A stretch of 64,000 nucleotides of DNA from Synechococcus sp. Tobar12-5m-g (GTDB lineage: Bacteria; Cyanobacteriota; Cyanobacteriia; PCC-6307; Cyanobiaceae), in assembly GCF_024345415.1 (NCBI RefSeq), contig NZ_JAGQBB010000002.1:62001-126000 (forward strand), given 5' to 3'. Shown one piece after another: positions 1-64,000 of this stretch (its first letter is position 1; each line of letters starts with the position of its first letter). The notes below the pieces were generated by a model. That model had not been told where the DNA came from. It was given only the letters and a program-made list of their open reading frames with translations, and did not search any database. The position numbers and the translations under genes are program-made.

Positions 1-523
1 TTGGCCCATCGGCCTCCAAGGCTGAGAGCAGGGCCTCGAAGGCCGCGATGTCGTTGTAGGGAAAGAAGCGGAACCCCTCCACCATGGGCTCGAAGCCCTG
101 ATGATACCGGGGCTGGCCCGTGGCACTCACCGCGGCCAGGGTGCGGCCGTGGAAACTGGCCTGGGCCGTGAGGATGAAGGGCCGCTCGACGCCGCGGACC
201 ACGTGGCCGTGCTTGCGGGCCAACTTGATGGCGGCTTCGTTTGCTTCCGCCCCGGAATTGCAGAAGAACACCCGATCGAGGCAACTACGGCTGGTGATCC
301 AGGTGGCGAGCAACTCCTGCTCGGGGATTCGGTAGAGATTGGACACATGCTGCAGCCGTCCGAGCTGGCGGCCCAGGGCACGGCGCATCACCCGGTCGCT
401 GTGGCCGAGGGTGCAGGTGGCAATGCCGGCGACACAATCGAGATAGCGGCGGCCGCGGTTGTCTTTCACCCAGACGCCGTGGCCTTCGACCAGCTCCAGG
501 GGAAGTCGGCCGTAGGTGTCCAT
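1..523 (-). CDS. argD: Acetylornithine aminotransferase, N-terminal part (partial)
   Basis: The reverse strand encodes the first ~174 residues of a class III PLP aminotransferase, starting MDTYGRLPLELVEGHGVW and cut off by the window edge. Visible family motifs are YLDCVAGIATCTLGH, CNSGAEANEAAIKLAR (PLP phosphate and substrate region) and SFHGRTLA. In arginine synthesis the enzyme transfers an amino group from glutamate to N-acetylglutamate semialdehyde in the cytoplasm. The catalytic lysine lies beyond the window. I chose the ATG at 523, although a GTG one codon upstream is possible. The tRNA-Leu gene lies just upstream on the same strand. Confidence 0.93.
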   Translation of the reverse strand, partial: MDTYGRLPLELVEGHGVWVKDNRGRRYLDCVAGIATCTLGHSDRVMRRALGRQLGRLQHVSNLYRIPEQELLATWITSRSCLDRVFFCNSGAEANEAAIKLARKHGHVVRGVERPFILTAQASFHGRTLAAVSATGQPRYHQGFEPMVEGFRFFPYNDIAAFEALLSALEADGP

Positions 524-588
524 CACCGGGCTCGGGGGCTGAGGGGCCTGCTCCAGCGCAAGGGCCCAGCCGGTCTGGTCGGGGGGGA

Positions 589-670
589 TGGGAGCGGTGG
601 GACTCGAACCCACAAACCCGAAGGCGCTCGATTTTGAGTCGAGTCCGTCTACCAATTCCGGCACGCTCCC
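589..670 (-). tRNA. tRNA-Leu (anticodon CAA)
   Basis: An 82-nt sequence on the reverse strand folds as a class II tRNA. It has acceptor arms GGGAGCG/CGCTCCC with an A discriminator, a long variable arm, and a T-loop GGTTCGAGTCC. The anticodon loop is CTCAAAA within a CTCGA/TCGAG stem, giving anticodon CAA (UUG codons). CCA is not encoded. It sits between murA and argD, in the same orientation as both. Confidence 0.96.
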
Positions 671-716
671 GTGGGCTCGACCTTAGCCGTGGGATCAACC
701 ACAGCCGCGCGCCCGC

Positions 717-2018
717 TCAGGCAGCAACGCGGCGGATCCTGGCGCCCACGGCGTTGAGCTTGCCTTCCAGATCGGCGTAGCCACGATCCAGAAAGGAGAG
801 GCCCTGCATGGTGGTGGTGCCCTCGGCGGCAAGACCAGCCAGCACCATGGCCGCCGAAGCGCGCAGATCGCTGCCTTTCACCGGCGCACCGCTGAGGCTC
901 GGCACCCCTTCGATGAAGGCGGTGTTGCCCTGGAGGCGGATGTCGGCACCCATCCGTTGCAGCTCGGCCACGTGTTGCAGGCGATTCTCGAAAATGGTTT
1001 CGACGATCATGCTGGTGCCGGGAATCGTGGCCAGCAGGCTCATGAACGGGGCCTGGAGATCGGTGGGGAACCCTGGGAAAGGCTGGGTGCGCAGATCAAC
1101 GGGACGCAACTCGCCCGGCCGGATCGTGAGGCCATCCCCGGTGGCCTCGAATGAAAAGCCCATGTCTTCGAGCTTGGTGATCACCGCACCGAGGTGGTCG
1201 GGAACGATCGGGCCAACGGTGAGGACCGAGCGGGTGATGGCCGCCGCCAGCAGCAGGGTGCCCGCTTCGATGCGATCCGGGATCACCGCATAGCCGGCGC
1301 CATGAAGACGCTGGACTCCAACGATGGTGATGGTGGGGGTGCCGGCACCGCGGACTTCGCCACCCATGGCGTTCAGCAAGCCGGCAAGATCAACAACCTC
1401 CGGCTCCAGGGCAGCGTTCTCGATCACCGTTTCGCCGTCGGCCAGGGCGGCCGCCATCATCAGGGTTTCGGTGGCACCCACACTGGGGCAGTCGAGGTGG
1501 ATGCGGCCACCGACCAGCCGCCGGCTGCGGCCCGGAACGGCCGCCGACACCACGCCGTGGTCGATCGTCACCTGGGCCCCGAGCGACTTCAGACCCTTGA
1601 CGTGCTCGACGACCGGCCGGGTGCCGATCTGGCAGCCACCCGGCAGGGGGACACTGGCCACCCCGAGGCGAGCCAGCAGGGGCCCGATGCAGAAGAAGCT
1701 GGCCCGCAGGCTGCTGACCAGCTCATAGGGGGGCATCGCCTGGGTGAGCTGGCTGGCATCGAGCTCCACCCAGCTGGCGCCGCTGCTGACCTTCACCCCC
1801 ATGGCGGCAAGGATCTCCCCCATCGCGGCGATGTCGGTGAGGGGTGGAACATTGCTGAGGCGCAGGGGTTCTGCAGTTAGCAGACAGGCCGCCATCAGGA
1901 CCAGAGCCGAGTTTTTGGCGCCGCCCACCCGGACCTCCCCCGTCAGGGGGTGACCGCCCACGATCTCCAGCTGGGGCATGGTGAGCAGCTGGAGCGGCAT
2001 GGGGGCGGTCAGGGTCAT
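717..2018 (-). CDS. murA: UDP-N-acetylglucosamine 1-carboxyvinyltransferase
   Basis: This 433-aa enolpyruvyl transferase catalyses the first committed step of peptidoglycan synthesis, moving enolpyruvate from PEP to UDP-GlcNAc in the cytoplasm. The substrate-binding KNSALV motif lies at residues 35-40. The catalytic cysteine is at about residue 129, in [10 protein letters not shown], equivalent to Cys115 of E. coli MurA, so the fosfomycin-sensitive form is expected. Length is normal apart from ~15 extra N-terminal residues; an internal ATG at MPQLEIVG is an alternative start. The gene is flanked by two tRNA-Leu genes. Confidence 0.97.
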
Positions 2019-2219
2019 GGCACTGCGAAATCCGTCAGGTCACGGCATCTTGACAAGCAAGGACCGGACCGTCTAGCCGTCCGCCCGAGGAAGTGTCTTA
2101 TTCAGTCACAAAGTTGACAGTCCCTTGTGTTTCACGCTACCCGGGCTCCGCTTCGCCAAAGGTCAGGGCGTCAGCCCCGCGATGTTTTAGGGTGGCTTTC
2201 CCACTTCGGTGGCAGGCCA

Positions 2220-2303
2220 GCGGATGTGGCGGAATTGGTAGACGCGCTAGTTTCAGGTACTAGTGGCAGCAATGTCGTGGGAGTTCAAGTCTCCCCATCC
2301 GCA
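2220..2303 (+). tRNA. tRNA-Leu (anticodon CAG)
   Basis: An 84-nt class II tRNA with acceptor arms GCGGATG/CATCCGC and an A discriminator. The anticodon stem is CTAGT/ACTAG around the loop TTCAGGT, giving anticodon CAG (CUG codons). CUG is by far the commonest leucine codon in this GC-rich window. A pyrimidine-rich stretch follows directly. The gene is divergent from murA across a ~200-bp spacer that presumably holds both promoters. Confidence 0.96.
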
Positions 2304-2429
2304 CTTTTCTCTCTTCTCACCAGCCCTGGAGGCCGGTGCTTCATCAGCCGCTTACCGGTAGCTCCCTCCTGGCGGTCGCTACCGTCTGGCTTCCGTCCTG
2401 ACGACGACCCCCACGGTTGTGGCTCTCCG

Positions 2430-2678
2430 ATGATCGTTCTGAAGATCACCAATGCCTCCGAGGTCGTCGCAGGCAAGATCGGCAAATTCCTGGAAAGCCT
2501 CACCCCCGACAGCTTCGACCAGGCCAAGGTCGAAGACGAGGTGGTCAAGAAGCTGGTGGAGAACCTGCAGATGGAGGGGTTGAAGGGGGAGGTGGCCTCG
2601 ATCAACGGACTGGATCTGGTGGGCTCGAGCCTCGTGATCCATGAGCCAACCGCAGTCCGGCGCCATCAATCCTTCTGA
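2430..2678 (+). CDS. Small conserved hypothetical protein (82 aa)
   Basis: The ATG at 2430 opens an 82-residue frame beginning MIVLKITNASEVVAGKIGKFLE. It is an acidic, soluble, alpha/beta-looking protein with no cysteines, membrane segment or signal peptide. I recall similar ~80-aa proteins in other picocyanobacteria but know no function. Its last 38 bases overlap the start of the TrmH-family gene in another frame, which suggests translational coupling. A longer frame upstream would run through the tRNA-Leu gene and is rejected. Confidence 0.72.
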   Translation: MIVLKITNASEVVAGKIGKFLESLTPDSFDQAKVEDEVVKKLVENLQMEGLKGEVASINGLDLVGSSLVIHEPTAVRRHQSF

Positions 2679-3537
2679 CCTTGCCGGTGGGAGCGCTGGG
2701 AGCTGGGCCAAGGAGCAGGGCCTGATCAGCAGCCGGCGCAACCCGCTCGTGGTGCTGTTCCGGGAGCTTCAGCGGGCCGAGGGCCGGCGTGAGCAGGGCC
2801 TGCTGCTGCTCGAAGGCACCCACCTGCTGGAGGAGGCGATCGGACTGGGATTGCGACCCGCCCAGGTTCTGGCAACCTCAGGCTGGCTGGAGCGCCATGG
2901 CGGCCGGCGGGCCTGGCCCGAGCTTCAGCTCGTTTCCGAGCCGGTGCTGGCCGCGATCGCGACCACCAGCCACCCCGACGGGGTGGTGCTGAGCCTGCCC
3001 TGGCCGGATCCAGCCCCGCCCGAGGGTTCCGACTTCGTGCTGGCGCTCGATCACCTGCAGGACCCCGGCAACCTCGGCACGTTGATGCGCACCGCCCTGG
3101 CCGCCGGGGTCGAAGCGCTCTGGCTGGCGGGCGGCGCCGATCCGTGGCAGCCCAAGGTGCTGCGGGCCTCTTCAGGGGCGGCGCTGGCCCTGCCGATTCT
3201 GCGGCTGGAGAGCCTGGCCCCGCGGCTGGAGCAGGCCCGCCTGGCGGGGAACCAGGTGGTCGCCACCGTCGTGCCCCATGGCGAGGCGGGCTCCGCAGCC
3301 CCGCCCCAGCCCTACTGGCAGCTGGACTGGACCCGGCCCACCGTGCTGCTGCTCGGCAATGAGGCGGCGGGGTTGGCCCCGGATCTGCTGGCCTGCTGCA
3401 GCCACCGGGTCACCATTCCCCACAGCTCCGCCGTTGAGTCCCTGAATGTGGCGGTGGCGGCGGCGCCGCTGCTGCTGGAGCGCTGGCGTCAGCAGCAGGA
3501 GAGAATGCCGGGCATTCCCAGCAGCGCACCACCGTGA
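2641..3537 (+). CDS. TrmH/SpoU-family RNA 2'-O-methyltransferase
   Basis: A 298-aa SPOUT-class methyltransferase that should transfer a methyl group from S-adenosylmethionine to a ribose 2'-OH in rRNA or tRNA. The three knot motifs are present: DPGNLGTLMRTA (motif 1), LLLGNEAAGL (motif 2) and IPHSSAVESLNVAVA (motif 3). The N-terminal ~100 residues match the substrate-binding domain of RlmB-like enzymes. Which nucleotide is modified cannot be told from sequence. The stop overlaps the GTG start of the next gene. Confidence 0.9.
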   Translation: MSQPQSGAINPSDLAGGSAGSWAKEQGLISSRRNPLVVLFRELQRAEGRREQGLLLLEGTHLLEEAIGLGLRPAQVLATSGWLERHGGRRAWPELQLVSEPVLAAIATTSHPDGVVLSLPWPDPAPPEGSDFVLALDHLQDPGNLGTLMRTALAAGVEALWLAGGADPWQPKVLRASSGAALALPILRLESLAPRLEQARLAGNQVVATVVPHGEAGSAAPPQPYWQLDWTRPTVLLLGNEAAGLAPDLLACCSHRVTIPHSSAVESLNVAVAAAPLLLERWRQQQERMPGIPSSAPP

Positions 3538-4961
3538 GTTTCGACTTCGATGTGATCGTGATCGGGGCCGGCTATGGCGGTTTCGATGCGGCGAAACACG
3601 CCGCCGAGCATGGCCTGCGCACGGCGATCGTCGAATCCCGGGACATGGGCGGCACCTGCGTGAACCGGGGCTGCGTTCCCTCCAAGGCGCTGCTGGCCGC
3701 CAGCGGCCGGGTGCGGGAGTTGGCCGACGCCACGCACCTGGAGGGCTTCGGCATCCATGCCGGGCCGGTGCGCTTCGAGCGCCAGAAGATCGCCGACCAT
3801 GCCAACCAGCTGGTGGAAACGATCCGGGCCAACCTCACCAAAACGGTGGAGCGCGCCGGCGCCACGATCCTGCGGGGCAGGGGGCGGCTCGACGGTGCCC
3901 AGCGGGTGGCCGTGCGCGAAGCGAGCGGTGTCGAGAAGGTCCACACCGCCGGTGAGGTGATCATCGCCACCGGCTCCGACCCCTTCGTGCCGCCCGGCAT
4001 CGAAACCGACGGCCGCACCGTGTTCACCAGCGATGAGGCGATCAACCTGGAATGGCTGCCCCGCTGGATCGCGATCATCGGCAGCGGCTACATCGGCCTG
4101 GAGTTCGCCGACGTCTACACCGCCCTGGGCTGCGAGGTCACGATGATCGAGGCGCTCGATCGGATCATGCCCACCTTCGATCCCGACATCGCCAAGATCG
4201 CCGCCCGCCGCCTGATCGAAGGCCGCGAGATCGATACCCGCGCCGGGCTCCTGGCCCGAAAGGTCACCCCGGGCAGCCCCGTGAGGATCGAGCTGGCCTC
4301 GATGGCCACCAAGGAGCTGGTCGAGGTGCTGGAGGTGGATGCGGTGCTGGTGGCCACCGGCCGCACCCCGGCGAGCAAGAACCTCAACCTGGCCAGCGTG
4401 GGGGTGGAGACCAACCGCGGCTTCATCCCGGTGGACGAGGCCCTGCGGGTGCTGGCCAACGGCCAGCCGGTTCCCCACCTCTGGGCCGTGGGTGATGTGA
4501 CCGGCAAGATGATGCTCGCCCACACCGCCGCCGCCCAGGGCACCGTGGCGGTCGACAACATCCTGGGCCACAGCCGCCTGATCGACTACCGCTCGATTCC
4601 GGCCGCCACCTTCACCCATCCCGAGATCAGCTCGGTGGGCCTGAGCGAAGCCGAGGCCAAGGCGCTGGCCGCCGCCGAGGGATTCAGCCTCGGCACCGTG
4701 CGCAGCTACTTCAAGGCCAACACCAAGGCCCTGGCTGAGCTGGAGAGCGACGGGCTGATGAAGTTGCTGTTCCGCAAGGACACCGGCGAGGTGCTAGGCG
4801 CCCACATCTATGGCCTGCACGCCGCCGACTTGATCCAGGAAATCGCCAATGCGGTGGCCCGACGCCAGGGCGTGCGGGAGCTCTCCAGCGAGGTGCACAC
4901 CCATCCCACCCTCAGCGAGCTGGTGGAAGTGGCCTACAAGCAGGCCGCCGCCCAGCTCTGA
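3534..4961 (+). CDS. lpdA: Dihydrolipoyl dehydrogenase (E3)
   Basis: A 475-aa FAD-dependent pyridine nucleotide-disulfide oxidoreductase that reoxidises dihydrolipoamide in 2-oxoacid dehydrogenase complexes, and glycine cleavage protein H. It shows the FAD-binding [10 protein letters not shown], the redox disulfide C42-VNRG-C47, the NAD-binding [12 protein letters not shown], the second FAD motif [14 protein letters not shown], and the catalytic dyad region HTHPTLSE near the C-terminus. The start is GTG at 3534, overlapping the upstream stop (GTGA), so it is probably translationally coupled to the methyltransferase. Confidence 0.95.
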
Positions 4962-5011
4962 GGCCCCAGCTGCCCATCGATTCCTACGATCCAGCCAGTC
5001 GCCTTCGGCCC

Positions 5012-5896
5012 TTGGAGATTCGCCGCCGCCCGCCCAACCCCCCCGTCAAGGTGGCCCACCTCCAGTACGGAATCCCCCATGAGGAAGCGGAGCCCCGCCA
5101 CATTCTCGAAACGATCGTCTGGGAGAAGGACAGGGAGATCACGGCCGCCAAGGAACGGGTGACGCTGCAGCAGCTCAAGGGGCAGGTGGCGAAGCTGCCG
5201 GCGCCGCGGCATTTCATCGCGGCGCTCAAGGCCAGTTGCCGCAAGCCGGCGGTGATTGCTGAGATCAAGAAAGCCAGCCCGAGCCGGGGGGTGATCCGGG
5301 AGGATTTCGATCCGGTGTCCCTGGCCCGGGGCTATGCCGCCGGTGGGGCGAGCTGCCTCTCGGTGCTCACCGACAAGACCTTCTTCCAGGGGGGCTTCGA
5401 GGTGCTGGTGGAGGTGCGCCAGGCGGTTGCCCTGCCGCTGCTGTGCAAGGACTTCATCCTCTCCCCTTACCAGCTGTACCAGGCCCGGGCCGCCGGGGCC
5501 GACGCCGCCCTGCTGATCGCGGCGATCCTGACCGACCAGGACCTGGTGTATCTGCTCAAGGTGGCTGCCAGCCTCGGCCTGGCGGTGCTGGTCGAGGTGC
5601 ACGACAGCCTGGAGCTGGAGCGGGTCCTGGCCCTCGATGGGGTGGCCCTGATCGGCATCAACAACCGCGACCTGACCACCTTCGCCACGGACCTGGCCAC
5701 CACCGAGAGGTTGATGGCCCGCTATGGCGATCTGGTTCGCCGCAAGGGGACCCTGCTGGTGAGTGAATCGGGCCTGGTCAACCGCGACGACCTCGATCGG
5801 ATGGTGGGCGCCGGGGCCGATGCGGTGCTGGTGGGCGAGGCGCTGATGCGCCAGCCGGATGTGACCAGCGCCCTGGAGCACTTGATCAGTGGCTGA
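5012..5896 (+). CDS. trpC: Indole-3-glycerol phosphate synthase
   Basis: A 294-aa (beta/alpha)8 enzyme of tryptophan synthesis that converts CdRP to indole-3-glycerol phosphate. Family motifs are [11 protein letters not shown] (catalytic Lys), LLCKDFIL (catalytic Lys), [16 protein letters not shown] and VSESGL. The ~45-residue N-terminal extension starting [17 protein letters not shown] is typical of cyanobacterial TrpC and fixes the start at TTG 5012; no ATG or GTG lies upstream in frame. It stands 50 bp after lpdA. Confidence 0.95.
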
Positions 5897-5976
5897 GGAA
5901 CCTTCGTCCCGATCACGAGTGAACAAAACTCCGTACGGTTTCCTTGTTGAATGATCTTCGATGCAGAGGTTCTCCA

Positions 5977-6942
5977 TTGCAGAAGATCACCAACAAGATT
6001 GCCCTCGAGGAGCACTTCAGTGCCCCCAGGCTTCAGCCTTCGATCAAGGACGTGGCATTTTTCGATCCAGAGGTGCTTCGGGCCATTGAAGTCGCCCTTC
6101 CGGAGTTCCAGGACCAGCGGTTGAGAGCGATGGACCAGGCCGGGATCTCGATCGCTGTTCTTTCCCAGACAGCACCCGGTGTGCAATCCATCAGGGACTC
6201 AGTACTTGCGGCTGAGCTGGCCCATGAGGCCAATGATTTTCTTCATCGACGCATTGAGACTGCCCCAAAGCGTTTTCGAGGATTTGCCTGTCTTGCGCTG
6301 CAGGATGTGGACCGTGCTTGCGATGAACTCAAGCGCTGTATTCAGGAGTTGGGTTTTGTTGGTGCCCTAGTCAATGGGAGCACCAACGGTGCCTACCTGG
6401 ATGAACCCCAGTTCGCCCCTTTTTGGCACACTCTTGAACAACTTGATGTGCCATTTTACTTGCATCCTGGCCTGCCGACGGATCACCCCCAGGCCTTCCG
6501 GGGGCATCCAGAGCTGGAGGGGCCCGTCTGGAGATGGACCTGTGACACCGCCACCCATGTGCTCCGACTCGTTTTCGGTGGTGTCTTCGACCGCCATCAC
6601 ACCGCACGGCTGATCTTGGGGCACATGGGAGAAACCTTGCCTTACATGCTCTGGCGATTGGACAGTCGCGCTGCTGTGACCACAGTCGGCAGGGGCCTCA
6701 GCCGTCCTCCAGCAGAGACCCTGCGACACCATGTGATGGTGACAACTTCAGGAGTCTGTGCTGACGCGCCCCTGCGCTGCGCCCTGGAGGCCATGGGTGC
6801 GGAAGCTGTGATGTTCTCAACGGATTATCCCTACGAAGACATTCAGGTTGCTGCGAACTGGATTGAGAATGCCGATTTACCTGATGACCAGAGGATCAAG
6901 GTGTGTGTTGCCAATGCAGAGCGGTTGTTGCGGTTGGGCTGA
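5977..6942 (+). CDS. Amidohydrolase-superfamily protein, gamma-resorcylate decarboxylase-like
   Basis: A ~321-aa metal-dependent TIM-barrel protein of the amidohydrolase_2 group. The N-terminal KIALEEHF, the metal/substrate histidines in YLHPGLP and LGHMGETLPYMLWR, and FSTDYPYED near the C-terminus resemble non-oxidative aryl-acid decarboxylases such as gamma-resorcylate decarboxylase. The actual substrate is unknown. TTG 5977 is chosen because AGAGG lies 7 bases upstream and homology begins there; an earlier TTG at 5944 is in frame. Its DNA is visibly AT-richer than the genes on either side, suggesting later acquisition or weak expression. Confidence 0.82.
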   Translation: MQKITNKIALEEHFSAPRLQPSIKDVAFFDPEVLRAIEVALPEFQDQRLRAMDQAGISIAVLSQTAPGVQSIRDSVLAAELAHEANDFLHRRIETAPKRFRGFACLALQDVDRACDELKRCIQELGFVGALVNGSTNGAYLDEPQFAPFWHTLEQLDVPFYLHPGLPTDHPQAFRGHPELEGPVWRWTCDTATHVLRLVFGGVFDRHHTARLILGHMGETLPYMLWRLDSRAAVTTVGRGLSRPPAETLRHHVMVTTSGVCADAPLRCALEAMGAEAVMFSTDYPYEDIQVAANWIENADLPDDQRIKVCVANAERLLRLG

Positions 6943-6980
6943 GCGGGGCGTTGAAGGGATGGAGCCGATCCTGCTTGCAA

Positions 6981-7003
6981 AAACCCCCGCCGTGGCGGGG
7001 GTT
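6981..7003 (-). terminator. Rho-independent terminator after rpsD
   Basis: On the reverse strand, a roughly 10-bp GC-rich stem (arms 6982-6991 and 6994-7003) is followed by TTTTTGCAAG, the classic intrinsic terminator layout for rpsD transcription. A second hairpin between it and the rpsD stop (arms CTGATCCG 7025-7032 and CGGATCAG 7042-7049) lacks a T-run. The same structure could also stop the convergent amidohydrolase transcript, though without U-tract support on that strand. Confidence 0.75.
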
Positions 7004-7058
7004 GGAGGATGGCATGAAACAGAGCTGATCCGAGCAACCCCCGGATCAGGAAAAACGC

Positions 7059-7667
7059 TCAGACCTTCCGGCTATAGAACTCCACCACCAGAAGTTCGTT
7101 GATCTCCAGGGCCACCCACTCGCGCTCGATGCGGGCATTCACCTTGGCGGAGAGCTTGGTCTTGTCGAGTTCCAGGTTGGGGGGGATGTTGGCCAGGCCT
7201 GGGAACTCCAGGTTGCCCTCGGCCAGTTGCTTGCTGGCCTTGCGCTCCCGCACCACGATCAGGTCGCCCGGGCGGCACTGGTAGCTGGGGATATCGACGA
7301 CGCGGCCGTTGACAGTGATGTGGCCATGGTTGACCAGCTGCCGGGCACCGGGGACCGTGGGTCCAAACCCGAGCCGGAAGCAGATGTTATCGAGGCGATT
7401 CTCCAGGAGCTTGAGCAGGTTGGTTCCAGTGGAACCCTCCTGTGCGCGCGCTTTCTTCACGTAGCGCACGAGCTGGCGCTCGGAGATGCCGTAGTTGAAG
7501 CGAAGCTTCTGCTTTTCTTCGAGGCGGATGGCGTATTCGGAGCGCTTGCGACGGGCTTGGCCGTGCTGACCGGGGGGGTAAGCCCGCTTGGCGGACTTAC
7601 GGGTGAGACCGGGAAGGTCCCCCAAGCGCCGCGTCACCCTCAGGCGAGGACCGCGGTAGCGAGACAT
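7059..7667 (-). CDS. rpsD: 30S ribosomal protein S4
   Basis: A 202-aa primary 16S rRNA-binding protein of the small subunit. The N-terminus [16 protein letters not shown] and the S4 RNA-binding domain ([34 protein letters not shown]) are clear. Start at 7667 follows the conserved N-terminus; a longer frame to 7709 has no conservation. The N-terminal region lacks the Cys4 zinc ligands, as is usual in cyanobacteria. It diverges from yidD, with a strong hairpin terminator downstream. Confidence 0.98.
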
Positions 7668-7747
7668 GGATGAATCATCAAAGGGCAGACGTTCAGGTGG
7701 GCCCGGCAAGGGGCAGGATGGGGACTGGTCCCCGCCTGCAACCGGCT

Positions 7748-8014
7748 GTGCAGCACCAGCAGACGATCCTATCGGTTGGACCTGCTGCTCTCTCTGAGCT
7801 GCTCAAGACCCTGCTGCTGGCCTTGATCAACGGCTATCGCCGCTGGATCTCCCCCCTGCTGGGTCCGCGCTGCCGCTTCATCCCCTCCTGCAGCGCCTAT
7901 GGCATCGAGGCGATCGAACGCCACGGCCCCTGGCGTGGTGGCTGGCTGACCCTGCGCCGCCTGCTGCGCTGCCATCCCCTCACCCCCTGTGGTTGCGATC
8001 CGGTGCCTGACTGA
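7748..8014 (+). CDS. yidD: Membrane protein insertion efficiency factor YidD
   Basis: A small (~88 aa) protein of the YidD (DUF37) family, an inner-membrane-associated helper of YidC-mediated insertion. Diagnostic residues are the [20 protein letters not shown] block, which includes the conserved cysteines, and a [12 protein letters not shown]-terminus. The start is uncertain: I use the GTG at 7748, but an ATG at 7718 is in frame. Unlike in many bacteria it is not beside yidC, which lies at 15097-16236. It is 3 bp before the glutaredoxin-like gene. Confidence 0.88.
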
Positions 8015-8017
8015 GCC

Positions 8018-8305
8018 ATGCAGCGCTGGCCTCCCCTGATCCTCTACAGCCGGGCGAACTGTTGCCTGTGCCAGGGCCTTGCCGATCGGCTCGGCGCCCT
8101 TCGGCCCGCCCTGGATCTCACCGTGGTGGATGTGGATCGCGACCCGGCCCTGCTTGCCCGCTATGACCTGGAGGTGCCGGTGCTGGCTGTGCAGTGCCAA
8201 GGAGCCCTTCACAACTTGCCCCGGGTCTCTCCGCGGCTGACGGGCGAACGGCTGGCCCGCTGGCTGAGATCCAGCCTCGAGGCCCTGCCACCCAACTGCC
8301 CCTGA
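8018..8305 (+). CDS. Glutaredoxin-like (DUF836) protein
   Basis: A 95-aa thioredoxin-fold protein. Its first strand LILYSRANC is followed by the redox-type motif CCLC, and VPVLAVQ contains the cis-proline expected of the glutaredoxin fold. This matches the short glutaredoxin-like family DUF836, whose substrates are undefined. It probably shares a transcript with yidD (3-bp gap) and precedes murE by 66 bp. Confidence 0.8.
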   Translation: MQRWPPLILYSRANCCLCQGLADRLGALRPALDLTVVDVDRDPALLARYDLEVPVLAVQCQGALHNLPRVSPRLTGERLARWLRSSLEALPPNCP

Positions 8306-8371
8306 TCGGCGCCGGGGCCAGGGGCGACCACCTAAAACGTCTCGGAAGACCATCCAGAGCGCCAGCGCGTC

Positions 8372-9916
8372 ATGCCCCACCTGCTCCATTCCCTCCTGCA
8401 TCAGATCGGAGCGGAGATCCCTGCTGGCCTGGCCGATGGCGAGGTCACCGGAATCAGCTGTGATTCCCGCCGGATCGCCGCCGGCGCCCTGTTCATCGGA
8501 CTGCCGGGTCACAACGTCGATGGCGGGCTGTTCTGGCCAGCGGCCATTGCGGCCGGAGCGGTGGCCGCCGTCGTCACCCCGGAGGCGGCGGCGGCGCAAC
8601 CGCCTGGGGCGGGGGCTCCCGTGCTGGTGGTGCGGGAGCCCCTGGCAGCCTGGGCCGGGCAGCTGGCCGCCGCCTTCTGGCAGGAGCCAAGCCAGCGCCT
8701 GGCCCTGATCGGGGTGACGGGAACGAACGGCAAGACCACCACCACCCATCTGATCGAACACCTGGCGACCGCCTGCGGGCGGCCAACGGCCCTGTTCGGC
8801 ACCTTGATCAACCGCTGGCCGGGGCACAGCGTCACGGCGTCCCACACCACGGCCTTCGCCGATGTGCTCCAGGCCCAGCTGGCGGCGGCAGCGGCAGCTG
8901 GCAGTGCGCTGGCCGCTATGGAGGTGAGCTCCCACGCCCTCGACCAGGGTCGGGTGGCAGGCTGCCGTTTCGCCGGGGCCGTGTTCACCAACCTCAGCCA
9001 GGACCACCTCGACTACCACCCCTCGATGCAGGCCTATTTCGAGGCCAAGGCCGAGCTGTTCAGCACGCCGCTGCTGGCTGGATCGGTGGTGGTGAACATC
9101 GACGACCCCTGGGGAGAGCAGCTGGCGGACCAGCTGGCAGGGTCCCTGGGCGCGCGTCTCTGGCGCAGCTCCTTGAACTCAGCCGCCGCCGAGCTGCGGA
9201 TGGAGGATCTGTCGTTCGGCGCCGATGGCGTGAGCGGCACCCTGTGCACGCCGCTGGGCAGCGGTTCGTTCCGATCGCCCCTGGTGGGGCGCTTCAACCT
9301 GATGAACCTGCTGCAGGCGGTGGGGGTGCTCCAGCAGCAGGGGCTGGCCCTGCCCCAGCTGCTGGAGGCGATTCCCTCCTTCGGTGGGGTGCCGGGGCGG
9401 ATGGAGCGGGTGTTGCCAACGGGTCCCCTTCCTGCCGGGCCAGATGCAACGGCCCTGGCCCTGCCGGCCGTTCTGGTCGACTACGCCCACACTCCCGACG
9501 GACTGGAAAACGCCCTGGCCGCCTGCCGGCCGTTCACCGCTGGCCGCCTGATCTGCGTGTTCGGCTGCGGTGGCGACCGCGACCGGGGCAAGCGGCCCCA
9601 GATGGCGGCGATTGCGGCTCGGCTGGCTGACCGGGTGGTCGTCACCTCCGACAACCCCCGCACCGAAGATCCCCACTGCGTCCTTGAAGACGTGGTGGCG
9701 GGGATTCCGGCCGGCACGGATCTGGTGGTGGAGGCGGATCGGGCCACGGCGATTGCCCGGACCATCGCGGCCGCAGGCCCCCGGGATCTGGTGCTGATCG
9801 CCGGCAAGGGCCATGAGGACTACCAGATCCTCGGCACCACCAAGATCCACTTCGACGACCGGGAAGAGGCTCAGAAGGCTCTGGGGGCGCGTCGCATCGA
9901 AACGCGGCTTGTTTAA
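8372..9916 (+). CDS. murE: UDP-MurNAc-tripeptide (meso-diaminopimelate) synthetase
   Basis: A 514-aa Mur ligase adding the third amino acid to the peptidoglycan precursor UDP-MurNAc-L-Ala-D-Glu with ATP. The ATP-binding loop [14 protein letters not shown] is near residue 115, with the carbamylated-lysine region and [13 protein letters not shown] further on. The DNPRTEDP motif carries the DNPR signature of enzymes that take meso-diaminopimelate rather than lysine. Length is normal, and the start ATG 8372 matches the family. The stop codon lies inside a perfect 12-bp palindrome, TTGTTTAAACAA (9909-9920). Confidence 0.97.
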
Positions 9917-10000
9917 ACAACGACGCAAGCTGCCCCGGTGACATCGTCAGCGCCGAGAGGGATGTCACAATCCAACGGTTACGCAATCCTTCGATTTCGG

Positions 10001-10771
10001 ATGGCCCAGGCTGTACCACTTCCCAAGAAATTTCTAGCCGAATTGATCGGCACCTTCTGGCTTGTCCTCGGTGGTGCGGGCAGCGCCGTACTGGCTGCCG
10101 TGTTCCCCTACGACTCCGCCGCCGCCAATCCACTCGGCCTTGGCTTCCTGGGCGTGTCTCTGGCCTTTGGTCTCACCCTCCTGACGGCCGCCTACGCCAT
10201 CGGCCACATCTCCGGCGCCCACATCAACCCGGCCGTGAGCTTCGGCCTCTGGGCAGGCGGGCGCTTCCCCAGCGCCCATCTGCTCCCTTACATCGTTGCC
10301 CAGGTGATTGGCGGCATCCTGGCCGGCGGCCTGATTTATGCCATCGCCAGCGGAAGGCCCGGTTTCGAGCTCTCCGGCAGCAACCCGCTGGCCACCAACG
10401 GCTTCGGAGCCCACTCGCCCGGGGGGTATGGCTTCTTTGCCGCTCTGATCACCGAGGTGGTACTCACATTCATCTTTCTGCTGGTGATCCTCGGGGCCAC
10501 CGACAAGCTTGCTCCGGCCGGCTTCGCCGGTGTGCCCATCGGCCTCTCGCTCACCCTGATCCACCTGATCAGCATCCCTGTCACCAACACCTCGGTGAAC
10601 CCCGCCCGCAGCACCGGCGTGGCCGTCTGGGTGGGCGGTGCTGCGGTGGGGCAGCTCTGGCTCTTCTGGGTGGCCCCGATCATCGGTGCCCTACTGGCCG
10701 GATGGGTGTACCGCAACCTCCTGACCAACGAAACCGAAGTGGCCGGCCGGATCCCTGCTGAGCCGATCTGA
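10001..10771 (+). CDS. aqpZ: Aquaporin Z-type water channel
   Basis: A 256-aa MIP-family membrane channel. Both NPA pore motifs are present, in [12 protein letters not shown] and [13 protein letters not shown]. Six hydrophobic segments plus two half-helices fit the aquaporin fold, and the arginine after the second NPA fits the selectivity filter of AqpZ. It should mediate water movement across the cytoplasmic membrane. Start ATG 10001 is chosen because [20 protein letters not shown] matches the family; the longer frame from 9938 has a non-conserved leader. It converges on the next gene with a 3-bp gap. Confidence 0.93.
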
Positions 10772-10774
10772 GGC

Positions 10775-11986
10775 TCAGTCCGAAACGCGCAAGGCGGCCA
10801 GGGCGGCGAGCAGGGTCTCCACCTCTGCCGCCGTTGTGGTGATGTGGGTGCAGGCCCGCAGGCAGGCCGGCTCGTCGAGGCTGCGCAGCCAGATTCCCTG
10901 CCGCCCCAGTGCCTGCACCACTGCCTCGGGGGGCTGCCCTTCAACGGTGAAGCTGACCAGGCCAGCCGGCGGCGGACCGACCAGCAGGGGAACGAACCCT
11001 TCGCTGGCCTGCAAGCCGCGCCATAGCTGGCTACTACGTTCCCGAATCAGGGTCAGCCGATCGGCGCAGCTCCCCAGCGACGCCATCAGGTCCAGGGAGG
11101 TTTTCAGCCCAGCCAGGAGCGGGGTGCAGGAGGTGGCCACCTCGAAGCGGCGGCCATCGCGATGCCAGGCGCTGCCACCATCGCTCTCGCTGGCCAGGCT
11201 GCGCCAACCTCCCAGCGTGGGCTGGGACGCGGCCAGCATCCGCTCGGACAGGGCCACCCCACCCAGGCCCTCGGGGCCGCAGCACCACTTGTGGCCCGTG
11301 AAGGCGTAGATGTCGGCGCTTCGCGCCGCCTCGGCCACCGGCAGGCTGCCCACTGACTGGGCCGCGTCCACCAGCAACCAGGGCTGACGGGGATGATCCC
11401 GCAGGCGCGTGGCCACCGCAGCGATCGGCATCACCAGGCCGGTGTTCCAGAGCAGATGGGAGAGCACCACCAGGCGGGTGCGCGGCGTCAGCCCCGCCTC
11501 GAGGGCATCGAGCACGGCGCCAGCCACCGTGGGCTGGGAATCCGCGCGGCAGTCTCCGCGGATCGCCTTCACCGCCAGAGTCCCCAGGACAAGGCCTTCG
11601 CGGCGGGCCAGTTCCCCGCAGGTTGCCACGATGCCAGGATGTTCACAGTCGCCGATCAGGAGCTGATCCCCGGGTTGCCAGGGGAGCCCCCAGAGCGGCA
11701 GCACACAGCCGCTGGAGACATTTTCGGTGAGGGCGAGCCGCGCAGGGGGCACGCCGCAGAGGGCCGCCAGTGCACCCCGCATGCTGCTGACCTCCCCGGA
11801 AAGCCAGGGCCAGACATCGGTGGTGAACGGGCCCAGTTCCTGGATACGCCGCCAGCTTGCCGTGATCGCCTCCAGCGAGGGGATCGGCAGGGGACCCTGG
11901 CCTCCATAGTTGAAGTAGGTCTTGTTGGCCAGGGCTGGCATCAACTGCCGCAACTGGACCGGGGTGGGTGCGTTCATCGAGGCCAT
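10775..11986 (-). CDS. L-cysteine/cystine C-S lyase-like PLP enzyme (class V aminotransferase fold)
   Basis: About 403 aa. The N-terminus LANKTYFNYGGQGPLP, DCEHPGIVA, LSHLLWNTGLVMP and the PLP-lysine motif FTGHKWCCGPEGLGG closely resemble the cyanobacterial cystine C-S lyase C-DES (Synechocystis), which splits cystine to cysteine persulfide, pyruvate and ammonia and can supply sulfur for Fe-S clusters. NifS/SufS-type cysteine desulfurase is the other possibility, but the FNYGGQG and NTG motifs favour C-DES. I start at ATG 11986, 11 bp after the stop of the dehydrogenase gene, so the two are likely cotranscribed. Confidence 0.85.
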   Translation of the reverse strand: MASMNAPTPVQLRQLMPALANKTYFNYGGQGPLPIPSLEAITASWRRIQELGPFTTDVWPWLSGEVSSMRGALAALCGVPPARLALTENVSSGCVLPLWGLPWQPGDQLLIGDCEHPGIVATCGELARREGLVLGTLAVKAIRGDCRADSQPTVAGAVLDALEAGLTPRTRLVVLSHLLWNTGLVMPIAAVATRLRDHPRQPWLLVDAAQSVGSLPVAEAARSADIYAFTGHKWCCGPEGLGGVALSERMLAASQPTLGGWRSLASESDGGSAWHRDGRRFEVATSCTPLLAGLKTSLDLMASLGSCADRLTLIRERSSQLWRGLQASEGFVPLLVGPPPAGLVSFTVEGQPPEAVVQALGRQGIWLRSLDEPACLRACTHITTTAAEVETLLAALAALRVSD

Positions 11987-11996
11987 CGCGGCGGCT

Positions 11997-13046
11997 TCAG
12001 GTGAGCAGGGAACCTGGCACGAAAGGCTCCGCCGCCGCCAGGGCACGGAGATTGGCCCCTGTGATGTGGGCGATGTCGCCAAGGGCCTCATGGGTCAGGA
12101 ACGCCTGATGGGCCGTGATCAACACGTTCGGGAAGGTGAGCAACCGCGCCAGCAGATCGTCCTGCAGCACATGGCCGGACAGATCCTCGAAGAACACCCC
12201 CTCCTCCTCCTCGTAGACATCCAGCGCCACGCCCCCGAGGCGGCCTGACTTGAGAGCCGCAATCAGTGCGGTGGTGTCGATCAAGCCCCCACGGCTCACA
12301 TTCACCAGGATCACGCCGGGTTTCATGTGATCGATTGTTTCGCGGCGGATGATGTGGTGGGTCTCCGGTGTCAGCGGAACGTGAAGGGAGATCACATCGC
12401 TGATCGAGGCCAGGGTGATGGGATCCAGGTAGGTGATACCTTCCCGCGCCGCCCAGGCCGAATCAGGATAGGGGTCGTAGGCCACCACCACCATGCCGAA
12501 TCCATGCAGGATGCGAGCAACGATTCTGCCGATCTTGCCCGTTCCCACGATGCCCACCGTTTTTCGATTCAGATCCGTTCCCACCAAACCCTGCAGGGAG
12601 AAGTTCATCTCCCGCACCCGGTTGTAGGCCCGGTGAATCTTGCGGTTCAAGCTGAGCAGCAGGGCCACCGCATGTTCAGCAACCGCATAAGGGGAGTAGG
12701 CCGGCACATGGGTCACCGCCAGTCCGAACTCTCGAGCCGCCTCGAGATCGATGTTGTTGAAGCCTGTGCAGCGCAAGGCCACAAGTTTGGTTCCCTGGGA
12801 GGCCAGTTGCTGCATGCAGGCCCTGTCCACCAGGTCGTTGACGAAGACACACACGCCCCTTGCACCCTGGGCGGCGGAGGCTGTTTCCGCCGTCAGCCGG
12901 AAGCTGAGAAAACGCAGCTTGATCTCAGGGCCGGTTGCCCCAGGAAGGTGCAGCTGGTCGTAGGGCTTGGTATCGAAGATCGCAACGGATACGCCGGCGT
13001 CCGAAGTCCTGGTGATCTCCGGGGCCCTTGGGGGATCCACGTTCAA
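11997..13046 (-). CDS. ldhA: D-lactate dehydrogenase-like 2-hydroxyacid dehydrogenase
   Basis: A 349-aa NAD-dependent D-2-hydroxyacid dehydrogenase. Seen are the substrate-binding RCTGFNNID, the Rossmann motif GIVGTGKIGRIVA, VNVSRGGLIDT and the catalytic histidine in TAHQAFLTHEAL, which matches cyanobacterial D-LDH (Synechocystis Ddh) rather than phosphoglycerate dehydrogenase. It would reduce pyruvate to D-lactate, consuming NADH during dark fermentation. The N-terminal ~18 residues are not conserved; the core begins VSVAIFDTKPYD, so a later start is possible. Its DNA is somewhat less GC-rich than its neighbours. The 252 bp upstream (13047-13298) hold no gene I can support. Confidence 0.88.
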   Translation of the reverse strand: MNVDPPRAPEITRTSDAGVSVAIFDTKPYDQLHLPGATGPEIKLRFLSFRLTAETASAAQGARGVCVFVNDLVDRACMQQLASQGTKLVALRCTGFNNIDLEAAREFGLAVTHVPAYSPYAVAEHAVALLLSLNRKIHRAYNRVREMNFSLQGLVGTDLNRKTVGIVGTGKIGRIVARILHGFGMVVVAYDPYPDSAWAAREGITYLDPITLASISDVISLHVPLTPETHHIIRRETIDHMKPGVILVNVSRGGLIDTTALIAALKSGRLGGVALDVYEEEEGVFFEDLSGHVLQDDLLARLLTFPNVLITAHQAFLTHEALGDIAHITGANLRALAAAEPFVPGSLLT

Positions 13047-13298
13047 GGGAGCTGCCGATCGTCAGACGCCACCATCGGGGACTCAGTATCGGGACTCAGA
13101 ATGGGGCACTCCAAATCAACGATAAGGCTGCAGCCGGCCAGGTTTCAGCAAACATCTCTGAACCAAGGCTCTGTCGAGGAAGATCTTGTCGACGCAGATT
13201 GCGGTCACGCTGATGGTCCACCGGGGAGATTTCCACTCTGGGCAACAATGGTGCCTGGCTCTTCCCGAAGCCACAGCAGGCGGCGGAGTGGCTGTCCT

Positions 13299-13508
13299 TC
13301 AGAGCACCTGGCCGACCATCACGGCGGCGAGGGCCGAGAACACGGTGATTCCCAGGGCCGTGAGCGGATTCTGTCCCTGCGCCACGGCAAAGCTGGTGAT
13401 CACACCGGCCCCGAGGAAGGCCACGGCGATCTGGGTGGTAGCGGAGGGACGATCCAAGGTGGATGGGCGATTTGCAGGCACCGTAGGGATCAAGGGCGAG
13501 CTGGCCAT
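13299..13508 (-). CDS. Small two-helix membrane protein, unknown function
   Basis: A 69-aa protein with a polar N-terminal third and two hydrophobic segments (roughly residues 25-43 and 48-68) joined by a short AQGQNPLTALG turn. I recall similar ~65-aa membrane proteins in picocyanobacteria without known function. It lies downstream of the Ycf46-like ATPase gene on the same strand, 38 bp after its stop. Three GTAACGAA repeats lie in and around that spacer, just ahead of its start. Confidence 0.62.
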   Translation of the reverse strand: MASSPLIPTVPANRPSTLDRPSATTQIAVAFLGAGVITSFAVAQGQNPLTALGITVFSALAAVMVGQVL

Positions 13509-13522
13509 GGCTGATGCGGCGT

Positions 13523-13570
13523 TTCGTTACCCAGCGTCGGGGTTCGTTACGGCGCGTCTGTTTTCGTTAC
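13523..13570 (-). repeat. Three direct repeats GTAACGAA at exact 20-bp spacing
   Basis: On the reverse strand GTAACGAA occurs at 13570-13563, 13550-13543 and 13530-13523, each 20 bp from the next. The copies extend partly, for example GACGC in two of the units. The farthest copy lies in the 3' end of the AAA gene, the middle one overlaps its stop, and the nearest is 14 bp before the start of the small membrane protein. This could be a regulator-binding array or a small tandem duplication. Confidence 0.6.
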
Positions 13571-15049
13571 ACCTCGCAACCTGGAGGCGGGCCGGGCCCG
13601 GCCGCTGCTGGCCCATTGCTTGAGGGCCTCCAGCTGTTCCCGCGCCGTCCGTGACAGGGGCACCAGATCACTGGCGGCACGAATCAGATCCGACTCGCCG
13701 AAATCGCGCCGCTCACCGAAGGCCAGGTGCATGGCCTCCACCACGGTTTGCTCAAGCTCTGCGCCAGAAAATCCTTCGGTGCGATCGACCAGCACCTCCA
13801 GGGGAAGACTGCTGCCGGGGCGGCGGCGCTGCAACTGGAGATCGAGGATGGCGCGGCGTTCGGCCGGATCGGGAAGATCGAGCAGAAAAATCTCATCGAA
13901 GCGGCCCTTGCGCATCAGCTCCGGGGCCAGGTTGGCCACACCGTTGGCGGTCGCCACCACGAACACGGCCGAGGTCTTCTCTGCCATCCAGGTGAGCAGG
14001 CTGGCCAGCACCCGCTGGCTGGCGCCCCCATCGCTGCGGCTGTCCCCGCCGAAGCCCTTGTCGATCTCATCGATCCAGAGCACGCAGGGGGCCATCGCCT
14101 CGGCGCGGCGGATCATGTCGCGGGTGCGGGCCTCGCTGGCGCCCACCAGGCCGGCGAACAGCCGGCCCACATCCAGCCGCAGCAGGGGCATCGCCCAGCT
14201 GTGAGCAATCGCCTTGGCCGTGAGGGATTTGCCCGTGCCCTGGGGGCCCACCAGCAACACCCCCCGCGGCAGCGGCAGGCCGTAACGCTCTGCTTCATCG
14301 CTGAAGGCCAGGCGGCGCTGGTCCAGCCATTGCTTCAGCGCCTCCAGTCCGCCGATGTCGGCCGGGCTGGCTTCAGTGGGGCAGTACTCCAGCAGCTCAC
14401 TGCGGGCGATGGCCTGGCGCTTCTCCTCCAGCACCTCGGCCAGATCCTCAGCCCCGAGCTGGCCACGGCGGGCAAGGGCCCGGGCGGCAACCTGGCGGAT
14501 CCGCTGTTCGGTGAGGCCGCTGCAGCAGTGGATCAGTTGCTCCAGTTCGGCGGCGGGGGGGCGGTGGCCGCTGGCCGCGGCGATGCTTTCGAGCAGGCCG
14601 CGAATCTCGATGGCCGTGGGCAAGGGGAGGTCGAGCACGGTGAGGCATTCCTCCAGCTCCCGGGGCACTTGCCATTCCGGTGCCGTGATCACCACCGTTC
14701 GCGGCTGGCGGCGCAGGCTGGTGGAGAGATTGCGCAAGCGGCGGCTGATGCCTGGATCCTCGCAGTAGCGGTGGAAATCCAGCAGCAGCAGGATGGCCGG
14801 TTGTTCCGCCGGCAGCCCCTGCAGGCTGTCCAGGGCCGCCATCGGGTTGCGGGCCGCCTCACCGGTGCGGTTCGGGAGCCCGACCAACCCATCGACGAAG
14901 TCCCAGCGAAACAGGGTGCGGTTGCCGAGCCGCTGGGCGGCCTGCTTCATCAGTGTTTCGATGCGCTCCTCCTCGGCAGAGCGGATCCAGAGGATCGGCG
15001 CCCGGGCCCGGATCAACAGATCCAGATGATCTGCCCAGGATTCACTCAC
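13547..15049 (-). CDS. AAA ATPase, Ycf46-like
   Basis: A 500-aa protein with an N-terminal ~230-residue region that itself resembles a degenerate P-loop domain, followed by a canonical AAA module: Walker A GPQGTGKSLTAKAIA, Walker B VLWIDEIDKGF, an arginine-finger region RKGRFDEIFLLDLPD, and sensor 2 EGFSGAELEQTVVEA. This is the architecture of the Ycf46 family of cyanobacteria and algal plastids, and it lacks the FtsH membrane anchor and protease domain. Ycf46 has been linked to photosynthesis and CO2-uptake regulation; its exact role is unclear. It lies 47 bp after yidC on the same strand. Confidence 0.88.
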   Translation of the reverse strand: MSESWADHLDLLIRARAPILWIRSAEEERIETLMKQAAQRLGNRTLFRWDFVDGLVGLPNRTGEAARNPMAALDSLQGLPAEQPAILLLLDFHRYCEDPGISRRLRNLSTSLRRQPRTVVITAPEWQVPRELEECLTVLDLPLPTAIEIRGLLESIAAASGHRPPAAELEQLIHCCSGLTEQRIRQVAARALARRGQLGAEDLAEVLEEKRQAIARSELLEYCPTEASPADIGGLEALKQWLDQRRLAFSDEAERYGLPLPRGVLLVGPQGTGKSLTAKAIAHSWAMPLLRLDVGRLFAGLVGASEARTRDMIRRAEAMAPCVLWIDEIDKGFGGDSRSDGGASQRVLASLLTWMAEKTSAVFVVATANGVANLAPELMRKGRFDEIFLLDLPDPAERRAILDLQLQRRRPGSSLPLEVLVDRTEGFSGAELEQTVVEAMHLAFGERRDFGESDLIRAASDLVPLSRTAREQLEALKQWASSGRARPASRLRGVTKTDAP

Positions 15050-15096
15050 GGGGGGCTCGCCACGGTGCCTGGGTCAACCCAACCGGCCCCGCCGCA

Positions 15097-16236
15097 TCAC
15101 TTCTTGCCCTTCGGCTCGAACGGCAGACGCTCGAGGCCAGCCCCACCCGTGGCGGCCACGGCCACGGTCTGCTGGGCGAGCTGCTGGTCGAGGATCTCCT
15201 GGAGGTTGTCGGGAAGGGCCTCGCGGGTGAGCAGGAAGGTCTGCAGGCCCTGGAAGATGTTGGCCACCACCATGTACAGCAGCACCCCGGCCGGGAGAGG
15301 GAAGAACAGGAACATCCCCGTGATCATCACCGGCGTGATTTTGTTGGCTGTGGATTGCTGCGGGTTGGGCGGCATGCCCATCCCCGAGAGGATCTGGGAG
15401 ACGAACAGGCTTGCCCCGAAGGCCCCGACCAGGATGGCAATGTCCCAGTTGATCGCCCCATCGGTGTAGAAGCCCACCTGGCCGAGGGCCTTGATGAACA
15501 GGAAGCCACTGCGGGCCGCCAGGCCGGGCACCTTCGCTTCGATCGTGGCATCACCCGGCGCCAGGGCCTCGATCCGACCCCCTTCGCTCACCCGCACCAC
15601 CCCCTCGCCCTTGGTGACGCTCCAGGTGGGCAGGTAGGCCGAGCCGTTGTCCACGTCGGCCAGGGATTTGGCGAAGGGCTCGCCGTCTTTGGTGTGGACA
15701 TCGATCTGGGCGGTGTCGCCCACACCGAGCTTGGTGCCCTGCGACAGGCTGGCGATCACCGGCACGTGGCTGGTTTCGGTGATGAAGATCGAATGGCTGG
15801 CGCTGTTGAACGGTTTCGTCTCCACCGCGGCGATCTGGTCGGCCGGCAGCACCTTCAGGTTCAAGGTGTAGGGCACATCCGCGAAGGGGGAGCCCCGCAG
15901 GGTGGCGAACAGGGCAAACAGGATCGGCATCTGGACCAGCAGCGGCAGGCAGCCGGCCAGGGGACTGCCGAATTCCTTCATCAGCTTGCCCAGCTCCTCC
16001 TGCTGCTTCTGCGGATTGCTGGCGTAGCGGGCCTTGATCTCAGCCTGCCGCTTCTGCATGACGGGCTGGGCGATGCGCATGCGGCGGGCACTGCGGATCG
16101 AACCGGCGCTCAGGGGGAACAGGGCCAGCCGGATCACCACGGTGAGGGCGATGATCGCCAGCCCGTAACTGGGCACCAATCCGTAGAAGAAATCGAGGAT
16201 CGGGAGCAGCAGGTTGTCGGAGATGTAGCCGATCAC
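15097..16236 (-). CDS. yidC: Membrane protein insertase YidC
   Basis: A 379-aa Oxa1/Alb3/YidC insertase that places proteins, including photosynthetic subunits, into the cytoplasmic and thylakoid membranes. An N-terminal helix and the conserved hydrophilic-groove arginine region [10 protein letters not shown] are followed by [13 protein letters not shown] and C-terminal helices ending in a short basic tail. Residues ~155-235 form a soluble insertion whose pattern ([31 protein letters not shown]) resembles a bacterial Ig-like (Big2) domain. It follows the rpmH-rnpA-PH cluster, the usual cyanobacterial order. Confidence 0.95.
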
Positions 16237-16295
16237 GGCGGGGTGGCGACGGGGAACAGGAAGATGCTGGAAGCCAGTGTGCCCCAGCAGGGTGG

Positions 16296-16781
16296 TCAGG
16301 CGCTGGCGGCCTGGGGGTTGCCGAATCCTTTGCTGCCGGCGGGAGGGAGGCCGGTGGCAGCGCCAGAGGAGCTCCTGGCGGCCATGCGCTCGAGGATGTA
16401 GGCCTCGGTTTCGCGGAAACGGGGCAGGGAGCGCATCTCGAGCTTGGCGCCATCGGTGAGCACAAGAACCATGTCACCCCAGAAGCCGAAGCCGCGGGAA
16501 ACCGATCGGACCTCGCGGATCTGGCTGTAGCTGATCTGGCTGCGATCCCGACCCAGCCAGCCGCCGCTCACCGAAATCCGTCGGCTGGTGATGCGGTACC
16601 GCAGCCAGAGGGCCCGCACGATCGCTCCAACGGCGAACGGGATGCCGATCAGGGTGAGGCCGAACACCAGGTTGAAGATCAGATCCCCCCGGGCTGGCCC
16701 GCCTTCGTAGAAGACAGGCTCCGCCAGGGGCACAGGAGGAGTGGAGCTGGTGCTCGGGGCTTCCGGCGCTTGCCCTGTCAT
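16296..16781 (-). CDS. PH-domain membrane protein between rnpA and yidC
   Basis: A ~161-aa protein with one central hydrophobic stretch ([19 protein letters not shown]) and a bacterial PH (DUF304-type) domain: [20 protein letters not shown], then [14 protein letters not shown] and [19 protein letters not shown]. It is the conserved gene between rnpA and yidC in cyanobacteria and may assist membrane protein biogenesis, but no function is established. The ATG at 16781 overlaps the rnpA stop (ATGA), which fixes the start over longer in-frame options. The C-terminal ~25 residues are low-complexity. Confidence 0.85.
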
Positions 16782-17167
16782 CGGCTCAGTCCTGCCTTCT
16801 GCAACAACGAGGAACATTCTCCCAGCAAGGCCTCCGGATCCGCGTCGGCGCTGCCGGGTTTGAGGCTGAACAGGAGCCAGATCGCCTCGTGCTGATCGGC
16901 CATGGCGGCGCAATGGCTTTGAAACCAGGCGTGGATCAGGCGCCTCAGCCTGTTGCGACAAACCGAGCGCTTGCTCACTTTGCTGCTCACCACGACGGCG
17001 CAGCGGAAGGGGCTGGGGGGCTGGCGGGCCTCCCCGCTTCGCAGAAGGTTGGCCTCGGCCTTCAAGGTGCGCAGCACCAACCAGGTGCCATGAAAGCGAC
17101 GCCCGTTTCTGTACAGACGATCAAAGGCGCGGTATCCTCGCAGGCGCAGGTTCGGCGGCAGGGCCAT
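16778..17167 (-). CDS. rnpA: Ribonuclease P protein component
   Basis: A 129-aa basic protein subunit of RNase P, which with the catalytic RNA removes 5' leaders from pre-tRNA. The signature KRSVCRNRLRRLIHAWF matches the RNR motif region of the family, preceded by FRCAVVVSSKVS. Length is normal. It follows rpmH by 19 bp, the near-universal rpmH-rnpA order, and its stop overlaps the PH-domain gene. Confidence 0.95.
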   Translation of the reverse strand: MALPPNLRLRGYRAFDRLYRNGRRFHGTWLVLRTLKAEANLLRSGEARQPPSPFRCAVVVSSKVSKRSVCRNRLRRLIHAWFQSHCAAMADQHEAIWLLFSLKPGSADADPEALLGECSSLLQKAGLSR

Positions 17168-17186
17168 GGTGCCCGCCGGATGGCGC

Positions 17187-17324
17187 TCAAACAGCCAAGC
17201 GTGCCCGGCCGCGGCGACGGCGCGTGCGGATCACCCGACGGCCGGTGTGGGACCGCATCCGGACGCGAAAGCCAGACACCCGCTTGCGCTTGCGGCTCGT
17301 TCCTTCCAGGGTGCGCTTGGTCAT
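17187..17324 (-). CDS. rpmH: 50S ribosomal protein L34
   Basis: The reverse strand encodes a 45-aa, highly basic protein starting [20 protein letters not shown], with the L34 core [19 protein letters not shown]. It is a structural protein of the large ribosomal subunit. The start ATG is at 17324 and the stop TGA at 17187-17189. Its position directly before rnpA supports the call. Confidence 0.97.
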
Positions 17325-17382
17325 GATGCGGCTCTGCTGCTCACGCGTGGTCGATCGACCAACGTATCAGCCTGTCGGTCAG

Positions 17383-18012
17383 TCAGTTCGTGGGATCGAT
17401 CTGGATCAGCCAGCTGCCGAGGTAGCCGGCAAAGGGAACGTCGCCGGGGGCTTGGGCCAGGGCATTGAATTGATACATGCCGATGTTGAACGGGTTGAAG
17501 ATGTTCATGTACACACCGATGGTGCGATTATCAGGCACGGGGCGGTCCGGGAAGATATCGATCGAGCGGCCGTCTTTCGAGATTTCAACCGTGGCGGGAA
17601 TCTTTTCCTTGCAGCCGGTGCGCGACATCATGCCCCCCTCCTTCATGTAGCAGAGCTGCACGTCTTGGGGGGAGATCTTGACATCGAAGTTCTGGGGCAC
17701 CACCACGCTCAACTTGAGGATGGCTGTCTTGCGGTCTTTCGGCCGCAGCAGCAGGTAGTACTCCGAGCGCTTGAGGCGGGCCGTATCGGTGATGAAGAAG
17801 TAGAGCCGCCGGTAGTCCTTGCTGTTGTCCCAGCGAAACTCGACCAGGCCAGGGGTGCCCTGGGCCCAGGCCGATCCGGGGGTGATCGCGTCGATCGCTG
17901 CGGCGCCCAGGCCCCCGATGGCGAGGCTGGCGGCGGCGGCGAGCAGCACCGGACGGCTCCCCAGGGCCCGCCGACCACTGGATTGCTGCAGACGGGGGTT
18001 CGGAAGCATCAT
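17383..18012 (-). CDS. DUF2808 exported protein
   Basis: A 209-aa protein with an N-terminal hydrophobic stretch (LLAAAASLAIGGLGAAAIDA) ending near AWA, a probable Sec signal peptide, followed by a DUF2808 domain: LVEFRWDNSKDYRRLYFFI, LRPKDRKTAILKLSVVVP and FPDRPVPDNRTIGVYMNIFNP. The family is common in cyanobacteria, predicted periplasmic or thylakoid-lumenal, and has no known function. It follows aroH on the same strand with a 93-bp gap. Confidence 0.85.
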   Translation of the reverse strand: MMLPNPRLQQSSGRRALGSRPVLLAAAASLAIGGLGAAAIDAITPGSAWAQGTPGLVEFRWDNSKDYRRLYFFITDTARLKRSEYYLLLRPKDRKTAILKLSVVVPQNFDVKISPQDVQLCYMKEGGMMSRTGCKEKIPATVEISKDGRSIDIFPDRPVPDNRTIGVYMNIFNPFNIGMYQFNALAQAPGDVPFAGYLGSWLIQIDPTN

Positions 18013-18105
18013 GGGGCGGGGAGATCAACGGGTCGAACGGTCAGCCCATCGATTCTCGGACCAGGCCGGTGGCCGCAGATGGCGGGAAGGGCAGCCGCGC
18101 AGCTG

Positions 18106-18486
18106 TCAGGTGTGACCGGATCTGTCCGGCCTGAGCAGGGCGGCCTGGCGGAGATAGGGATGGGTCGGGGCCCGGCCCGCCTCCATCCAGGCGTGGGCCA
18201 ACAGGCGGATGCAGCGGGGCAGGTCCCCGTCCACGGCCATCTGCTGGCAATCCAGCAGGGCCACCCCGTCCCAGCCCGTGTGGCGGCGGGCGATGGCGGC
18301 GGGGAAGCAGGCGGTCAGATCGGCCGTCACCGAGAAGGTGACCGAGAGCACCTGGGTTCCCCGCAGACCGTTCTGGCAGATCAGGGCATCGAGCAGTTCC
18401 TCGACCGACGCGCCGATGGCGGCCACCGTGTTGGCCTCGGCGGTGGTGGCGCCCCGCAGGGCCCGCAGCTGCTGCCCCTCGTTCAT
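18106..18486 (-). CDS. aroH: Chorismate mutase, AroH class
   Basis: A ~126-aa monofunctional chorismate mutase converting chorismate to prephenate on the way to phenylalanine and tyrosine. RGATTAEAN near the start and VSVTFSVTADLTACFPA match the AroH (Bacillus-type, trimeric pseudo-alpha/beta-barrel) family, not the AroQ helical type. Start ATG 18486 gives MNEGQQLRALRGATT and overlaps the stop of sppA (ATGA), implying cotranscription. Confidence 0.9.
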   Translation of the reverse strand: MNEGQQLRALRGATTAEANTVAAIGASVEELLDALICQNGLRGTQVLSVTFSVTADLTACFPAAIARRHTGWDGVALLDCQQMAVDGDLPRCIRLLAHAWMEAGRAPTHPYLRQAALLRPDRSGHT

Positions 18487-19295
18487 GGCCGCCAGAGCCA
18501 GAGCGGCTGGCCGCACCAGGCCAGCTCCAGGCTGAGGGCCTGGTGAAGCTGGCCCAGCAGGTTGAGTCCAGGGATCAGGGAACTCAGGCGCTTCGGCGGT
18601 TTGCCGAAGGTGGTGGGCTTGGTCTTGTCCTCGTCCAGTCCGACCAGGCGGGCCAGCAGGCGCCGCGCGGCGTCCTCATCGCCCAGTTCATCCACCAGGC
18701 CCAGCCCCTTGGCCTGGGCGCCACTGAACACCCTGCCGTCTGCGAAGCCGCGCACCACCGCCTCGCTGAGGCCGCGGCCGGTGGCCACGGCTTCCACGAA
18801 CTGGCCATAGCTGGAATCGATCAGCTCCTGGAGCAGTTGGCGTTCGTCCGCGGTGAGGGCGCGATCCGGCGAGAGGATGTCCTTGTAGAGGCCGCTCTTG
18901 ACCGTTTCGAAGCTGATGCCGATCCGCTCGAGCAGCCGAGAGAGGTTGTTCCCCCGCAGGATGACGCCGATCGAACCGGTGATCGTGCCGGGATTGGCCA
19001 CGATGGTTTCGGCCGCCACCCCCAGGTACACCCCACCGGAGGCGGAGATGTTGCCAAAGCTGGCCACCACGCGGCAGCCCTTCTTCCGGAGCCGCAGCAG
19101 GGCACTGTGAATCTCCTGGCTGTCCCCCACCGTGCCGCCGGGGCTGTCGATGCGCAGCAGCAGGGCCGGGCATTCCCGCTCCTCCACCTGGCGCAGGGCC
19201 TTGAGCACCCGCTCCCGGGTGGCCCCGGCGATCGGTCCCTCGATCGCGATCCTCGCCATGGTTTTCCGAGACTTGCGGCGCCAGGGCCAGGGCAT
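18483..19295 (-). CDS. sppA: Signal peptide peptidase SppA
   Basis: A 270-aa short-form (36 kDa-type) SppA, a membrane-associated serine protease that degrades leftover signal peptides. Motifs are LLRIDSPGGTVGDSQEI, the nucleophile region NISASGGVYLGVAAE with Ser in SASGG, TGSIGVIL, and SGLYKDILSPDR with the catalytic lysine. The start at 19295 gives MPWPWRRKSRK, which I recall as the usual picocyanobacterial N-terminus; an internal ATG at 19259 is an alternative. It diverges from the DMT transporter across 53 bp. Confidence 0.92.
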   Translation of the reverse strand: MPWPWRRKSRKTMARIAIEGPIAGATRERVLKALRQVEERECPALLLRIDSPGGTVGDSQEIHSALLRLRKKGCRVVASFGNISASGGVYLGVAAETIVANPGTITGSIGVILRGNNLSRLLERIGISFETVKSGLYKDILSPDRALTADERQLLQELIDSSYGQFVEAVATGRGLSEAVVRGFADGRVFSGAQAKGLGLVDELGDEDAARRLLARLVGLDEDKTKPTTFGKPPKRLSSLIPGLNLLGQLHQALSLELAWCGQPLWLWRP

Positions 19296-19348
19296 TCGCT
19301 GCGGTGCGTGGTGGCTGGATCTTAAAAAGGTGGTTGGCGGCTGTTTCG

Positions 19349-20290
19349 ATGACCTTTGGGATGCGTTGGCTGCCGATGCTTTTGCCCTTCGCGCTCTGGG
19401 GCACGGCAATGGCGGCGATGAAGCCCCTGCTGGAGGGGGCGGGTCCCCTGACGGTGGCCTGGATGCGCCTGATTCCCGCCGGAGCGGCTGTGCTGGTGGC
19501 CGCCGTCGGGATGGGACGATCGCTGCGGGTGGATCCGGCCGACCGGTTCTGGCTGCTGGCCTTTGCCCTGGTGGACGGAGCCCTGTTCCAGGGCCTGTTG
19601 ACCCGGGGCTTGACCAGCACAGGCGCGGGCCTGGGGTCGGTGCTGATCGATTCCCAGCCCCTGTTGGTGGCCCTGCTGGCCCGCAGCCTGTTCGGAGAAG
19701 CGATCAATCCGGTCGGCTGGCTTGGGCTGGTGATCGGCCTGGCCGGCATCCTCTGCCTGGGACTGCCGGCTCCGCTGCTGCGGCACTGGTGGCTGGACGG
19801 GCCCGGGGGCCTGGGCGGAGCGGCCTGGAGCCACGGCGAACTCTGGATGCTCGCAGCGGCCGTGGCGATGGCCCTGGGCACCGTGCTCTGCCGTTTCGCC
19901 ATGGGCCACAGCGATCCGGTGGCGATCATCGGCTGGCACCTGCTGATCGGCGGTCTGCCGCTGATCGGCGCCAGCGCCCTGGGCCCGAGCTTCAGTTCCG
20001 CCGCGGCTCCGTTCTGGCCCCACTGGAGCCGGCTGGACTGGGGGCTGATGGCCTACGCCAGCCTGCTGGGCAGCGCCCTGGCCTACGGCCTGTTCTTCTG
20101 GTTCGCCCGGCGGGGCGATCTGACCGGCTTCACCTCGCTCACCTTTCTCACCCCGGTGTTCGCCTTGCTGTGCGGGGTGGTGTTCCTCCACGAACGGCTG
20201 CTCCCCTTGCAATGGATCGGCGCCGGCCTGGCCCTTGCCTCGGTGGCCCTGATCAACCGGCGGCAGCCCCTCTGGGAAGGCCCGCCGTGA
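19349..20290 (+). CDS. EamA/DMT-family transporter
   Basis: A ~313-aa integral membrane protein with about ten hydrophobic segments in two EamA repeats (LLPFALWGTAMAAMKPLL, then LAAAVAMALGTVLCRFAM, and a conserved C-terminal end TPVFALLCGVVFLHERL). It is a drug/metabolite-type exporter of unknown substrate. Start ATG 19349 is chosen, with ATG 19361 also possible. Its stop overlaps the GTG start of the GT4 gene, so the two are probably translated together. Confidence 0.88.
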   Translation: MTFGMRWLPMLLPFALWGTAMAAMKPLLEGAGPLTVAWMRLIPAGAAVLVAAVGMGRSLRVDPADRFWLLAFALVDGALFQGLLTRGLTSTGAGLGSVLIDSQPLLVALLARSLFGEAINPVGWLGLVIGLAGILCLGLPAPLLRHWWLDGPGGLGGAAWSHGELWMLAAAVAMALGTVLCRFAMGHSDPVAIIGWHLLIGGLPLIGASALGPSFSSAAAPFWPHWSRLDWGLMAYASLLGSALAYGLFFWFARRGDLTGFTSLTFLTPVFALLCGVVFLHERLLPLQWIGAGLALASVALINRRQPLWEGPP

Positions 20291-21402
20291 GCCCGCAGTC
20301 CCTGCGACTGCTGGTGGTGAGCACCGCCGTGGGCACCCTGGGCAGCGGGCGGGGCGGCGGCGTCGAGATCACCCTGACCGGTCTGGTCGCCGGCCTGATC
20401 GCCCGTGGCCACCGGCTCACGGTGCTGGCCGCCGAGGGTTCCCGTCTGCCACCGGACTGCGGGCGGGCCACGCTCTGGACCCGCCCGGGCCTGGACCAGC
20501 CCAGCTGGCAGCACCAGCCCCGCGACGGGGCCGTGCAGATGCCGCCTGGAAGCCTGCTGGCGGCCCTTTGGGAATGCGCCCTGCGGCGGCAGGGGGACTT
20601 CGACGCCATCCTCAACCTCGGCTACGACTGGCTGCCGTTCTGGCTCACGCCCCACCTGCCGATCCCCCTGTTCCATCTGGTGAGCATGGGGTCGGTGGCA
20701 ACGGTGATGGATGGGGTGATCACGGCCGTCTCCCGCTGGGATGGCCGCAGACTGGCCTTCCACAGCGCCGCCCAGGCGGCCGATTTCGAGCTGGCCGGCG
20801 CGGCGCGGCTGGTGGGCAACGGCTTCGATCTCACCGGCTACCGCTTCCGGGCGCACCCCGATGCCGAGGCGCCCTTGGGCTGGGCCGGACGCATCGCCCC
20901 GGAGAAGGGGCTCGAAGACGCGGCGGCGGCGGCGGCCCTGCTGGGGCGCCGGCTCGCCGTCTGGGGGCTGTGCGCCGATCCTGGCTACGCCGCGGCGGTG
21001 GAGGCCTCCGTTCCCGCCGGCACGATCGTCTGGCGAGGTTTTCTGCCCACCGCACGGCTGCAGGCGGAACTGGGGGGCTGCGGGGCCCTGCTCAACACGC
21101 CGAAGTGGAACGAGGCCTTCGGCAACGTGGTGGTGGAGGCGATGGCCTGTGGAGTGCCTGTCGTGGCCTACCGCCGGGGCGGACCCGCCGAACTGGTGCA
21201 ACCCGGCGTCACCGGGGAGCTGGTGGCCCCCGACGATGTGGCCGCCCTGGCCACGGCGGTGGGGCCGGCGGAGGCCCTGGACCGGTCGAATTGCCGGCAA
21301 TGGGTGGAGCGGCACTGCTCCCGGGAGGCCTTCGCAGGCCGGATCGAGGCCTGGTTGCTCGAAGGGCTCTCTCCAGCCGGCCCGCAAACGGGTCCGACCT
21401 AG
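20287..21402 (+). CDS. GT4 glycosyltransferase, tetrahydrobiopterin glucosyltransferase-like
   Basis: A 371-aa GT-B enzyme. The N-terminal VVSTAVGTLGSGRGGGVEITL, the middle LNLGYDWLPFWLTP, VSMGSV and GWAGRIAPEKGLEDA closely resemble my memory of the Synechococcus UDP-glucose:tetrahydrobiopterin alpha-glucosyltransferase. The donor-binding end ALLNTPKWNEAFGNVVVEAMACGVPVVAYRRGGPAELV is typical of GT4. It may therefore glucosylate a pterin, but another acceptor is possible. Start is GTG 20287, overlapping the transporter stop. It lies between an exporter gene and a membrane glycosyltransferase. Confidence 0.82.
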   Translation: MSPQSLRLLVVSTAVGTLGSGRGGGVEITLTGLVAGLIARGHRLTVLAAEGSRLPPDCGRATLWTRPGLDQPSWQHQPRDGAVQMPPGSLLAALWECALRRQGDFDAILNLGYDWLPFWLTPHLPIPLFHLVSMGSVATVMDGVITAVSRWDGRRLAFHSAAQAADFELAGAARLVGNGFDLTGYRFRAHPDAEAPLGWAGRIAPEKGLEDAAAAAALLGRRLAVWGLCADPGYAAAVEASVPAGTIVWRGFLPTARLQAELGGCGALLNTPKWNEAFGNVVVEAMACGVPVVAYRRGGPAELVQPGVTGELVAPDDVAALATAVGPAEALDRSNCRQWVERHCSREAFAGRIEAWLLEGLSPAGPQTGPT

Positions 21403-21427
21403 GTTCTCAGCGCCCGAATCCGCTGCC

Positions 21428-23335
21428 GTGCCCCCTGCTCGCCCGTCGGCCGCCCTCCGCACCACTTCGAGCCGTTGGGCGGTTCTGCTTGGCTGCCTGG
21501 CCCTCGGCATTCCGGTCTTTCTCTGGCAGCTCGGCGACACCGGCCTGGTCGACGAGACGCCGCCCCGCTTCGCCGAGGCGGCACGGGCCATGGCCGCAAC
21601 GGGCAACTGGCTGACCCCCTGGGTCAACGGGCTGCCCCGCTACGACAAGCCCCCCCTGGTGTACTGGCTGATGGCCCTGGGCTACAGCCTCCCCGGCCAG
21701 GATCACTGGAATCCGCTGGGCACCTGGGCGGCCCGGCTTCCCTCCGGCCTGGCCTCGATCGGGGTGATGCTCAGCCTGGCCGACACCCTGGTGCGCTGGC
21801 CCCAGCCCAGCCAGGGGCACCCGACCGCCGCACCCTCCAGCCGCAGGGCCGCCCTGACCGCCCTGACGGCCACCCTGGCGTTCGTGCTCTCCCCCCTGGT
21901 GCTGCTGTGGAGCCGCATCGCCGTCAGCGACGCGCTGTTCAGTGGCTGCCTGGCGGTGGCCCTGCTGCTGTTCTGGCAGGCCTGGGCCGATCCCCATCGG
22001 CCCTGGTGGCCGGGCTGGCTGGTGCTGGGGCTGGCGGTGCTCACCAAGGGACCGGTGGCCCTGGCCCTGGCCGGCCTCACCCTGGCAGGCTTCGGCTGGC
22101 GCATGGGAGCCTCGCTGGCACTCTGGCGACGGTTGAGGCCGTTGCCCGGGTTGGCCCTCACCCTGGTGGTGTCGGTGCCCTGGTATGGGGCCATGCTCCT
22201 GGTCGAAGGGCGCCCGTTCTGGAACAGCTTTTTCGGCTATCACAACCTGCAGCGCTTCACCTCGGTGGTGAACCAGCACCTGCAGCCCTGGTGGTACTTC
22301 CTGCCGGTGCTGGTGGTGGCCAGCCTTCCCTTCACCCCGCTGCTGGGGCTGGGGCTGGGCCGGGGTCTCAGGGCGGCAAGCGCAAAGAGCCAGCCCCCCA
22401 GCTCCTCCCTGCGCTGCTTCGCGGCCTGCTGGTTGTTGGCGGTGCTGGTGTTCTTCACCCTGGCGGCCACCAAGTTGCCCAGCTACTGGTTGCCCGCCAC
22501 GCCAGCCGCCGGTCTGCTGATCGCCCTGGCGGCCCAGGACGGCGAGGACGCAGCCGCTGAGGCTCCTGCCGCGGGGGGGGCGGGCCGCTGGTTCCCGGTG
22601 GCCCAGGGCCTCACGGCGCTGGTGTGCGGCGTTCTGGCGGCGGCCCTCTGGGCCTCACCGGCCTGGATCCCGCTGATCGACGATCCCGAAATGCCCACCC
22701 TCCCCCAGGAGCTGCTGGCCAGCGGCTTCGTCCTGCGGGCGGCCCTGTGCTTCAGCCTCGCCACCGTCGTCGGCTTCTGGCTCTGGCTCAGGGGGCTTGG
22801 GTCCGGGGGATCGAGCCGCGGCCAACCGCCAGGCTGGCTGCTGGGCCTGCAGCTGCCCCTGGTGGCCTTCCATCTGGTGGCGGTGTTGCCGATGTGGCAC
22901 CTGGGAGATGGGGTGCGCGGTCGCCCCGTGCGCGTGATGGCCGCGGCGGTCACGCGGCTGGGCCGCCCCGGGGAGAGGCTGGCGATGGTGGGAATCCTCA
23001 AGCCATCGCTGCATTACTACAGCCGCAGGGTGGTCCTCTACGAGGGCACCTCAACCGATGGGGTGGCCAACCTGAGCGACCGGCTGCGCAGCGAACGGCG
23101 CCGCCACCTGGAGCCTTCCAGCTCCACCGCCTCCCCCACCGTGCTCGTGGTGATCGACGCGGCGACCGCCGCCCTTCCCCACTGGCGGCAACTCGATGGG
23201 ACCCCCCTCGCCACCAGCGGCATCTACCGGCTCTGGCGCGTCGACCGTGGCCGCCTCGATCAGCAGGCCGGCTCCCTGCTGGGCTCCGGCAAGGCCAGGA
23301 TCAGCTGGAGGGATCCCCACCCTGAGCGGTACTGA
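21428..23335 (+). CDS. ArnT/PMT-like membrane glycosyltransferase (GT-C)
   Basis: A ~635-aa polytopic protein of the dolichyl/undecaprenyl-phosphate sugar-dependent GT-C superfamily. The first loop TGLVDETPPRFAEAARAM has the acidic residue expected at the active site, followed by YDKPPLVYWLMAL, the conserved KPPL motif. About a dozen hydrophobic helices precede a soluble C-terminal domain. It probably transfers a lipid-linked sugar to lipid A or another periplasmic acceptor, with the acceptor unknown. GTG 21428 follows the GT4 stop by 25 bp. Its 3' end overlaps the convergent DUF721 gene by 35 bp. Confidence 0.88.
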   Translation: MPPARPSAALRTTSSRWAVLLGCLALGIPVFLWQLGDTGLVDETPPRFAEAARAMAATGNWLTPWVNGLPRYDKPPLVYWLMALGYSLPGQDHWNPLGTWAARLPSGLASIGVMLSLADTLVRWPQPSQGHPTAAPSSRRAALTALTATLAFVLSPLVLLWSRIAVSDALFSGCLAVALLLFWQAWADPHRPWWPGWLVLGLAVLTKGPVALALAGLTLAGFGWRMGASLALWRRLRPLPGLALTLVVSVPWYGAMLLVEGRPFWNSFFGYHNLQRFTSVVNQHLQPWWYFLPVLVVASLPFTPLLGLGLGRGLRAASAKSQPPSSSLRCFAACWLLAVLVFFTLAATKLPSYWLPATPAAGLLIALAAQDGEDAAAEAPAAGGAGRWFPVAQGLTALVCGVLAAALWASPAWIPLIDDPEMPTLPQELLASGFVLRAALCFSLATVVGFWLWLRGLGSGGSSRGQPPGWLLGLQLPLVAFHLVAVLPMWHLGDGVRGRPVRVMAAAVTRLGRPGERLAMVGILKPSLHYYSRRVVLYEGTSTDGVANLSDRLRSERRRHLEPSSSTASPTVLVVIDAATAALPHWRQLDGTPLATSGIYRLWRVDRGRLDQQAGSLLGSGKARISWRDPHPERY

Positions 23336-23855
23336 CCTCCATCTCCTGGCGCTGACAGAAGCTGCACCGCCCCCAGCGACCCAGCTCCCCAGCCGGGCTC
23401 GGGCAGTCGCAGCAGGGGCAAGCGGCGATTCCGTGCACATCGATCCGGCTGGGATGGGCCGCCCAGATCCGGGACTCCTCTTCGGTGCCGGGGATGGGGG
23501 CGCTGTCGGGATGGTGCTGCTGGAAGCGCAGATCCCGCACCGGGAAGCCGGCACCGCGCAGGGCCCCCAGCAACTGGTGGCGGTTGTAGCGGAGGGCCTG
23601 CAACCACTGCGGATGGCTGGCGCCCACGCAGAGCATCCCGGCCTGCAGGCTGAGCGGCTGGCAGTGGGGCGCGAGCAGATCACCGGCGATGCGGGGCCAG
23701 GCCTGCCAGAGGGCGGCCAGGTGGCCATTGCGCTTCCACTGGCCCTGCAGGGCCGAAAGGCAATCGGCCAACCCCGTGGCGGGGGCCCTGGGCGGCGAGG
23801 TCAGGATCTGGAGGTTGCCGATCCGCCGAGTCTGGTTGCGGGGGGCGATGGCCAT
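23301..23855 (-). CDS. DUF721 / DciA-like protein with C-terminal zinc finger
   Basis: A ~184-aa protein. Residues ~30-110 carry the DUF721 pattern (LADCLSALQGQWKRNGHLAALWQAWPRIAG, then LCVGASHPQWLQALRYNRHQLL), the fold shared with DciA, the ancestral loader of the replicative helicase DnaB in bacteria lacking DnaC. A C-terminal tail holds CPCC and CSFC cysteine pairs spaced like a zinc ribbon. A helicase-loading role is inferred from the family. The start ATG 23855 fits MAIAPRNQTRRIGNLQ; upstream in-frame sequence is not conserved. Confidence 0.8.
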   Translation of the reverse strand: MAIAPRNQTRRIGNLQILTSPPRAPATGLADCLSALQGQWKRNGHLAALWQAWPRIAGDLLAPHCQPLSLQAGMLCVGASHPQWLQALRYNRHQLLGALRGAGFPVRDLRFQQHHPDSAPIPGTEEESRIWAAHPSRIDVHGIAACPCCDCPSPAGELGRWGRCSFCQRQEMEVSTAQGGDPSS

Positions 23856-23964
23856 GGGCTGATCGTAGGTGCGCTCGACTGGGAGCTGATCACCAGGTGC
23901 GGTCAACCGTCTGATGCGGACTGTTCCGCCACCGCTACCCTCGGGGTCGACCCCTTCCTGATCC

Positions 23965-24741
23965 ATGGGCTTCTTCGATCGGCTCAGCCGCCTGCTGCGG
24001 GCCAACCTCAACGATCTGGTCAGCAAGGCGGAGGATCCGGGCAAGATCCTCGACCAGTCGGTCACCGACATGCAGGCCGACCTGGTGAAACTGCGACAGG
24101 CGGTGGCCACGGCGATCGCCAGCCAGAAACGCATCCAGAACCAGGCGGAGCAGGCCGAAGCCCAGAGCAAGACCTGGTACGAGCGGGCGGAGCTGGCCCT
24201 CAAGAAGGGCGAGGAAGACCTGGCCCGGGAGGCCCTCAGCCGCCGCAAGACCTACCAGGACACCGCCACCGCCCTCAACAACCAGCTCAACAGCCAGGCG
24301 GGTCAGGTGGAGGCGCTCAAGAAGAGCCTGCTGGCTCTGGAGGGCAAGATCGCCCAGGCCAAGACCAAGAAGGACATGCTCAAGGCCCGCTCCCAGGCAG
24401 CCCAGGCCCAGGAACAGTTGCAGAGCGCCGTCAGCAGCCTCGGCACCAACTCGGCCATGGCCGCCTTCGATCAGATGGAGGAGAAGGTGCTGCAGCAGGA
24501 GGCCCGCAGCCAGGCGGCCGCCGAGCTGGCCGGTGCCGATCTCGAGAGCCAGTTCGCCTCCCTGGAGGGCGGCAACGATGTGGACGACGAACTCGCCGCC
24601 CTCAAGAACCGCCTGGAGGGTGGCCCGGCAGCCCTGCCCCTGCTGGCGGCCGACACCCCCACCCCCCAATTGGAGCCGGTCAAGGTGGCCGAGGTGAACG
24701 CCGAGCTCGAAGAGCTGAAGCGCTCGATTGACAAGCTCTGA
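23965..24741 (+). CDS. vipp1: Vipp1/IM30 (PspA-family) membrane-remodelling protein
   Basis: A 258-aa, almost entirely alpha-helical protein of the PspA/IM30 (ESCRT-III-like) family. The N-terminal amphipathic helix MGFFDRLSRLLRANLNDLVSKAEDP and long coiled-coil heptads are diagnostic. Beyond the PspA core, an acidic linker and a final helix (VAEVNAELEELKRSIDKL) form the C-terminal extension that distinguishes Vipp1, needed for thylakoid biogenesis and maintenance, from PspA. It lies 51 bp before trxA. Confidence 0.93.
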   Translation: MGFFDRLSRLLRANLNDLVSKAEDPGKILDQSVTDMQADLVKLRQAVATAIASQKRIQNQAEQAEAQSKTWYERAELALKKGEEDLAREALSRRKTYQDTATALNNQLNSQAGQVEALKKSLLALEGKIAQAKTKKDMLKARSQAAQAQEQLQSAVSSLGTNSAMAAFDQMEEKVLQQEARSQAAAELAGADLESQFASLEGGNDVDDELAALKNRLEGGPAALPLLAADTPTPQLEPVKVAEVNAELEELKRSIDKL

Positions 24742-24792
24742 TGCGGATCGGCCGGTTTCGATTCATACAATCGCGACACCCGAAGCTGTGCC

Positions 24793-25113
24793 GTGGCCGT
24801 TGCCGAATTCACCGATGCGACCTTCCAGGCCGATGTTCTGGAGGCTGGCGGCACTGTGCTGGTTGACTTCTGGGCCCCGTGGTGCGGCCCCTGCCGCCTG
24901 ATCGCCCCCCTGATGGCCTGGGCGGCCAGCAGCTACGCCGGCCGGCTCACCGTTGGCAAGCTTGAGGTGGATGCCAACCCCTCCACCCGTGACGCCTACC
25001 GGGTACAGGGCATCCCCGCCCTGATCCTGTTCCGGGGTGGCGTCGAGCTGGCCCGCCACGAAGGGGCGCTGGCCCAACCCCAGTTGCAGGCCTTTCTCGA
25101 CGCCCATCTCTGA
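24793..25113 (+). CDS. trxA: Thioredoxin
   Basis: A 106-aa classical thioredoxin with the active site W30-CGPC and the cis-proline motif GIPALILF. It reduces disulfides in cytoplasmic targets, using electrons from thioredoxin reductases. It starts at GTG 24793, and its stop TGA overlaps the ATG of the following aminotransferase. No transit or signal sequence is present. Confidence 0.96.
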   Translation: MAVAEFTDATFQADVLEAGGTVLVDFWAPWCGPCRLIAPLMAWAASSYAGRLTVGKLEVDANPSTRDAYRVQGIPALILFRGGVELARHEGALAQPQLQAFLDAHL

Positions 25114-26327
25114 TGCCGATCTCCCAGCGGCTGGGCCGGTTGGGCAACGGCGTCTTCGCCCGCAACGACCGTCGCAAGGCGGACTACCGCCAGCGGATTT
25201 CCAATGTTCAGGATGGCCAGGAACCCCTGCCGGCCCTGCTGGATCTTTCGCTGGGCTCCACCGATCTGCCGCCACCTCCGGTGGCGATCGCGGCGATGGC
25301 GGCGGCCCTGGGCCGGCCCGACAGCGCCACCTATTGCCTGCATGACGCCACCGGGCCCTTCCGCCGGGCGGTGGCCGCCTGGGCCGAGCGCCGTTTCGCG
25401 GTGACGGTGGATCCGGAGGCGGAAGTGCTGTTGCTGGTGGGGTCCCAGGAGGGCACGGCCCATCTGCCGCTGGCGGTGCTCAACCCCGGCGAGGCGGCCC
25501 TGCTGCTCGACCCCTACTACCCTTCACACCTCGGCGGCCTCCAGCTCGCCTGCGCCGAGCCCCGGTTCCTCGGCCTGCGCAGCGACCAGGGTTGGCGGCC
25601 CGATTTCGAGCAGCTCAGCACCAGCCAGTGGGAGCGGTTGAAGCTGATGGTGCTGGGCTTTCCCCACAACCCCACCGCCACCGTGGGCGATCAGGCCTGG
25701 GTGGATGGGGCTGCGGAGCGGGCGGCACGGCACGGCATCGTCTTTGCCCATGACAACCCCTACGTCGATCTGGCCCTGGAGGGGGAGGCGCCGGCCCTGC
25801 TGCGCAACCCGCTCTGGCGCCGCTGCGGGATCGAGTTCTTCTCCTTCTCGAAAGGGTGGTGCCTCGGGGGCTTCCGGCTGGCCTTCGCGATCGGCGCCGC
25901 GCCGCTGATCACCGCCCTGCGTCAGCTCAAGGGGGTGGTGGATTTCAACCAGTCGCTCGCCCTGCAGGCCGGAGCGATCGCCGCCCTCGAGCAGGCCCCC
26001 GAGTGGCCCGATCGGATCAAGGCCATCTACCGCCAGCGCCGCGACCGGATGACGGCGGCCATGACGGCGGCAGGCTGGATCGTGCAGCCGCCCTCGATGG
26101 CCCTGTATCTGTGGCTGACCCTGCCGCCGGTGGCCGGCTCCGCTTGTCTCGACTCAGAGGCGTTCTGCGCTGCCCTGCTGCGGCACACCGGTGTGGCGCT
26201 CACCCCAGGCAACGGCTTCGGCGTGGTCGGGGAAGGCTGGGTGCGGCTGGCCCTGGTGCATCCGATCGAGGAGCTCGAGGCCGGGGCGGCCCGGATGGGT
26301 CGCTGGCTGCGGACGCTCTCGGCGTGA
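25113..26327 (+). CDS. Class I/II PLP aminotransferase (succinyldiaminopimelate-transaminase-like)
   Basis: A 404-aa fold-type I aminotransferase. LLVGSQEGTAHLPLAVLNPGE, the asparagine motif GFPHNPTA, FAHDNPYVDL and the PLP-lysine motif FFSFSKGWCLGGFRLAF are all present. Such genes in picocyanobacteria are usually annotated as succinyldiaminopimelate transaminase or a LL-DAP-like aminotransferase; the substrate is not proven by the sequence. It overlaps trxA by one base and birA by four (GTGA), forming a tight three-gene run. Confidence 0.85.
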   Translation: MPISQRLGRLGNGVFARNDRRKADYRQRISNVQDGQEPLPALLDLSLGSTDLPPPPVAIAAMAAALGRPDSATYCLHDATGPFRRAVAAWAERRFAVTVDPEAEVLLLVGSQEGTAHLPLAVLNPGEAALLLDPYYPSHLGGLQLACAEPRFLGLRSDQGWRPDFEQLSTSQWERLKLMVLGFPHNPTATVGDQAWVDGAAERAARHGIVFAHDNPYVDLALEGEAPALLRNPLWRRCGIEFFSFSKGWCLGGFRLAFAIGAAPLITALRQLKGVVDFNQSLALQAGAIAALEQAPEWPDRIKAIYRQRRDRMTAAMTAAGWIVQPPSMALYLWLTLPPVAGSACLDSEAFCAALLRHTGVALTPGNGFGVVGEGWVRLALVHPIEELEAGAARMGRWLRTLSA

Positions 26328-27073
26328 TCGGAGCGATCGCGGCAGAGCGGCGGCGGTTGCTGGCCAGGCAGGGCGGCCCCGCACCGCTCGCCTGGCGGCT
26401 GCATGGGCTGCCGGTCTGCGGCAGCAGCGAAGACCAGCTCACGCAGCTGCTGAGCGCCGGCGCCCGGCCCCCGCTGGCCGTGCTGGCCCGGCGCCAGCGC
26501 TTTGGCCAGGGCCAGCGGGGCCGGCCCTGGCTCTCGCCCCCGGGGGGGGTTTGGCTCAGTGCCGCCATGCCGTGGCCGGAGGAGCCAGGCCTGGCCGCGG
26601 ATCTGGGCCTGGCTGTTGCCGTGGGCCTGGCCTTGCAGCTCGAAGACCTGGGCCTGAACGTGCAGATCAAGTGGCCGAACGATCTGCTCGTCGATGGGCG
26701 GAAGCTGGCGGGCCTGCTGCCGCGCCTGCGAATCCGCGGCGGCCGCATCCGCTGGGCCCGGCTGGGGCTGGGGCTCAATGGCTCCAACCGGGTGCCGCCT
26801 GGCGCGATCAGCGTGGCCGAGGCCCTCGGCCGGAAGCTGACGGCGGGGGAACGGGCGGCTCTCGCCGCCAGGGCGCTGATCGCCCTCGACTGGGCCGCCA
26901 GCCAGGGCCATGAGCCCGAGGCCGTGCGGCTGCAGGCGAATCGGCGGCTTCGGCTTCCCCCCCAGGCGGTGCCCTGGCAAGGGGAGCTGTGGCAGCCGCT
27001 GGGTCTGACCCGCGATGGCGGCCTGGCTCTGGCCCTGGGCGATCGTCGGGCGACGCTCACCCGCCGCTTCTGA
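26324..27073 (+). CDS. birA: Biotin--[acetyl-CoA carboxylase] ligase
   Basis: A 249-aa biotin protein ligase that attaches biotin to the acetyl-CoA carboxylase carrier protein. It has the biotinyl-AMP loop RQRFGQGQRGRPWLSPPGG, the KWPNDLLV motif and GLGLNGSN. It lacks the N-terminal helix-turn-helix of bifunctional BirA, so it is an enzyme only and not a repressor. Start GTG 26324 overlaps the upstream stop; the region before the catalytic core is short and alanine/arginine-rich. Confidence 0.9.
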   Translation: MIGAIAAERRRLLARQGGPAPLAWRLHGLPVCGSSEDQLTQLLSAGARPPLAVLARRQRFGQGQRGRPWLSPPGGVWLSAAMPWPEEPGLAADLGLAVAVGLALQLEDLGLNVQIKWPNDLLVDGRKLAGLLPRLRIRGGRIRWARLGLGLNGSNRVPPGAISVAEALGRKLTAGERAALAARALIALDWAASQGHEPEAVRLQANRRLRLPPQAVPWQGELWQPLGLTRDGGLALALGDRRATLTRRF

Positions 27074-27140
27074 GCCGGGCGACTGCGGACTGGATGCCGG
27101 GCTGGATTTCGACCCCCGTCCTTAGGATCCCCTGCAGCAA

Positions 27141-28352
27141 ATGAACAGCCCCGTGAAACGCCCTCCTTCTCTGCCTGCCCTTGCCCTGGGCCTGGTCTCC
27201 CTGCTGGGAGCGCCCCTGGCCTGGGCGGAGCTGCGGGAGCCGGCCGCTGCACCGGCGCCGGCTCCAGCCGAGGCGAAGCCTGCCCTCACGGCACCCGCCA
27301 CCTTGCCACCATCGGCGGCCACACCGCCGGCCTCCCTGCCACCGGCCCCGGCGCCCCGCACCATCCAGCCCGTCGCCAGTGATCCTCCGGCCATCCGACG
27401 CCCCGATCCCAGCCAGCTGCGGCAGTCGGCACCCCAGTCCTTTGACCGGGCCCTGGATCAACTGGTCCTGGATGGAACCGTCAGTCCGGCTGAGCAGGCC
27501 AGGGTCCGATCGGCCGCAGCACTTCAGCCGGGTGATCCGATCGCCCATCGCAGAGCCTGCGTGGCCGGTGCCCTGACCAATGCCGAATGCCGCGCCGTGG
27601 TGGTGCGCTGGCCCCTGGATCGCCAGGGTGCCGCTGGCTTCGATGGAGCCGGGATGACCTCCAGCCCCGGCAGTGGCGGCTTCGGCTTTGCCCGCCTGGG
27701 ACCCGAAGGCGCCCCCCTGCCGCCCCTCACCGTGCCGGTTTCGGCCCTGCTGGCCGGCGCGGGCGGCAACTTCCGCCTTGCCGACGTGTTCCGGGTCACC
27801 CCCAGACCGGCGCCCCTGGTGGGCAACGGCAACCGTGGCCTGCTCTTCCCCCTGATCGGCTCGGCGGTCACCACCAGCAACTTCGGCTGGCGGCTCCATC
27901 CGGTGCTGGGCAGCTGGCTGATGCACGCCGGCCGTGATCTGGCGGCCCCCGAGGGCACGCCGGTGGTGGCGGCCCTCACCGGGAGAGTTGTGAGCAGCGG
28001 CCTGGCCGGGGGCTACGGCCTGGCGGTGGAACTGGAGCATGAGGGCCCCAAGCGCCGCACCCTCTACGGCCACCTTTCCGAGCTCTACGTCAAGGAAGGG
28101 GAGTGGGTGAAGCAGGGCACGGTGATCGGCCGGGTCGGCAGCACCGGGCTCAGCACCGGTCCCCACCTCCACTTCGAGTTGCGTCAGCCGGAGAACGGCG
28201 GCTGGGTGGCGATGGATCCCGGGGAACTGGATCCGGGCCGGGAGGCGATCGCCGGCAGCGACGCCATTGCCCTGCTGATGGGCCAGCTCCTTCAGAGCCT
28301 TGAGCGACCTGCCGCTCTGCCGCCGGCACCGAAACTCCAAGCTGCCGGCTGA
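27141..28352 (+). CDS. Exported M23-family (LytM) peptidase
   Basis: A 403-aa protein with a Sec signal peptide (LALGLVSLLGAPLAWA), a long Pro/Ala linker to about residue 90, and a C-terminal M23 domain. The zinc-site motifs are complete: TSNFGWRLHPVLG, MHAGRDL (HxxxD), LYGHLSELYVKEGEWV and HLHFEL. It probably cleaves peptidoglycan cross-bridges or activates amidases in the periplasm during division or growth. It has no LysM domain. It starts at ATG 27141, 67 bp after birA. Confidence 0.9.
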   Translation: MNSPVKRPPSLPALALGLVSLLGAPLAWAELREPAAAPAPAPAEAKPALTAPATLPPSAATPPASLPPAPAPRTIQPVASDPPAIRRPDPSQLRQSAPQSFDRALDQLVLDGTVSPAEQARVRSAAALQPGDPIAHRRACVAGALTNAECRAVVVRWPLDRQGAAGFDGAGMTSSPGSGGFGFARLGPEGAPLPPLTVPVSALLAGAGGNFRLADVFRVTPRPAPLVGNGNRGLLFPLIGSAVTTSNFGWRLHPVLGSWLMHAGRDLAAPEGTPVVAALTGRVVSSGLAGGYGLAVELEHEGPKRRTLYGHLSELYVKEGEWVKQGTVIGRVGSTGLSTGPHLHFELRQPENGGWVAMDPGELDPGREAIAGSDAIALLMGQLLQSLERPAALPPAPKLQAAG

Positions 28353-28365
28353 GCCACCCCTGGCG

Positions 28366-28395
28366 GCAGAGGTCGCATGAGCAGAGGTCTCATGA
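28366..28395. repeat. Tandem duplication of a 15-bp unit
   Basis: The unit GCAGAGGTCGCATGA at 28366-28380 is repeated directly at 28381-28395 with one substitution (G to T). It lies in the 160-bp space between the convergent M23 peptidase and ABC ATPase genes and is probably a recent slip duplication. Confidence 0.7.
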
Positions 28396-28455
28396 ACCCT
28401 GCCGCTCTCCAGGAGACCCTCCCCCTGTGGTGTTCACCGCCGGGACGATGCCAAA

Positions 28456-28488
28456 GGCGGCCTTGCCCGCTTCGCGGGCTGAGCCGCC
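28456..28488. terminator. Two-stage hairpin between convergent genes
   Basis: Inner arms GCCCGC (28465-28470) and GCGGGC (28474-28479) close a TTC loop. Outer arms GGCGGC (28456-28461) and GCCGCC (28483-28488) extend the stem across a 3x3 internal loop. The position between two convergent 3' ends suits a bidirectional terminator, although neither strand has a strong T-run. Confidence 0.5.
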
Positions 28489-28512
28489 GGAGGCATCAAC
28501 CCGAGGGTGAAC

Positions 28513-29226
28513 TCATCCAGCCACACGGCCGTCGAGGAAGTGCACGATTCGGCCGGCCCGGGCGGCCACCTCGTCTTCGTGGGTGACCATCACCACCGTC
28601 ATGCCCTGGTCGTGCAGCTGATCGAAGATGGCCAGCACTTCCTGGGTGGTGTGGGAATCGAGGGCGCCGGTGGGTTCATCGGCCAGCAGCAGGGCCGGCT
28701 CGTTGATGATCGCCCGGGCGATCGCCACCCGCTGCTGCTGGCCGCCGGAGAGCTCGTTCGGCCTGTTCTCCAGCCTGTGGCCAAGACCCACCCGCTCCAG
28801 GGCCTCTCTGGCCCGTTCGCGCCGCTGGCGGGCCGGCAAGCCGGCATAGACCATCGGCAGCATCACGTTGTCCATGGCACTCATGTTCGGCAGCAGGTGG
28901 AACTGCTGGAAGACGAAGCCGAGACGCCGATTGCGCAGATCCGCCAGTTCATCGTCGCTGAGATCCTCCACGGAGGTGCCGCTGAGCAGGTAGTGCCCGC
29001 TCGTAGGGCGGTCCAGGCAGCCGATGATGTTCATGGCCGTGCTCTTGCCGGAGCCCGAGGCCCCCATCACCGCCACGTAATCGCCCGGCTCCACGGTGAG
29101 GCTGAGGTCGTCGAGGGCCCGCACTTCCGTGTCGCCGGCACCGTAGACCTTGCTGACGTGGCTCAGAAGTGCCACCGGCTCCAGTGCCCTTTCCGTGGTC
29201 GGATCGTGCAGGAGCGTGGAGGTCAT
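28513..29226 (-). CDS. ABC transporter ATP-binding protein, LolD/MacB type
   Basis: A 237-aa ATPase with Walker [16 protein letters not shown], the Q-loop region [15 protein letters not shown] signature [15 protein letters not shown], Walker [12 protein letters not shown] and H-loop VTHED. The pattern is that of LolD/MacB/FtsE-type ATPases, which act on lipoproteins, peptides or drugs with an FtsX-like permease. No permease is next to it. It overlaps the 3' end of ndhB by 4 bp on the same strand. Confidence 0.9.
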
Positions 29227-30821
29227 CCCACCGCCGAGCTGAGCGCACCACTGGCGATCGCCTGCTGGAGCATGGGGGTGCCGGCCACGGCGCCATTGGC
29301 CCAGTTGAACAACGGGTTGGAGAGAACACCACCAACGGCGGTGATCAGCACGCAGGCGACGAGGGCGGCGCGGAGCGGCTGCATTCCGGTGAGGTTCCAG
29401 GTGATCGGCGGATAGGCCTTCACCACATCGGAGGCCTCTTGGGGTTCCTTGACCACCATCATCTTGATCACCGAGATGTAGTAGTAGATCGACACCACCG
29501 AGGTGATCAGACCGACCACCACCAACAGGTACTGGTGGTCAGCCCAGCCGGCGAAGAAGAGATAGATCTTGCCGAAGAAGCCGAGCATCGGAGGAATCCC
29601 CCCCAGCGACAGCAAGCAGAGGCTAAGCCCCAGGGTGATCAGGGGATCCTTCTGATAAAGCCCGGCGTAATCGGAGATCCGATCACTGCCGGTGCGCAGG
29701 GAGAACAGGATGATGCACGCGAACGCGCCAAGGTTCATAAACAGATAGGCGGCCATGTAGAGCACCATCGCCGCGAAACCTTCTTCGGTGCCGCAGACCA
29801 ACCCGATCATCACGAAGCCGGCCTGGCCGATCGAGCTGTAGGCCAGCATCCGCTTCATCGAGGTCTGGGCCAGGGCCACCACGTTGCCGAGGGTCATGCT
29901 CAGCACCGCCAGCACCGTGAACAGCACCTTCCACTGGGCGTCGAAGCTCTCGAAGCAGCCCACCAGCAGGCGGAGGGCCAGGGCGAAACCGGCCGTCTTC
30001 GAGCCCACCGAGAGGAACGCCACCACCGGGGTGGGGGAGCCCTCGTAGACGTCGGGAGTCCACTGGTGGAAGGGGACAGCGGCGATCTTGAAGGCCACCG
30101 TGGCCAGCACGAACACCAGGGCCAAGGCGGTGACCGGGGTGGCGCTGGTCTGCAGGGCCAGGCCGACGGCCTCGAGGCCGGTGGAGCCTCCCGTCAGTCC
30201 GTAGAGCAGGGAAGCTCCGTAGAGGAACACGGCGGCGGCGGCCGAACCGACCAGCAGATATTTGAGGGCCGCTTCGCCGGAGCGGGCGTCGCGCTTCATG
30301 TAGCCGGAGAGCAGGTAGCTGGACACAGAAAGGGTTTCCAGGGCCACGAAGATGCTGACCAGATCGGTGGCACCGCAAAGGAACATCGCCCCGAGGGTGG
30401 CCGCCAGCAGGATGGCGGCATACTCACCCACCGGCGTTCCGCTCTGCTCCACGTAACGCCAGCTGATCAGCAGCGAGAGCAGGGTGGAGGCGGCTACCAC
30501 GGCGCGGAAGGCCACGGCCAGGTTGTCGGCCAGGAAGGAACCCAGGAACGAGGGCTCGACCGGCGCGTTCCACTGCAGGGCCAGCAGCACCAGGGCCGTG
30601 CCGAGGCCCGCGTAGCAGATCGGGGGAACCCAGCGGCTGGCGGCCTCCTCGCCGGCCAGATCCACCAGCAGGCAGACCAGCAGGGCGATGAGGATGGCAC
30701 TCTCCGGGGCGATCGCACCGGCATTGAGCTGGAGGGCGGTGATCCCCAGCCCCGGCGGCAACGCTGCGGCCGGGGCTGCCTCGGCGAACAGGGTGGAAAG
30801 AGCTCCGAGCGGGATGATCAC
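29223..30821 (-). CDS. ndhB: NAD(P)H-quinone oxidoreductase subunit 2
   Basis: A ~532-aa proton-pumping membrane subunit of the cyanobacterial NDH-1 complex (respiration, cyclic electron flow, CO2 uptake). It has about 14 helices; landmarks are the lysine-bearing [38 protein letters not shown] and [16 protein letters not shown]. The open frame continues upstream through sequence antisense to topA, so the start must be internal; GTG 30821 is the only plausible codon and gives [15 protein letters not shown]. It is divergent from topA across 108 bp. Confidence 0.95.
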
Positions 30822-30929
30822 AGCTGTAAAGGACCGCCTGATGCTGCGGACTGTAGCCGCGCTGCGCAGAATCGATCGGCACCGCGGTCCGGTGATGCGA
30901 TAAAGAGGGGAGCGGTTTTTCGCCTGCCT

Positions 30930-33665
30930 GTGGCGCACACCCTGGTCATCGTCGAGAGCCCCACGAAGGCCCGAACCATCCGCGGCTTTCTGCCGAAGGA
31001 TTTTCGCGTCGAGGCGTCGATGGGGCACGTGCGCGACCTGCCCAACAACGCCAGCGAGATCCCGGCGGCCTACAAGGGCGAGAAGTGGGCGAACCTCGGC
31101 GTCAACACCACCAACGACTTCGAGCCGCTCTACGTGGTGCCGAAGGACAAGAAAAAGATCGTCAAGGAACTCAAGGACGCCCTCAAGGGCGCCGACCGTC
31201 TCCTGCTGGCCACGGACGAGGACCGGGAGGGGGAGAGCATCAGCTGGCACCTGCTGCAGCTGCTCGCCCCCAAGGTGCCGGTGAAACGCATGGTGTTCCA
31301 CGAGATCACCCAGGAGGCGATCGGCCGCGCCCTCGACCAGACCCGTGAGCTCGACATGGAGCTGGTGCATGCCCAGGAAACCCGCCGCATCCTTGATCGG
31401 CTGGTGGGCTACACCCTCTCGCCGCTGCTGTGGAAGAAGGTGGCCTGGGGGCTCTCCGCCGGCCGGGTGCAGTCGGTGGCAGTGCGCCTGCTGGTGCAGC
31501 GGGAGCGGGCCAGGCGCGCCTTCCGCAGCGGCAGCTACTGGGACCTCAAGGCCCGGCTGGAGCAGGCCGGTGCCGGCTTCGAGGCCAAGCTCACCCACCT
31601 GAAGGGGGAGCGGATCGCCTCGGGCGCCGACTTCGACGAGACCACCGGAGGCCTCAAGGCCGGCAGCAGGGTGAAGCTGCTCAGCGAGGCCGAGGCCCGC
31701 ACCCTGCAGGCGGCCGTGGCAACAAGCCCGTGGCTGGTTGCCGAGGTGGAGGCCAAACCCACGGTTCGCAAGCCAGTTCCCCCCTTCATCACCAGCACCC
31801 TGCAGCAGGAGTCCAACCGCAAGCTGCGGCTCTCGACCCGCGACACGATGCGCACGGCCCAGGGGCTGTACGAGCGCGGTTTCATCACCTACATGCGCAC
31901 CGACTCGGTGCACCTCTCGGATCAGGCGATCCGGGCGGCCCGCAGCTGCGTGGCCGAGAAATATGGCCAGGACTACCTCAGCCCGGCCCCCCGCCAGTTC
32001 AGCACCAAATCCCGCAATGCCCAGGAGGCCCACGAGGCGATCCGTCCCTCCGGCGACCATTTCCGCACCCCGAAGGACACCGGCCTCGACGGCAAGGACC
32101 TGGCCCTCTACGAGCTGATCTGGAAGCGCACCGTGGCCAGCCAGATGGCCGATGCCCACCTCACCCTGCTCAGCGTCGAGCTGCAGGTGGGTGAAGCCAG
32201 CTTCCGCGCCTCCGGCAAGCGCATCGACTTCGCCGGCTTCTTCCGGGCCTATGTGGAGGGCAGCGACGATCCCGACGCGGCCCTGGAGGGGCAGGAGGTG
32301 CTGCTGCCCGCCCTTGCCGTCGGCGACACACCGGCCTGCCAAGGGGTGGAAGCCCTGGGCCACCAGACCCAGCCGCCGTCGCGTTACAGCGAGGCGGCCC
32401 TCGTGAAGATGCTGGAGAAGGAGGGGATCGGACGCCCCTCCACCTACGCCAGCATCATCGGCACGATCGTCGATCGGGGCTACGCCACCCTCGCGGCCAA
32501 TGCCCTCACCCCGAGCTTCACCGCCTTCGCCGTGACAGCCCTGCTGGAGGAGCACTTCCCCGATCTGGTGGACACCAGCTTCACCGCCCGGATGGAAACC
32601 AGCCTTGATGAGATCTCCACCGGCAAGGAGCAGTGGCTCCCCTATCTGAACGGCTTCTTCAAGGGGGAGAAGGGTCTGGAAACCCAGGTGCAGCAACGGG
32701 AGGGCGACATCGACCCCACCGCCTCCCGCACGATTGCGATGGAGGGGCTGCCCTGCGTGGTGCGGATCGGCCGCTTCGGCGCCTACCTGGAGGCCAAACG
32801 GGTCGCTGACGACGGCACCGAAGAACTGATCAAGGCCACCCTGCCGGTGGAGATCACCCCGGCGGAACTCGATGCCGAGCACGCCGAGCAGATCCTCCGG
32901 CAGAAGACCGAAGGGCCGGAAAGCATCGGCGAAGATCCTGAATCCGGTGAGGCCATCTACCTGCTGTTCGGCCAGTACGGGCCCTACCTGCAACGGGGCC
33001 AGGTGAGTGAGGAGAACCCCAAACCCAAGCGCGCCTCCCTGCCCAAGGGGGTGAAGCCGGAAGAGCTCAGCCTCGACGCGGCCCTGGGCCTGCTGCGTCT
33101 GCCCAGGCTGCTCGGCGAACACCCCGATGGCGGCAAGGTGCAGGCCGGCCTGGGTCGGTTCGGCCCCTACATCGTTCACGACAAGGGCAAGGGCGAGAAG
33201 GACTACCGCTCCTTGAAGGCGGAGGATGACGTGCTGGAGGTGGCTCTTCCCCGGGCGATTGAACTGCTCGCCATTCCGAAGAAGGGCCGCGGTGGCCGCA
33301 CCGCCCTCAAGGACCTCGGCAGCCCCGATGGGGAGGCGGAAAGCATCCAGGTCTTCGATGGTCCCTACGGGCTCTACGTGAAGCAGGGCAAGGTGAACGC
33401 CTCCCTGCCGGAGGGCAGCACCGCCGAAACAATCACCCTGGCCGAAGCGGTGGAGTTGCTGGCCGCCAAGGCGGGCAGCGCCAAGGCCAAAGGCCGCAAG
33501 CCGGTCACAGCCACCAGGGCCACCGCGACCAGGGCAACGTCCACCAAAGCCAGCACGGCCAAAGCCGCCACCAAAGCAACGCCGGCGGCCAGGAAACCGA
33601 CCACCACCAAGACGGGCCGGCCCCGCGCCAGCGCCGTGCGGATCATCAAGGCCGCCACCAGTTGA
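30930..33665 (+). CDS. topA: DNA topoisomerase I
   Basis: A 911-aa type IA topoisomerase that relaxes negative supercoils. The Toprim domain begins [15 protein letters not shown] and continues with [15 protein letters not shown]. The catalytic tyrosine is in [14 protein letters not shown], and [13 protein letters not shown] follows. In place of Zn fingers the C-terminus has several Topo_C repeats ([40 protein letters not shown]) and then a ~55-residue Lys/Ala/Thr-rich tail likely to bind DNA. It starts at GTG 30930; the longer open frame upstream is antisense to ndhB. Confidence 0.96.
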
Positions 33666-34192
33666 TGCCCGCCCCGCCAGGGTTGCTGCTGGGCACCACC
33701 CTGATGGTGGGTCTGCTGCTCAGCAGTTGCAGCGGCAACCCGATCGGCGAACGGCTGGCTGCCGGGTTCGATCCGCCCACCCCTGCGCCCAACTCTCCCC
33801 CAACCTTCGCGCCGGGCCAACCGTCATCGGCAGCGCCAGCACCCGTCAGGGCGAGCCCGCCGGACGCCCCCACCACGCCTCCCAAACCGACCCCACCCGC
33901 CCCCGAGGCCGTCGTCTTGGCCAAGCCCACCAGCGCGGCCAAGCCCGTCGCCGCGAAGACCTCCTCCGCGAAACCCGCTGCCGGCTCAGGCTCCGTGCCC
34001 TATCGGGTCACCCTGAAACTCCCCGCCGCCGACCCCGCTGCCCCGGCCGAGGCGGTCACCGAAGCCCTGCGGGCGGCGGGTGTCCGCTTCGAGGTGGAAA
34101 CGATCGAGCGGATCCGCTCCACCAGCCCACTGGCGGGAGGGTCGTCTGCCAGCCCTGCCCCGGTGTCCAGCCAGGCTCCGCCCCCCCGCTGA
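33665..34192 (+). CDS. Putative lipoprotein with Pro/Ala-rich linker
   Basis: A 175-aa protein whose N-terminus [22 protein letters not shown] is a lipoprotein signal with lipobox L-S-S-C. A ~75-residue Pro/Ala/Lys linker follows. The C-terminal part ([39 protein letters not shown]) looks like a small alpha/beta domain. Function is unknown. ATG 33665 overlaps the topA stop, so it is probably cotranscribed with topA and the following membrane-protein gene. Confidence 0.75.
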
Positions 34193-34201
34193 GCCGTCGC
34201 C

Positions 34202-34855
34202 ATGGCTCCTCCCTCCCACCAAATCAGCCGCCGCCAGGCCCTGCAGCTGGTGGAGACCGCCTACCTGGCTGCCGCCACCGCCCTGCTCTGGGCGGGGCTC
34301 TACTACCTGCCCGTCGGCGGAGCCCTGTTCCGCCTGGCCCTGCCCCTGCCTTTGGCCCTGCTGCAACTGCGCCAGGGCTGGCGCTCCGGCTGGGAGGGCT
34401 TGGTGGTGGCCTCCCTGTTGCTCGTTGCCCTGATGGGCCCGATCCGGGGGCCGCTGGTGCTCTTCCCCTACGGCCTGCTTGCCCTCTGGCTGGGCTGGGG
34501 CTGGGGACGGGCCTGGAGCTGGTGGCTCACCTGGGGGGGCGGGCTGCTGATCGGCAGCGCCGGCTTTCTGGTGCGGGTGGCGGTGCTCTCGGTGCTGCTG
34601 GGCGAAAACCTCTGGGTGCTGATCACCACCGCCGCCGCCGGGCTGCTGGAGCGGCTCAGCGGCCTGCTCAACCTGGGCCTCGGCCCCGACCTGCAGCAGG
34701 TGCAGGCCCTGGCCTTGCTGCTGGTGCTGCTGCAGAACCTGATCTATGTGCTGGCCCTGCACGCGGTGGCGTACTGGATCTTCCCGCGGCTGCAGGCTCC
34801 GATCAGCGAACCGCCGCCAGCCCTGCGCGCCCTGGTCAGCCTTGATCCCCTCTGA
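34202..34855 (+). CDS. DUF2232 integral membrane protein
   Basis: A 217-aa polytopic membrane protein of about six or seven helices, fitting the DUF2232 family found in cyanobacteria and Firmicutes. The ends are polar (SRRQALQLVETAYLAAATALLW; LQAPISEPPPALRA). The family has no proven function. It overlaps the CobT-like gene by 14 bp and follows the lipoprotein gene by 9 bp. Confidence 0.8.
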   Translation: MAPPSHQISRRQALQLVETAYLAAATALLWAGLYYLPVGGALFRLALPLPLALLQLRQGWRSGWEGLVVASLLLVALMGPIRGPLVLFPYGLLALWLGWGWGRAWSWWLTWGGGLLIGSAGFLVRVAVLSVLLGENLWVLITTAAAGLLERLSGLLNLGLGPDLQQVQALALLLVLLQNLIYVLALHAVAYWIFPRLQAPISEPPPALRALVSLDPL

Positions 34856-35981
34856 GTTCAGCGGCGATTCCGCCCAGGCCCATTCCTGGTGTGAGCGGCT
34901 GGAGGCGGGCTCGACGAGCGCCCAGGTGCTGCTGCTGCTGGCCGGCACCGAAACCGCCGAGGTCCCGGGCATCTCCGCCGCCGGCGCCACGGCAGCGGCG
35001 CGGCGCCTCACCGCCGCCGCGGATGCCGAGTTGCTGCTGCTTGGCCCTGGCCAGGGCCGGCCCCATGCCCTACCTCCCCTGCCGGCCGGGGTGAGCCCTG
35101 CCCTGATCTCCCATGTGGTCTGCCGTGAGCTGGCGCTGCACCCCCTGGTGGTGGATCTGGGCTGCCCCGTGGCACCAGCGGTTCCGCACCTGTGGTTGGC
35201 CCAGGCCCCGGCCCGCTGCCTGGGCACGGGGGCCGCCATGGCACCGGAGCGGGTGAGGAGCCTGCTTCGCCTGGGGGAGCGCTGGGGCCGGGGCTGGGGC
35301 CGCCGGCCCGGCCAGCCCCCCCTGGTGCTGGCCGAGTGCGTTCCGGGGGGCACCAGCACGGCCCAGGCCGTGCTGACCGGCCTGGGCATCGAGGCGGCCG
35401 GCCTGGTGAGCGGCAGCCTGCGGCAACAGGCCCATGGCCTGAAGGCCGACCTGGTGGAGCAAGGGCTGCGGGCCGCCGGCCTCTGGGCGACGCGGCAAAG
35501 CGGGACGGTGGATCCGCTCCGGGTGGTGGCGGCAGTGGGGGACCCGATGCAGCCCCTGGCCGCCGGGATCGTCCTGGCCGCCGCCAACTGTGGACTGCCG
35601 TTGCTGCTGGCCGGCGGCAGCCAGATGGCGGCGGTGCTCGCCCTCGCCCTCGCCCTTGCTCCCGCTGCCCTCAGATCGAAGCTGGTGGGGGGGGCCGGCC
35701 TGGCCACCACCGCCTGGGTGGCGGCCGAGCCGGACAGTGATCTGGCGCTGCTGCTGCGGCGGATCGGCGCACGCTGGCGGGTGGAGCCCCTGGCCTTTGC
35801 CACCGGTCTGCGGTTCCACGGCTGCCGCAGCCGCTCCCTGCGCGACTTCGAGCGGGGCTACGTCAAGGAAGGGGTCGGTGCCGGCGGCCTTGCCCTGCTC
35901 TGGGAGCTCTCCGGCCGGCCGCTCGCCCAGCTCCGCGAGGCCTGTGACCTGGCCTGTGAGCAGCTGGATGCCTCCTCCTAG
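34842..35981 (+). CDS. CobT-like (TIGR00303) phosphoribosyltransferase homologue
   Basis: A ~379-aa protein of the TIGR00303 family, distantly related to nicotinate-nucleotide-dimethylbenzimidazole phosphoribosyltransferase (CobT). Recognisable segments are ECVPGGTSTAQAVLTGLG, GDPMQPLAAGIVLAA, LLAGGSQMAAVLALA and GYVKEGVGAGGLALLW. CobT activates the lower base of cobalamin; many picocyanobacteria make pseudocobalamin, so the true base may be adenine or the role may differ. The only reasonable start is TTG 34842, inside the 3' end of the upstream gene. Confidence 0.82.
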   Translation: MIPSEFSGDSAQAHSWCERLEAGSTSAQVLLLLAGTETAEVPGISAAGATAAARRLTAAADAELLLLGPGQGRPHALPPLPAGVSPALISHVVCRELALHPLVVDLGCPVAPAVPHLWLAQAPARCLGTGAAMAPERVRSLLRLGERWGRGWGRRPGQPPLVLAECVPGGTSTAQAVLTGLGIEAAGLVSGSLRQQAHGLKADLVEQGLRAAGLWATRQSGTVDPLRVVAAVGDPMQPLAAGIVLAAANCGLPLLLAGGSQMAAVLALALALAPAALRSKLVGGAGLATTAWVAAEPDSDLALLLRRIGARWRVEPLAFATGLRFHGCRSRSLRDFERGYVKEGVGAGGLALLWELSGRPLAQLREACDLACEQLDASS

Positions 35982-35991
35982 GGTCCAGACC

Positions 35992-37089
35992 ATGGCGGCC
36001 CCGTCCCCCCAACCCAGCCCCCTGAGCCGCCGCCGCCTCCTACAGTGGAGCGCGCTTGGCGGTCTGGGGCTGCTCACCGGCTGCGGCCGCCAAGCCGCAG
36101 CCCGGTTGGTGTACAGCCGTGGAGACCTGCCGGCCGCCTGGCTGAAGCGCTTGCCCGATCCCTGGCGGGGGGAGGCCCAGGAGGGCCCGGCCGAAGCCCT
36201 GGCCCGGTGGGCGGAGGCCGATCTGCTCCAGTGTCCCGACGGCTGGCTCCAGGAGCTCAACGCGACCCGGCTCCAACCCTTCACGCCCCCTGGTGCCGCT
36301 GGCGCCGCACCGCTTTTCGAGGGGCTGGCCCCCTTCGCAAAACCGGCGAGCCATCTGTTCGCCCAGCCGCCGCCCACCGTCGTGGCCACCGCCGCGGAAA
36401 CGGCACCGATGGCCTATCCCTGGGCCTTCGGAACCTGGCTGCTGGTGCTGCGCAACCGCCAGGACCTGGCCGAACGCCGCTCCGAGGGCTGGAATCTGCT
36501 GCTGGATTCCAGCTTGCGCGGCCTGGTGGTGCTGCCATCGAGCCCCCGGGTGGTGATCGAGCTCGCCCTCCGGCAGATCGGTCGCTTCAGCCGGGAGAGC
36601 GGCGCCCTGGCCGATCCGCAGCTTGTGCCCCAGCTCAGGCGCCTGCGAGGCCAGGCCCGCTCCTTCGACGACCGCGACGGCCTCAACCTGCTGCTGCGGG
36701 GCAAGGCGGAAGCGGCGGTGGTGCCGAGCCAACGCTTGCTGCCCCTGCTGCGCAGTGATTCCCGCCTCACGGCGCTGCTGCCGGAGAGCGGCTCACCGCT
36801 GTGGTGGAACCTGCTGCTGCGGCCGGACCGCAGCCGCGAACCGGCGCCGCTGGCCTGGCTTCGCCAGATCGGCGAGCCTCCCCTGCTGTCGCGTTTGCTG
36901 GCGGCGGGTTGGGTCCCACCCCTGCAGCGCCCGACCATCGCCGCGGCCCTGGGGCAATGGCCCCAGCCCGTGGCTTCCCTGCTGTATCCCGAGCCGGCGG
37001 TGTTGGCGAACTGCAACTCCCTGCCGCCCCTGGGCGCAGCCGATCGGCGCAGCTACCAGAAACTCTGGGACCAGGCGGCTCCGGCCTGA
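35992..37089 (+). CDS. Tat-type lipoprotein, periplasmic solute-binding-like
   Basis: A ~365-aa protein. Its signal has a twin-arginine motif SRRRLLQW followed by a hydrophobic stretch and lipobox LLTGC, predicting Tat export and lipid anchoring. The rest resembles polyamine/iron-type extracellular solute-binding proteins: YPWAFGTWLLVLRNR, EGWNLLLDSSLRGLVVLP and LLLRGKAEAAVVPSQ. No permease or ATPase genes are adjacent, so the ligand and partner are unknown. Start ATG 35992 is just after the CobT-like gene. Confidence 0.78.
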   Translation: MAAPSPQPSPLSRRRLLQWSALGGLGLLTGCGRQAAARLVYSRGDLPAAWLKRLPDPWRGEAQEGPAEALARWAEADLLQCPDGWLQELNATRLQPFTPPGAAGAAPLFEGLAPFAKPASHLFAQPPPTVVATAAETAPMAYPWAFGTWLLVLRNRQDLAERRSEGWNLLLDSSLRGLVVLPSSPRVVIELALRQIGRFSRESGALADPQLVPQLRRLRGQARSFDDRDGLNLLLRGKAEAAVVPSQRLLPLLRSDSRLTALLPESGSPLWWNLLLRPDRSREPAPLAWLRQIGEPPLLSRLLAAGWVPPLQRPTIAAALGQWPQPVASLLYPEPAVLANCNSLPPLGAADRRSYQKLWDQAAPA

Positions 37090-37096
37090 GGCGGCC

Positions 37097-38248
37097 CTAA
37101 CCCCAAAGCCGCCGCCGTGGGGACGCCGCCAGCAGGCTGTGGGTCTCGGCGAGCAGGTCGGGAATCGCCAGGCCATGGGGACAGCGGGGCAGGCAGGCGC
37201 CGCAGCGCTCACAGGCCCTGGCATCGAGCGCTTCCCACCAGTGACCGGCCCGGCCGATCAGGTTGTAGCGCTCACCGGCGAAGGCCTCCATGCCATGGCC
37301 AATCGCCAGGTTGCGCAGGCGGAGCAGCTCGGGAATCGGCACCGCCTTCGGACAGGGCAGGCAGGCGCGGCACTGGCCACAGCGCTGCAAGCCCAGTCGC
37401 TCTCTGGCGGAGGCGGCGAGCCGCTCCAGGGCGCTTGTCTCTGCCGGGTTCAGGGGGCCGCCTGCGCCCGCCAGGCGCAAGGCCCAGGCCAGGTCGGCGG
37501 GCCTGGCGGCGCCAAGGCTGAGGGTGCTGATCCCTGCGGCCAGCAGGAAGCGGTAGGCCAGCTCCAGCGGCAGGAACGGCGCGCATTGCTCCAGAAGTTC
37601 AGGCGGGGGGTCGTAGAGGCGGCCGCCCTTGTCGGCGGGGGAGATGGCCAGCACGCCGATGCCGGCGGCCAGGGCGCGGCGGGCCAGGGGCAGACGCTCC
37701 TGATCGAACAGGTGCAGATGGAGGCTGCAGAAGCCGAAGCGGCCGCTGGAAAGGGCGGATTCGATCAGCGCGGTGCTGCCGTGGCTGCTGAAGCCCACCT
37801 GCCCCACCAACCCTTCGCCCAGGGCCCAGCGCAGCAACTCCGCCCCTTCCCCCTCCAGGGCCCAGGCCAGGTGCTCCGGCCGGTTGAGGCCGTGCACGGC
37901 CAGGTTGTCGAGCCGCTCCACCCCCAGGCGCCCGAGGCAGGCCCGCAACTGGGCCCGCCCCTCCTGCAGACCCGGGCCGGGCAGGAGCTTGCTGGTGATC
38001 ACCACCAGTTCCCGTTCAACCGCCAGGCTGCTCAGCGCCCGGCCGAGATACCCCTCGGCGGGTCCATAGGCGGGGGCCGTTTCCAGATGGTTGATCCCGG
38101 CGGCCAGGGCGGCTGCCAGCACCAGCTCCATCTGATCGGCGGAGTCGAGCGCCCGCATCGTGCCGAGGCTGAACAGGGAGACGGCCGGACCCTGGCCGAA
38201 GGGTCGGCGGACCGGCCTCGGCTCAGCCGGGGCCACCGGAGGGGCCAC
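37097..38248 (-). CDS. Aldo/keto reductase with C-terminal [4Fe-4S] ferredoxin-like domain
   Basis: A 383-aa protein. The first ~290 residues form an aldo/keto reductase barrel (LFSLGTMRALDSADQ, HLETAPAYGPAEGYLG, LDNLAVHGLN). The C-terminus adds two cysteine clusters, CGQCRACLPCPKAVPIPE and CERCGACLPRCPHGLAIPD, typical of [4Fe-4S] binding. Such fusions are annotated as ferredoxin-dependent or Fe-S aldo/keto reductases; the substrate is unknown. Start GTG 38248 (or GTG 38236) lies within the 3' end of the nuclease gene, a 26-bp overlap. Confidence 0.86.
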   Translation of the reverse strand: MAPPVAPAEPRPVRRPFGQGPAVSLFSLGTMRALDSADQMELVLAAALAAGINHLETAPAYGPAEGYLGRALSSLAVERELVVITSKLLPGPGLQEGRAQLRACLGRLGVERLDNLAVHGLNRPEHLAWALEGEGAELLRWALGEGLVGQVGFSSHGSTALIESALSSGRFGFCSLHLHLFDQERLPLARRALAAGIGVLAISPADKGGRLYDPPPELLEQCAPFLPLELAYRFLLAAGISTLSLGAARPADLAWALRLAGAGGPLNPAETSALERLAASARERLGLQRCGQCRACLPCPKAVPIPELLRLRNLAIGHGMEAFAGERYNLIGRAGHWWEALDARACERCGACLPRCPHGLAIPDLLAETHSLLAASPRRRLWG

Positions 38249-38810
38249 TGGGCAGATCCGGTGGGGATGGGGCTGGCGGCTCAGGGCCAGCTTCAGGTTC
38301 CGAATCCCCCTGGCGTTGGGAGCGGCGAAGGTTGCGGATCAGTTCCGCCGGGCTGACCCGATCGAGAAAACGGCGAAAATCCTCCTGGTCTTCGGCGTCG
38401 GCCTCGGCGTCGACGGGGATCGAAGCATCCGACACCACCTCCTCGAGCATCCAGATGCCGGCATCGGTGCGCAGGGCCAGGGCAATCGCGTCACTTGGCC
38501 GGCAGTCGATTTCCAGAGGTTGGGCGGCGGCGTTGCTGAGCTTGAGCACGGCGCGGAAGGTGTTGTCCTCGATCGCATGGATGATCACCCGTTCGAGTTT
38601 CAGCCCTCCCGCCTCCAGCAAGGTGGCCATCAGGTCGTGGCTGAGCGGGCGGGGCGGCGCCTTCCCACCCATGCCCGCCAGGATGTTCTGGGCCTGGGCC
38701 TGGTCGATCCAGATCGGCACCTGACGCCGGCCGCAGGGATCGCGCAGCAGCACGATGGGGCTGCGACTGGCCGCATCGAGCGCGATGCCGGCAACGCGCA
38801 TTTCAACCAT
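38223..38810 (-). CDS. Bifunctional nuclease family protein (DUF151)
   Basis: A 195-aa protein. MVEMRVAGIALDAASRSPIVLLRD, VPIWIDQAQAQNI, HDLMATLLEAGG and EIDCRPSDAIALALR define the BFN/DUF151 domain, known from plant and bacterial bifunctional DNase/RNase proteins. A UvrB/UvrC-like segment (EDQEDFRRFLDRVSPAELIRNL) and a Pro/Ser/Gly-rich tail follow. The in vivo role is uncertain. It diverges from ribE across a 69-bp gap. Confidence 0.86.
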   Translation of the reverse strand: MVEMRVAGIALDAASRSPIVLLRDPCGRRQVPIWIDQAQAQNILAGMGGKAPPRPLSHDLMATLLEAGGLKLERVIIHAIEDNTFRAVLKLSNAAAQPLEIDCRPSDAIALALRTDAGIWMLEEVVSDASIPVDAEADAEDQEDFRRFLDRVSPAELIRNLRRSQRQGDSEPEAGPEPPAPSPPDLPSGPSGGPG

Positions 38811-38879
38811 CGCGCCGTCCAACCATGGTCTTGCCGCGCTTGCCCATTGGCCATTATGGGCAGGTCCTCCAACAGGCCG

Positions 38880-39551
38880 ATGTTCACCGGGTTGGTCCAG
38901 GCGGTGGGTCGGTTGCGACGCCAGGCCCGCGGCGTGGTCGTGGAGGGACTGGCAGGGGAGTTCTCGATTGCCCTCGGTGACAGCGTGGCGGTCGACGGCG
39001 TCTGCCTGACCGTGGCGGAGCTGCAGGCCGGGGGCTTCCGGGCCGATGTCAGCGAGGAAACCCTTCAGCGCAGCACCCTTGCCGCCAAGGCGGCGCTGGG
39101 GGCAGCGGTGAATCTGGAGCCTGCCCTGCGACTTTCCGACCGACTCGGGGGCCATCTGGTCAGCGGCCACGTCGATGGACTCGGCGAGGTGACCGGCATC
39201 GTGCGGCAGCCAGGCTCCTGGCGGCTGGAGCTTCGCTGGCTTGATCCGGCCTATGGCCGCTATGTGTGTGACAAGGCCAGCGTCGCCGTCGACGGGATCA
39301 GCCTCACGGTGGCCAGCGCCAGCCCCGGCGGGGAGCGGTTCTGGATCGCCGTGATCCCGCTCACCTGGGCCAGCACCACCTTGGGCCAGCGCCGGGTGGG
39401 GGATGCAATCAATCTCGAAGCGGATCTGCTTGCCAAGTACACCGAGCGGCTGCTCGGGGCAGGCGCTGCACCCAGGACAGAACGGTCGGGCGCTCCGATG
39501 GCCGCCGCGGAAATCGAGCCTGGCTGGCTGGCGGAACAGGGCTGGGCTTAA
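38880..39551 (+). CDS. ribE: Riboflavin synthase alpha chain
   Basis: A 223-aa protein with the duplicated lumazine-binding domains of riboflavin synthase, which dismutates two 6,7-dimethyl-8-ribityllumazine molecules. The N-terminus MFTGLVQAVGRL is diagnostic, and the repeats are SVAVDGVCLTVAEL with GHLVSGHVDGLGEV, and SVAVDGISLTVA with VIPLTWASTTLG. Length is slightly above the usual ~215 because of a C-terminal tail. It converges on the cyAbrB gene. Confidence 0.95.
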   Translation: MFTGLVQAVGRLRRQARGVVVEGLAGEFSIALGDSVAVDGVCLTVAELQAGGFRADVSEETLQRSTLAAKAALGAAVNLEPALRLSDRLGGHLVSGHVDGLGEVTGIVRQPGSWRLELRWLDPAYGRYVCDKASVAVDGISLTVASASPGGERFWIAVIPLTWASTTLGQRRVGDAINLEADLLAKYTERLLGAGAAPRTERSGAPMAAAEIEPGWLAEQGWA

Positions 39552-39577
39552 GCAGGCCTGCGGGCCTCGACAACCGT

Positions 39578-39946
39578 TTAAGAGGTTGTGTCCTCGAGGG
39601 GAAGCAGCCAGATCGCACCGGTGTCCTCGTGGATCTGGATCTGGAACTCCTGGCCGGGCTCCAGCCCCAGGCGGCGGGTGTAGGCGTTACCGATCAGCAA
39701 ATTGCCGTTGCCATGGACGCGGGTGCGGAAGTCGGCCTGGCGCCCCTTGCTGACCGGGCCACCGGTGGCCATGCCCCCCAGTCGATACCCCTTCGCTTCC
39801 ACCAGGGCGCGATAGAAACTCTTCTTGAGCAGACGGCCATTGGGGCTGACATACCCGCAGGCCCTGGCGATCACATCCTCCGAACAGCTGCTCAGGCTTC
39901 GGGCCTTCTCCAGCAGCGCTTTTCCCTCCAGCATCGGCGTACGCAT
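39578..39946 (-). CDS. cyAbrB-family transcriptional regulator
   Basis: A 122-aa protein typical of the cyanobacterial AbrB family. An N-terminal cyanobacteria-specific helical half (LLEKARSLSSCSEDVIARACGYVS) is followed by a C-terminal swapped-hairpin AbrB DNA-binding domain (RVHGNGNLLIGNAYTRRLGLEPGQEF). Family members are nucleoid-like regulators of carbon/nitrogen and hydrogenase genes. Its target is not visible here. It sits between ribE and the ctaE end of the oxidase operon. Confidence 0.88.
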   Translation of the reverse strand: MRTPMLEGKALLEKARSLSSCSEDVIARACGYVSPNGRLLKKSFYRALVEAKGYRLGGMATGGPVSKGRQADFRTRVHGNGNLLIGNAYTRRLGLEPGQEFQIQIHEDTGAIWLLPLEDTTS

Positions 39947-40017
39947 CGTGGCTATAAAGCTCTCCGGAGTTTAGGCCGCTCCGCGAATGTTGCCCCCTTC
40001 CCAGCCAATGAAAACAC

Positions 40018-40629
40018 TCAGAGCAGATAGAGGATGCCGAACAGAACAAGCCAGATCCCATCCACGAAGTGCCAGTAGAGCTCGGCGGCCTCGACCCCGA
40101 AGTGGTGCTCGGGGGTGAATCGGCCCGGAACCCTCGCCTGCCACCAGACGATCAGGATCATCAGGGCCCCCAGGGACACGTGCAGTCCATGGAAACCGGT
40201 GAGCGCGTAGAAGGTGCTGGCGTAGAGGTTGTCGGTGAGGCCGAAGGGCAAGGAGAAGTACTCCACCATCTGTCCGGCCAGAAAGGCCAGGCCAAGGCCG
40301 GCCGTGATCAACAACCACAACCGACAGGCCCCGTTCCTGGATTGCCTGAGCTCGCTGGCGGCGCGGTGGAAGGTGAAACTGCTCGCCACCAGCAGGGCGG
40401 TGTTCAGGGTCGGGAGGATCAGCTCCAGCTCGTAGGTGGCCCCCGGGGGCAGGGGGTTCACGGCCCGGAAGGTGAGATAGGCGGCGAAGAAGCCCGCGAA
40501 GGTCATCCCATCGGCCACCAGGAAAGTGGCCAGGCCGAACATCCGCAGATCGCGGTGCTCCCCTTCGGCCCCGTGGTCCTCGGTTTGTCGACTGGTCGAC
40601 GGGTCGGTGCGAGACGTGAGTGTGGTCAT
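40018..40629 (-). CDS. ctaE: Cytochrome c oxidase subunit III
   Basis: A ~203-aa membrane subunit of the aa3-type terminal oxidase. Typical features are FGLATFLVADGMTFAGFFAAYL, LTGFHGLHVSLGALMI and HFVDGIWLVLFGILYLL. Start ATG 40629 gives MTTLTSRTDPSTS, 4 bp after the ctaD stop, placing it last in the ctaC-ctaD-ctaE operon transcribed leftward. The length and five hydrophobic segments fit the short, two-helix-lacking form of subunit III. Confidence 0.94.
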   Translation of the reverse strand: MTTLTSRTDPSTSRQTEDHGAEGEHRDLRMFGLATFLVADGMTFAGFFAAYLTFRAVNPLPPGATYELELILPTLNTALLVASSFTFHRAASELRQSRNGACRLWLLITAGLGLAFLAGQMVEYFSLPFGLTDNLYASTFYALTGFHGLHVSLGALMILIVWWQARVPGRFTPEHHFGVEAAELYWHFVDGIWLVLFGILYLL

Positions 40630-40633
40630 CGTT

Positions 40634-42301
40634 TCAACGGCCCTCCGACCAGATCTGCAAGCCTGACACCGCCTTGAGATCGATCTGACCCTCCGGTACG
40701 CCATAGCCGTAGGGATGGGTCACCAGGGGGGCCGGGCCGTTCCAGTTGGCCACCGGTGGCGGCGAACTGGTGAGCCACTCGGGGGTCAGGGCATTCCAGG
40801 GGTTGTCTCCAGCCACCTTGCCGGCGATGGCGCTCCAGGCCACGTTGATCAGGAAGGGGAGGGTGCTGACCGCCATCAGCAGGGCCCCGACACTGCTGAG
40901 CTGGTTCAGCAGGGTGAACTGGGGGTCGTACTCGGCGACACGGCGGGGCATGCCGTTGAGACCCAGCCAGTGCTGGGGGGCAAAGCAGAGATTGAAGCCG
41001 ATGAAGGTGAGGAGAAAGTGCAGCCTGCCGAGCTGTTCATTGAGCATGCGGCCAGTGAACTTGGGGAACCAATGATAGATCGATCCAAACACCACGAACA
41101 CGGTGCCTCCATACACAATGTAATGGAAGTGTCCAACGACGAAATAGGTGTCATGGACATGAATATCGAATGGAACCTGGGCTAGGGCGACGCCGGTGAT
41201 GCCACCAAAGACGAAATGCACGATGAAAGCGCAGGAAAACAGCATCGCGCTGTTCAAGGCGATCTTGCCTCCCCAGAGGGTGGCCAACCAGTTGAAGAAC
41301 TTGATCCCGGTGGGTACGGCGATGAAGGCGGTGGCAATCGTGAAGAACAGCCGCATCCAGGGTGGTGTGGCACTGGTGAACATGTGGTGTGCCCAAACGA
41401 TCAGGCCCAGAAAGACAATGCCAAGGATGGAGTACACCATCGTGGTGTAGCCGAACAGGGGCTTGCGGGCATGAACCGGCAGGATTTCGCTGACCAATCC
41501 GAAGGCCGGCAGCACCATGATGTAAACCGCCGGATGGGAATAGAACCAGAAGAGGTGTTGGTAAACCACGGCGTTGCCACCGAGGGCCGGGTTGAAGAAG
41601 CCCGTGTGGGCGATGATGTCGAAGCTGAGGAGCACCAGGGTTCCCGCCAGAACAGGGGTGGCCAGCACCACCAGAATGCTGGTGCCCAGCATGGCCCAGC
41701 AATACATCGGCAATTGCATCATGCCCAGGCCTGGCCTCCTCATCTTCAGCACCGTGGCAATGAAATTGATGCCACCGAAGATGGAGCTGCCGCCCAGAAG
41801 CAGCACACTCAGGATCCAGATCACCTGTCCGGTTGCCGGTGTGGTGAGGCTGAGGGGTGGATAGGCGGTCCAGCCGGACTGGGCAGCACCGGCGATGAAG
41901 TAGCTGGCGATCAGCAGGAAACCGGCCGGAGGGATGAGCCAGAAGGCCACCGCATTGAGCCGAGGGAAGGCCATGTCCCGAGCTCCTACATAGAATGGAA
42001 TCAGATAGTTGCCGAAAGCTCCGTTCACAACCGGCACGATCCAGAGGAAGATCATCACCGTGCCATGCAAGGTGAGCACTTCGTTGTAAGTCTCGCGGGG
42101 GAGAAAATCAGAGATCGGGCTGAGCAGCTCCACCCGGATCATCCCGGCGAGGGCGCCACCGATCAGATAGAAGAAGAACGACGTGACCAGGTACTGAAGG
42201 CCGATCACCTTGTGATCCAGGCTGAAGCTCAGATAGCGAAGCCAGCCCTCCGGCTGAAGTCCGCGCGTCTGGGAGATCGGGGGTGGCAGGGTGAGGGTCA
42301 T
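40634..42301 (-). CDS. ctaD: Cytochrome c oxidase subunit I
   Basis: A 555-aa heme-copper oxidase subunit carrying heme a and the heme a3-CuB site. The histidine motifs are TLHGTVMIFLW, WFYSHPAVYIMVLP (CuB ligand His and cross-linked Tyr region), VWAHHMFT and GHFHYIVYGG. The YSHPAVY motif lacks the glutamate of A1-type enzymes and marks an A2-type proton channel, as in other cyanobacteria. It is the central gene of the ctaCDE operon. Confidence 0.97.
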   Translation of the reverse strand: MTLTLPPPISQTRGLQPEGWLRYLSFSLDHKVIGLQYLVTSFFFYLIGGALAGMIRVELLSPISDFLPRETYNEVLTLHGTVMIFLWIVPVVNGAFGNYLIPFYVGARDMAFPRLNAVAFWLIPPAGFLLIASYFIAGAAQSGWTAYPPLSLTTPATGQVIWILSVLLLGGSSIFGGINFIATVLKMRRPGLGMMQLPMYCWAMLGTSILVVLATPVLAGTLVLLSFDIIAHTGFFNPALGGNAVVYQHLFWFYSHPAVYIMVLPAFGLVSEILPVHARKPLFGYTTMVYSILGIVFLGLIVWAHHMFTSATPPWMRLFFTIATAFIAVPTGIKFFNWLATLWGGKIALNSAMLFSCAFIVHFVFGGITGVALAQVPFDIHVHDTYFVVGHFHYIVYGGTVFVVFGSIYHWFPKFTGRMLNEQLGRLHFLLTFIGFNLCFAPQHWLGLNGMPRRVAEYDPQFTLLNQLSSVGALLMAVSTLPFLINVAWSAIAGKVAGDNPWNALTPEWLTSSPPPVANWNGPAPLVTHPYGYGVPEGQIDLKAVSGLQIWSEGR

Positions 42302-42351
42302 CGTCGCTGAACGGTGCGGAGAAAAGAGCTGATCAAAACCGCCGAAAGGGC

Positions 42352-43224
42352 TCAGCCGGTGGAGAGGGGAGGAAGGGAAGCCAGGGTGGCGGGTCGATTG
42401 GAGGCCAGCCAGGTGTCAAAGGCCTGGGGCTCATGCACCACCACGGTGGAACGCATGCCGCCGTGGTAAGGGCCACAGAGCTCTGCGCAGATGATCGGAT
42501 ATTGGCCAGGAAGGGTGGGGGTGAAGGTCAACACGGTGGGCTGGCCGGGAATGATGTCCTGCTTCAGGCGGAACTGGGGGACCCAGAAGGCATGGATCAC
42601 ATCCCGGGCTTCCATGCGCAGCTCCACCGGCTGACCAGCCTTGACATGGAGCTCACCGGTGGTGAAATCACCCTCGGGGTAGTGAAAGAGGAAGGCGAAC
42701 TGCAGAGCCGTGACCTCAACGGGCAACATCCCTGCCGCGGGTCCGCCGGGGGAGCCGATGCCACCCCATAGGCGAGGTTCGACCTCCTGGCTGACCGGTC
42801 CCTCCACGCTTGCCGGGGTGACGGCCGAGGCCATGGCCCCATGCATCGCATGGGGGTCAGCAAGAGGAATCATTCCTCCCATCCGGTCATAGATGTCGTA
42901 GCTGTAGATGCCCACAAACAACACCACGATGGCTGGGATGGCCGTCCAGAAAATCTCCAACTGAAGATTTCCTTCCACCGCCACTCCGTCGCCCGGGTCG
43001 CCATCACGACGGCGAAAACGCACCAGACTGAAGATCAACAAACCGACCACACCCAGGAACAGAATGGTGCCGATCGTGAACAGAACACCGAACAGTTCGT
43101 CGTAGAGGGGGGCGTTGGTGCTGGCTGCCGCCGGCAGCAGATTGACGTTCTGACCAACCCAAAGCCCGCTCAGGACAAGGATCATGCCCAGGACCAGGGT
43201 CACGATGGCGGAGGGAATGGGCAT
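42352..43224 (-). CDS. ctaC: Cytochrome c oxidase subunit II
   Basis: A 290-aa subunit with two N-terminal membrane helices and a lumenal/periplasmic cupredoxin domain. The CuA site is intact in CAELCGPYHGGM, with the upstream histidine in VIHAFWVPQF. It accepts electrons from cytochrome c6 or plastocyanin. A ~45-residue His/Met/Pro-rich loop precedes the cupredoxin strands. It is the first gene of ctaCDE and diverges from ctaA across 175 bp, where both promoters should lie. Confidence 0.96.
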   Translation of the reverse strand: MPIPSAIVTLVLGMILVLSGLWVGQNVNLLPAAASTNAPLYDELFGVLFTIGTILFLGVVGLLIFSLVRFRRRDGDPGDGVAVEGNLQLEIFWTAIPAIVVLFVGIYSYDIYDRMGGMIPLADPHAMHGAMASAVTPASVEGPVSQEVEPRLWGGIGSPGGPAAGMLPVEVTALQFAFLFHYPEGDFTTGELHVKAGQPVELRMEARDVIHAFWVPQFRLKQDIIPGQPTVLTFTPTLPGQYPIICAELCGPYHGGMRSTVVVHEPQAFDTWLASNRPATLASLPPLSTG

Positions 43225-43399
43225 GACCCGGTCGCTGAGGCGTTCAGCCTATGGCGTGGCCGAGCTTCCCCGGGTGCCGTGCGATAAACAGCAGCGCCCG
43301 TTCTCAGAGCCGTGAGCGATTCCACACAGACCAGTGGTGTCTTGGCCCCCGCGAACGCTGTGGAGTTGAAGTTGAAATTCGATCGCTAGCTTGTCTGCC

Positions 43400-44353
43400 A
43401 TGACATTTGGTTTGCTCTTTCTCAGTTCCCACCTTGTGGTGGCCCTGGTGTCCCTGGTGGGCATCGGCGGCGCCACCCGTGTGATGGAAGCCGGCCTGGC
43501 CTGCCCCGACTGGCCCCTCTGTTATGGATCCCTGCTGCCTGGCGGAAGGATGAATCTCCAGGTGTTCCTGGAATGGTTCCACCGCCTCGACGCCTTCCTC
43601 GTTGGAGTCGGCTTGCTTGTACTGTTCGTTGTCAGTCTGATTCAGCGCCAACACCTACCCCGCTGGCTGCCCTGGTTGAGCGGAGCGGCCCTGGTGCTGG
43701 TGGCCCTGCAGGGTGCCCTGGGGGCGTTCACGGTGCTGCAGCTGCTGCGATTCGACCTGGTCACGGCCCATCTGGCCACGGCCTTGGTGCTGGTGGCCCT
43801 GCTCAGCGGGATCCACCAGGGCCTGGTCACTTCACTCCAGGCACCGGCCCAGGGGCTCATCCAGGTGCAGGCCGTGGCCCCCGGGCACCCCTCTGCCCCC
43901 CCGTGGCAGGCGCCCTGGTGGCTGGCGGCCGCCGCGGCGGCTGGGGCGGTTGTTGCCCAGGCCGTGACCGGAGCCCTGATGGCCAGCCAGTGGGCCTCCG
44001 GCAGCTGCCTGGCAGCTGGTGAGGCCTGCGGCTGGCTTTCCCTTCACCGACAGTTGGCGTCCCCCGTGGCCGGTGCCGTGCTGCTGCTGGCCAGCACGAT
44101 GGTTCTTCTGCCAGGGGCCCAACGGCGGCTCTGGCGGTTTGCCGTGGCCGCCGCCGCCCTGACGGTGCTGCAAGTGCTGCTCGGCGTGTTCACGCTGCGG
44201 CTGGCCCTGGCTGTTCCCCTGGTCACCGTGGGACACCAGATCACGGCAGCCTTGCTTGTGGCCGTGCTTGCCGCCCTGGCCGTCCGGGGCTGGCGATCCG
44301 CCGCCCCCAGCCCGGTGCTCAACCTCCTCCCCCTGCAGACATCCCATGGTTAG
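43400..44353 (+). CDS. ctaA: Heme A synthase
   Basis: A ~317-aa membrane protein with eight hydrophobic helices in two homologous halves that oxidises heme O to heme A. Conserved features are [21 protein letters not shown] with the paired cysteines, [31 protein letters not shown] and [11 protein letters not shown], containing the four heme-ligand histidines. The start is not supported by a Shine-Dalgarno sequence; ATG 43400 is used, with TTG 43391 also possible. It overlaps ctaB by 8 bp. Confidence 0.93.
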
Positions 44354-45359
44354 CGCCAGCGTGGCCTCGATTACGGCGGCACCTGCCCTCAGCCGCGATC
44401 AGCTGGTGCCCTCCAGGGCCAAGGTCCGCCTGCCGGCCTGGCTGGAAATCGCCAAGCCCCGCCTGATCCCCCTGCTGCTGGCCACGACCCTGGGGGGCAT
44501 GGCCCTGTCGGAGGGGTGGCCCGTGGCCGCTCCGCGGCTGGCCTGCACCCTGGGGGGCGGGGCCCTGGCGGCCGCGGCCGCCGGCGTATTCAATTGCCTG
44601 TGGGAGCAGGAGCTCGACGGACGCATGCAGCGCACCAGCGGCCGCGCCCTCCCCTCCGGCCGCCTCTCCCAGGCCACCGCCTTCAGCCTTGCCGTGGCGC
44701 TCACCTGCCTGGCGGCGGGGCTGCTGATCGTCGGGGTGAACGCTTTGGCGGCCAGTCTGGCGTTGCTGGGGTTGTGCAGCTACGTGCTGCTCTACACAGC
44801 CCTGTTGAAACCCCGCACCACCTGGAACATCGTGATCGGCGGGGTGGCCGGAGCCATCCCGCCCCTGGTGGGTGCCGCAGCGGCCACTGGCCATCTGGGC
44901 CTGGGCAGCTGGTGGTTGTTCAGCCTGGTGATGCTCTGGACACCAGCCCACTTCTGGGCCCTGGCCCTGCTGCTCAAGGAGGACTACCGCTCGGTGGGCA
45001 TCCCGATGCTGCCGGTGGTCAAGGGGGTCGTTCACACCACCTGGGCGATCGGCCACTACGCCCGCGCCACGGCGCTGATCAGCCTTCTCGGCGTCCTGGC
45101 CCTGCCCACTGGAGGGCTGCTCTACGGCGTGCTGGTGCTGCCGTTCAATGCCCGCCTGCTGCAGATGGGTCAATCCCTCAAGCTGACGCCCTGCGATCCG
45201 ATCGCCGCCAGGGGCCTGTTCCGCTGGTCGATCCTGTATCTGTTCGGCCTCTGCCTGCTGCTGCTGCTGGCACGGCTGCCGGCCGCCGCCGCCTTCAGCA
45301 CCCAGACCTGGCAGCTGCTGGTGGGGGCCTATCCGTTCCTGTCCCCCTCGACCCTCTGA
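44346..45359 (+). CDS. ctaB: Heme O synthase (protoheme IX farnesyltransferase)
   Basis: A 337-aa UbiA-superfamily membrane enzyme that adds a farnesyl group to heme B to form heme O, upstream of CtaA. The first active-site region reads [24 protein letters not shown], slightly divergent from the usual NDxxD pattern but with the MxRT..RxLxxG core intact. The second is [30 protein letters not shown] is characteristic of CtaB. Start ATG 44346 overlaps the ctaA end. Confidence 0.94.
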
Positions 45360-45418
45360 GCGCCGGCGCCCTTTCTAGATTGAATCGTCAGATCGGCCCG
45401 AGAAGGCTGTCAGCAGCG

Positions 45419-46438
45419 GTGCCAGAACCAGTGATCGAGCTTCAGGACCTCCACAAGCGCTTTGGCCCGGTCGAGGCCCTCGCCGGCCTGAACCTTCAGG
45501 TGCCCCGGGGAACGCTCTATGGGCTGCTGGGACCCAACGGTGCCGGCAAGACCACGGCGCTGCGCATCCTCTGCACCCTGCTGGCTCCCGACGCCGGCAG
45601 CGTCCGGGTGGCCGGGCTCGATGCCCTGGCCCAGCCCCGGGCCGTGCGGGAGCTGCTGGGCTACGTGGCACAGGAGGTGGCGATCGACAAGATCCTCACC
45701 GGCCGGGAGTTGCTCGAACTCCAGGGGGCGCTCTATCACCTGCCGGCCAGCCGCCTGCAGGCCCGCCTTTCCGAGCTCAGCGCTCTGCTGGGCATGGACG
45801 ACTGGATCGATCGCCGCTGCGGCACCTACTCCGGTGGCATGCGTCGCCGCCTCGACCTGGCCAGCGGCCTGCTCCATGACCCGGCCCTGCTGGTGCTGGA
45901 TGAACCCACCGTCGGTCTGGACATCGAGAGCCGGGCGGCGATCTGGCAAGTGCTGCGTCGATTGCGCGACCAAGGCACCACCGTGCTGCTGAGCAGCCAC
46001 TACCTCGAGGAGGTGGATGCCCTGGCCGACCGGCTGGCCATCATCGAGGGGGGCCGGGTGATTGCCGAGGGCAGTCCCACCGGCTTGAAGAGCGCCCTCG
46101 GCGGCGATCGGGTCACCCTGCGGGTGCGAGAGTTCAGCGACGAGGCGGAGGCCGCCCGGGTGCGCCAGGTGCTGCAGAGCTGCCCCGGCATTCAGCAGAT
46201 GGTGGTGAACCGGGCCCAGGGCCATTCGCTCAACCTCGTGGTGGAGAACGAGGCGGTGATCGAGCCGTTGCGCCGCCAGCTGGCGGCGGCCGATCTGCCG
46301 GTGTTCTCCCTGTCCCAGAGCCGGCCAAGCCTGGATGATGTCTACCTCCAGGCCACCGGCCGCACTCTGATGGACGCGGAGCTGGCGGTGGCCGGCAGCC
46401 GTGACCCCAAGGCGGAGCGCAAGCAGGCCATGCGCTGA
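45419..46438 (+). CDS. ABC-2 exporter ATP-binding protein (DrrA-like)
   Basis: A 339-aa ATPase with Walker A GPNGAGKTTALRIL, signature YSGGMRRRLDLA, Walker B LLVLDEPTVGLD and H-loop LLSSHYLEE, followed by a ~100-residue C-terminal domain typical of DrrA/CcmA-type exporters. With the next gene, a membrane permease 34 bp downstream, it forms a complete ABC-2 exporter of unknown substrate. It starts at GTG 45419. The pair follows ctaB, an arrangement I recall from other picocyanobacteria. Confidence 0.92.
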   Translation: MPEPVIELQDLHKRFGPVEALAGLNLQVPRGTLYGLLGPNGAGKTTALRILCTLLAPDAGSVRVAGLDALAQPRAVRELLGYVAQEVAIDKILTGRELLELQGALYHLPASRLQARLSELSALLGMDDWIDRRCGTYSGGMRRRLDLASGLLHDPALLVLDEPTVGLDIESRAAIWQVLRRLRDQGTTVLLSSHYLEEVDALADRLAIIEGGRVIAEGSPTGLKSALGGDRVTLRVREFSDEAEAARVRQVLQSCPGIQQMVVNRAQGHSLNLVVENEAVIEPLRRQLAAADLPVFSLSQSRPSLDDVYLQATGRTLMDAELAVAGSRDPKAERKQAMR

Positions 46439-46472
46439 TTCGAGAACCCACTTCTTCCTTGCCGATCCAGCC

Positions 46473-47339
46473 ATGACCAGCGCTCCCACCCTCACCGCTC
46501 CCCAGCCGGCGGCGCCCAGCGCCGAGCGCTCCGCCATGGCCGATCTGAGCCAGGAGACCCTAGCCCTGACCAAGCGGTTGTTCCTGCAGCTGGCTCGGCG
46601 GCCCTCCACCCTGGTGGCGGGGGTCTTGCAGCCCTTGATCTGGCTGGTGCTGTTCGGGGCGTTGTTCGCCAAGGCCCCGGAGGGCCTGCTGCCGGGTGGG
46701 ATGAGCTACGGCCGCTTCCTGGGCGCTGGGGTGATCGTGTTCACGGCCTTCAGCGCAGCCCTCAATGCCGGGCTGCCGGTGATGTTTGACCGGGAGTTCG
46801 GTTTCCTGAACCGGTTGCTGGTGGCTCCCTTGCGCTCGCGAAGCTCGATCGTGATCGCCTCGGTGCTGTACATCACCAGCCTCAGCCTGGTCCAGAGCAT
46901 CGCGATCATGGGCACAGCGGCGCTGCTGGGCTACGGCTGGCCGGGGGCCTACGGCCTGGTGCTGGTGCTAGTGACCCTGCTGTTGCTGGTGTTCGCCGTG
47001 ACCGGCCTCAGCCTGGGACTGGCCTTTGCCCTGCCCGGGCACATCGAGCTGATCGCGGTCATTTTCGTGGTCAACCTGCCGCTGCTGTTCGCCAGCACCG
47101 CATTGGCACCGATTTCCTTCATGCCCACCTGGTTGGGCTGGCTTGCGGCCCTGAATCCCCTTACGTTCGCCATAGAACCGATCCGCGCCGCCTACGCCGG
47201 CCACCTGTCGCTCACCGAGGTGGTCCTGGAAGCTCCCTACGGGGATCTCACCGGTGCCCAGTGTCTGCTGGTGCTGGCCCTGCTGGCCGTCGGTTTGTTC
47301 CTCCTGATCCGGCCCCTCCTGGATCGCAAACTAAGTTGA
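46473..47339 (+). CDS. ABC-2 type transporter permease
   Basis: A ~288-aa membrane protein with six hydrophobic helices and a polar N-terminal ~45 residues. The ABC-2 signature region NPLTFAIEPIRAAYAG follows the fifth helix, and PLIWLVLFGALF and MFDREFGFLNRLLVAP are typical of DrrB-like permeases. It partners the ATPase directly upstream. Start ATG 46473 is chosen; a longer frame from 46401 overlaps the ATPase gene without conservation. Confidence 0.9.
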   Translation: MTSAPTLTAPQPAAPSAERSAMADLSQETLALTKRLFLQLARRPSTLVAGVLQPLIWLVLFGALFAKAPEGLLPGGMSYGRFLGAGVIVFTAFSAALNAGLPVMFDREFGFLNRLLVAPLRSRSSIVIASVLYITSLSLVQSIAIMGTAALLGYGWPGAYGLVLVLVTLLLLVFAVTGLSLGLAFALPGHIELIAVIFVVNLPLLFASTALAPISFMPTWLGWLAALNPLTFAIEPIRAAYAGHLSLTEVVLEAPYGDLTGAQCLLVLALLAVGLFLLIRPLLDRKLS

Positions 47340-47347
47340 GTTCCACC

Positions 47348-47839
47348 GTGTCTCTCTCCTTTCCGGATCCGTTCTCGCCGTCCCCCCTGGCGGCCCCCTG
47401 GCTGGATCATCCAGGCAGCAGCCGGCAGGAACTTCTTGCGGCACTGCAGCGCCAGGACGACCCCGCCGTCGCCAGCCTTTCGGCCCGCTGGGCCCATCGC
47501 CATGGGGTGGAGTCGCTGCAACGGCTGATCCAGCAGCTGGAGGTGGACTCCGGGACAGCAGCGGCAGACACCGGTCCGGCGTCGATCAGCGTCGAAACCC
47601 CGGCCCAGCGGCCCGCCCGTCGGTTCCAGCCGATCCGCCGCCTGAAGAGCCTGGTGCGCGACTGCATTGATGAGGTGGCCAGCACCTTCCAGGAGGACAC
47701 CGACGACCCCGCGGTTAAATCGCAGGAGGCCGCACCCCAGCCCTTGTCCCTGGCCCGGCCACCGATCCATCCCGACCTGGCGGACCTCCGGTCCTGGTTG
47801 CCCGATCACCGCGACGACCAGCATCGCCGCGCCTCCTGA
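47348..47839 (+). CDS. Hypothetical protein (163 aa)
   Basis: A soluble protein with a helical region DHPGSSRQELLAALQRQDDPAVASLSARWAHRHG followed by LQRLIQQLE, then a charged segment FQPIRRLKSLVRDCIDEVAS and a disordered acidic/proline tail. No family recognised. It starts at GTG 47348 (or TTG 47336 overlapping the permease stop) and continues the ctaA-ctaB-exporter run, ending 31 bp before nanE. Confidence 0.6.
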   Translation: MSLSFPDPFSPSPLAAPWLDHPGSSRQELLAALQRQDDPAVASLSARWAHRHGVESLQRLIQQLEVDSGTAAADTGPASISVETPAQRPARRFQPIRRLKSLVRDCIDEVASTFQEDTDDPAVKSQEAAPQPLSLARPPIHPDLADLRSWLPDHRDDQHRRAS

Positions 47840-47870
47840 GCGCGCTTCGCTTCCCCTGCCCTTCTGGTCC

Positions 47871-48581
47871 GTGCCCCGTCCTCCCCTTGCTCCACGGCTC
47901 AGCCGCGCCGCCCTGCGGGGGGGGCTGATCGTGTCGGTGCAGGCACCGGAAGGCTCACCGATGCGCCACCCCGACGTGATCGCGGCGATGGCGGCAGCCA
48001 GCCTGGCCCGGGGGGCGATCGGCGTGCGGCTGGAGAGCCCCGAGCACATCGGAGCGGTGCGGCGCCGCTGCCCCCAGGCCCTGATCGTCGGGCTGTGGAA
48101 GCGCACGTTCAGCGACAGCGCCGTCTACATCACGCCGGGCTGGGGGGAGATCCAGGCCGTCTGGGCGGCGGGAGCGGATGTGGTGGCGATCGACGCCACC
48201 GGGCGTATCCGGCCGGGTGGGCAGGACCTCGCCCTGCTGATCGAGCGCGCACATACCGACCTGGGAGCCCCCCTGATGGCGGATGTGGACACCTTGGCCA
48301 ACGGCCTGCGGGCCGGGGCCCTGGGTTGCGACTGGGTGGGGACCACCCTGCACGGCTACACGGACGAAACGGCCTCCAGCAGCCCCCCGGCCTGGGACCT
48401 GCTGGAGCCCCTGCGCTCCGGCCTCCCGGCGGAGGTGGCCCTGATCTGCGAAGGCGGAATCGCCAACGCCGGCGACGCCTGTCGGGCCCACCGGCTCGGG
48501 GCAGACGCGGTGGTGGTGGGCACCGCCATTACCGGTGTGGACCTGCAGGTGGCCGCCTACGTCAGGGCGTTGGGGAGCTGA
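47871..48581 (+). CDS. nanE: Putative N-acetylmannosamine-6-phosphate 2-epimerase
   Basis: A 236-aa TIM-barrel protein of the NanE family, which interconverts ManNAc-6-P and GlcNAc-6-P. Typical segments are GGLIVSVQAPEGSPM, GLWKRTFSDSAVYITP (catalytic lysine region), DVVAIDATGRIRP, ADVDTLANGLRAGALGCDWVGTTLHGYT and CEGGIANAGDA. No other sialic-acid genes are nearby, so its role may lie in amino-sugar recycling. Start is GTG 47871. It converges on groEL2 with a 10-bp gap. Confidence 0.9.
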   Translation: MPRPPLAPRLSRAALRGGLIVSVQAPEGSPMRHPDVIAAMAAASLARGAIGVRLESPEHIGAVRRRCPQALIVGLWKRTFSDSAVYITPGWGEIQAVWAAGADVVAIDATGRIRPGGQDLALLIERAHTDLGAPLMADVDTLANGLRAGALGCDWVGTTLHGYTDETASSSPPAWDLLEPLRSGLPAEVALICEGGIANAGDACRAHRLGADAVVVGTAITGVDLQVAAYVRALGS

Positions 48582-48591
48582 GCGAGGCCGC

Positions 48592-50400
<1,809 letters not shown>

Positions 50401-50406
50401 CTAGGC

Positions 50407-50643
50407 ATGGAGGAGTTGATCACCCCCAACCTGGCCGGCGCCTTAGGCGATGTGGCCGCCGATCCGGCGGCTGGCCCCAGCGTGATGGCCTTCGTGATCA
50501 TCACCGGCCTGGGCCTGGCGATGGCGGTGGTGTACGTGCCGATCCGGCTGTTCCTGACCCTGACGGCCCGCAGCCGCCGACTCAAGCTCCTGCAGCGTAT
50601 CCGCCGCCTGCGGGAAGAGTTGGGCCAGCCGATCGAGGGCTGA
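50407..50643 (+). CDS. Small membrane protein, unknown function (78 aa)
   Basis: Residues ~25-50 (VMAFVIITGLGLAMAVVYVPIRLFLTL) form one membrane helix, followed by a strongly basic C-terminal helix RSRRLKLLQRIRRLREELGQP. An upstream purine-poor 135-bp spacer separates it from the divergent groEL2. No function known; it resembles small conserved picocyanobacterial membrane proteins. It converges on fabG. Confidence 0.65.
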   Translation: MEELITPNLAGALGDVAADPAAGPSVMAFVIITGLGLAMAVVYVPIRLFLTLTARSRRLKLLQRIRRLREELGQPIEG

Positions 50644-50659
50644 GCGTTGCCGGAGAGCT

Positions 50660-52626
<1,967 letters not shown>

Positions 52627-52683
52627 CCAGCGGAGCCGTTGGGGAATTGGCGCTGATGGAGGTGCCGTGGATGCAGGTGCCGC

Positions 52684-53544
52684 CTATGCAAGCCCCAGGG
52701 CCTGCATCACCGCCGCGACGCTGAGCCGATCGAGGGAGTCGGCGGAGCCGATACCTTGTACCCCCTCACGGAGCGGCAGGCTGTCGCCGCTGCGACCCAG
52801 GGCCACCAGGGGGGTGCCCGTCAGCAGGGCCAGCTCGGTGACCACGGGATCACTGCTGAGCACCACATCGGCGGCGGCCACCTGGGCGGCCTGCTGAACC
52901 GGGCTGCCGCCGCTGGCGCTGATCACCCGCAGATCGGCGAGGCGGGCCCGGATCGCCGCCGGCAGGGCCTGCCAGTGGGCGGCGGGCCAGTCGGCGCCGG
53001 TGCTGGCTGCCGCGGCGGGTGCCAGCAGCAGCACGGGGCCGCTGCCGGAGGGCAGCGCAGCGGCGGCGGCGGCAAGATCCGCCTGGGCCAGGCCGAGCCG
53101 GAAGGCGGCGGCATCGAGCGGCACCTCGATCGGGCTCAACCAGGCCTGCAACGCCTGGTTGGGCCAGCCAGCACCCGGGGAAGCGGTGGCTTCGGCGGTG
53201 AGCCGGATGGTGGCAGAGAAGCCGGTGCGGGCGATCCGGGTGGGGATGTGGGTGAGCGAGAGCAGCAGATCGAGCGGCCAGCCGGAGGCCAGGTTGATCG
53301 ACAACTGAAAGTCGGGCTCGCGAACGGCGCCGAGCAGGTTGGCCCACTCCGCCAGGCTGAGCCCCGGGGCAAAGCTGAAGGGCAGCACCTTCTCCACCGC
53401 CGGCACCAGCTTCCAGACCGCCGCAGCCTCCGCAGGGCAGGCCACCTGCACCTCGGCCCCGAGCTGGTCGGCGACGGCGGCAACGGCCGGGATGGTTTGG
53501 AGTTGGGTTGCGCTGCCGCCGGGAATCAAGAAAAGAACACGCAT
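52684..53544 (-). CDS. GT9-family glycosyltransferase (heptosyltransferase-like)
   Basis: A 286-aa GT-B protein of glycosyltransferase family 9. The N-terminus MRVLFLIPGGSATQLQTIPAVAAVADQLGAEV, FQLSINLASGWPLDLLLSLT and the C-terminal AAADVVLSSDPVVTELALLTGTPLVALG resemble ADP-heptose:LPS heptosyltransferases, though it is shorter than usual (~340) and picocyanobacterial LPS lacks heptose, so the sugar is unclear. It is divergent from ispD across 79 bp. Confidence 0.82.
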   Translation of the reverse strand: MRVLFLIPGGSATQLQTIPAVAAVADQLGAEVQVACPAEAAAVWKLVPAVEKVLPFSFAPGLSLAEWANLLGAVREPDFQLSINLASGWPLDLLLSLTHIPTRIARTGFSATIRLTAEATASPGAGWPNQALQAWLSPIEVPLDAAAFRLGLAQADLAAAAAALPSGSGPVLLLAPAAAASTGADWPAAHWQALPAAIRARLADLRVISASGGSPVQQAAQVAAADVVLSSDPVVTELALLTGTPLVALGRSGDSLPLREGVQGIGSADSLDRLSVAAVMQALGLA

Positions 53545-53623
53545 CTGGGCGGCGGCTGGCAGGCGTGGCGCGAGCTGATTGTATGGATCGGATCCGGTTT
53601 TGCCGCCTCAACGGGAGTCGCTT

Positions 53624-54421
53624 GTGCATTTGCTGATCGCCGCCGCCGGCAGCGGCCGCCGCATGGGCGGCGAGGGCAACAAGCTGCTGCTGCCGCTGGC
53701 CGGCCGCGCCGTGCTGGCCTGGACCCTGGAGGCGGCCCTGGCCTGCCCGTCGATCCGCTGGATCGGCGTGGTGGGCCAGCCGGTCGATCAGGACGCCGTG
53801 GAAGCCCTGATCACGGCCGCCGCCCCGGATCGGCCCGTCCGCTGGATCGTCGGCGGCGCCAGCCGCCAGGAGTCGGTGAGCAGGGGGCTGGCCGCCCTGC
53901 CGCCTGGCGCCAGCGGCGTCCTGGTCCATGACGGCGCCCGGTGCCTGGTGACCCCTGAGCTGATCGGCCGCTGCGCCGAGGCGGTGGAGCAAGGTGAGGC
54001 GGTGATCGCCGCCACGCCGGTGAGCGACACGATCAAGCGGGTGGATGGCCAGGCCATGGTCGCGGCCACTCTGGAGCGCTCCGAGCTCTGGGCCGCCCAG
54101 ACCCCCCAGGGATTCCCGGTGGAGGCGCTGCGCCAGGCCCATGGCCAGGCCCACCAGCAGGGCTGGTCGGTCACCGATGACGCCGCCCTGTTCGAGCGGC
54201 TCGGCTGGCCGGTGCGGGTGATCGCCGCGCCGGCCTCGAACATCAAGATCACCACACCGTTCGATCTGACCCTGGCGGCGGCCTTTCTGGCCGAGCGCGC
54301 CGCCAGGAGCTTGACGTGCCCAGACGATCCCCACCACGTCTCCAAAGGTTCTCCAAAATCCGCCCAAAACCCACTGAAAGCAATGGATCTGGGCGAGACA
54401 ATGGGGCATGAACATGCGTAA
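53624..54421 (+). CDS. ispD: 2-C-methyl-D-erythritol 4-phosphate cytidylyltransferase
   Basis: A 265-aa MEP-pathway enzyme joining MEP to CTP. It shows [16 protein letters not shown] (CTP loop), [48 protein letters not shown] and [11 protein letters not shown]. Start is GTG 53624. The family normally ends shortly after [21 protein letters not shown]; here ~33 unrelated residues follow (from [15 protein letters not shown] onward), reading into the inserted region. The original stop was therefore probably lost at the insertion junction; the core looks intact. Confidence 0.92.
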
Positions 54422-54479
54422 GTCCGAGACCTTCCGCGCCTCGACCCCGGGGTAGATCACCTTGACGCCGCCCTCGCCC

Positions 54480-55016
54480 TTCGACTTGCTGACGGGCAAC
54501 CAGCATCCCCACAACTGCCAAGCGGCCCTGGATGGAGACCGCTAGAAGATCGTGGGGATCGGCGTGAGCAACCAGCCGCTGGATGTGGAGCATCTGGAAC
54601 CGGTGCTGGAGCACACGATCGCCAACCCAGATCAGGCACCCCAGGCATTCATTGCCTATGCGGGCTGCTGGGGTGAGGACAACGCCATGTCCGCAGCCGA
54701 GCGGGGCGTGGATCCCCCCATTCCCTCCGGCCGAAGGAAGCACGGCCAGCCGCCGCCACCATCCAGCGCCCCGATCCCCAATAGAGCAAATAGGCGAAGA
54801 TTGGGTCGCAAGCAAGTTTCTCAGGAACAAAGGCTCGGCATCAGGCGCCTTCCCCTAGGCGGGCTGGAGAAGATGAACGAACAATGGATGGCTTGGTGCC
54901 TCACTGACAACATCAAAATGTTGCCCCTGTTCCGCAGATTGCCGACGGTTGCCTTAGGCGGAAGGCCTCCGCTGCCGGTGCGGGAGCCGATGATCCTCTG
55001 GGGTCAACGGGAGTGA
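54480..55016 (+). pseudogene. Decayed transposase, IS1182-like
   Basis: One reading frame carries transposase pieces: NQHPHNCQAALDGDR, an in-frame TAG (54543-54545), KIVGIGVSNQPLDVEHLEPVLE, AFIAYAGCWGEDNAMSAAERGV, SGRRKHGQPPPP, and after an apparent deletion GLEKMNEQWMAWCLTDNIKML. These match the conserved middle (YNAQAAVD, ADAGYWSE, GR.KHG) and C-terminus (GLEKV..EW.LIC..HNLLKL) of IS1182-family DDE transposases. The usual DAG reads YAG, so a catalytic acidic residue is lost. The N-terminal third is missing. No terminal inverted repeats were recognised. Confidence 0.78.
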
Positions 55017-55171
55017 GCTGCCCACCGCAGTGCTCATCGACTCAGCGAGTGCTGGTGCTCAGTTTTGGGAGGCGGTTCAGGAGACAAACTCCTAGGCTTA
55101 AAGTGCCTGGTGGAGGGAGCAAGGCTTACAAAGTATTTGTTCAGGAAGATCTCCAGACAGGGGTGAGGAGG

Positions 55172-56314
55172 ATGGAGACCGTATGGGTTCAAGATTCGAT
55201 CCTGCAGGTGACCAAAGCGGTGGCCTCGCGGGCGGCAGGGCTGCTGATTCGTGATCCTGCCGTTGATCCGCGCTGCCCCGACTCATCCGACCTCGACTTT
55301 GTCGTGCTAGCCGACATCGCTGAGATGCGATCCGAACGCCTGTCGCTGGTCACCGCTGGTGCCGGTCCGGTCTTGGCTGACCTGACCTGGTTACCCTGGG
55401 CCTGGGTGGTCAACCCCGAGGAGGCCGCAACGCGAGGCTGGGTGCCGCACCGGCTGCTCTCCTCAAATGTTGTTTGGGACGAGGGTCGAGAGATCGCCAC
55501 GTTGTGCGACGCGATTGCGCAACATATGGCCCGCCCCGAGATACAGAGCCGGCGTGTCTCAGTATTTCTCGACACCGGCTTCCAGGCTGTGCGCGAAATC
55601 GGCATCACCTGGGACTTCCCAGCGCTGGGGATGTTCTGGCTGCACATGGCTTATGCCGCATGTCTGGCCGCGCTCGCGGATGGTTTGCACATGTTGTGCC
55701 CGAACATCTTCACACGGCCGTTCGACCATCTCGACAGGGTGGAATTGAACGGTCACCCCGGCCTGCGCCTTCGCTGGATTGAGGCGCTGCGCCTGGACGA
55801 CGAACTCGAGCCGCTGGTCGAGCGGCTGCTTCGCTGTCACGCGCTGATGTCCAGTCGATTCCCCGAACCATGCTGGCCCGCCTCCATTAGAGAAGGGGTG
55901 CGCTTTGAGTACCGTTACTGGGTGTCGCACCAGGAGTTGGCTTGGCGGATTCGCACGGCCCGTGAACTCGCCTTGCGTGGTGACTGCGCTGCAGCGGTTT
56001 TCCACCTGCGCTTTTGCGCCTATGCGGTGGCTCGGCTGCCGGTGGTGCATGAGCGGGCCCTGGAAGGCATCAGTGGGTCCTTTCTGCGGCCTGAGAAAGC
56101 CATGCTGCCTGATCTGAAGCGCCTGGCGCCCGAGATCATCGACGACCTCAGCCTGATGCTCGCCGGCCCAGGAGCGCTGCTGGCGAGTAACGTAAAAATA
56201 AGCATAGATAATCTGCTTGAATTCCGTGATAATGTCTGCGCGAGCCTTATTGCTCAGGGGATACCGATCGCGCCGTTGAAGACCTGGGCTCCCTATCAAG
56301 TCGTCATGCCCTGA
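55172..56314 (+). CDS. Nucleotidyltransferase-like protein, first gene of the island operon
   Basis: About 380 aa, not a known family to me. Residues ~1-90 look like a divergent pol-beta-type nucleotidyltransferase: a helix, a strand AAGLLIRDPAVDP where GS normally stands, then SSDLDFVVL with the DxD pair D40/D42, and a possible third acid D70 in LADLTWLPW. The remaining ~290 residues are mostly helical (REIGITWDFPALGMFWLHMAYAACLA). ATG 55172 is preceded by GAGG; in-frame GTG codons at 55103 and 55013 would lengthen it into the transposase relic. An AT-rich stretch near 56200 is unlike the host DNA. The next gene follows by 18 bp. Confidence 0.7.
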   Translation: METVWVQDSILQVTKAVASRAAGLLIRDPAVDPRCPDSSDLDFVVLADIAEMRSERLSLVTAGAGPVLADLTWLPWAWVVNPEEAATRGWVPHRLLSSNVVWDEGREIATLCDAIAQHMARPEIQSRRVSVFLDTGFQAVREIGITWDFPALGMFWLHMAYAACLAALADGLHMLCPNIFTRPFDHLDRVELNGHPGLRLRWIEALRLDDELEPLVERLLRCHALMSSRFPEPCWPASIREGVRFEYRYWVSHQELAWRIRTARELALRGDCAAAVFHLRFCAYAVARLPVVHERALEGISGSFLRPEKAMLPDLKRLAPEIIDDLSLMLAGPGALLASNVKISIDNLLEFRDNVCASLIAQGIPIAPLKTWAPYQVVMP

Positions 56315-56332
56315 TCCACAAGAGGAAACTCC

Positions 56333-57937
56333 ATGTCAAATCTGAGCGAAGTCTGCACCCTCTGTAAAGCCGAGATTAACAGCGCGTTTACAAACCCGCG
56401 CCCCCCTGCAGTCAACATCGGCCCAAACCAGCATGTTTCTGGTCCTTGTTTCGTGGCTGACGAAATTGTCTTTACCGGCACCAGCCGCTTGATCTTCGAC
56501 ATCAACCTCGAGAGAGACGAGTATGCCGTGATTTGCCGCAAGTTGACGATCAGCGGCGGCGGCAAGCCCGGCAACCTCAACCCCTGCAACCCTGGCGATC
56601 CTGGCACGCGTTACAACACCAACGTCATCACTTGGGACCTCCGCCTGAAGTCCGCCGCCGCCGGCCCGGACGTCAATCCGCCCGCTGCGGCGGCCAGCGG
56701 CAACGACGACGGAATGCCCGGCAAGAATGGAATCCCTGGCAATCCCGGCAAACCCGGAGTGGACCTGCGCATCGGTGGAGAGAAAGAGAAGCGGCCGATC
56801 AAGCTGGTCATCGTTGCGCTCCAGGTTGAGGTGATCAACGGCGGCAACCTCGTGATCGATTGGGCTGGCCAGGACGGCGGTGATGGCGGCAAGGGCCAGA
56901 ACGGGGGCAAAGGCAACAAGGGCACGAAGGGCAACGATGGCGAGGATGAAAGCTGGCCCAGCAGCGGCTGCGACATCGGCACCGGCACCGGCGGCGAAGG
57001 CGGCCCGGGTGGCGCCGGCGGTGAAGGTGGCCCCGGCGGCAAAGGCGGGGACTCGGGTCAGCTGGTGATCGTCAGTCTGCCCGCCCTGATGGCATCGACT
57101 GGTGTCTTCAACGACCCGTCCCGGATCACGCTCGTCACCCAGTCCTACGGCGGCAAGGGCGGTCCCGGCGGGCGCGGCGGCGATGGTGGCCCCGGCGGCA
57201 ACCCAGGCAAGGCTACTAGCGAATGCGGCGTCGGCCAGCCGGGCATCAAGGGCACTTCCTTCGTGGCGCTGGCCGCGAGCCAGGGCGCGGCCGGCAACCC
57301 CGGTGCTGCTCTGACGACGCAGTTCGAAGTCATCAAGGCGGAGTGTGCCACTTCGCTGCCCGCGCCGCTGATCTTCGATAGCAGCAATGTGCTGCCGCGC
57401 GACATCCGACGCTGCTTCTCGGGTGCGGCCACCGACACCATCACCCTGACCGGCAGCTATCTGGACCAGGTCGTTGCGGTCGGTTCGAACCTCACCGGAG
57501 TGACCGCGACCATCAAGCCGGCGAGCAACGACACCCAACTGGTGCTCGAGGTCACCGCGGCGGCCAACTCCGGCTCGGGCCTCGGCGACCTGGTCTTCAC
57601 TTACCTCTTCCCGGGCGCATCCGCGACTCAGAAGCTTTCTGGAGCCATTAGGATTGGAGTGTGTACCCTCACCGGCGTCTCAACGTCCAGCGGCGCCCAG
57701 GGCACCACGGTCCCCAACTTCACGGTCACCGGAACGTCCTTTGACGTCAGTGCGGCGTCGCACGACATCGTGGTCAGTGGCAACGGCGTGAATGCGGTGA
57801 ATGTCCAGGTTGTGGACGAGCAGACCATGAAGTGCGATCTCGTCATCGAGAACAACGCCACCAAGACCCAACGTTCGGTGACGGTGAAGGCCGGGACATG
57901 CCAGCACACCCTGCCGAACGTCTTCACGGTGACCTGA
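56333..57937 (+). CDS. Collagen-like Gly-rich protein with C-terminal Ig/TIG-like domains
   Basis: A 534-aa protein with no visible signal peptide (MSNLSEVCTLCKAEINSAF). Residues 30-110 are beta-rich with four cysteines. Gly-X-X tracts follow at 127-142, 180-203, 220-241 and 273-305, alternating with short hydrophobic strands (KLVIVALQVEVINGGNLVIDW; GQLVIVSLPALM). Two C-terminal domains (~345-440 and ~443-534) show IPT/TIG-like Ig patterns (TITLTGSYL; TLTGVSTSSGAQGTTVPNFTVTGTSFD). A strong AGAGGA ribosome site precedes ATG 56333. Role unknown; a structural or adhesive product, or a carrier for the enzymes beside it, is possible. Confidence 0.75.
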   Translation: MSNLSEVCTLCKAEINSAFTNPRPPAVNIGPNQHVSGPCFVADEIVFTGTSRLIFDINLERDEYAVICRKLTISGGGKPGNLNPCNPGDPGTRYNTNVITWDLRLKSAAAGPDVNPPAAAASGNDDGMPGKNGIPGNPGKPGVDLRIGGEKEKRPIKLVIVALQVEVINGGNLVIDWAGQDGGDGGKGQNGGKGNKGTKGNDGEDESWPSSGCDIGTGTGGEGGPGGAGGEGGPGGKGGDSGQLVIVSLPALMASTGVFNDPSRITLVTQSYGGKGGPGGRGGDGGPGGNPGKATSECGVGQPGIKGTSFVALAASQGAAGNPGAALTTQFEVIKAECATSLPAPLIFDSSNVLPRDIRRCFSGAATDTITLTGSYLDQVVAVGSNLTGVTATIKPASNDTQLVLEVTAAANSGSGLGDLVFTYLFPGASATQKLSGAIRIGVCTLTGVSTSSGAQGTTVPNFTVTGTSFDVSAASHDIVVSGNGVNAVNVQVVDEQTMKCDLVIENNATKTQRSVTVKAGTCQHTLPNVFTVT

Positions 57938-57968
57938 GCAGGCCTGGCCGCCCCCGGAGGATCCTGCC

Positions 57969-59063
57969 GTGATCGCAGGGAGCGAGGCCGCCGCCGTGCG
58001 TTCGATCGAGCGCGCGGCGGCCTACCTGCTAGCGCAGGCCGTAGGCCACTTTGCCGAGGCGGCGCACGAGATGAACTTCTTGCACCGTGCTGGCTTCACG
58101 GGCCTGGCCGAGCGGCAGTCTGGCGACCTGTTCGCCCGCGCCACGCTGGCCCACCTTTTCCTGGACATTGCCGGCGCGCTGCCTCAAGCGTCCTTTGCAC
58201 AGGAGTTCCAGGCCATCGCACGGCACGAGGCCGACGCGCTGGCCGCACGCAGGCTGGCCCATCGCCGCGGCGGCTGGAGCTACTTTCCCGGGCTGCCCGA
58301 GTTGCCGCCCGACGCCGACAGCCTGGCCGCCGTGCTCTCGCTGTTCGTGCGCATTGCCCCTGAGCTGACCCCCCTTTGCGAAGGTGCTGTCGATGCGGTC
58401 ATTGCCGGCACGCACCCCGACGGTTCCTTCGAAACCTTGATCGTCGCACCCGAAGATGACGGCCGCGAACGCATGCTCTGGGGCATCCGCCATTGCTGGG
58501 GCAGCGGCAGAGACGTGGACGTGGTCGCGCACTTCTGTCATGCGCTCTGGCTTTGGGCGCCCGAGCGCCACATTGAGCGGGCACGCCAGGGTGCACGCTA
58601 TCTGCTTGATCAGCAGCGGCCAGACGGCTCCTGGCAGGCCACCTGGTACGTCGGTCCGGCCTATGGCACAGCACTCGCCCTGAGGTTGCTGCGCGAGACC
58701 GGCCTTGGCGTCACTGCCTCAGAACGGGCCGTGAGATTCTTGCTCGCCAGCCAGCAGACCGATGGTTGCTGGAGCGTGGGCCCTTCGGGCTCTCTGCAGA
58801 CAGCGCTGAGCCTGCTTGCTCTCGGCGAAGCCGACATTGACCTTACCCATGGGGCGATGCGGCGTGGATGCGAGGCCCTGGTGACACGCCAGCTCGCCGA
58901 CGGCAGCTGGCAGGCTTCGCCCTGGATCCGAATGGAGATCGGCCGCGCCACCGGCAGAACTCTTGCCATCGCTACTTATAAAAGTGTGACCGTGACAACT
59001 GGCTTCTGCCTGCGAGCCATCGCCTTTGCTCAAGCACGGATGAATTCAGCTCTCAGCCAGTAG
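57969..59063 (+). CDS. Short alpha/alpha-toroid protein, squalene/terpene cyclase-like
   Basis: A 364-aa helical-repeat protein with the QW-type motifs of prenyltransferase/squalene cyclase repeats: QRPDGSW (216-222), QQTDGCW (262-268), QLADGSW (308-314), plus GGWSY (101-105) and HPDGSF (149-154). PPDADS (113-118) sits where class II cyclases have DxDD, and RDVDVVAH (181-188) is another acidic motif. At half the length of squalene-hopene cyclase it may be a small terpenoid cyclase-like enzyme or a binding protein. GTG 57969 has GGAGG 8 bases upstream and lies 31 bp after the collagen-like gene. Confidence 0.75.
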   Translation: MIAGSEAAAVRSIERAAAYLLAQAVGHFAEAAHEMNFLHRAGFTGLAERQSGDLFARATLAHLFLDIAGALPQASFAQEFQAIARHEADALAARRLAHRRGGWSYFPGLPELPPDADSLAAVLSLFVRIAPELTPLCEGAVDAVIAGTHPDGSFETLIVAPEDDGRERMLWGIRHCWGSGRDVDVVAHFCHALWLWAPERHIERARQGARYLLDQQRPDGSWQATWYVGPAYGTALALRLLRETGLGVTASERAVRFLLASQQTDGCWSVGPSGSLQTALSLLALGEADIDLTHGAMRRGCEALVTRQLADGSWQASPWIRMEIGRATGRTLAIATYKSVTVTTGFCLRAIAFAQARMNSALSQ

Positions 59064-59069
59064 AGTAGT

Positions 59070-59580
59070 GCGTGGCGCACAAGTTCAAGCCGATCGGAAT
59101 CGAAGAACACAGCATCTCCGATGAACTCAGAGGGGGGCGTCGAAGCCAGTTGGGCGAGAAACTTCGACTTTGCGATCACTCTTGAACGGTGGAGAAGCTT
59201 CCCCGCCGAATCGTGCGCTCCGTGATGATCCCGAACCAGCGCTCCAGCTGCTTGAGGCAGAATGCGTAGGTCGGCAAGGAAGCGGGGCCGCTGCGCTAGC
59301 CAGTCCCAGAACAACGGTTCAGTGGAGAGTTAGCAGCCATCAAGCTTCCGCGCAGCCGTGACTCTCTTGCCGGTGGGGCTGCAGTGGATTTGTTCTGCAG
59401 AGCCCGGTTGCTCCCATCAAAGACCTTTTCCTCCTTGTCGATGCGAGGCCGACCCGGCCTGAGCTCGTCATGAAGCCCCTCCAGACCGACGCCCATGCGC
59501 AGGGCGCTCGTAGTCGGCAGTGAGCGTGAGTTGGCAATGGTCTGCCTGTGCTGAGTCTCGTTGTCCCTGAGAACCAGCAG
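59070..59580 (-). pseudogene. Decayed IS630-family transposase
   Basis: The reverse strand holds two recognisable ends of an IS630 transposase in different frames. Near 59490-59450 is GLEGLHDELRPGRPR, the linker after the N-terminal HTH. Near 59270-59195 is QLERWFGIITERTIRRGSFS, the conserved C-terminal block, followed at once by a stop. Roughly 100 or more central codons with the DDE residues are missing and frames shift repeatedly. The 590-bp space between the toroid gene and the LD-carboxypeptidase gene holds nothing else I can identify. Confidence 0.8.
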
Positions 59581-59655
59581 TAGTATCGGTCGACCAACAG
59601 TTATGGATGTGATGTAACGGCCATCTTGGAAGCCATTAGATTTTTTCGATTATTT

Positions 59656-60648
59656 CTAAAATCCATACCAGTTCAGCAGGCTGAGCTGGCCGGTGGCGCC
59701 ATCCAGCCGGGCCCGGCTGCCGAGCGGCAGGGCGGCGTTGCCGGGGGCATGGCCCACCGGCAGACGTCCAACCACGGGGATGCCCAGGTCGGCGCTGCGC
59801 TCCCTCAGCACCTCCTCCAGGCTGAAGCGGTGCTCCGGCGGTTCGCTGGTTTCACCGATGTCGGTGTCGGTGTCGGCATCTGACTCGGTGTCGGTGTCGG
59901 TGTCGGCGGGATCCTCGCAGCCGGCGAAGCTGCCGAAGCCGAGGCCGGCCAGCTGCTGCAGGGCCCCGCAGAGCCGCCAGTGGGTGAGCAGCCGCTCGAT
60001 CCGGTAGGGGGCTTCACCCACGTCTTCGAACACCAGCACCGCCCCGGCCAGGGGGGGCAGGAACGGGGTGCCCAGCAGGTGGGTCGCCACCGTCAGGTTG
60101 GCCACCAGCAACGGGCCCTCGGCAACGCCGCCCCGCCAGGGCTCGCCCTGCAGGGGGGGCAGGGGCTCCCCAAACAGCAGGGCCCGCAGCCGCTCGCGGC
60201 TCCAGTCCGGTTCGGCGGCGAGGCCGGTGACCATCGGCCCGTGGATGCCGCCGCCGATCCCCCGGGCCAGGCGCGCCCAGAGCAGGGAGGTGACATCCGA
60301 GAAGCCCAGCAACCAGCCATCGCTGGCGGGGAGGTCCTGCTCCAGCAGCCGGGCCGAGCCCCAGCCCCCCCGCACGCAGGCCAGCAGCCGCGCTTCGCCC
60401 TCCAGGTCGGCGCGCCGCTGGCGGTCGTCGCCGGCCAGGTACCCCCAGCGGCGGGCGGGGTCGAAGGGTCGCTCCACCTGCAGCCCCCAGGCTTCCAGAA
60501 GCGCCACCCCCTGCTCGAGGCAGGCGGGGTCGCCCAGGGCGGAGCTGGCGGCCACCAGCCGCACCGACTCGCCGGCCCGCAGGGGCGGCGGCGGGGCCAG
60601 AACCGGCGCGAGCCGTGGACCTGGGCCGCGGGAAGGGGAACCTGGCAT
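59656..60648 (-). CDS. LD-carboxypeptidase (S66 family)
   Basis: A 330-aa serine peptidase that trims tetrapeptide stems (L,D-bond) during peptidoglycan recycling, or a MccF-like relative. The nucleophile is Ser117 in GFSDVTSL, with Glu208 in VFEDVGEAPYRIERLL and His300 in GRLPVGHAPGNAALPLG completing the triad. RGGWGSARLL (93-102) is also conserved. A low-complexity Asp-Thr run (249-264) is inserted in a surface loop. Start ATG 60648 overlaps the ubiA stop. The C-terminus NWYGF ends in AT-rich DNA at the island border. Confidence 0.9.
   Translation of the reverse strand: MPGSPSRGPGPRLAPVLAPPPPLRAGESVRLVAASSALGDPACLEQGVALLEAWGLQVERPFDPARRWGYLAGDDRQRRADLEGEARLLACVRGGWGSARLLEQDLPASDGWLLGFSDVTSLLWARLARGIGGGIHGPMVTGLAAEPDWSRERLRALLFGEPLPPLQGEPWRGGVAEGPLLVANLTVATHLLGTPFLPPLAGAVLVFEDVGEAPYRIERLLTHWRLCGALQQLAGLGFGSFAGCEDPADTDTDTESDADTDTDIGETSEPPEHRFSLEEVLRERSADLGIPVVGRLPVGHAPGNAALPLGSRARLDGATGQLSLLNWYGF
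59858..59908. repeat. Hexanucleotide (GTCGGT) microsatellite inside the LD-carboxypeptidase gene
   Basis: Two runs of GTCGGT units (59860-59877 and 59886-59903), separated by CATCTGACTCG, encode alternating Asp-Thr residues (249-264) on the reverse strand. Copy-number change in steps of 6 bp would alter the loop length without shifting the frame. Confidence 0.8.
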
Positions 60649-61538
60649 CAGCCGCGGCTGGCCACCAGGGCCAGCAGCAGCAGGCCGCCGAGCTGGACCT
60701 GGTGGCGGAAGTGGGCGGCGAAACGGGAGCGGGGGGGATCGCCCCGCAGCAGCACCGCCTCCCGCTGCATGCCGACGGCGGCGAGGCCCCAGAGCGGCCA
60801 GAACGGCCAGGCCACCCCCTGCAAGGCAGCGGCGACGGCCAGCAACAGGGCCGTCAGGGCGTAGCAGATCGCCACGGCCGCCGGGGCGGCCGGGCCCAGA
60901 CTGAGGGCACTGCTCCTTAGGCCGAGGGCAGCGTCATCGCGCCGATCCGCCATGGCGTACACGGTGTCGAAGCCGAAGGTCCACAGCAGGGTCGACAACC
61001 ACACCAGCAGCAGCGGCCAGCCGCCGCCACCCGCCCCCCAGAGCCGTCCTGTGGCGGCGGCCCAGGGGATCAGCACCGCGAAGCCCCAGCAGACCGCCAG
61101 AACCAGCTGGGGGAAGGGGAACCAGCGCTTGGCGGAGGGGTAGAGCAGCACCGGCGGCAGGGTGGCGAGGGCCAGCAGGAGCGCCAGCCCCCGCCCGGCC
61201 GCCGGCAGCAGGGCCACCACCAGCAGGGCCACCCCCAGGCAGAGCACCAGCAGCACCATCGCGCTGGCCACGGTGACCCGGCCGCTGGCCAGGGGGCGAT
61301 CCCTGGTGCGCTCGACCAGGGGATCGAGGCGGCGGTCCCAGAGGTCATTGGCCACGCAGCCGGCGCCGCTGACGCCGAGGCCGCCGAGTGCGATCAGCCC
61401 GACCAGAGCCGGCGCGGGCGGCCCCGCCGGCAGCAGCCAGAGGGCCCAGCCGGCGGGGATCAACAGAATCAGACGACCACTGGGCTTGGGCCAGCGCAGC
61501 AGCTCGATCCAGCCCCACAGGGCGGCGCGGATGTGCAT
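60648..61538 (-). CDS. ubiA: 4-hydroxybenzoate polyprenyltransferase-like UbiA enzyme
   Basis: A 296-aa membrane prenyltransferase. The first Asp motif is NDLWDRRLDPLVERTRDRPLASG and the second DTVYAMADRRDD, with about eight helices between and around them. In cyanobacteria this family member prenylates 4-hydroxybenzoate on the route to plastoquinone, which fits the sequence better than menaquinone or heme enzymes. Its stop overlaps the LD-carboxypeptidase start (ATGA). It is divergent from ppx across 59 bp. Confidence 0.92.
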   Translation of the reverse strand: MHIRAALWGWIELLRWPKPSGRLILLIPAGWALWLLPAGPPAPALVGLIALGGLGVSGAGCVANDLWDRRLDPLVERTRDRPLASGRVTVASAMVLLVLCLGVALLVVALLPAAGRGLALLLALATLPPVLLYPSAKRWFPFPQLVLAVCWGFAVLIPWAAATGRLWGAGGGGWPLLLVWLSTLLWTFGFDTVYAMADRRDDAALGLRSSALSLGPAAPAAVAICYALTALLLAVAAALQGVAWPFWPLWGLAAVGMQREAVLLRGDPPRSRFAAHFRHQVQLGGLLLLALVASRG

Positions 61539-61597
61539 GGCGGCAGGTTAGGGACGCAATGGCAAAGTGACGCCGTCTGCGCCGGGCCGTCGATCGG

Positions 61598-63226
61598 ATG
61601 CCAGCCTCCCCTGCCGCCCTGGATCCGTCGTCGCTGCGGCAGGTGGCCGCGATCGACATCGGCACCAATTCGATCCATCTGCTGATCGCAGCCATCGATC
61701 CGGAGCTGCGCAGCTTCCGGGTGGTCCAGGCGGAGAAATCCAACACCCGGCTGGGGGAGCGCGATCCCGAAACCGGCGAGCTCACCTCGGCGGCGATCGA
61801 GCGGTCCCTGCTTGCCCTCGGCCGCTACCGCGACCTGGCCCACAGCCATGGCGCGGAGCAGATCCTCACCGCCGCCACCAGTGCCGTGCGGGAGGCGCCC
61901 AACGGCCGGGCCTTCGTGCAGCTGGTGCAGGAGCGGCTGGGGCTGGAGGTGGACCTGGTGAGCGGCCCGGAGGAGGCCCGGCTGATCTACCTGGGTGTGC
62001 TCTCCGGCATGGCCTTCGGCGACCAGGCCCACCTGATCCTCGACATCGGCGGCGGTTCCACGGAATTGATCCTGGCCGACGGGCGCGACGCCCGCGAACT
62101 GACCAGCACCCGGGTGGGAGCGGTGCGGCTGCAGCGCGATTTCGTCGATCAGGATCCCCTGCCCCCAGCCCGGCTGGCCTTCCTGCGGGCCTTCATCCAG
62201 GGCTCCCTGGAGCCCGCCGTCGACAAGGTCCGGCGGGCCCTCAAGCCGGGCGAAGTGCCGGTGATGGTGGCCACCAGCGGCACGGCGATCACCCTGGCGG
62301 CCCTGGCGGCCACCCAGGAGGCCCGGCCGCCGCAGCGGCTGCAGGGATTCCGGGTCAGCCGGGAGCGCATCGATCAGATCGTGGATCAGCTGGCGGCGAT
62401 GACCCTGGAGGAGCGCCGGGCGATCCCGGCAATCAATGAACGCCGGGCCGAGATCATCGTGCCCGGTGCCCTGGTGCTGCAGCAGGCGATGGCCATGCTC
62501 AAGGTGCGGGAGCTGGTGATCAGCGACCGGGCCCTGCGGGAGGGCCTGATCGTCGACTGGATGCTGCGCCATGGGTTGATCGTCGATCGCTTCAGCTTTC
62601 AGAGCAACGTGCGTCAACGCACCGTTGAAGACCTGGCCCGCCGCTTCCGCGTCGACCTGGCCCGGGCCCGGCGGGTCGCCGCCCACGCCCTGGACCTCTA
62701 CGACCACTGCCAGGGCCTGCTGCACCACGACCGCGGCGAGGGGCGCCAACTGCTCTGGGCCGCCGCCATGCTGCACACCTGCGGGCAACACATCAACATC
62801 AGCGCCTATCACAAGCACAGCTGGTACCTGATCCGCCATGGCGACCTGCTCGGGTACTCCGAAACCGAGCAGGTGATGGTGGCGGCGATCGCCCGCTACC
62901 ACCGCCGCAGCCTGCCCAAGAAGCGCCACGAGGCCTGGCTGCAGGTGCCCACCGGCGAGCAGCGCCAGACCGTGAACGCCCTGGCGCTGCTGCTGCGGCT
63001 GGCCGCCTCCCTCGACCGCCGCCCCACGCCGGCGGTGCAGGCGATGAAGATCGCCATCAAGGGCGGCCAACTGAAGATCGGCCTGCAGGCGGCCACCCCT
63101 GGCCTCGACCTCAGCCTGGAGCGCTGGAGCCTGGAGGCCTGCGCCGAACCCCTGGCCGAAGCCAGCGGCGTGAAGCTGGTGGTGGCAGCTGAGCCGGCCC
63201 GGACCAAGCTGAAGGCCGGTGCGTGA
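61598..63226 (+). CDS. ppx: Exopolyphosphatase / GppA-family phosphatase
   Basis: A 542-aa protein of the ASKHA (actin-like) superfamily that releases phosphate from polyphosphate and possibly pppGpp. Seen are IDIGTNSIHLLIA (phosphate 1), ILTAATSAVREAPNG, DIGGGSTELILAD (phosphate 2) and VATSGTAITLAALA, followed by a C-terminal HD-like helical domain (LLWAAAMLHTCGQHINISAYHKHSWYLI). This is the full-length Ppx form. It starts at ATG 61598 and lies 76 bp before the SDR gene. Confidence 0.93.
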   Translation: MPASPAALDPSSLRQVAAIDIGTNSIHLLIAAIDPELRSFRVVQAEKSNTRLGERDPETGELTSAAIERSLLALGRYRDLAHSHGAEQILTAATSAVREAPNGRAFVQLVQERLGLEVDLVSGPEEARLIYLGVLSGMAFGDQAHLILDIGGGSTELILADGRDARELTSTRVGAVRLQRDFVDQDPLPPARLAFLRAFIQGSLEPAVDKVRRALKPGEVPVMVATSGTAITLAALAATQEARPPQRLQGFRVSRERIDQIVDQLAAMTLEERRAIPAINERRAEIIVPGALVLQQAMAMLKVRELVISDRALREGLIVDWMLRHGLIVDRFSFQSNVRQRTVEDLARRFRVDLARARRVAAHALDLYDHCQGLLHHDRGEGRQLLWAAAMLHTCGQHINISAYHKHSWYLIRHGDLLGYSETEQVMVAAIARYHRRSLPKKRHEAWLQVPTGEQRQTVNALALLLRLAASLDRRPTPAVQAMKIAIKGGQLKIGLQAATPGLDLSLERWSLEACAEPLAEASGVKLVVAAEPARTKLKAGA

Positions 63227-63302
63227 GGGCTGGGCTGGTCAGGAGCCGCCCAAACACAACTAGGAGCACGCTCCATCCACCACAAGCACTGCGAGTCTTG
63301 CC

Positions 63303-63968
63303 ATGGCCACAGTTCTGATCACGGGAGCCAACCGCGGCATCGGCCTTGAATACTGTCGCCAACTGCAGGCCCGGGGCGATGCGGTGGTGGCGGTCTGCCG
63401 GGAGCCCTCCCAGAAGTTGCGGGATCTGGGGGTACGGATCGAAGCGGGGGTGGATGTCACCAGCGGGGCCTCGATCGCCGATCTGCTCGGCCGGCTCGCT
63501 GGCCTGCCGATCGATGTGCTGATCCAGAACGCCGGCATCCTCGAGCGCACCTCCCTGGAGGATCTCGATCCGGAAAGCCTGCGCCGCCAGTTCGAGGTGA
63601 ACGCCATCGCCCCCCTCAACCTCAGCCGCGCCCTGCTGGGCCAGCTGGCCCCCGGCGCCAAGCTGGTCCTGATGACCAGCCGCATGGGCTCGATCGCCGA
63701 CAACAGCTCGGGCGGCTCCTACGGCTACCGCATGTCGAAGGTGGCCCTCTGCATGGCCGGCACATCCCTGGCGATCGACCTCAAGGCGCGCGGCATCGCC
63801 GTGGCGATCCTCCACCCCGGCATGGTGCGCACCGCCATGACCGGCTTCACCTCCCAGGGGATCTCCCCGGAAGACTCGGTGCACGGCCTGCTGGCCCGCA
63901 TCGATGCCCTCAGCCTGGAGAACTCCGGCACCTTCTGGCACGCCAACGGATCGGTGCTGCCCTGGTAG
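63303..63968 (+). CDS. Short-chain dehydrogenase/reductase
   Basis: A 221-aa SDR of the classical type with ITGANRGIGLEYCRQL (NAD(P) binding), IQNAGILERT, the catalytic serine in LMTSRMGSI and the YxxxK pair in YGYRMSKVALCMAG. The C-terminus is short (FWHANGSVLPW), as in C-factor/sniffer-like SDRs. Substrate unknown. It follows ppx; the remaining 32 bases of the window hold nothing identifiable. Confidence 0.9.
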   Translation: MATVLITGANRGIGLEYCRQLQARGDAVVAVCREPSQKLRDLGVRIEAGVDVTSGASIADLLGRLAGLPIDVLIQNAGILERTSLEDLDPESLRRQFEVNAIAPLNLSRALLGQLAPGAKLVLMTSRMGSIADNSSGGSYGYRMSKVALCMAGTSLAIDLKARGIAVAILHPGMVRTAMTGFTSQGISPEDSVHGLLARIDALSLENSGTFWHANGSVLPW

Positions 63969-64000
63969 CGGAGCGGTGCTTGCCCTCGTGAGTGTGATCA

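Follow-up and report, generated by a model that had tools for sequence, protein, structure and literature searches.

A single-domain class II terpene cyclase with a DxDS motif in a three-gene cassette of foreign character in Synechococcus

Introduction

Can a protein of 364 amino acids whose catalytic motif ends in Ser instead of Asp be a working class II terpene cyclase, and, if so, on what does it act? This question is raised by a gene in the window, namely the whole 64,000-nucleotide stretch of Synechococcus sp. Tobar12-5m-g analysed in this study. In class II cyclases, the central Asp of the DxDD motif is established as the general acid, and in squalene-hopene cyclase (SHC) a His serves as the hydrogen-bond partner that orients the acid Asp. 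A preliminary description, made from the sequence, regarded the product as a half-length cyclase-like protein that may be either a minimal class II cyclase or an isoprenoid-binding relic.

Results

The cyclase ORF (57969-59063, forward strand) uses GTG as the start codon, with GGAGG just 5' of it. The encoded protein was matched by Pfam SQHop_cyclase_C (E=1.3e-13) and TIGR01787 (E=1.4e-16), with scores far under the cut-offs of TIGR01507 and TIGR01787, and its top PDB sequence match was 8pak (E=2.5e-12, aligned residues 82-323). Judged from these sequence matches, its homology to the squalene/terpene cyclase families is far above chance. Five QW-like repeats had been described previously; when the canonical pattern (Q-x2-5-G-x-W) was applied by eye, three were canonical, ending at W222 (58581-58634), W268 (58719-58772) and W314 (58857-58910), all on the forward strand, and the other two were degenerate. 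A weak second match (L002, E=3.6e-4 over 78 aa) was observed in the same genome.

The AlphaFold model of the cyclase, built with an alignment of 18 cyclases (A2), had a mean pLDDT of 93.3 and a pTM of 0.93. In VIA-align, this model matched 8pak (Z 35.2, 327 residues, 2.7 Å), 8paj (Z 35.2), six MstE entries (Z 33-34) and 6ij1 (Z 32.6), with 310-327 residues aligned throughout; the matches to 8pak, 8paj and MstE (Z 33-35) cover residues 1-358. The two-domain squalene-hopene cyclase gave a Z of about 30, below the single-domain matches. The single-domain group has lengths of 346-367 aa (6ij1, 346; 8pak, 361; 8paj, 365; MstE, 367), and the window protein is a full-length member of it; therefore, the term "half-length" holds only against two-domain squalene cyclases. 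The suggestion of a minimal class II cyclase was borne out for fold and family by the model and the structure matches, although this architecture is already known from enzymes of the MstE/8pak type. We are nearly certain that fold and family are those of a single-domain class II terpene cyclase, and the enzyme is likely to be catalytically competent.

The PPDADS motif (58305-58322, forward strand) occupies residues 113-118 (D115, A116, D117 and S118) and lies at the DxDD site, as the preliminary description had it, with the DxD core kept, the last Asp replaced by Ser and the central Asp intact. In the 18-cyclase alignment, D115 and D117 are invariant (18/18), and the third motif position is Asp in 16 sequences and Ser only in the window cyclase and in that of locus L014. 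The stretch PPDxD(D/S)LA is the most conserved one in the aligned cyclases, and so a lack of conservation of the DADS segment among homologues, which had been considered beforehand, was not what we found. Among solved single-domain cyclases, the nearest ones (8pak and 8paj) also read DADS(T). In AstC, DxDT replaces DxDD in an active enzyme whose middle Asp is the acid, with Asn as the hydrogen-bond partner orienting it (PMC13244436), and DxDTT enzymes are likewise active (PMC9128629). Since 8pak and 8paj share these letters, and AstC with its DxDT and the DxDTT enzymes are active, the DADS sequence appears compatible with catalysis, and the motif by itself does not make the protein a relic.

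Two further positions differ from the family. H188 (58530-58532, forward strand), which aligns with the His of the SHC 'DVTAH' segment, is, by column count, Arg in L014 and Asn in 16 of the 17 relatives. Position 157 is Leu in the window cyclase and Trp in all 17 others. Most other family-invariant positions are retained. Read from the alignment, the remodelling of the active site is real, as S118, H188 and L157 all depart from the family. The kind of enzyme is known, its active site is partly remodelled, and its genetic setting is unusual.

Concerning this setting, the cyclase gene belongs to a cassette of three genes on one strand. It is preceded by a nucleotidyltransferase-like gene and a gene for a glycine-rich (Gly-rich) protein, which are separated by a gap of 18 bp; the latter ends 31 bp upstream of the cyclase. 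The cassette lies in a 5.2-kb island of foreign character (54422-59655) that reaches from ispD to an LD-carboxypeptidase gene. The GC3 of the cassette genes is 0.70-0.80 versus 0.85-0.92 in the neighbours, and their codon fit is poorer. In three congeners, the island is absent at the same site, and ispD and the LD-carboxypeptidase gene are about 10-20 bp apart, as judged from where the alignments end, and no part of the cassette lies between them. Thus, the island was either gained here or lost by the others, and its foreign composition favours gain. The cyclase was not found in any of the 298 other genomes searched from the order.

Several other readings were rejected: a defence system, as there was no PADLOC match; a phage-borne copy, as no relative was encoded on any viral contig; and a plasmid-borne copy of the island, as no DNA match was found. 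The flanking ispD and ubiA were also rejected as pathway evidence, because the congeners without an island have them at this position too. The left flank (54511-54781) shares 66% identity over 271 bp with C30:12039-12309 of the same genome; this repeat is a possible insertion-element remnant, and an ORF there gave a weak DDE transposase hint (E=0.3). The right flank (59064-59655) is the least GC-rich part (0.574) and holds no recognised gene.

The nucleotidyltransferase-like ORF opens at 55013, and a strong ribosome-binding site is present at the ATG at 55172; the protein probably starts there and comprises 380 aa (55172-56314, forward strand). Its putative assignment comes from reading the signature SSDLDFVVLAD...GPVLADLTWL by eye. 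No relative besides the window itself was returned by Pfam, NCBIfam, PDB, plasmid, viral or phylum-wide searches, and the sole relative of this orphan (55013-56314) that was found is a degraded copy in L014.

The middle gene (56333-57937, forward strand) encodes a glycine-rich, collagen-like protein of 534 aa with a non-Gly-rich C-terminal part, and is the candidate modified partner. Among all ORFs of the fetched loci, Gly-rich ORFs were found at nine loci including the window, each adjoining the cyclase and none elsewhere. Exactly one Trp is present in eight of these nine proteins, in the context C[DG]WxSxC in seven and NAWPSGD in L018, and we infer that this one residue accepts the prenyl group. 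Of the three Trp of the window protein, W208 (56954-56956, forward strand) in ESWPSSGCD is comparable to both contexts and is a candidate acceptor; it is not singled out among the three, and the low-complexity alignment is unsure. No leader was recognised in the window protein.

A scan of 84,980 species genomes for cyclase relatives yielded 17 loci, which span Cyanobacteriota, Bacteroidota, Chloroflexota, Pseudomonadota, Actinomycetota and others. Five relatives (L003, L013, L015, L017 and L024) are fusions of the cyclase with a class I isoprenoid-synthase-like domain, in which Q207, D210, D211 and D214 of QMxDDxxDW are invariant. The Gln sits just before the second Asp-rich motif, a place where Gln is reported to mark Trp recognition in trans-IDS-like peptide prenyltransferases (PMC13290415). 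Polyprenyl synthetase domains are recognisable in L006 and L008, and the fused N-domain of L018 gave a weak Trp_DMAT match (E=0.0065). At eight loci (L012, L016, L019-L023 and L025), a separate protein of ~340 aa (A3) adjoins the cyclase. Pfam gave no significant match to it, and its fold became visible only by modelling, as an ABBA barrel of five beta-beta-alpha-alpha units (pLDDT 90.7) whose top PDB matches (E about 1e-11, TM about 0.77) were bacterial 5- and 6-dimethylallyltryptophan synthases. The partner folds are the two described for ChrPC and NctPC. As for isoprenoid genes at homologous loci, prenyltransferases are encoded with the homologues. In the genomes of the window and L014, we found neither an ABBA-type prenyltransferase (profile A3, with no positive control in the same run) nor a ChrPC-like one (profile A4, positive control E=1.6e-136).

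Other genes also recur at these loci. A conserved cluster of cyanobacteria and Bacteroidota (L012, L016 and L019-L023) comprises a single-Trp Gly-rich protein, the ABBA-type protein, a small CxxC protein, one or two PhyH dioxygenases and the cyclase; in several clusters, the PhyH-type dioxygenases and the CxxC protein lie between the Gly-rich gene and the cyclase. A giant protein of ~2550-2765 aa is encoded downstream of the cyclase at L012:13428-21095, L016:11051-19327 and L020-L023, that of L016 being RHS-like/DUF6443, and at L019 its place is taken by a protein of 881 aa containing an eCIS_core domain. Directly 3' of the prenyltransferase-cyclase fusions of L003, L015, L017 and L024, a homologous protein of ~410-440 aa is found, with a weak Peptidase M50 match in L003; L017 and L024 further share an upstream radical SAM protein and a TPR protein.

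The locus of Mangrovimicrobium sediminis (L014) carries an intact DxDS cyclase, which is the sister of the window cyclase in the tree (96/94). The pair persisted after dropping the motif columns (95/91), so that a pairing driven by the motif itself was rejected. A degraded nucleotidyltransferase-like gene is present at L014:9321-9656, where residues 180-234 are joined to 371-433 and an in-frame stop occurs; at about 9867-9920, a match to the C-terminal end of the Gly-rich protein was detected, with 2 of 2000 shuffles as good. Both remnants lie upstream of the cyclase in cassette order, the Gly-rich one directly before it, and the order is therefore common to two phyla. This shared order and the foreign composition speak for horizontal transfer of the cassette.

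Discussion

By fold and family, the window protein is a complete single-domain class II cyclase in a three-gene cassette that was probably acquired horizontally, and we propose, with a probability of roughly 0.45, that it modifies a prenyl group on the Gly-rich partner. Going by known class II enzymes, a polyprenyl chain lying in the barrel cavity would be protonated by Asp117 at its terminal double bond, and rings would then form through a cation cascade. With less certainty, the relatives suggest that the chain would reach the enzyme not as a free diphosphate but as a prenyl group that an aromatic residue, most likely a Trp of the adjacent Gly-rich protein, already bears. The product would be a protein carrying a polycyclic terpenoid anchor.

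By analogy with the relatives, the cyclase may have as its substrate an isoprenoid that is bound to the Gly-rich partner, a tentative assignment that we place slightly short of even odds. The prenylated Trp is the weakest step of the model, because no partner prenyltransferase was matched and the nucleotidyltransferase-like protein has no family match. The change of W157 to Leu, S118 and H188 being off the family pattern, the lack of a recognisable prenyltransferase in the genome and the three Trp of the Gly-rich protein also count against the model, in which the nucleotidyltransferase-like gene has no place.

Comparison with known systems helps to place the enzyme. Merosterolic acid synthase MstE (Moosmann et al. 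2020; PDB 6sbb-6sbg) has the same single domain of ~360 aa and matches over the whole length of the fold (Z 34), with about 20% identity, and is more distant in sequence than 8pak. It acts on a small prenylated dihydroxybenzoate (geranylgeranyl-dihydroxybenzoate), and the deposited complexes hold a prenylated aromatic acid. The 8pak and 8paj entries ('squalene-hopene cyclases' of Cystobacter fuscus and Archangium gephyra) are the best match in both sequence and structure, with the same length, DADS(T) and about 25% identity; our literature search found no paper on them. To our knowledge, MstE has no Gly-rich or nucleotidyltransferase-like partner. Squalene-hopene and oxidosqualene cyclases share the class II catalytic domain and the QW repeats, but they have two domains, >600 aa and DxDD, whereas the window cyclase has one domain, 364 aa and DxDS. 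We class the window protein with the single-domain class II terpene cyclases.

NctPC and ChrPC are maturases of ribosomal peptides in which a prenyltransferase is fused to a cyclase; they prenylate Trp, and cyclisation of the chain follows (Hubrich et al. 2024, as summarised in PMC13290415). Prenyltransferases of the same two folds are fused to relatives of the window cyclase or stand beside them, a likeness of folds drawn from this summary description. Unlike these maturases, the window cyclase stands alone in a genome without a recognisable prenyltransferase of this type (profiles A3 and A4), and its neighbour is a 534-aa Gly-rich protein as opposed to the short precursor peptide summarised for NctPC and ChrPC. 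As the partner prenyltransferase was sought in the genome and not found, the protein was not filed among the maturases.

The same result is relevant to the view that the enzyme is a class II cyclase of small molecules, acting on a free polyprenyl diphosphate or a prenylated aromatic metabolite, with the Gly-rich and nucleotidyltransferase-like genes as passengers or later-acting functions. MstE, with its small prenylated aromatic acid, is among the closest folds, no peptide prenyltransferase was found by profiles A3 and A4, and a ubiA-type prenyltransferase is encoded nearby. However, 8pak is closer in sequence than MstE, the ubiA gene is ordinary chromosomal DNA in congeners, the cassette order with the Gly-rich gene recurs in L014, and Gly-rich genes are present at eight other cyclase loci. 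We consider this view rather unlikely, although worth keeping in mind.

The remodelled active site could also mean that the DxDS lineage lost proton-initiated catalysis and now provides an isoprenoid- or lipid-binding or otherwise reprogrammed protein, as S118 and H/R188 changed jointly, together with L157 in the window, at otherwise fixed sites. That no recognisable prenyltransferase partner is left, and that the other two cassette genes decayed in L014, would fit such a loss. Nevertheless, both Asp of the DxD core and most other family-invariant positions are kept, 8pak and 8paj carry the same DADS letters, H188 aligns with the His of the SHC DVTAH segment, and the cyclase ORF is preserved in the two lineages, in one of which its neighbours have decayed; loss of catalysis is therefore unlikely. 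An origin as a fragment or degenerate copy of a conventional squalene-hopene cyclase, as the squalene cyclase families named by Pfam and TIGRFAM might suggest, is hardly tenable, since the single-domain fold is complete with a confident model over the whole length, relatives of equal length occur across phyla, and the genome search gave no second Pfam squalene-cyclase C-domain match.

Returning to modification of the Gly-rich partner, a bolder version can be put forward, in which the DxDS lineage, with His or Arg for Asn, would place a polycyclic terpenoid on a collagen-like protein from a mobile cassette with the nucleotidyltransferase-like enzyme. The latter, or an unrecognised enzyme, would then supply or activate the isoprenoid instead of the usual prenyltransferase. 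We regard this version as quite improbable.

Conclusions

Should the Gly-rich protein prove to be what the cyclase acts on, the range of cyclised terpenoid modifications would widen beyond short ribosomal peptides and take in large collagen-like proteins; in the literature searched, no description of terpenoid lipidation of such proteins was found. In cyanobacteria and Bacteroidota, the recurring combination of a single-Trp Gly-rich protein with a cyclase and a Trp-type prenyltransferase offers directly testable loci, namely L012, L016 and L019. Further, the DxDS lineage is a natural test of the role of the third motif position in single-domain class II cyclases.
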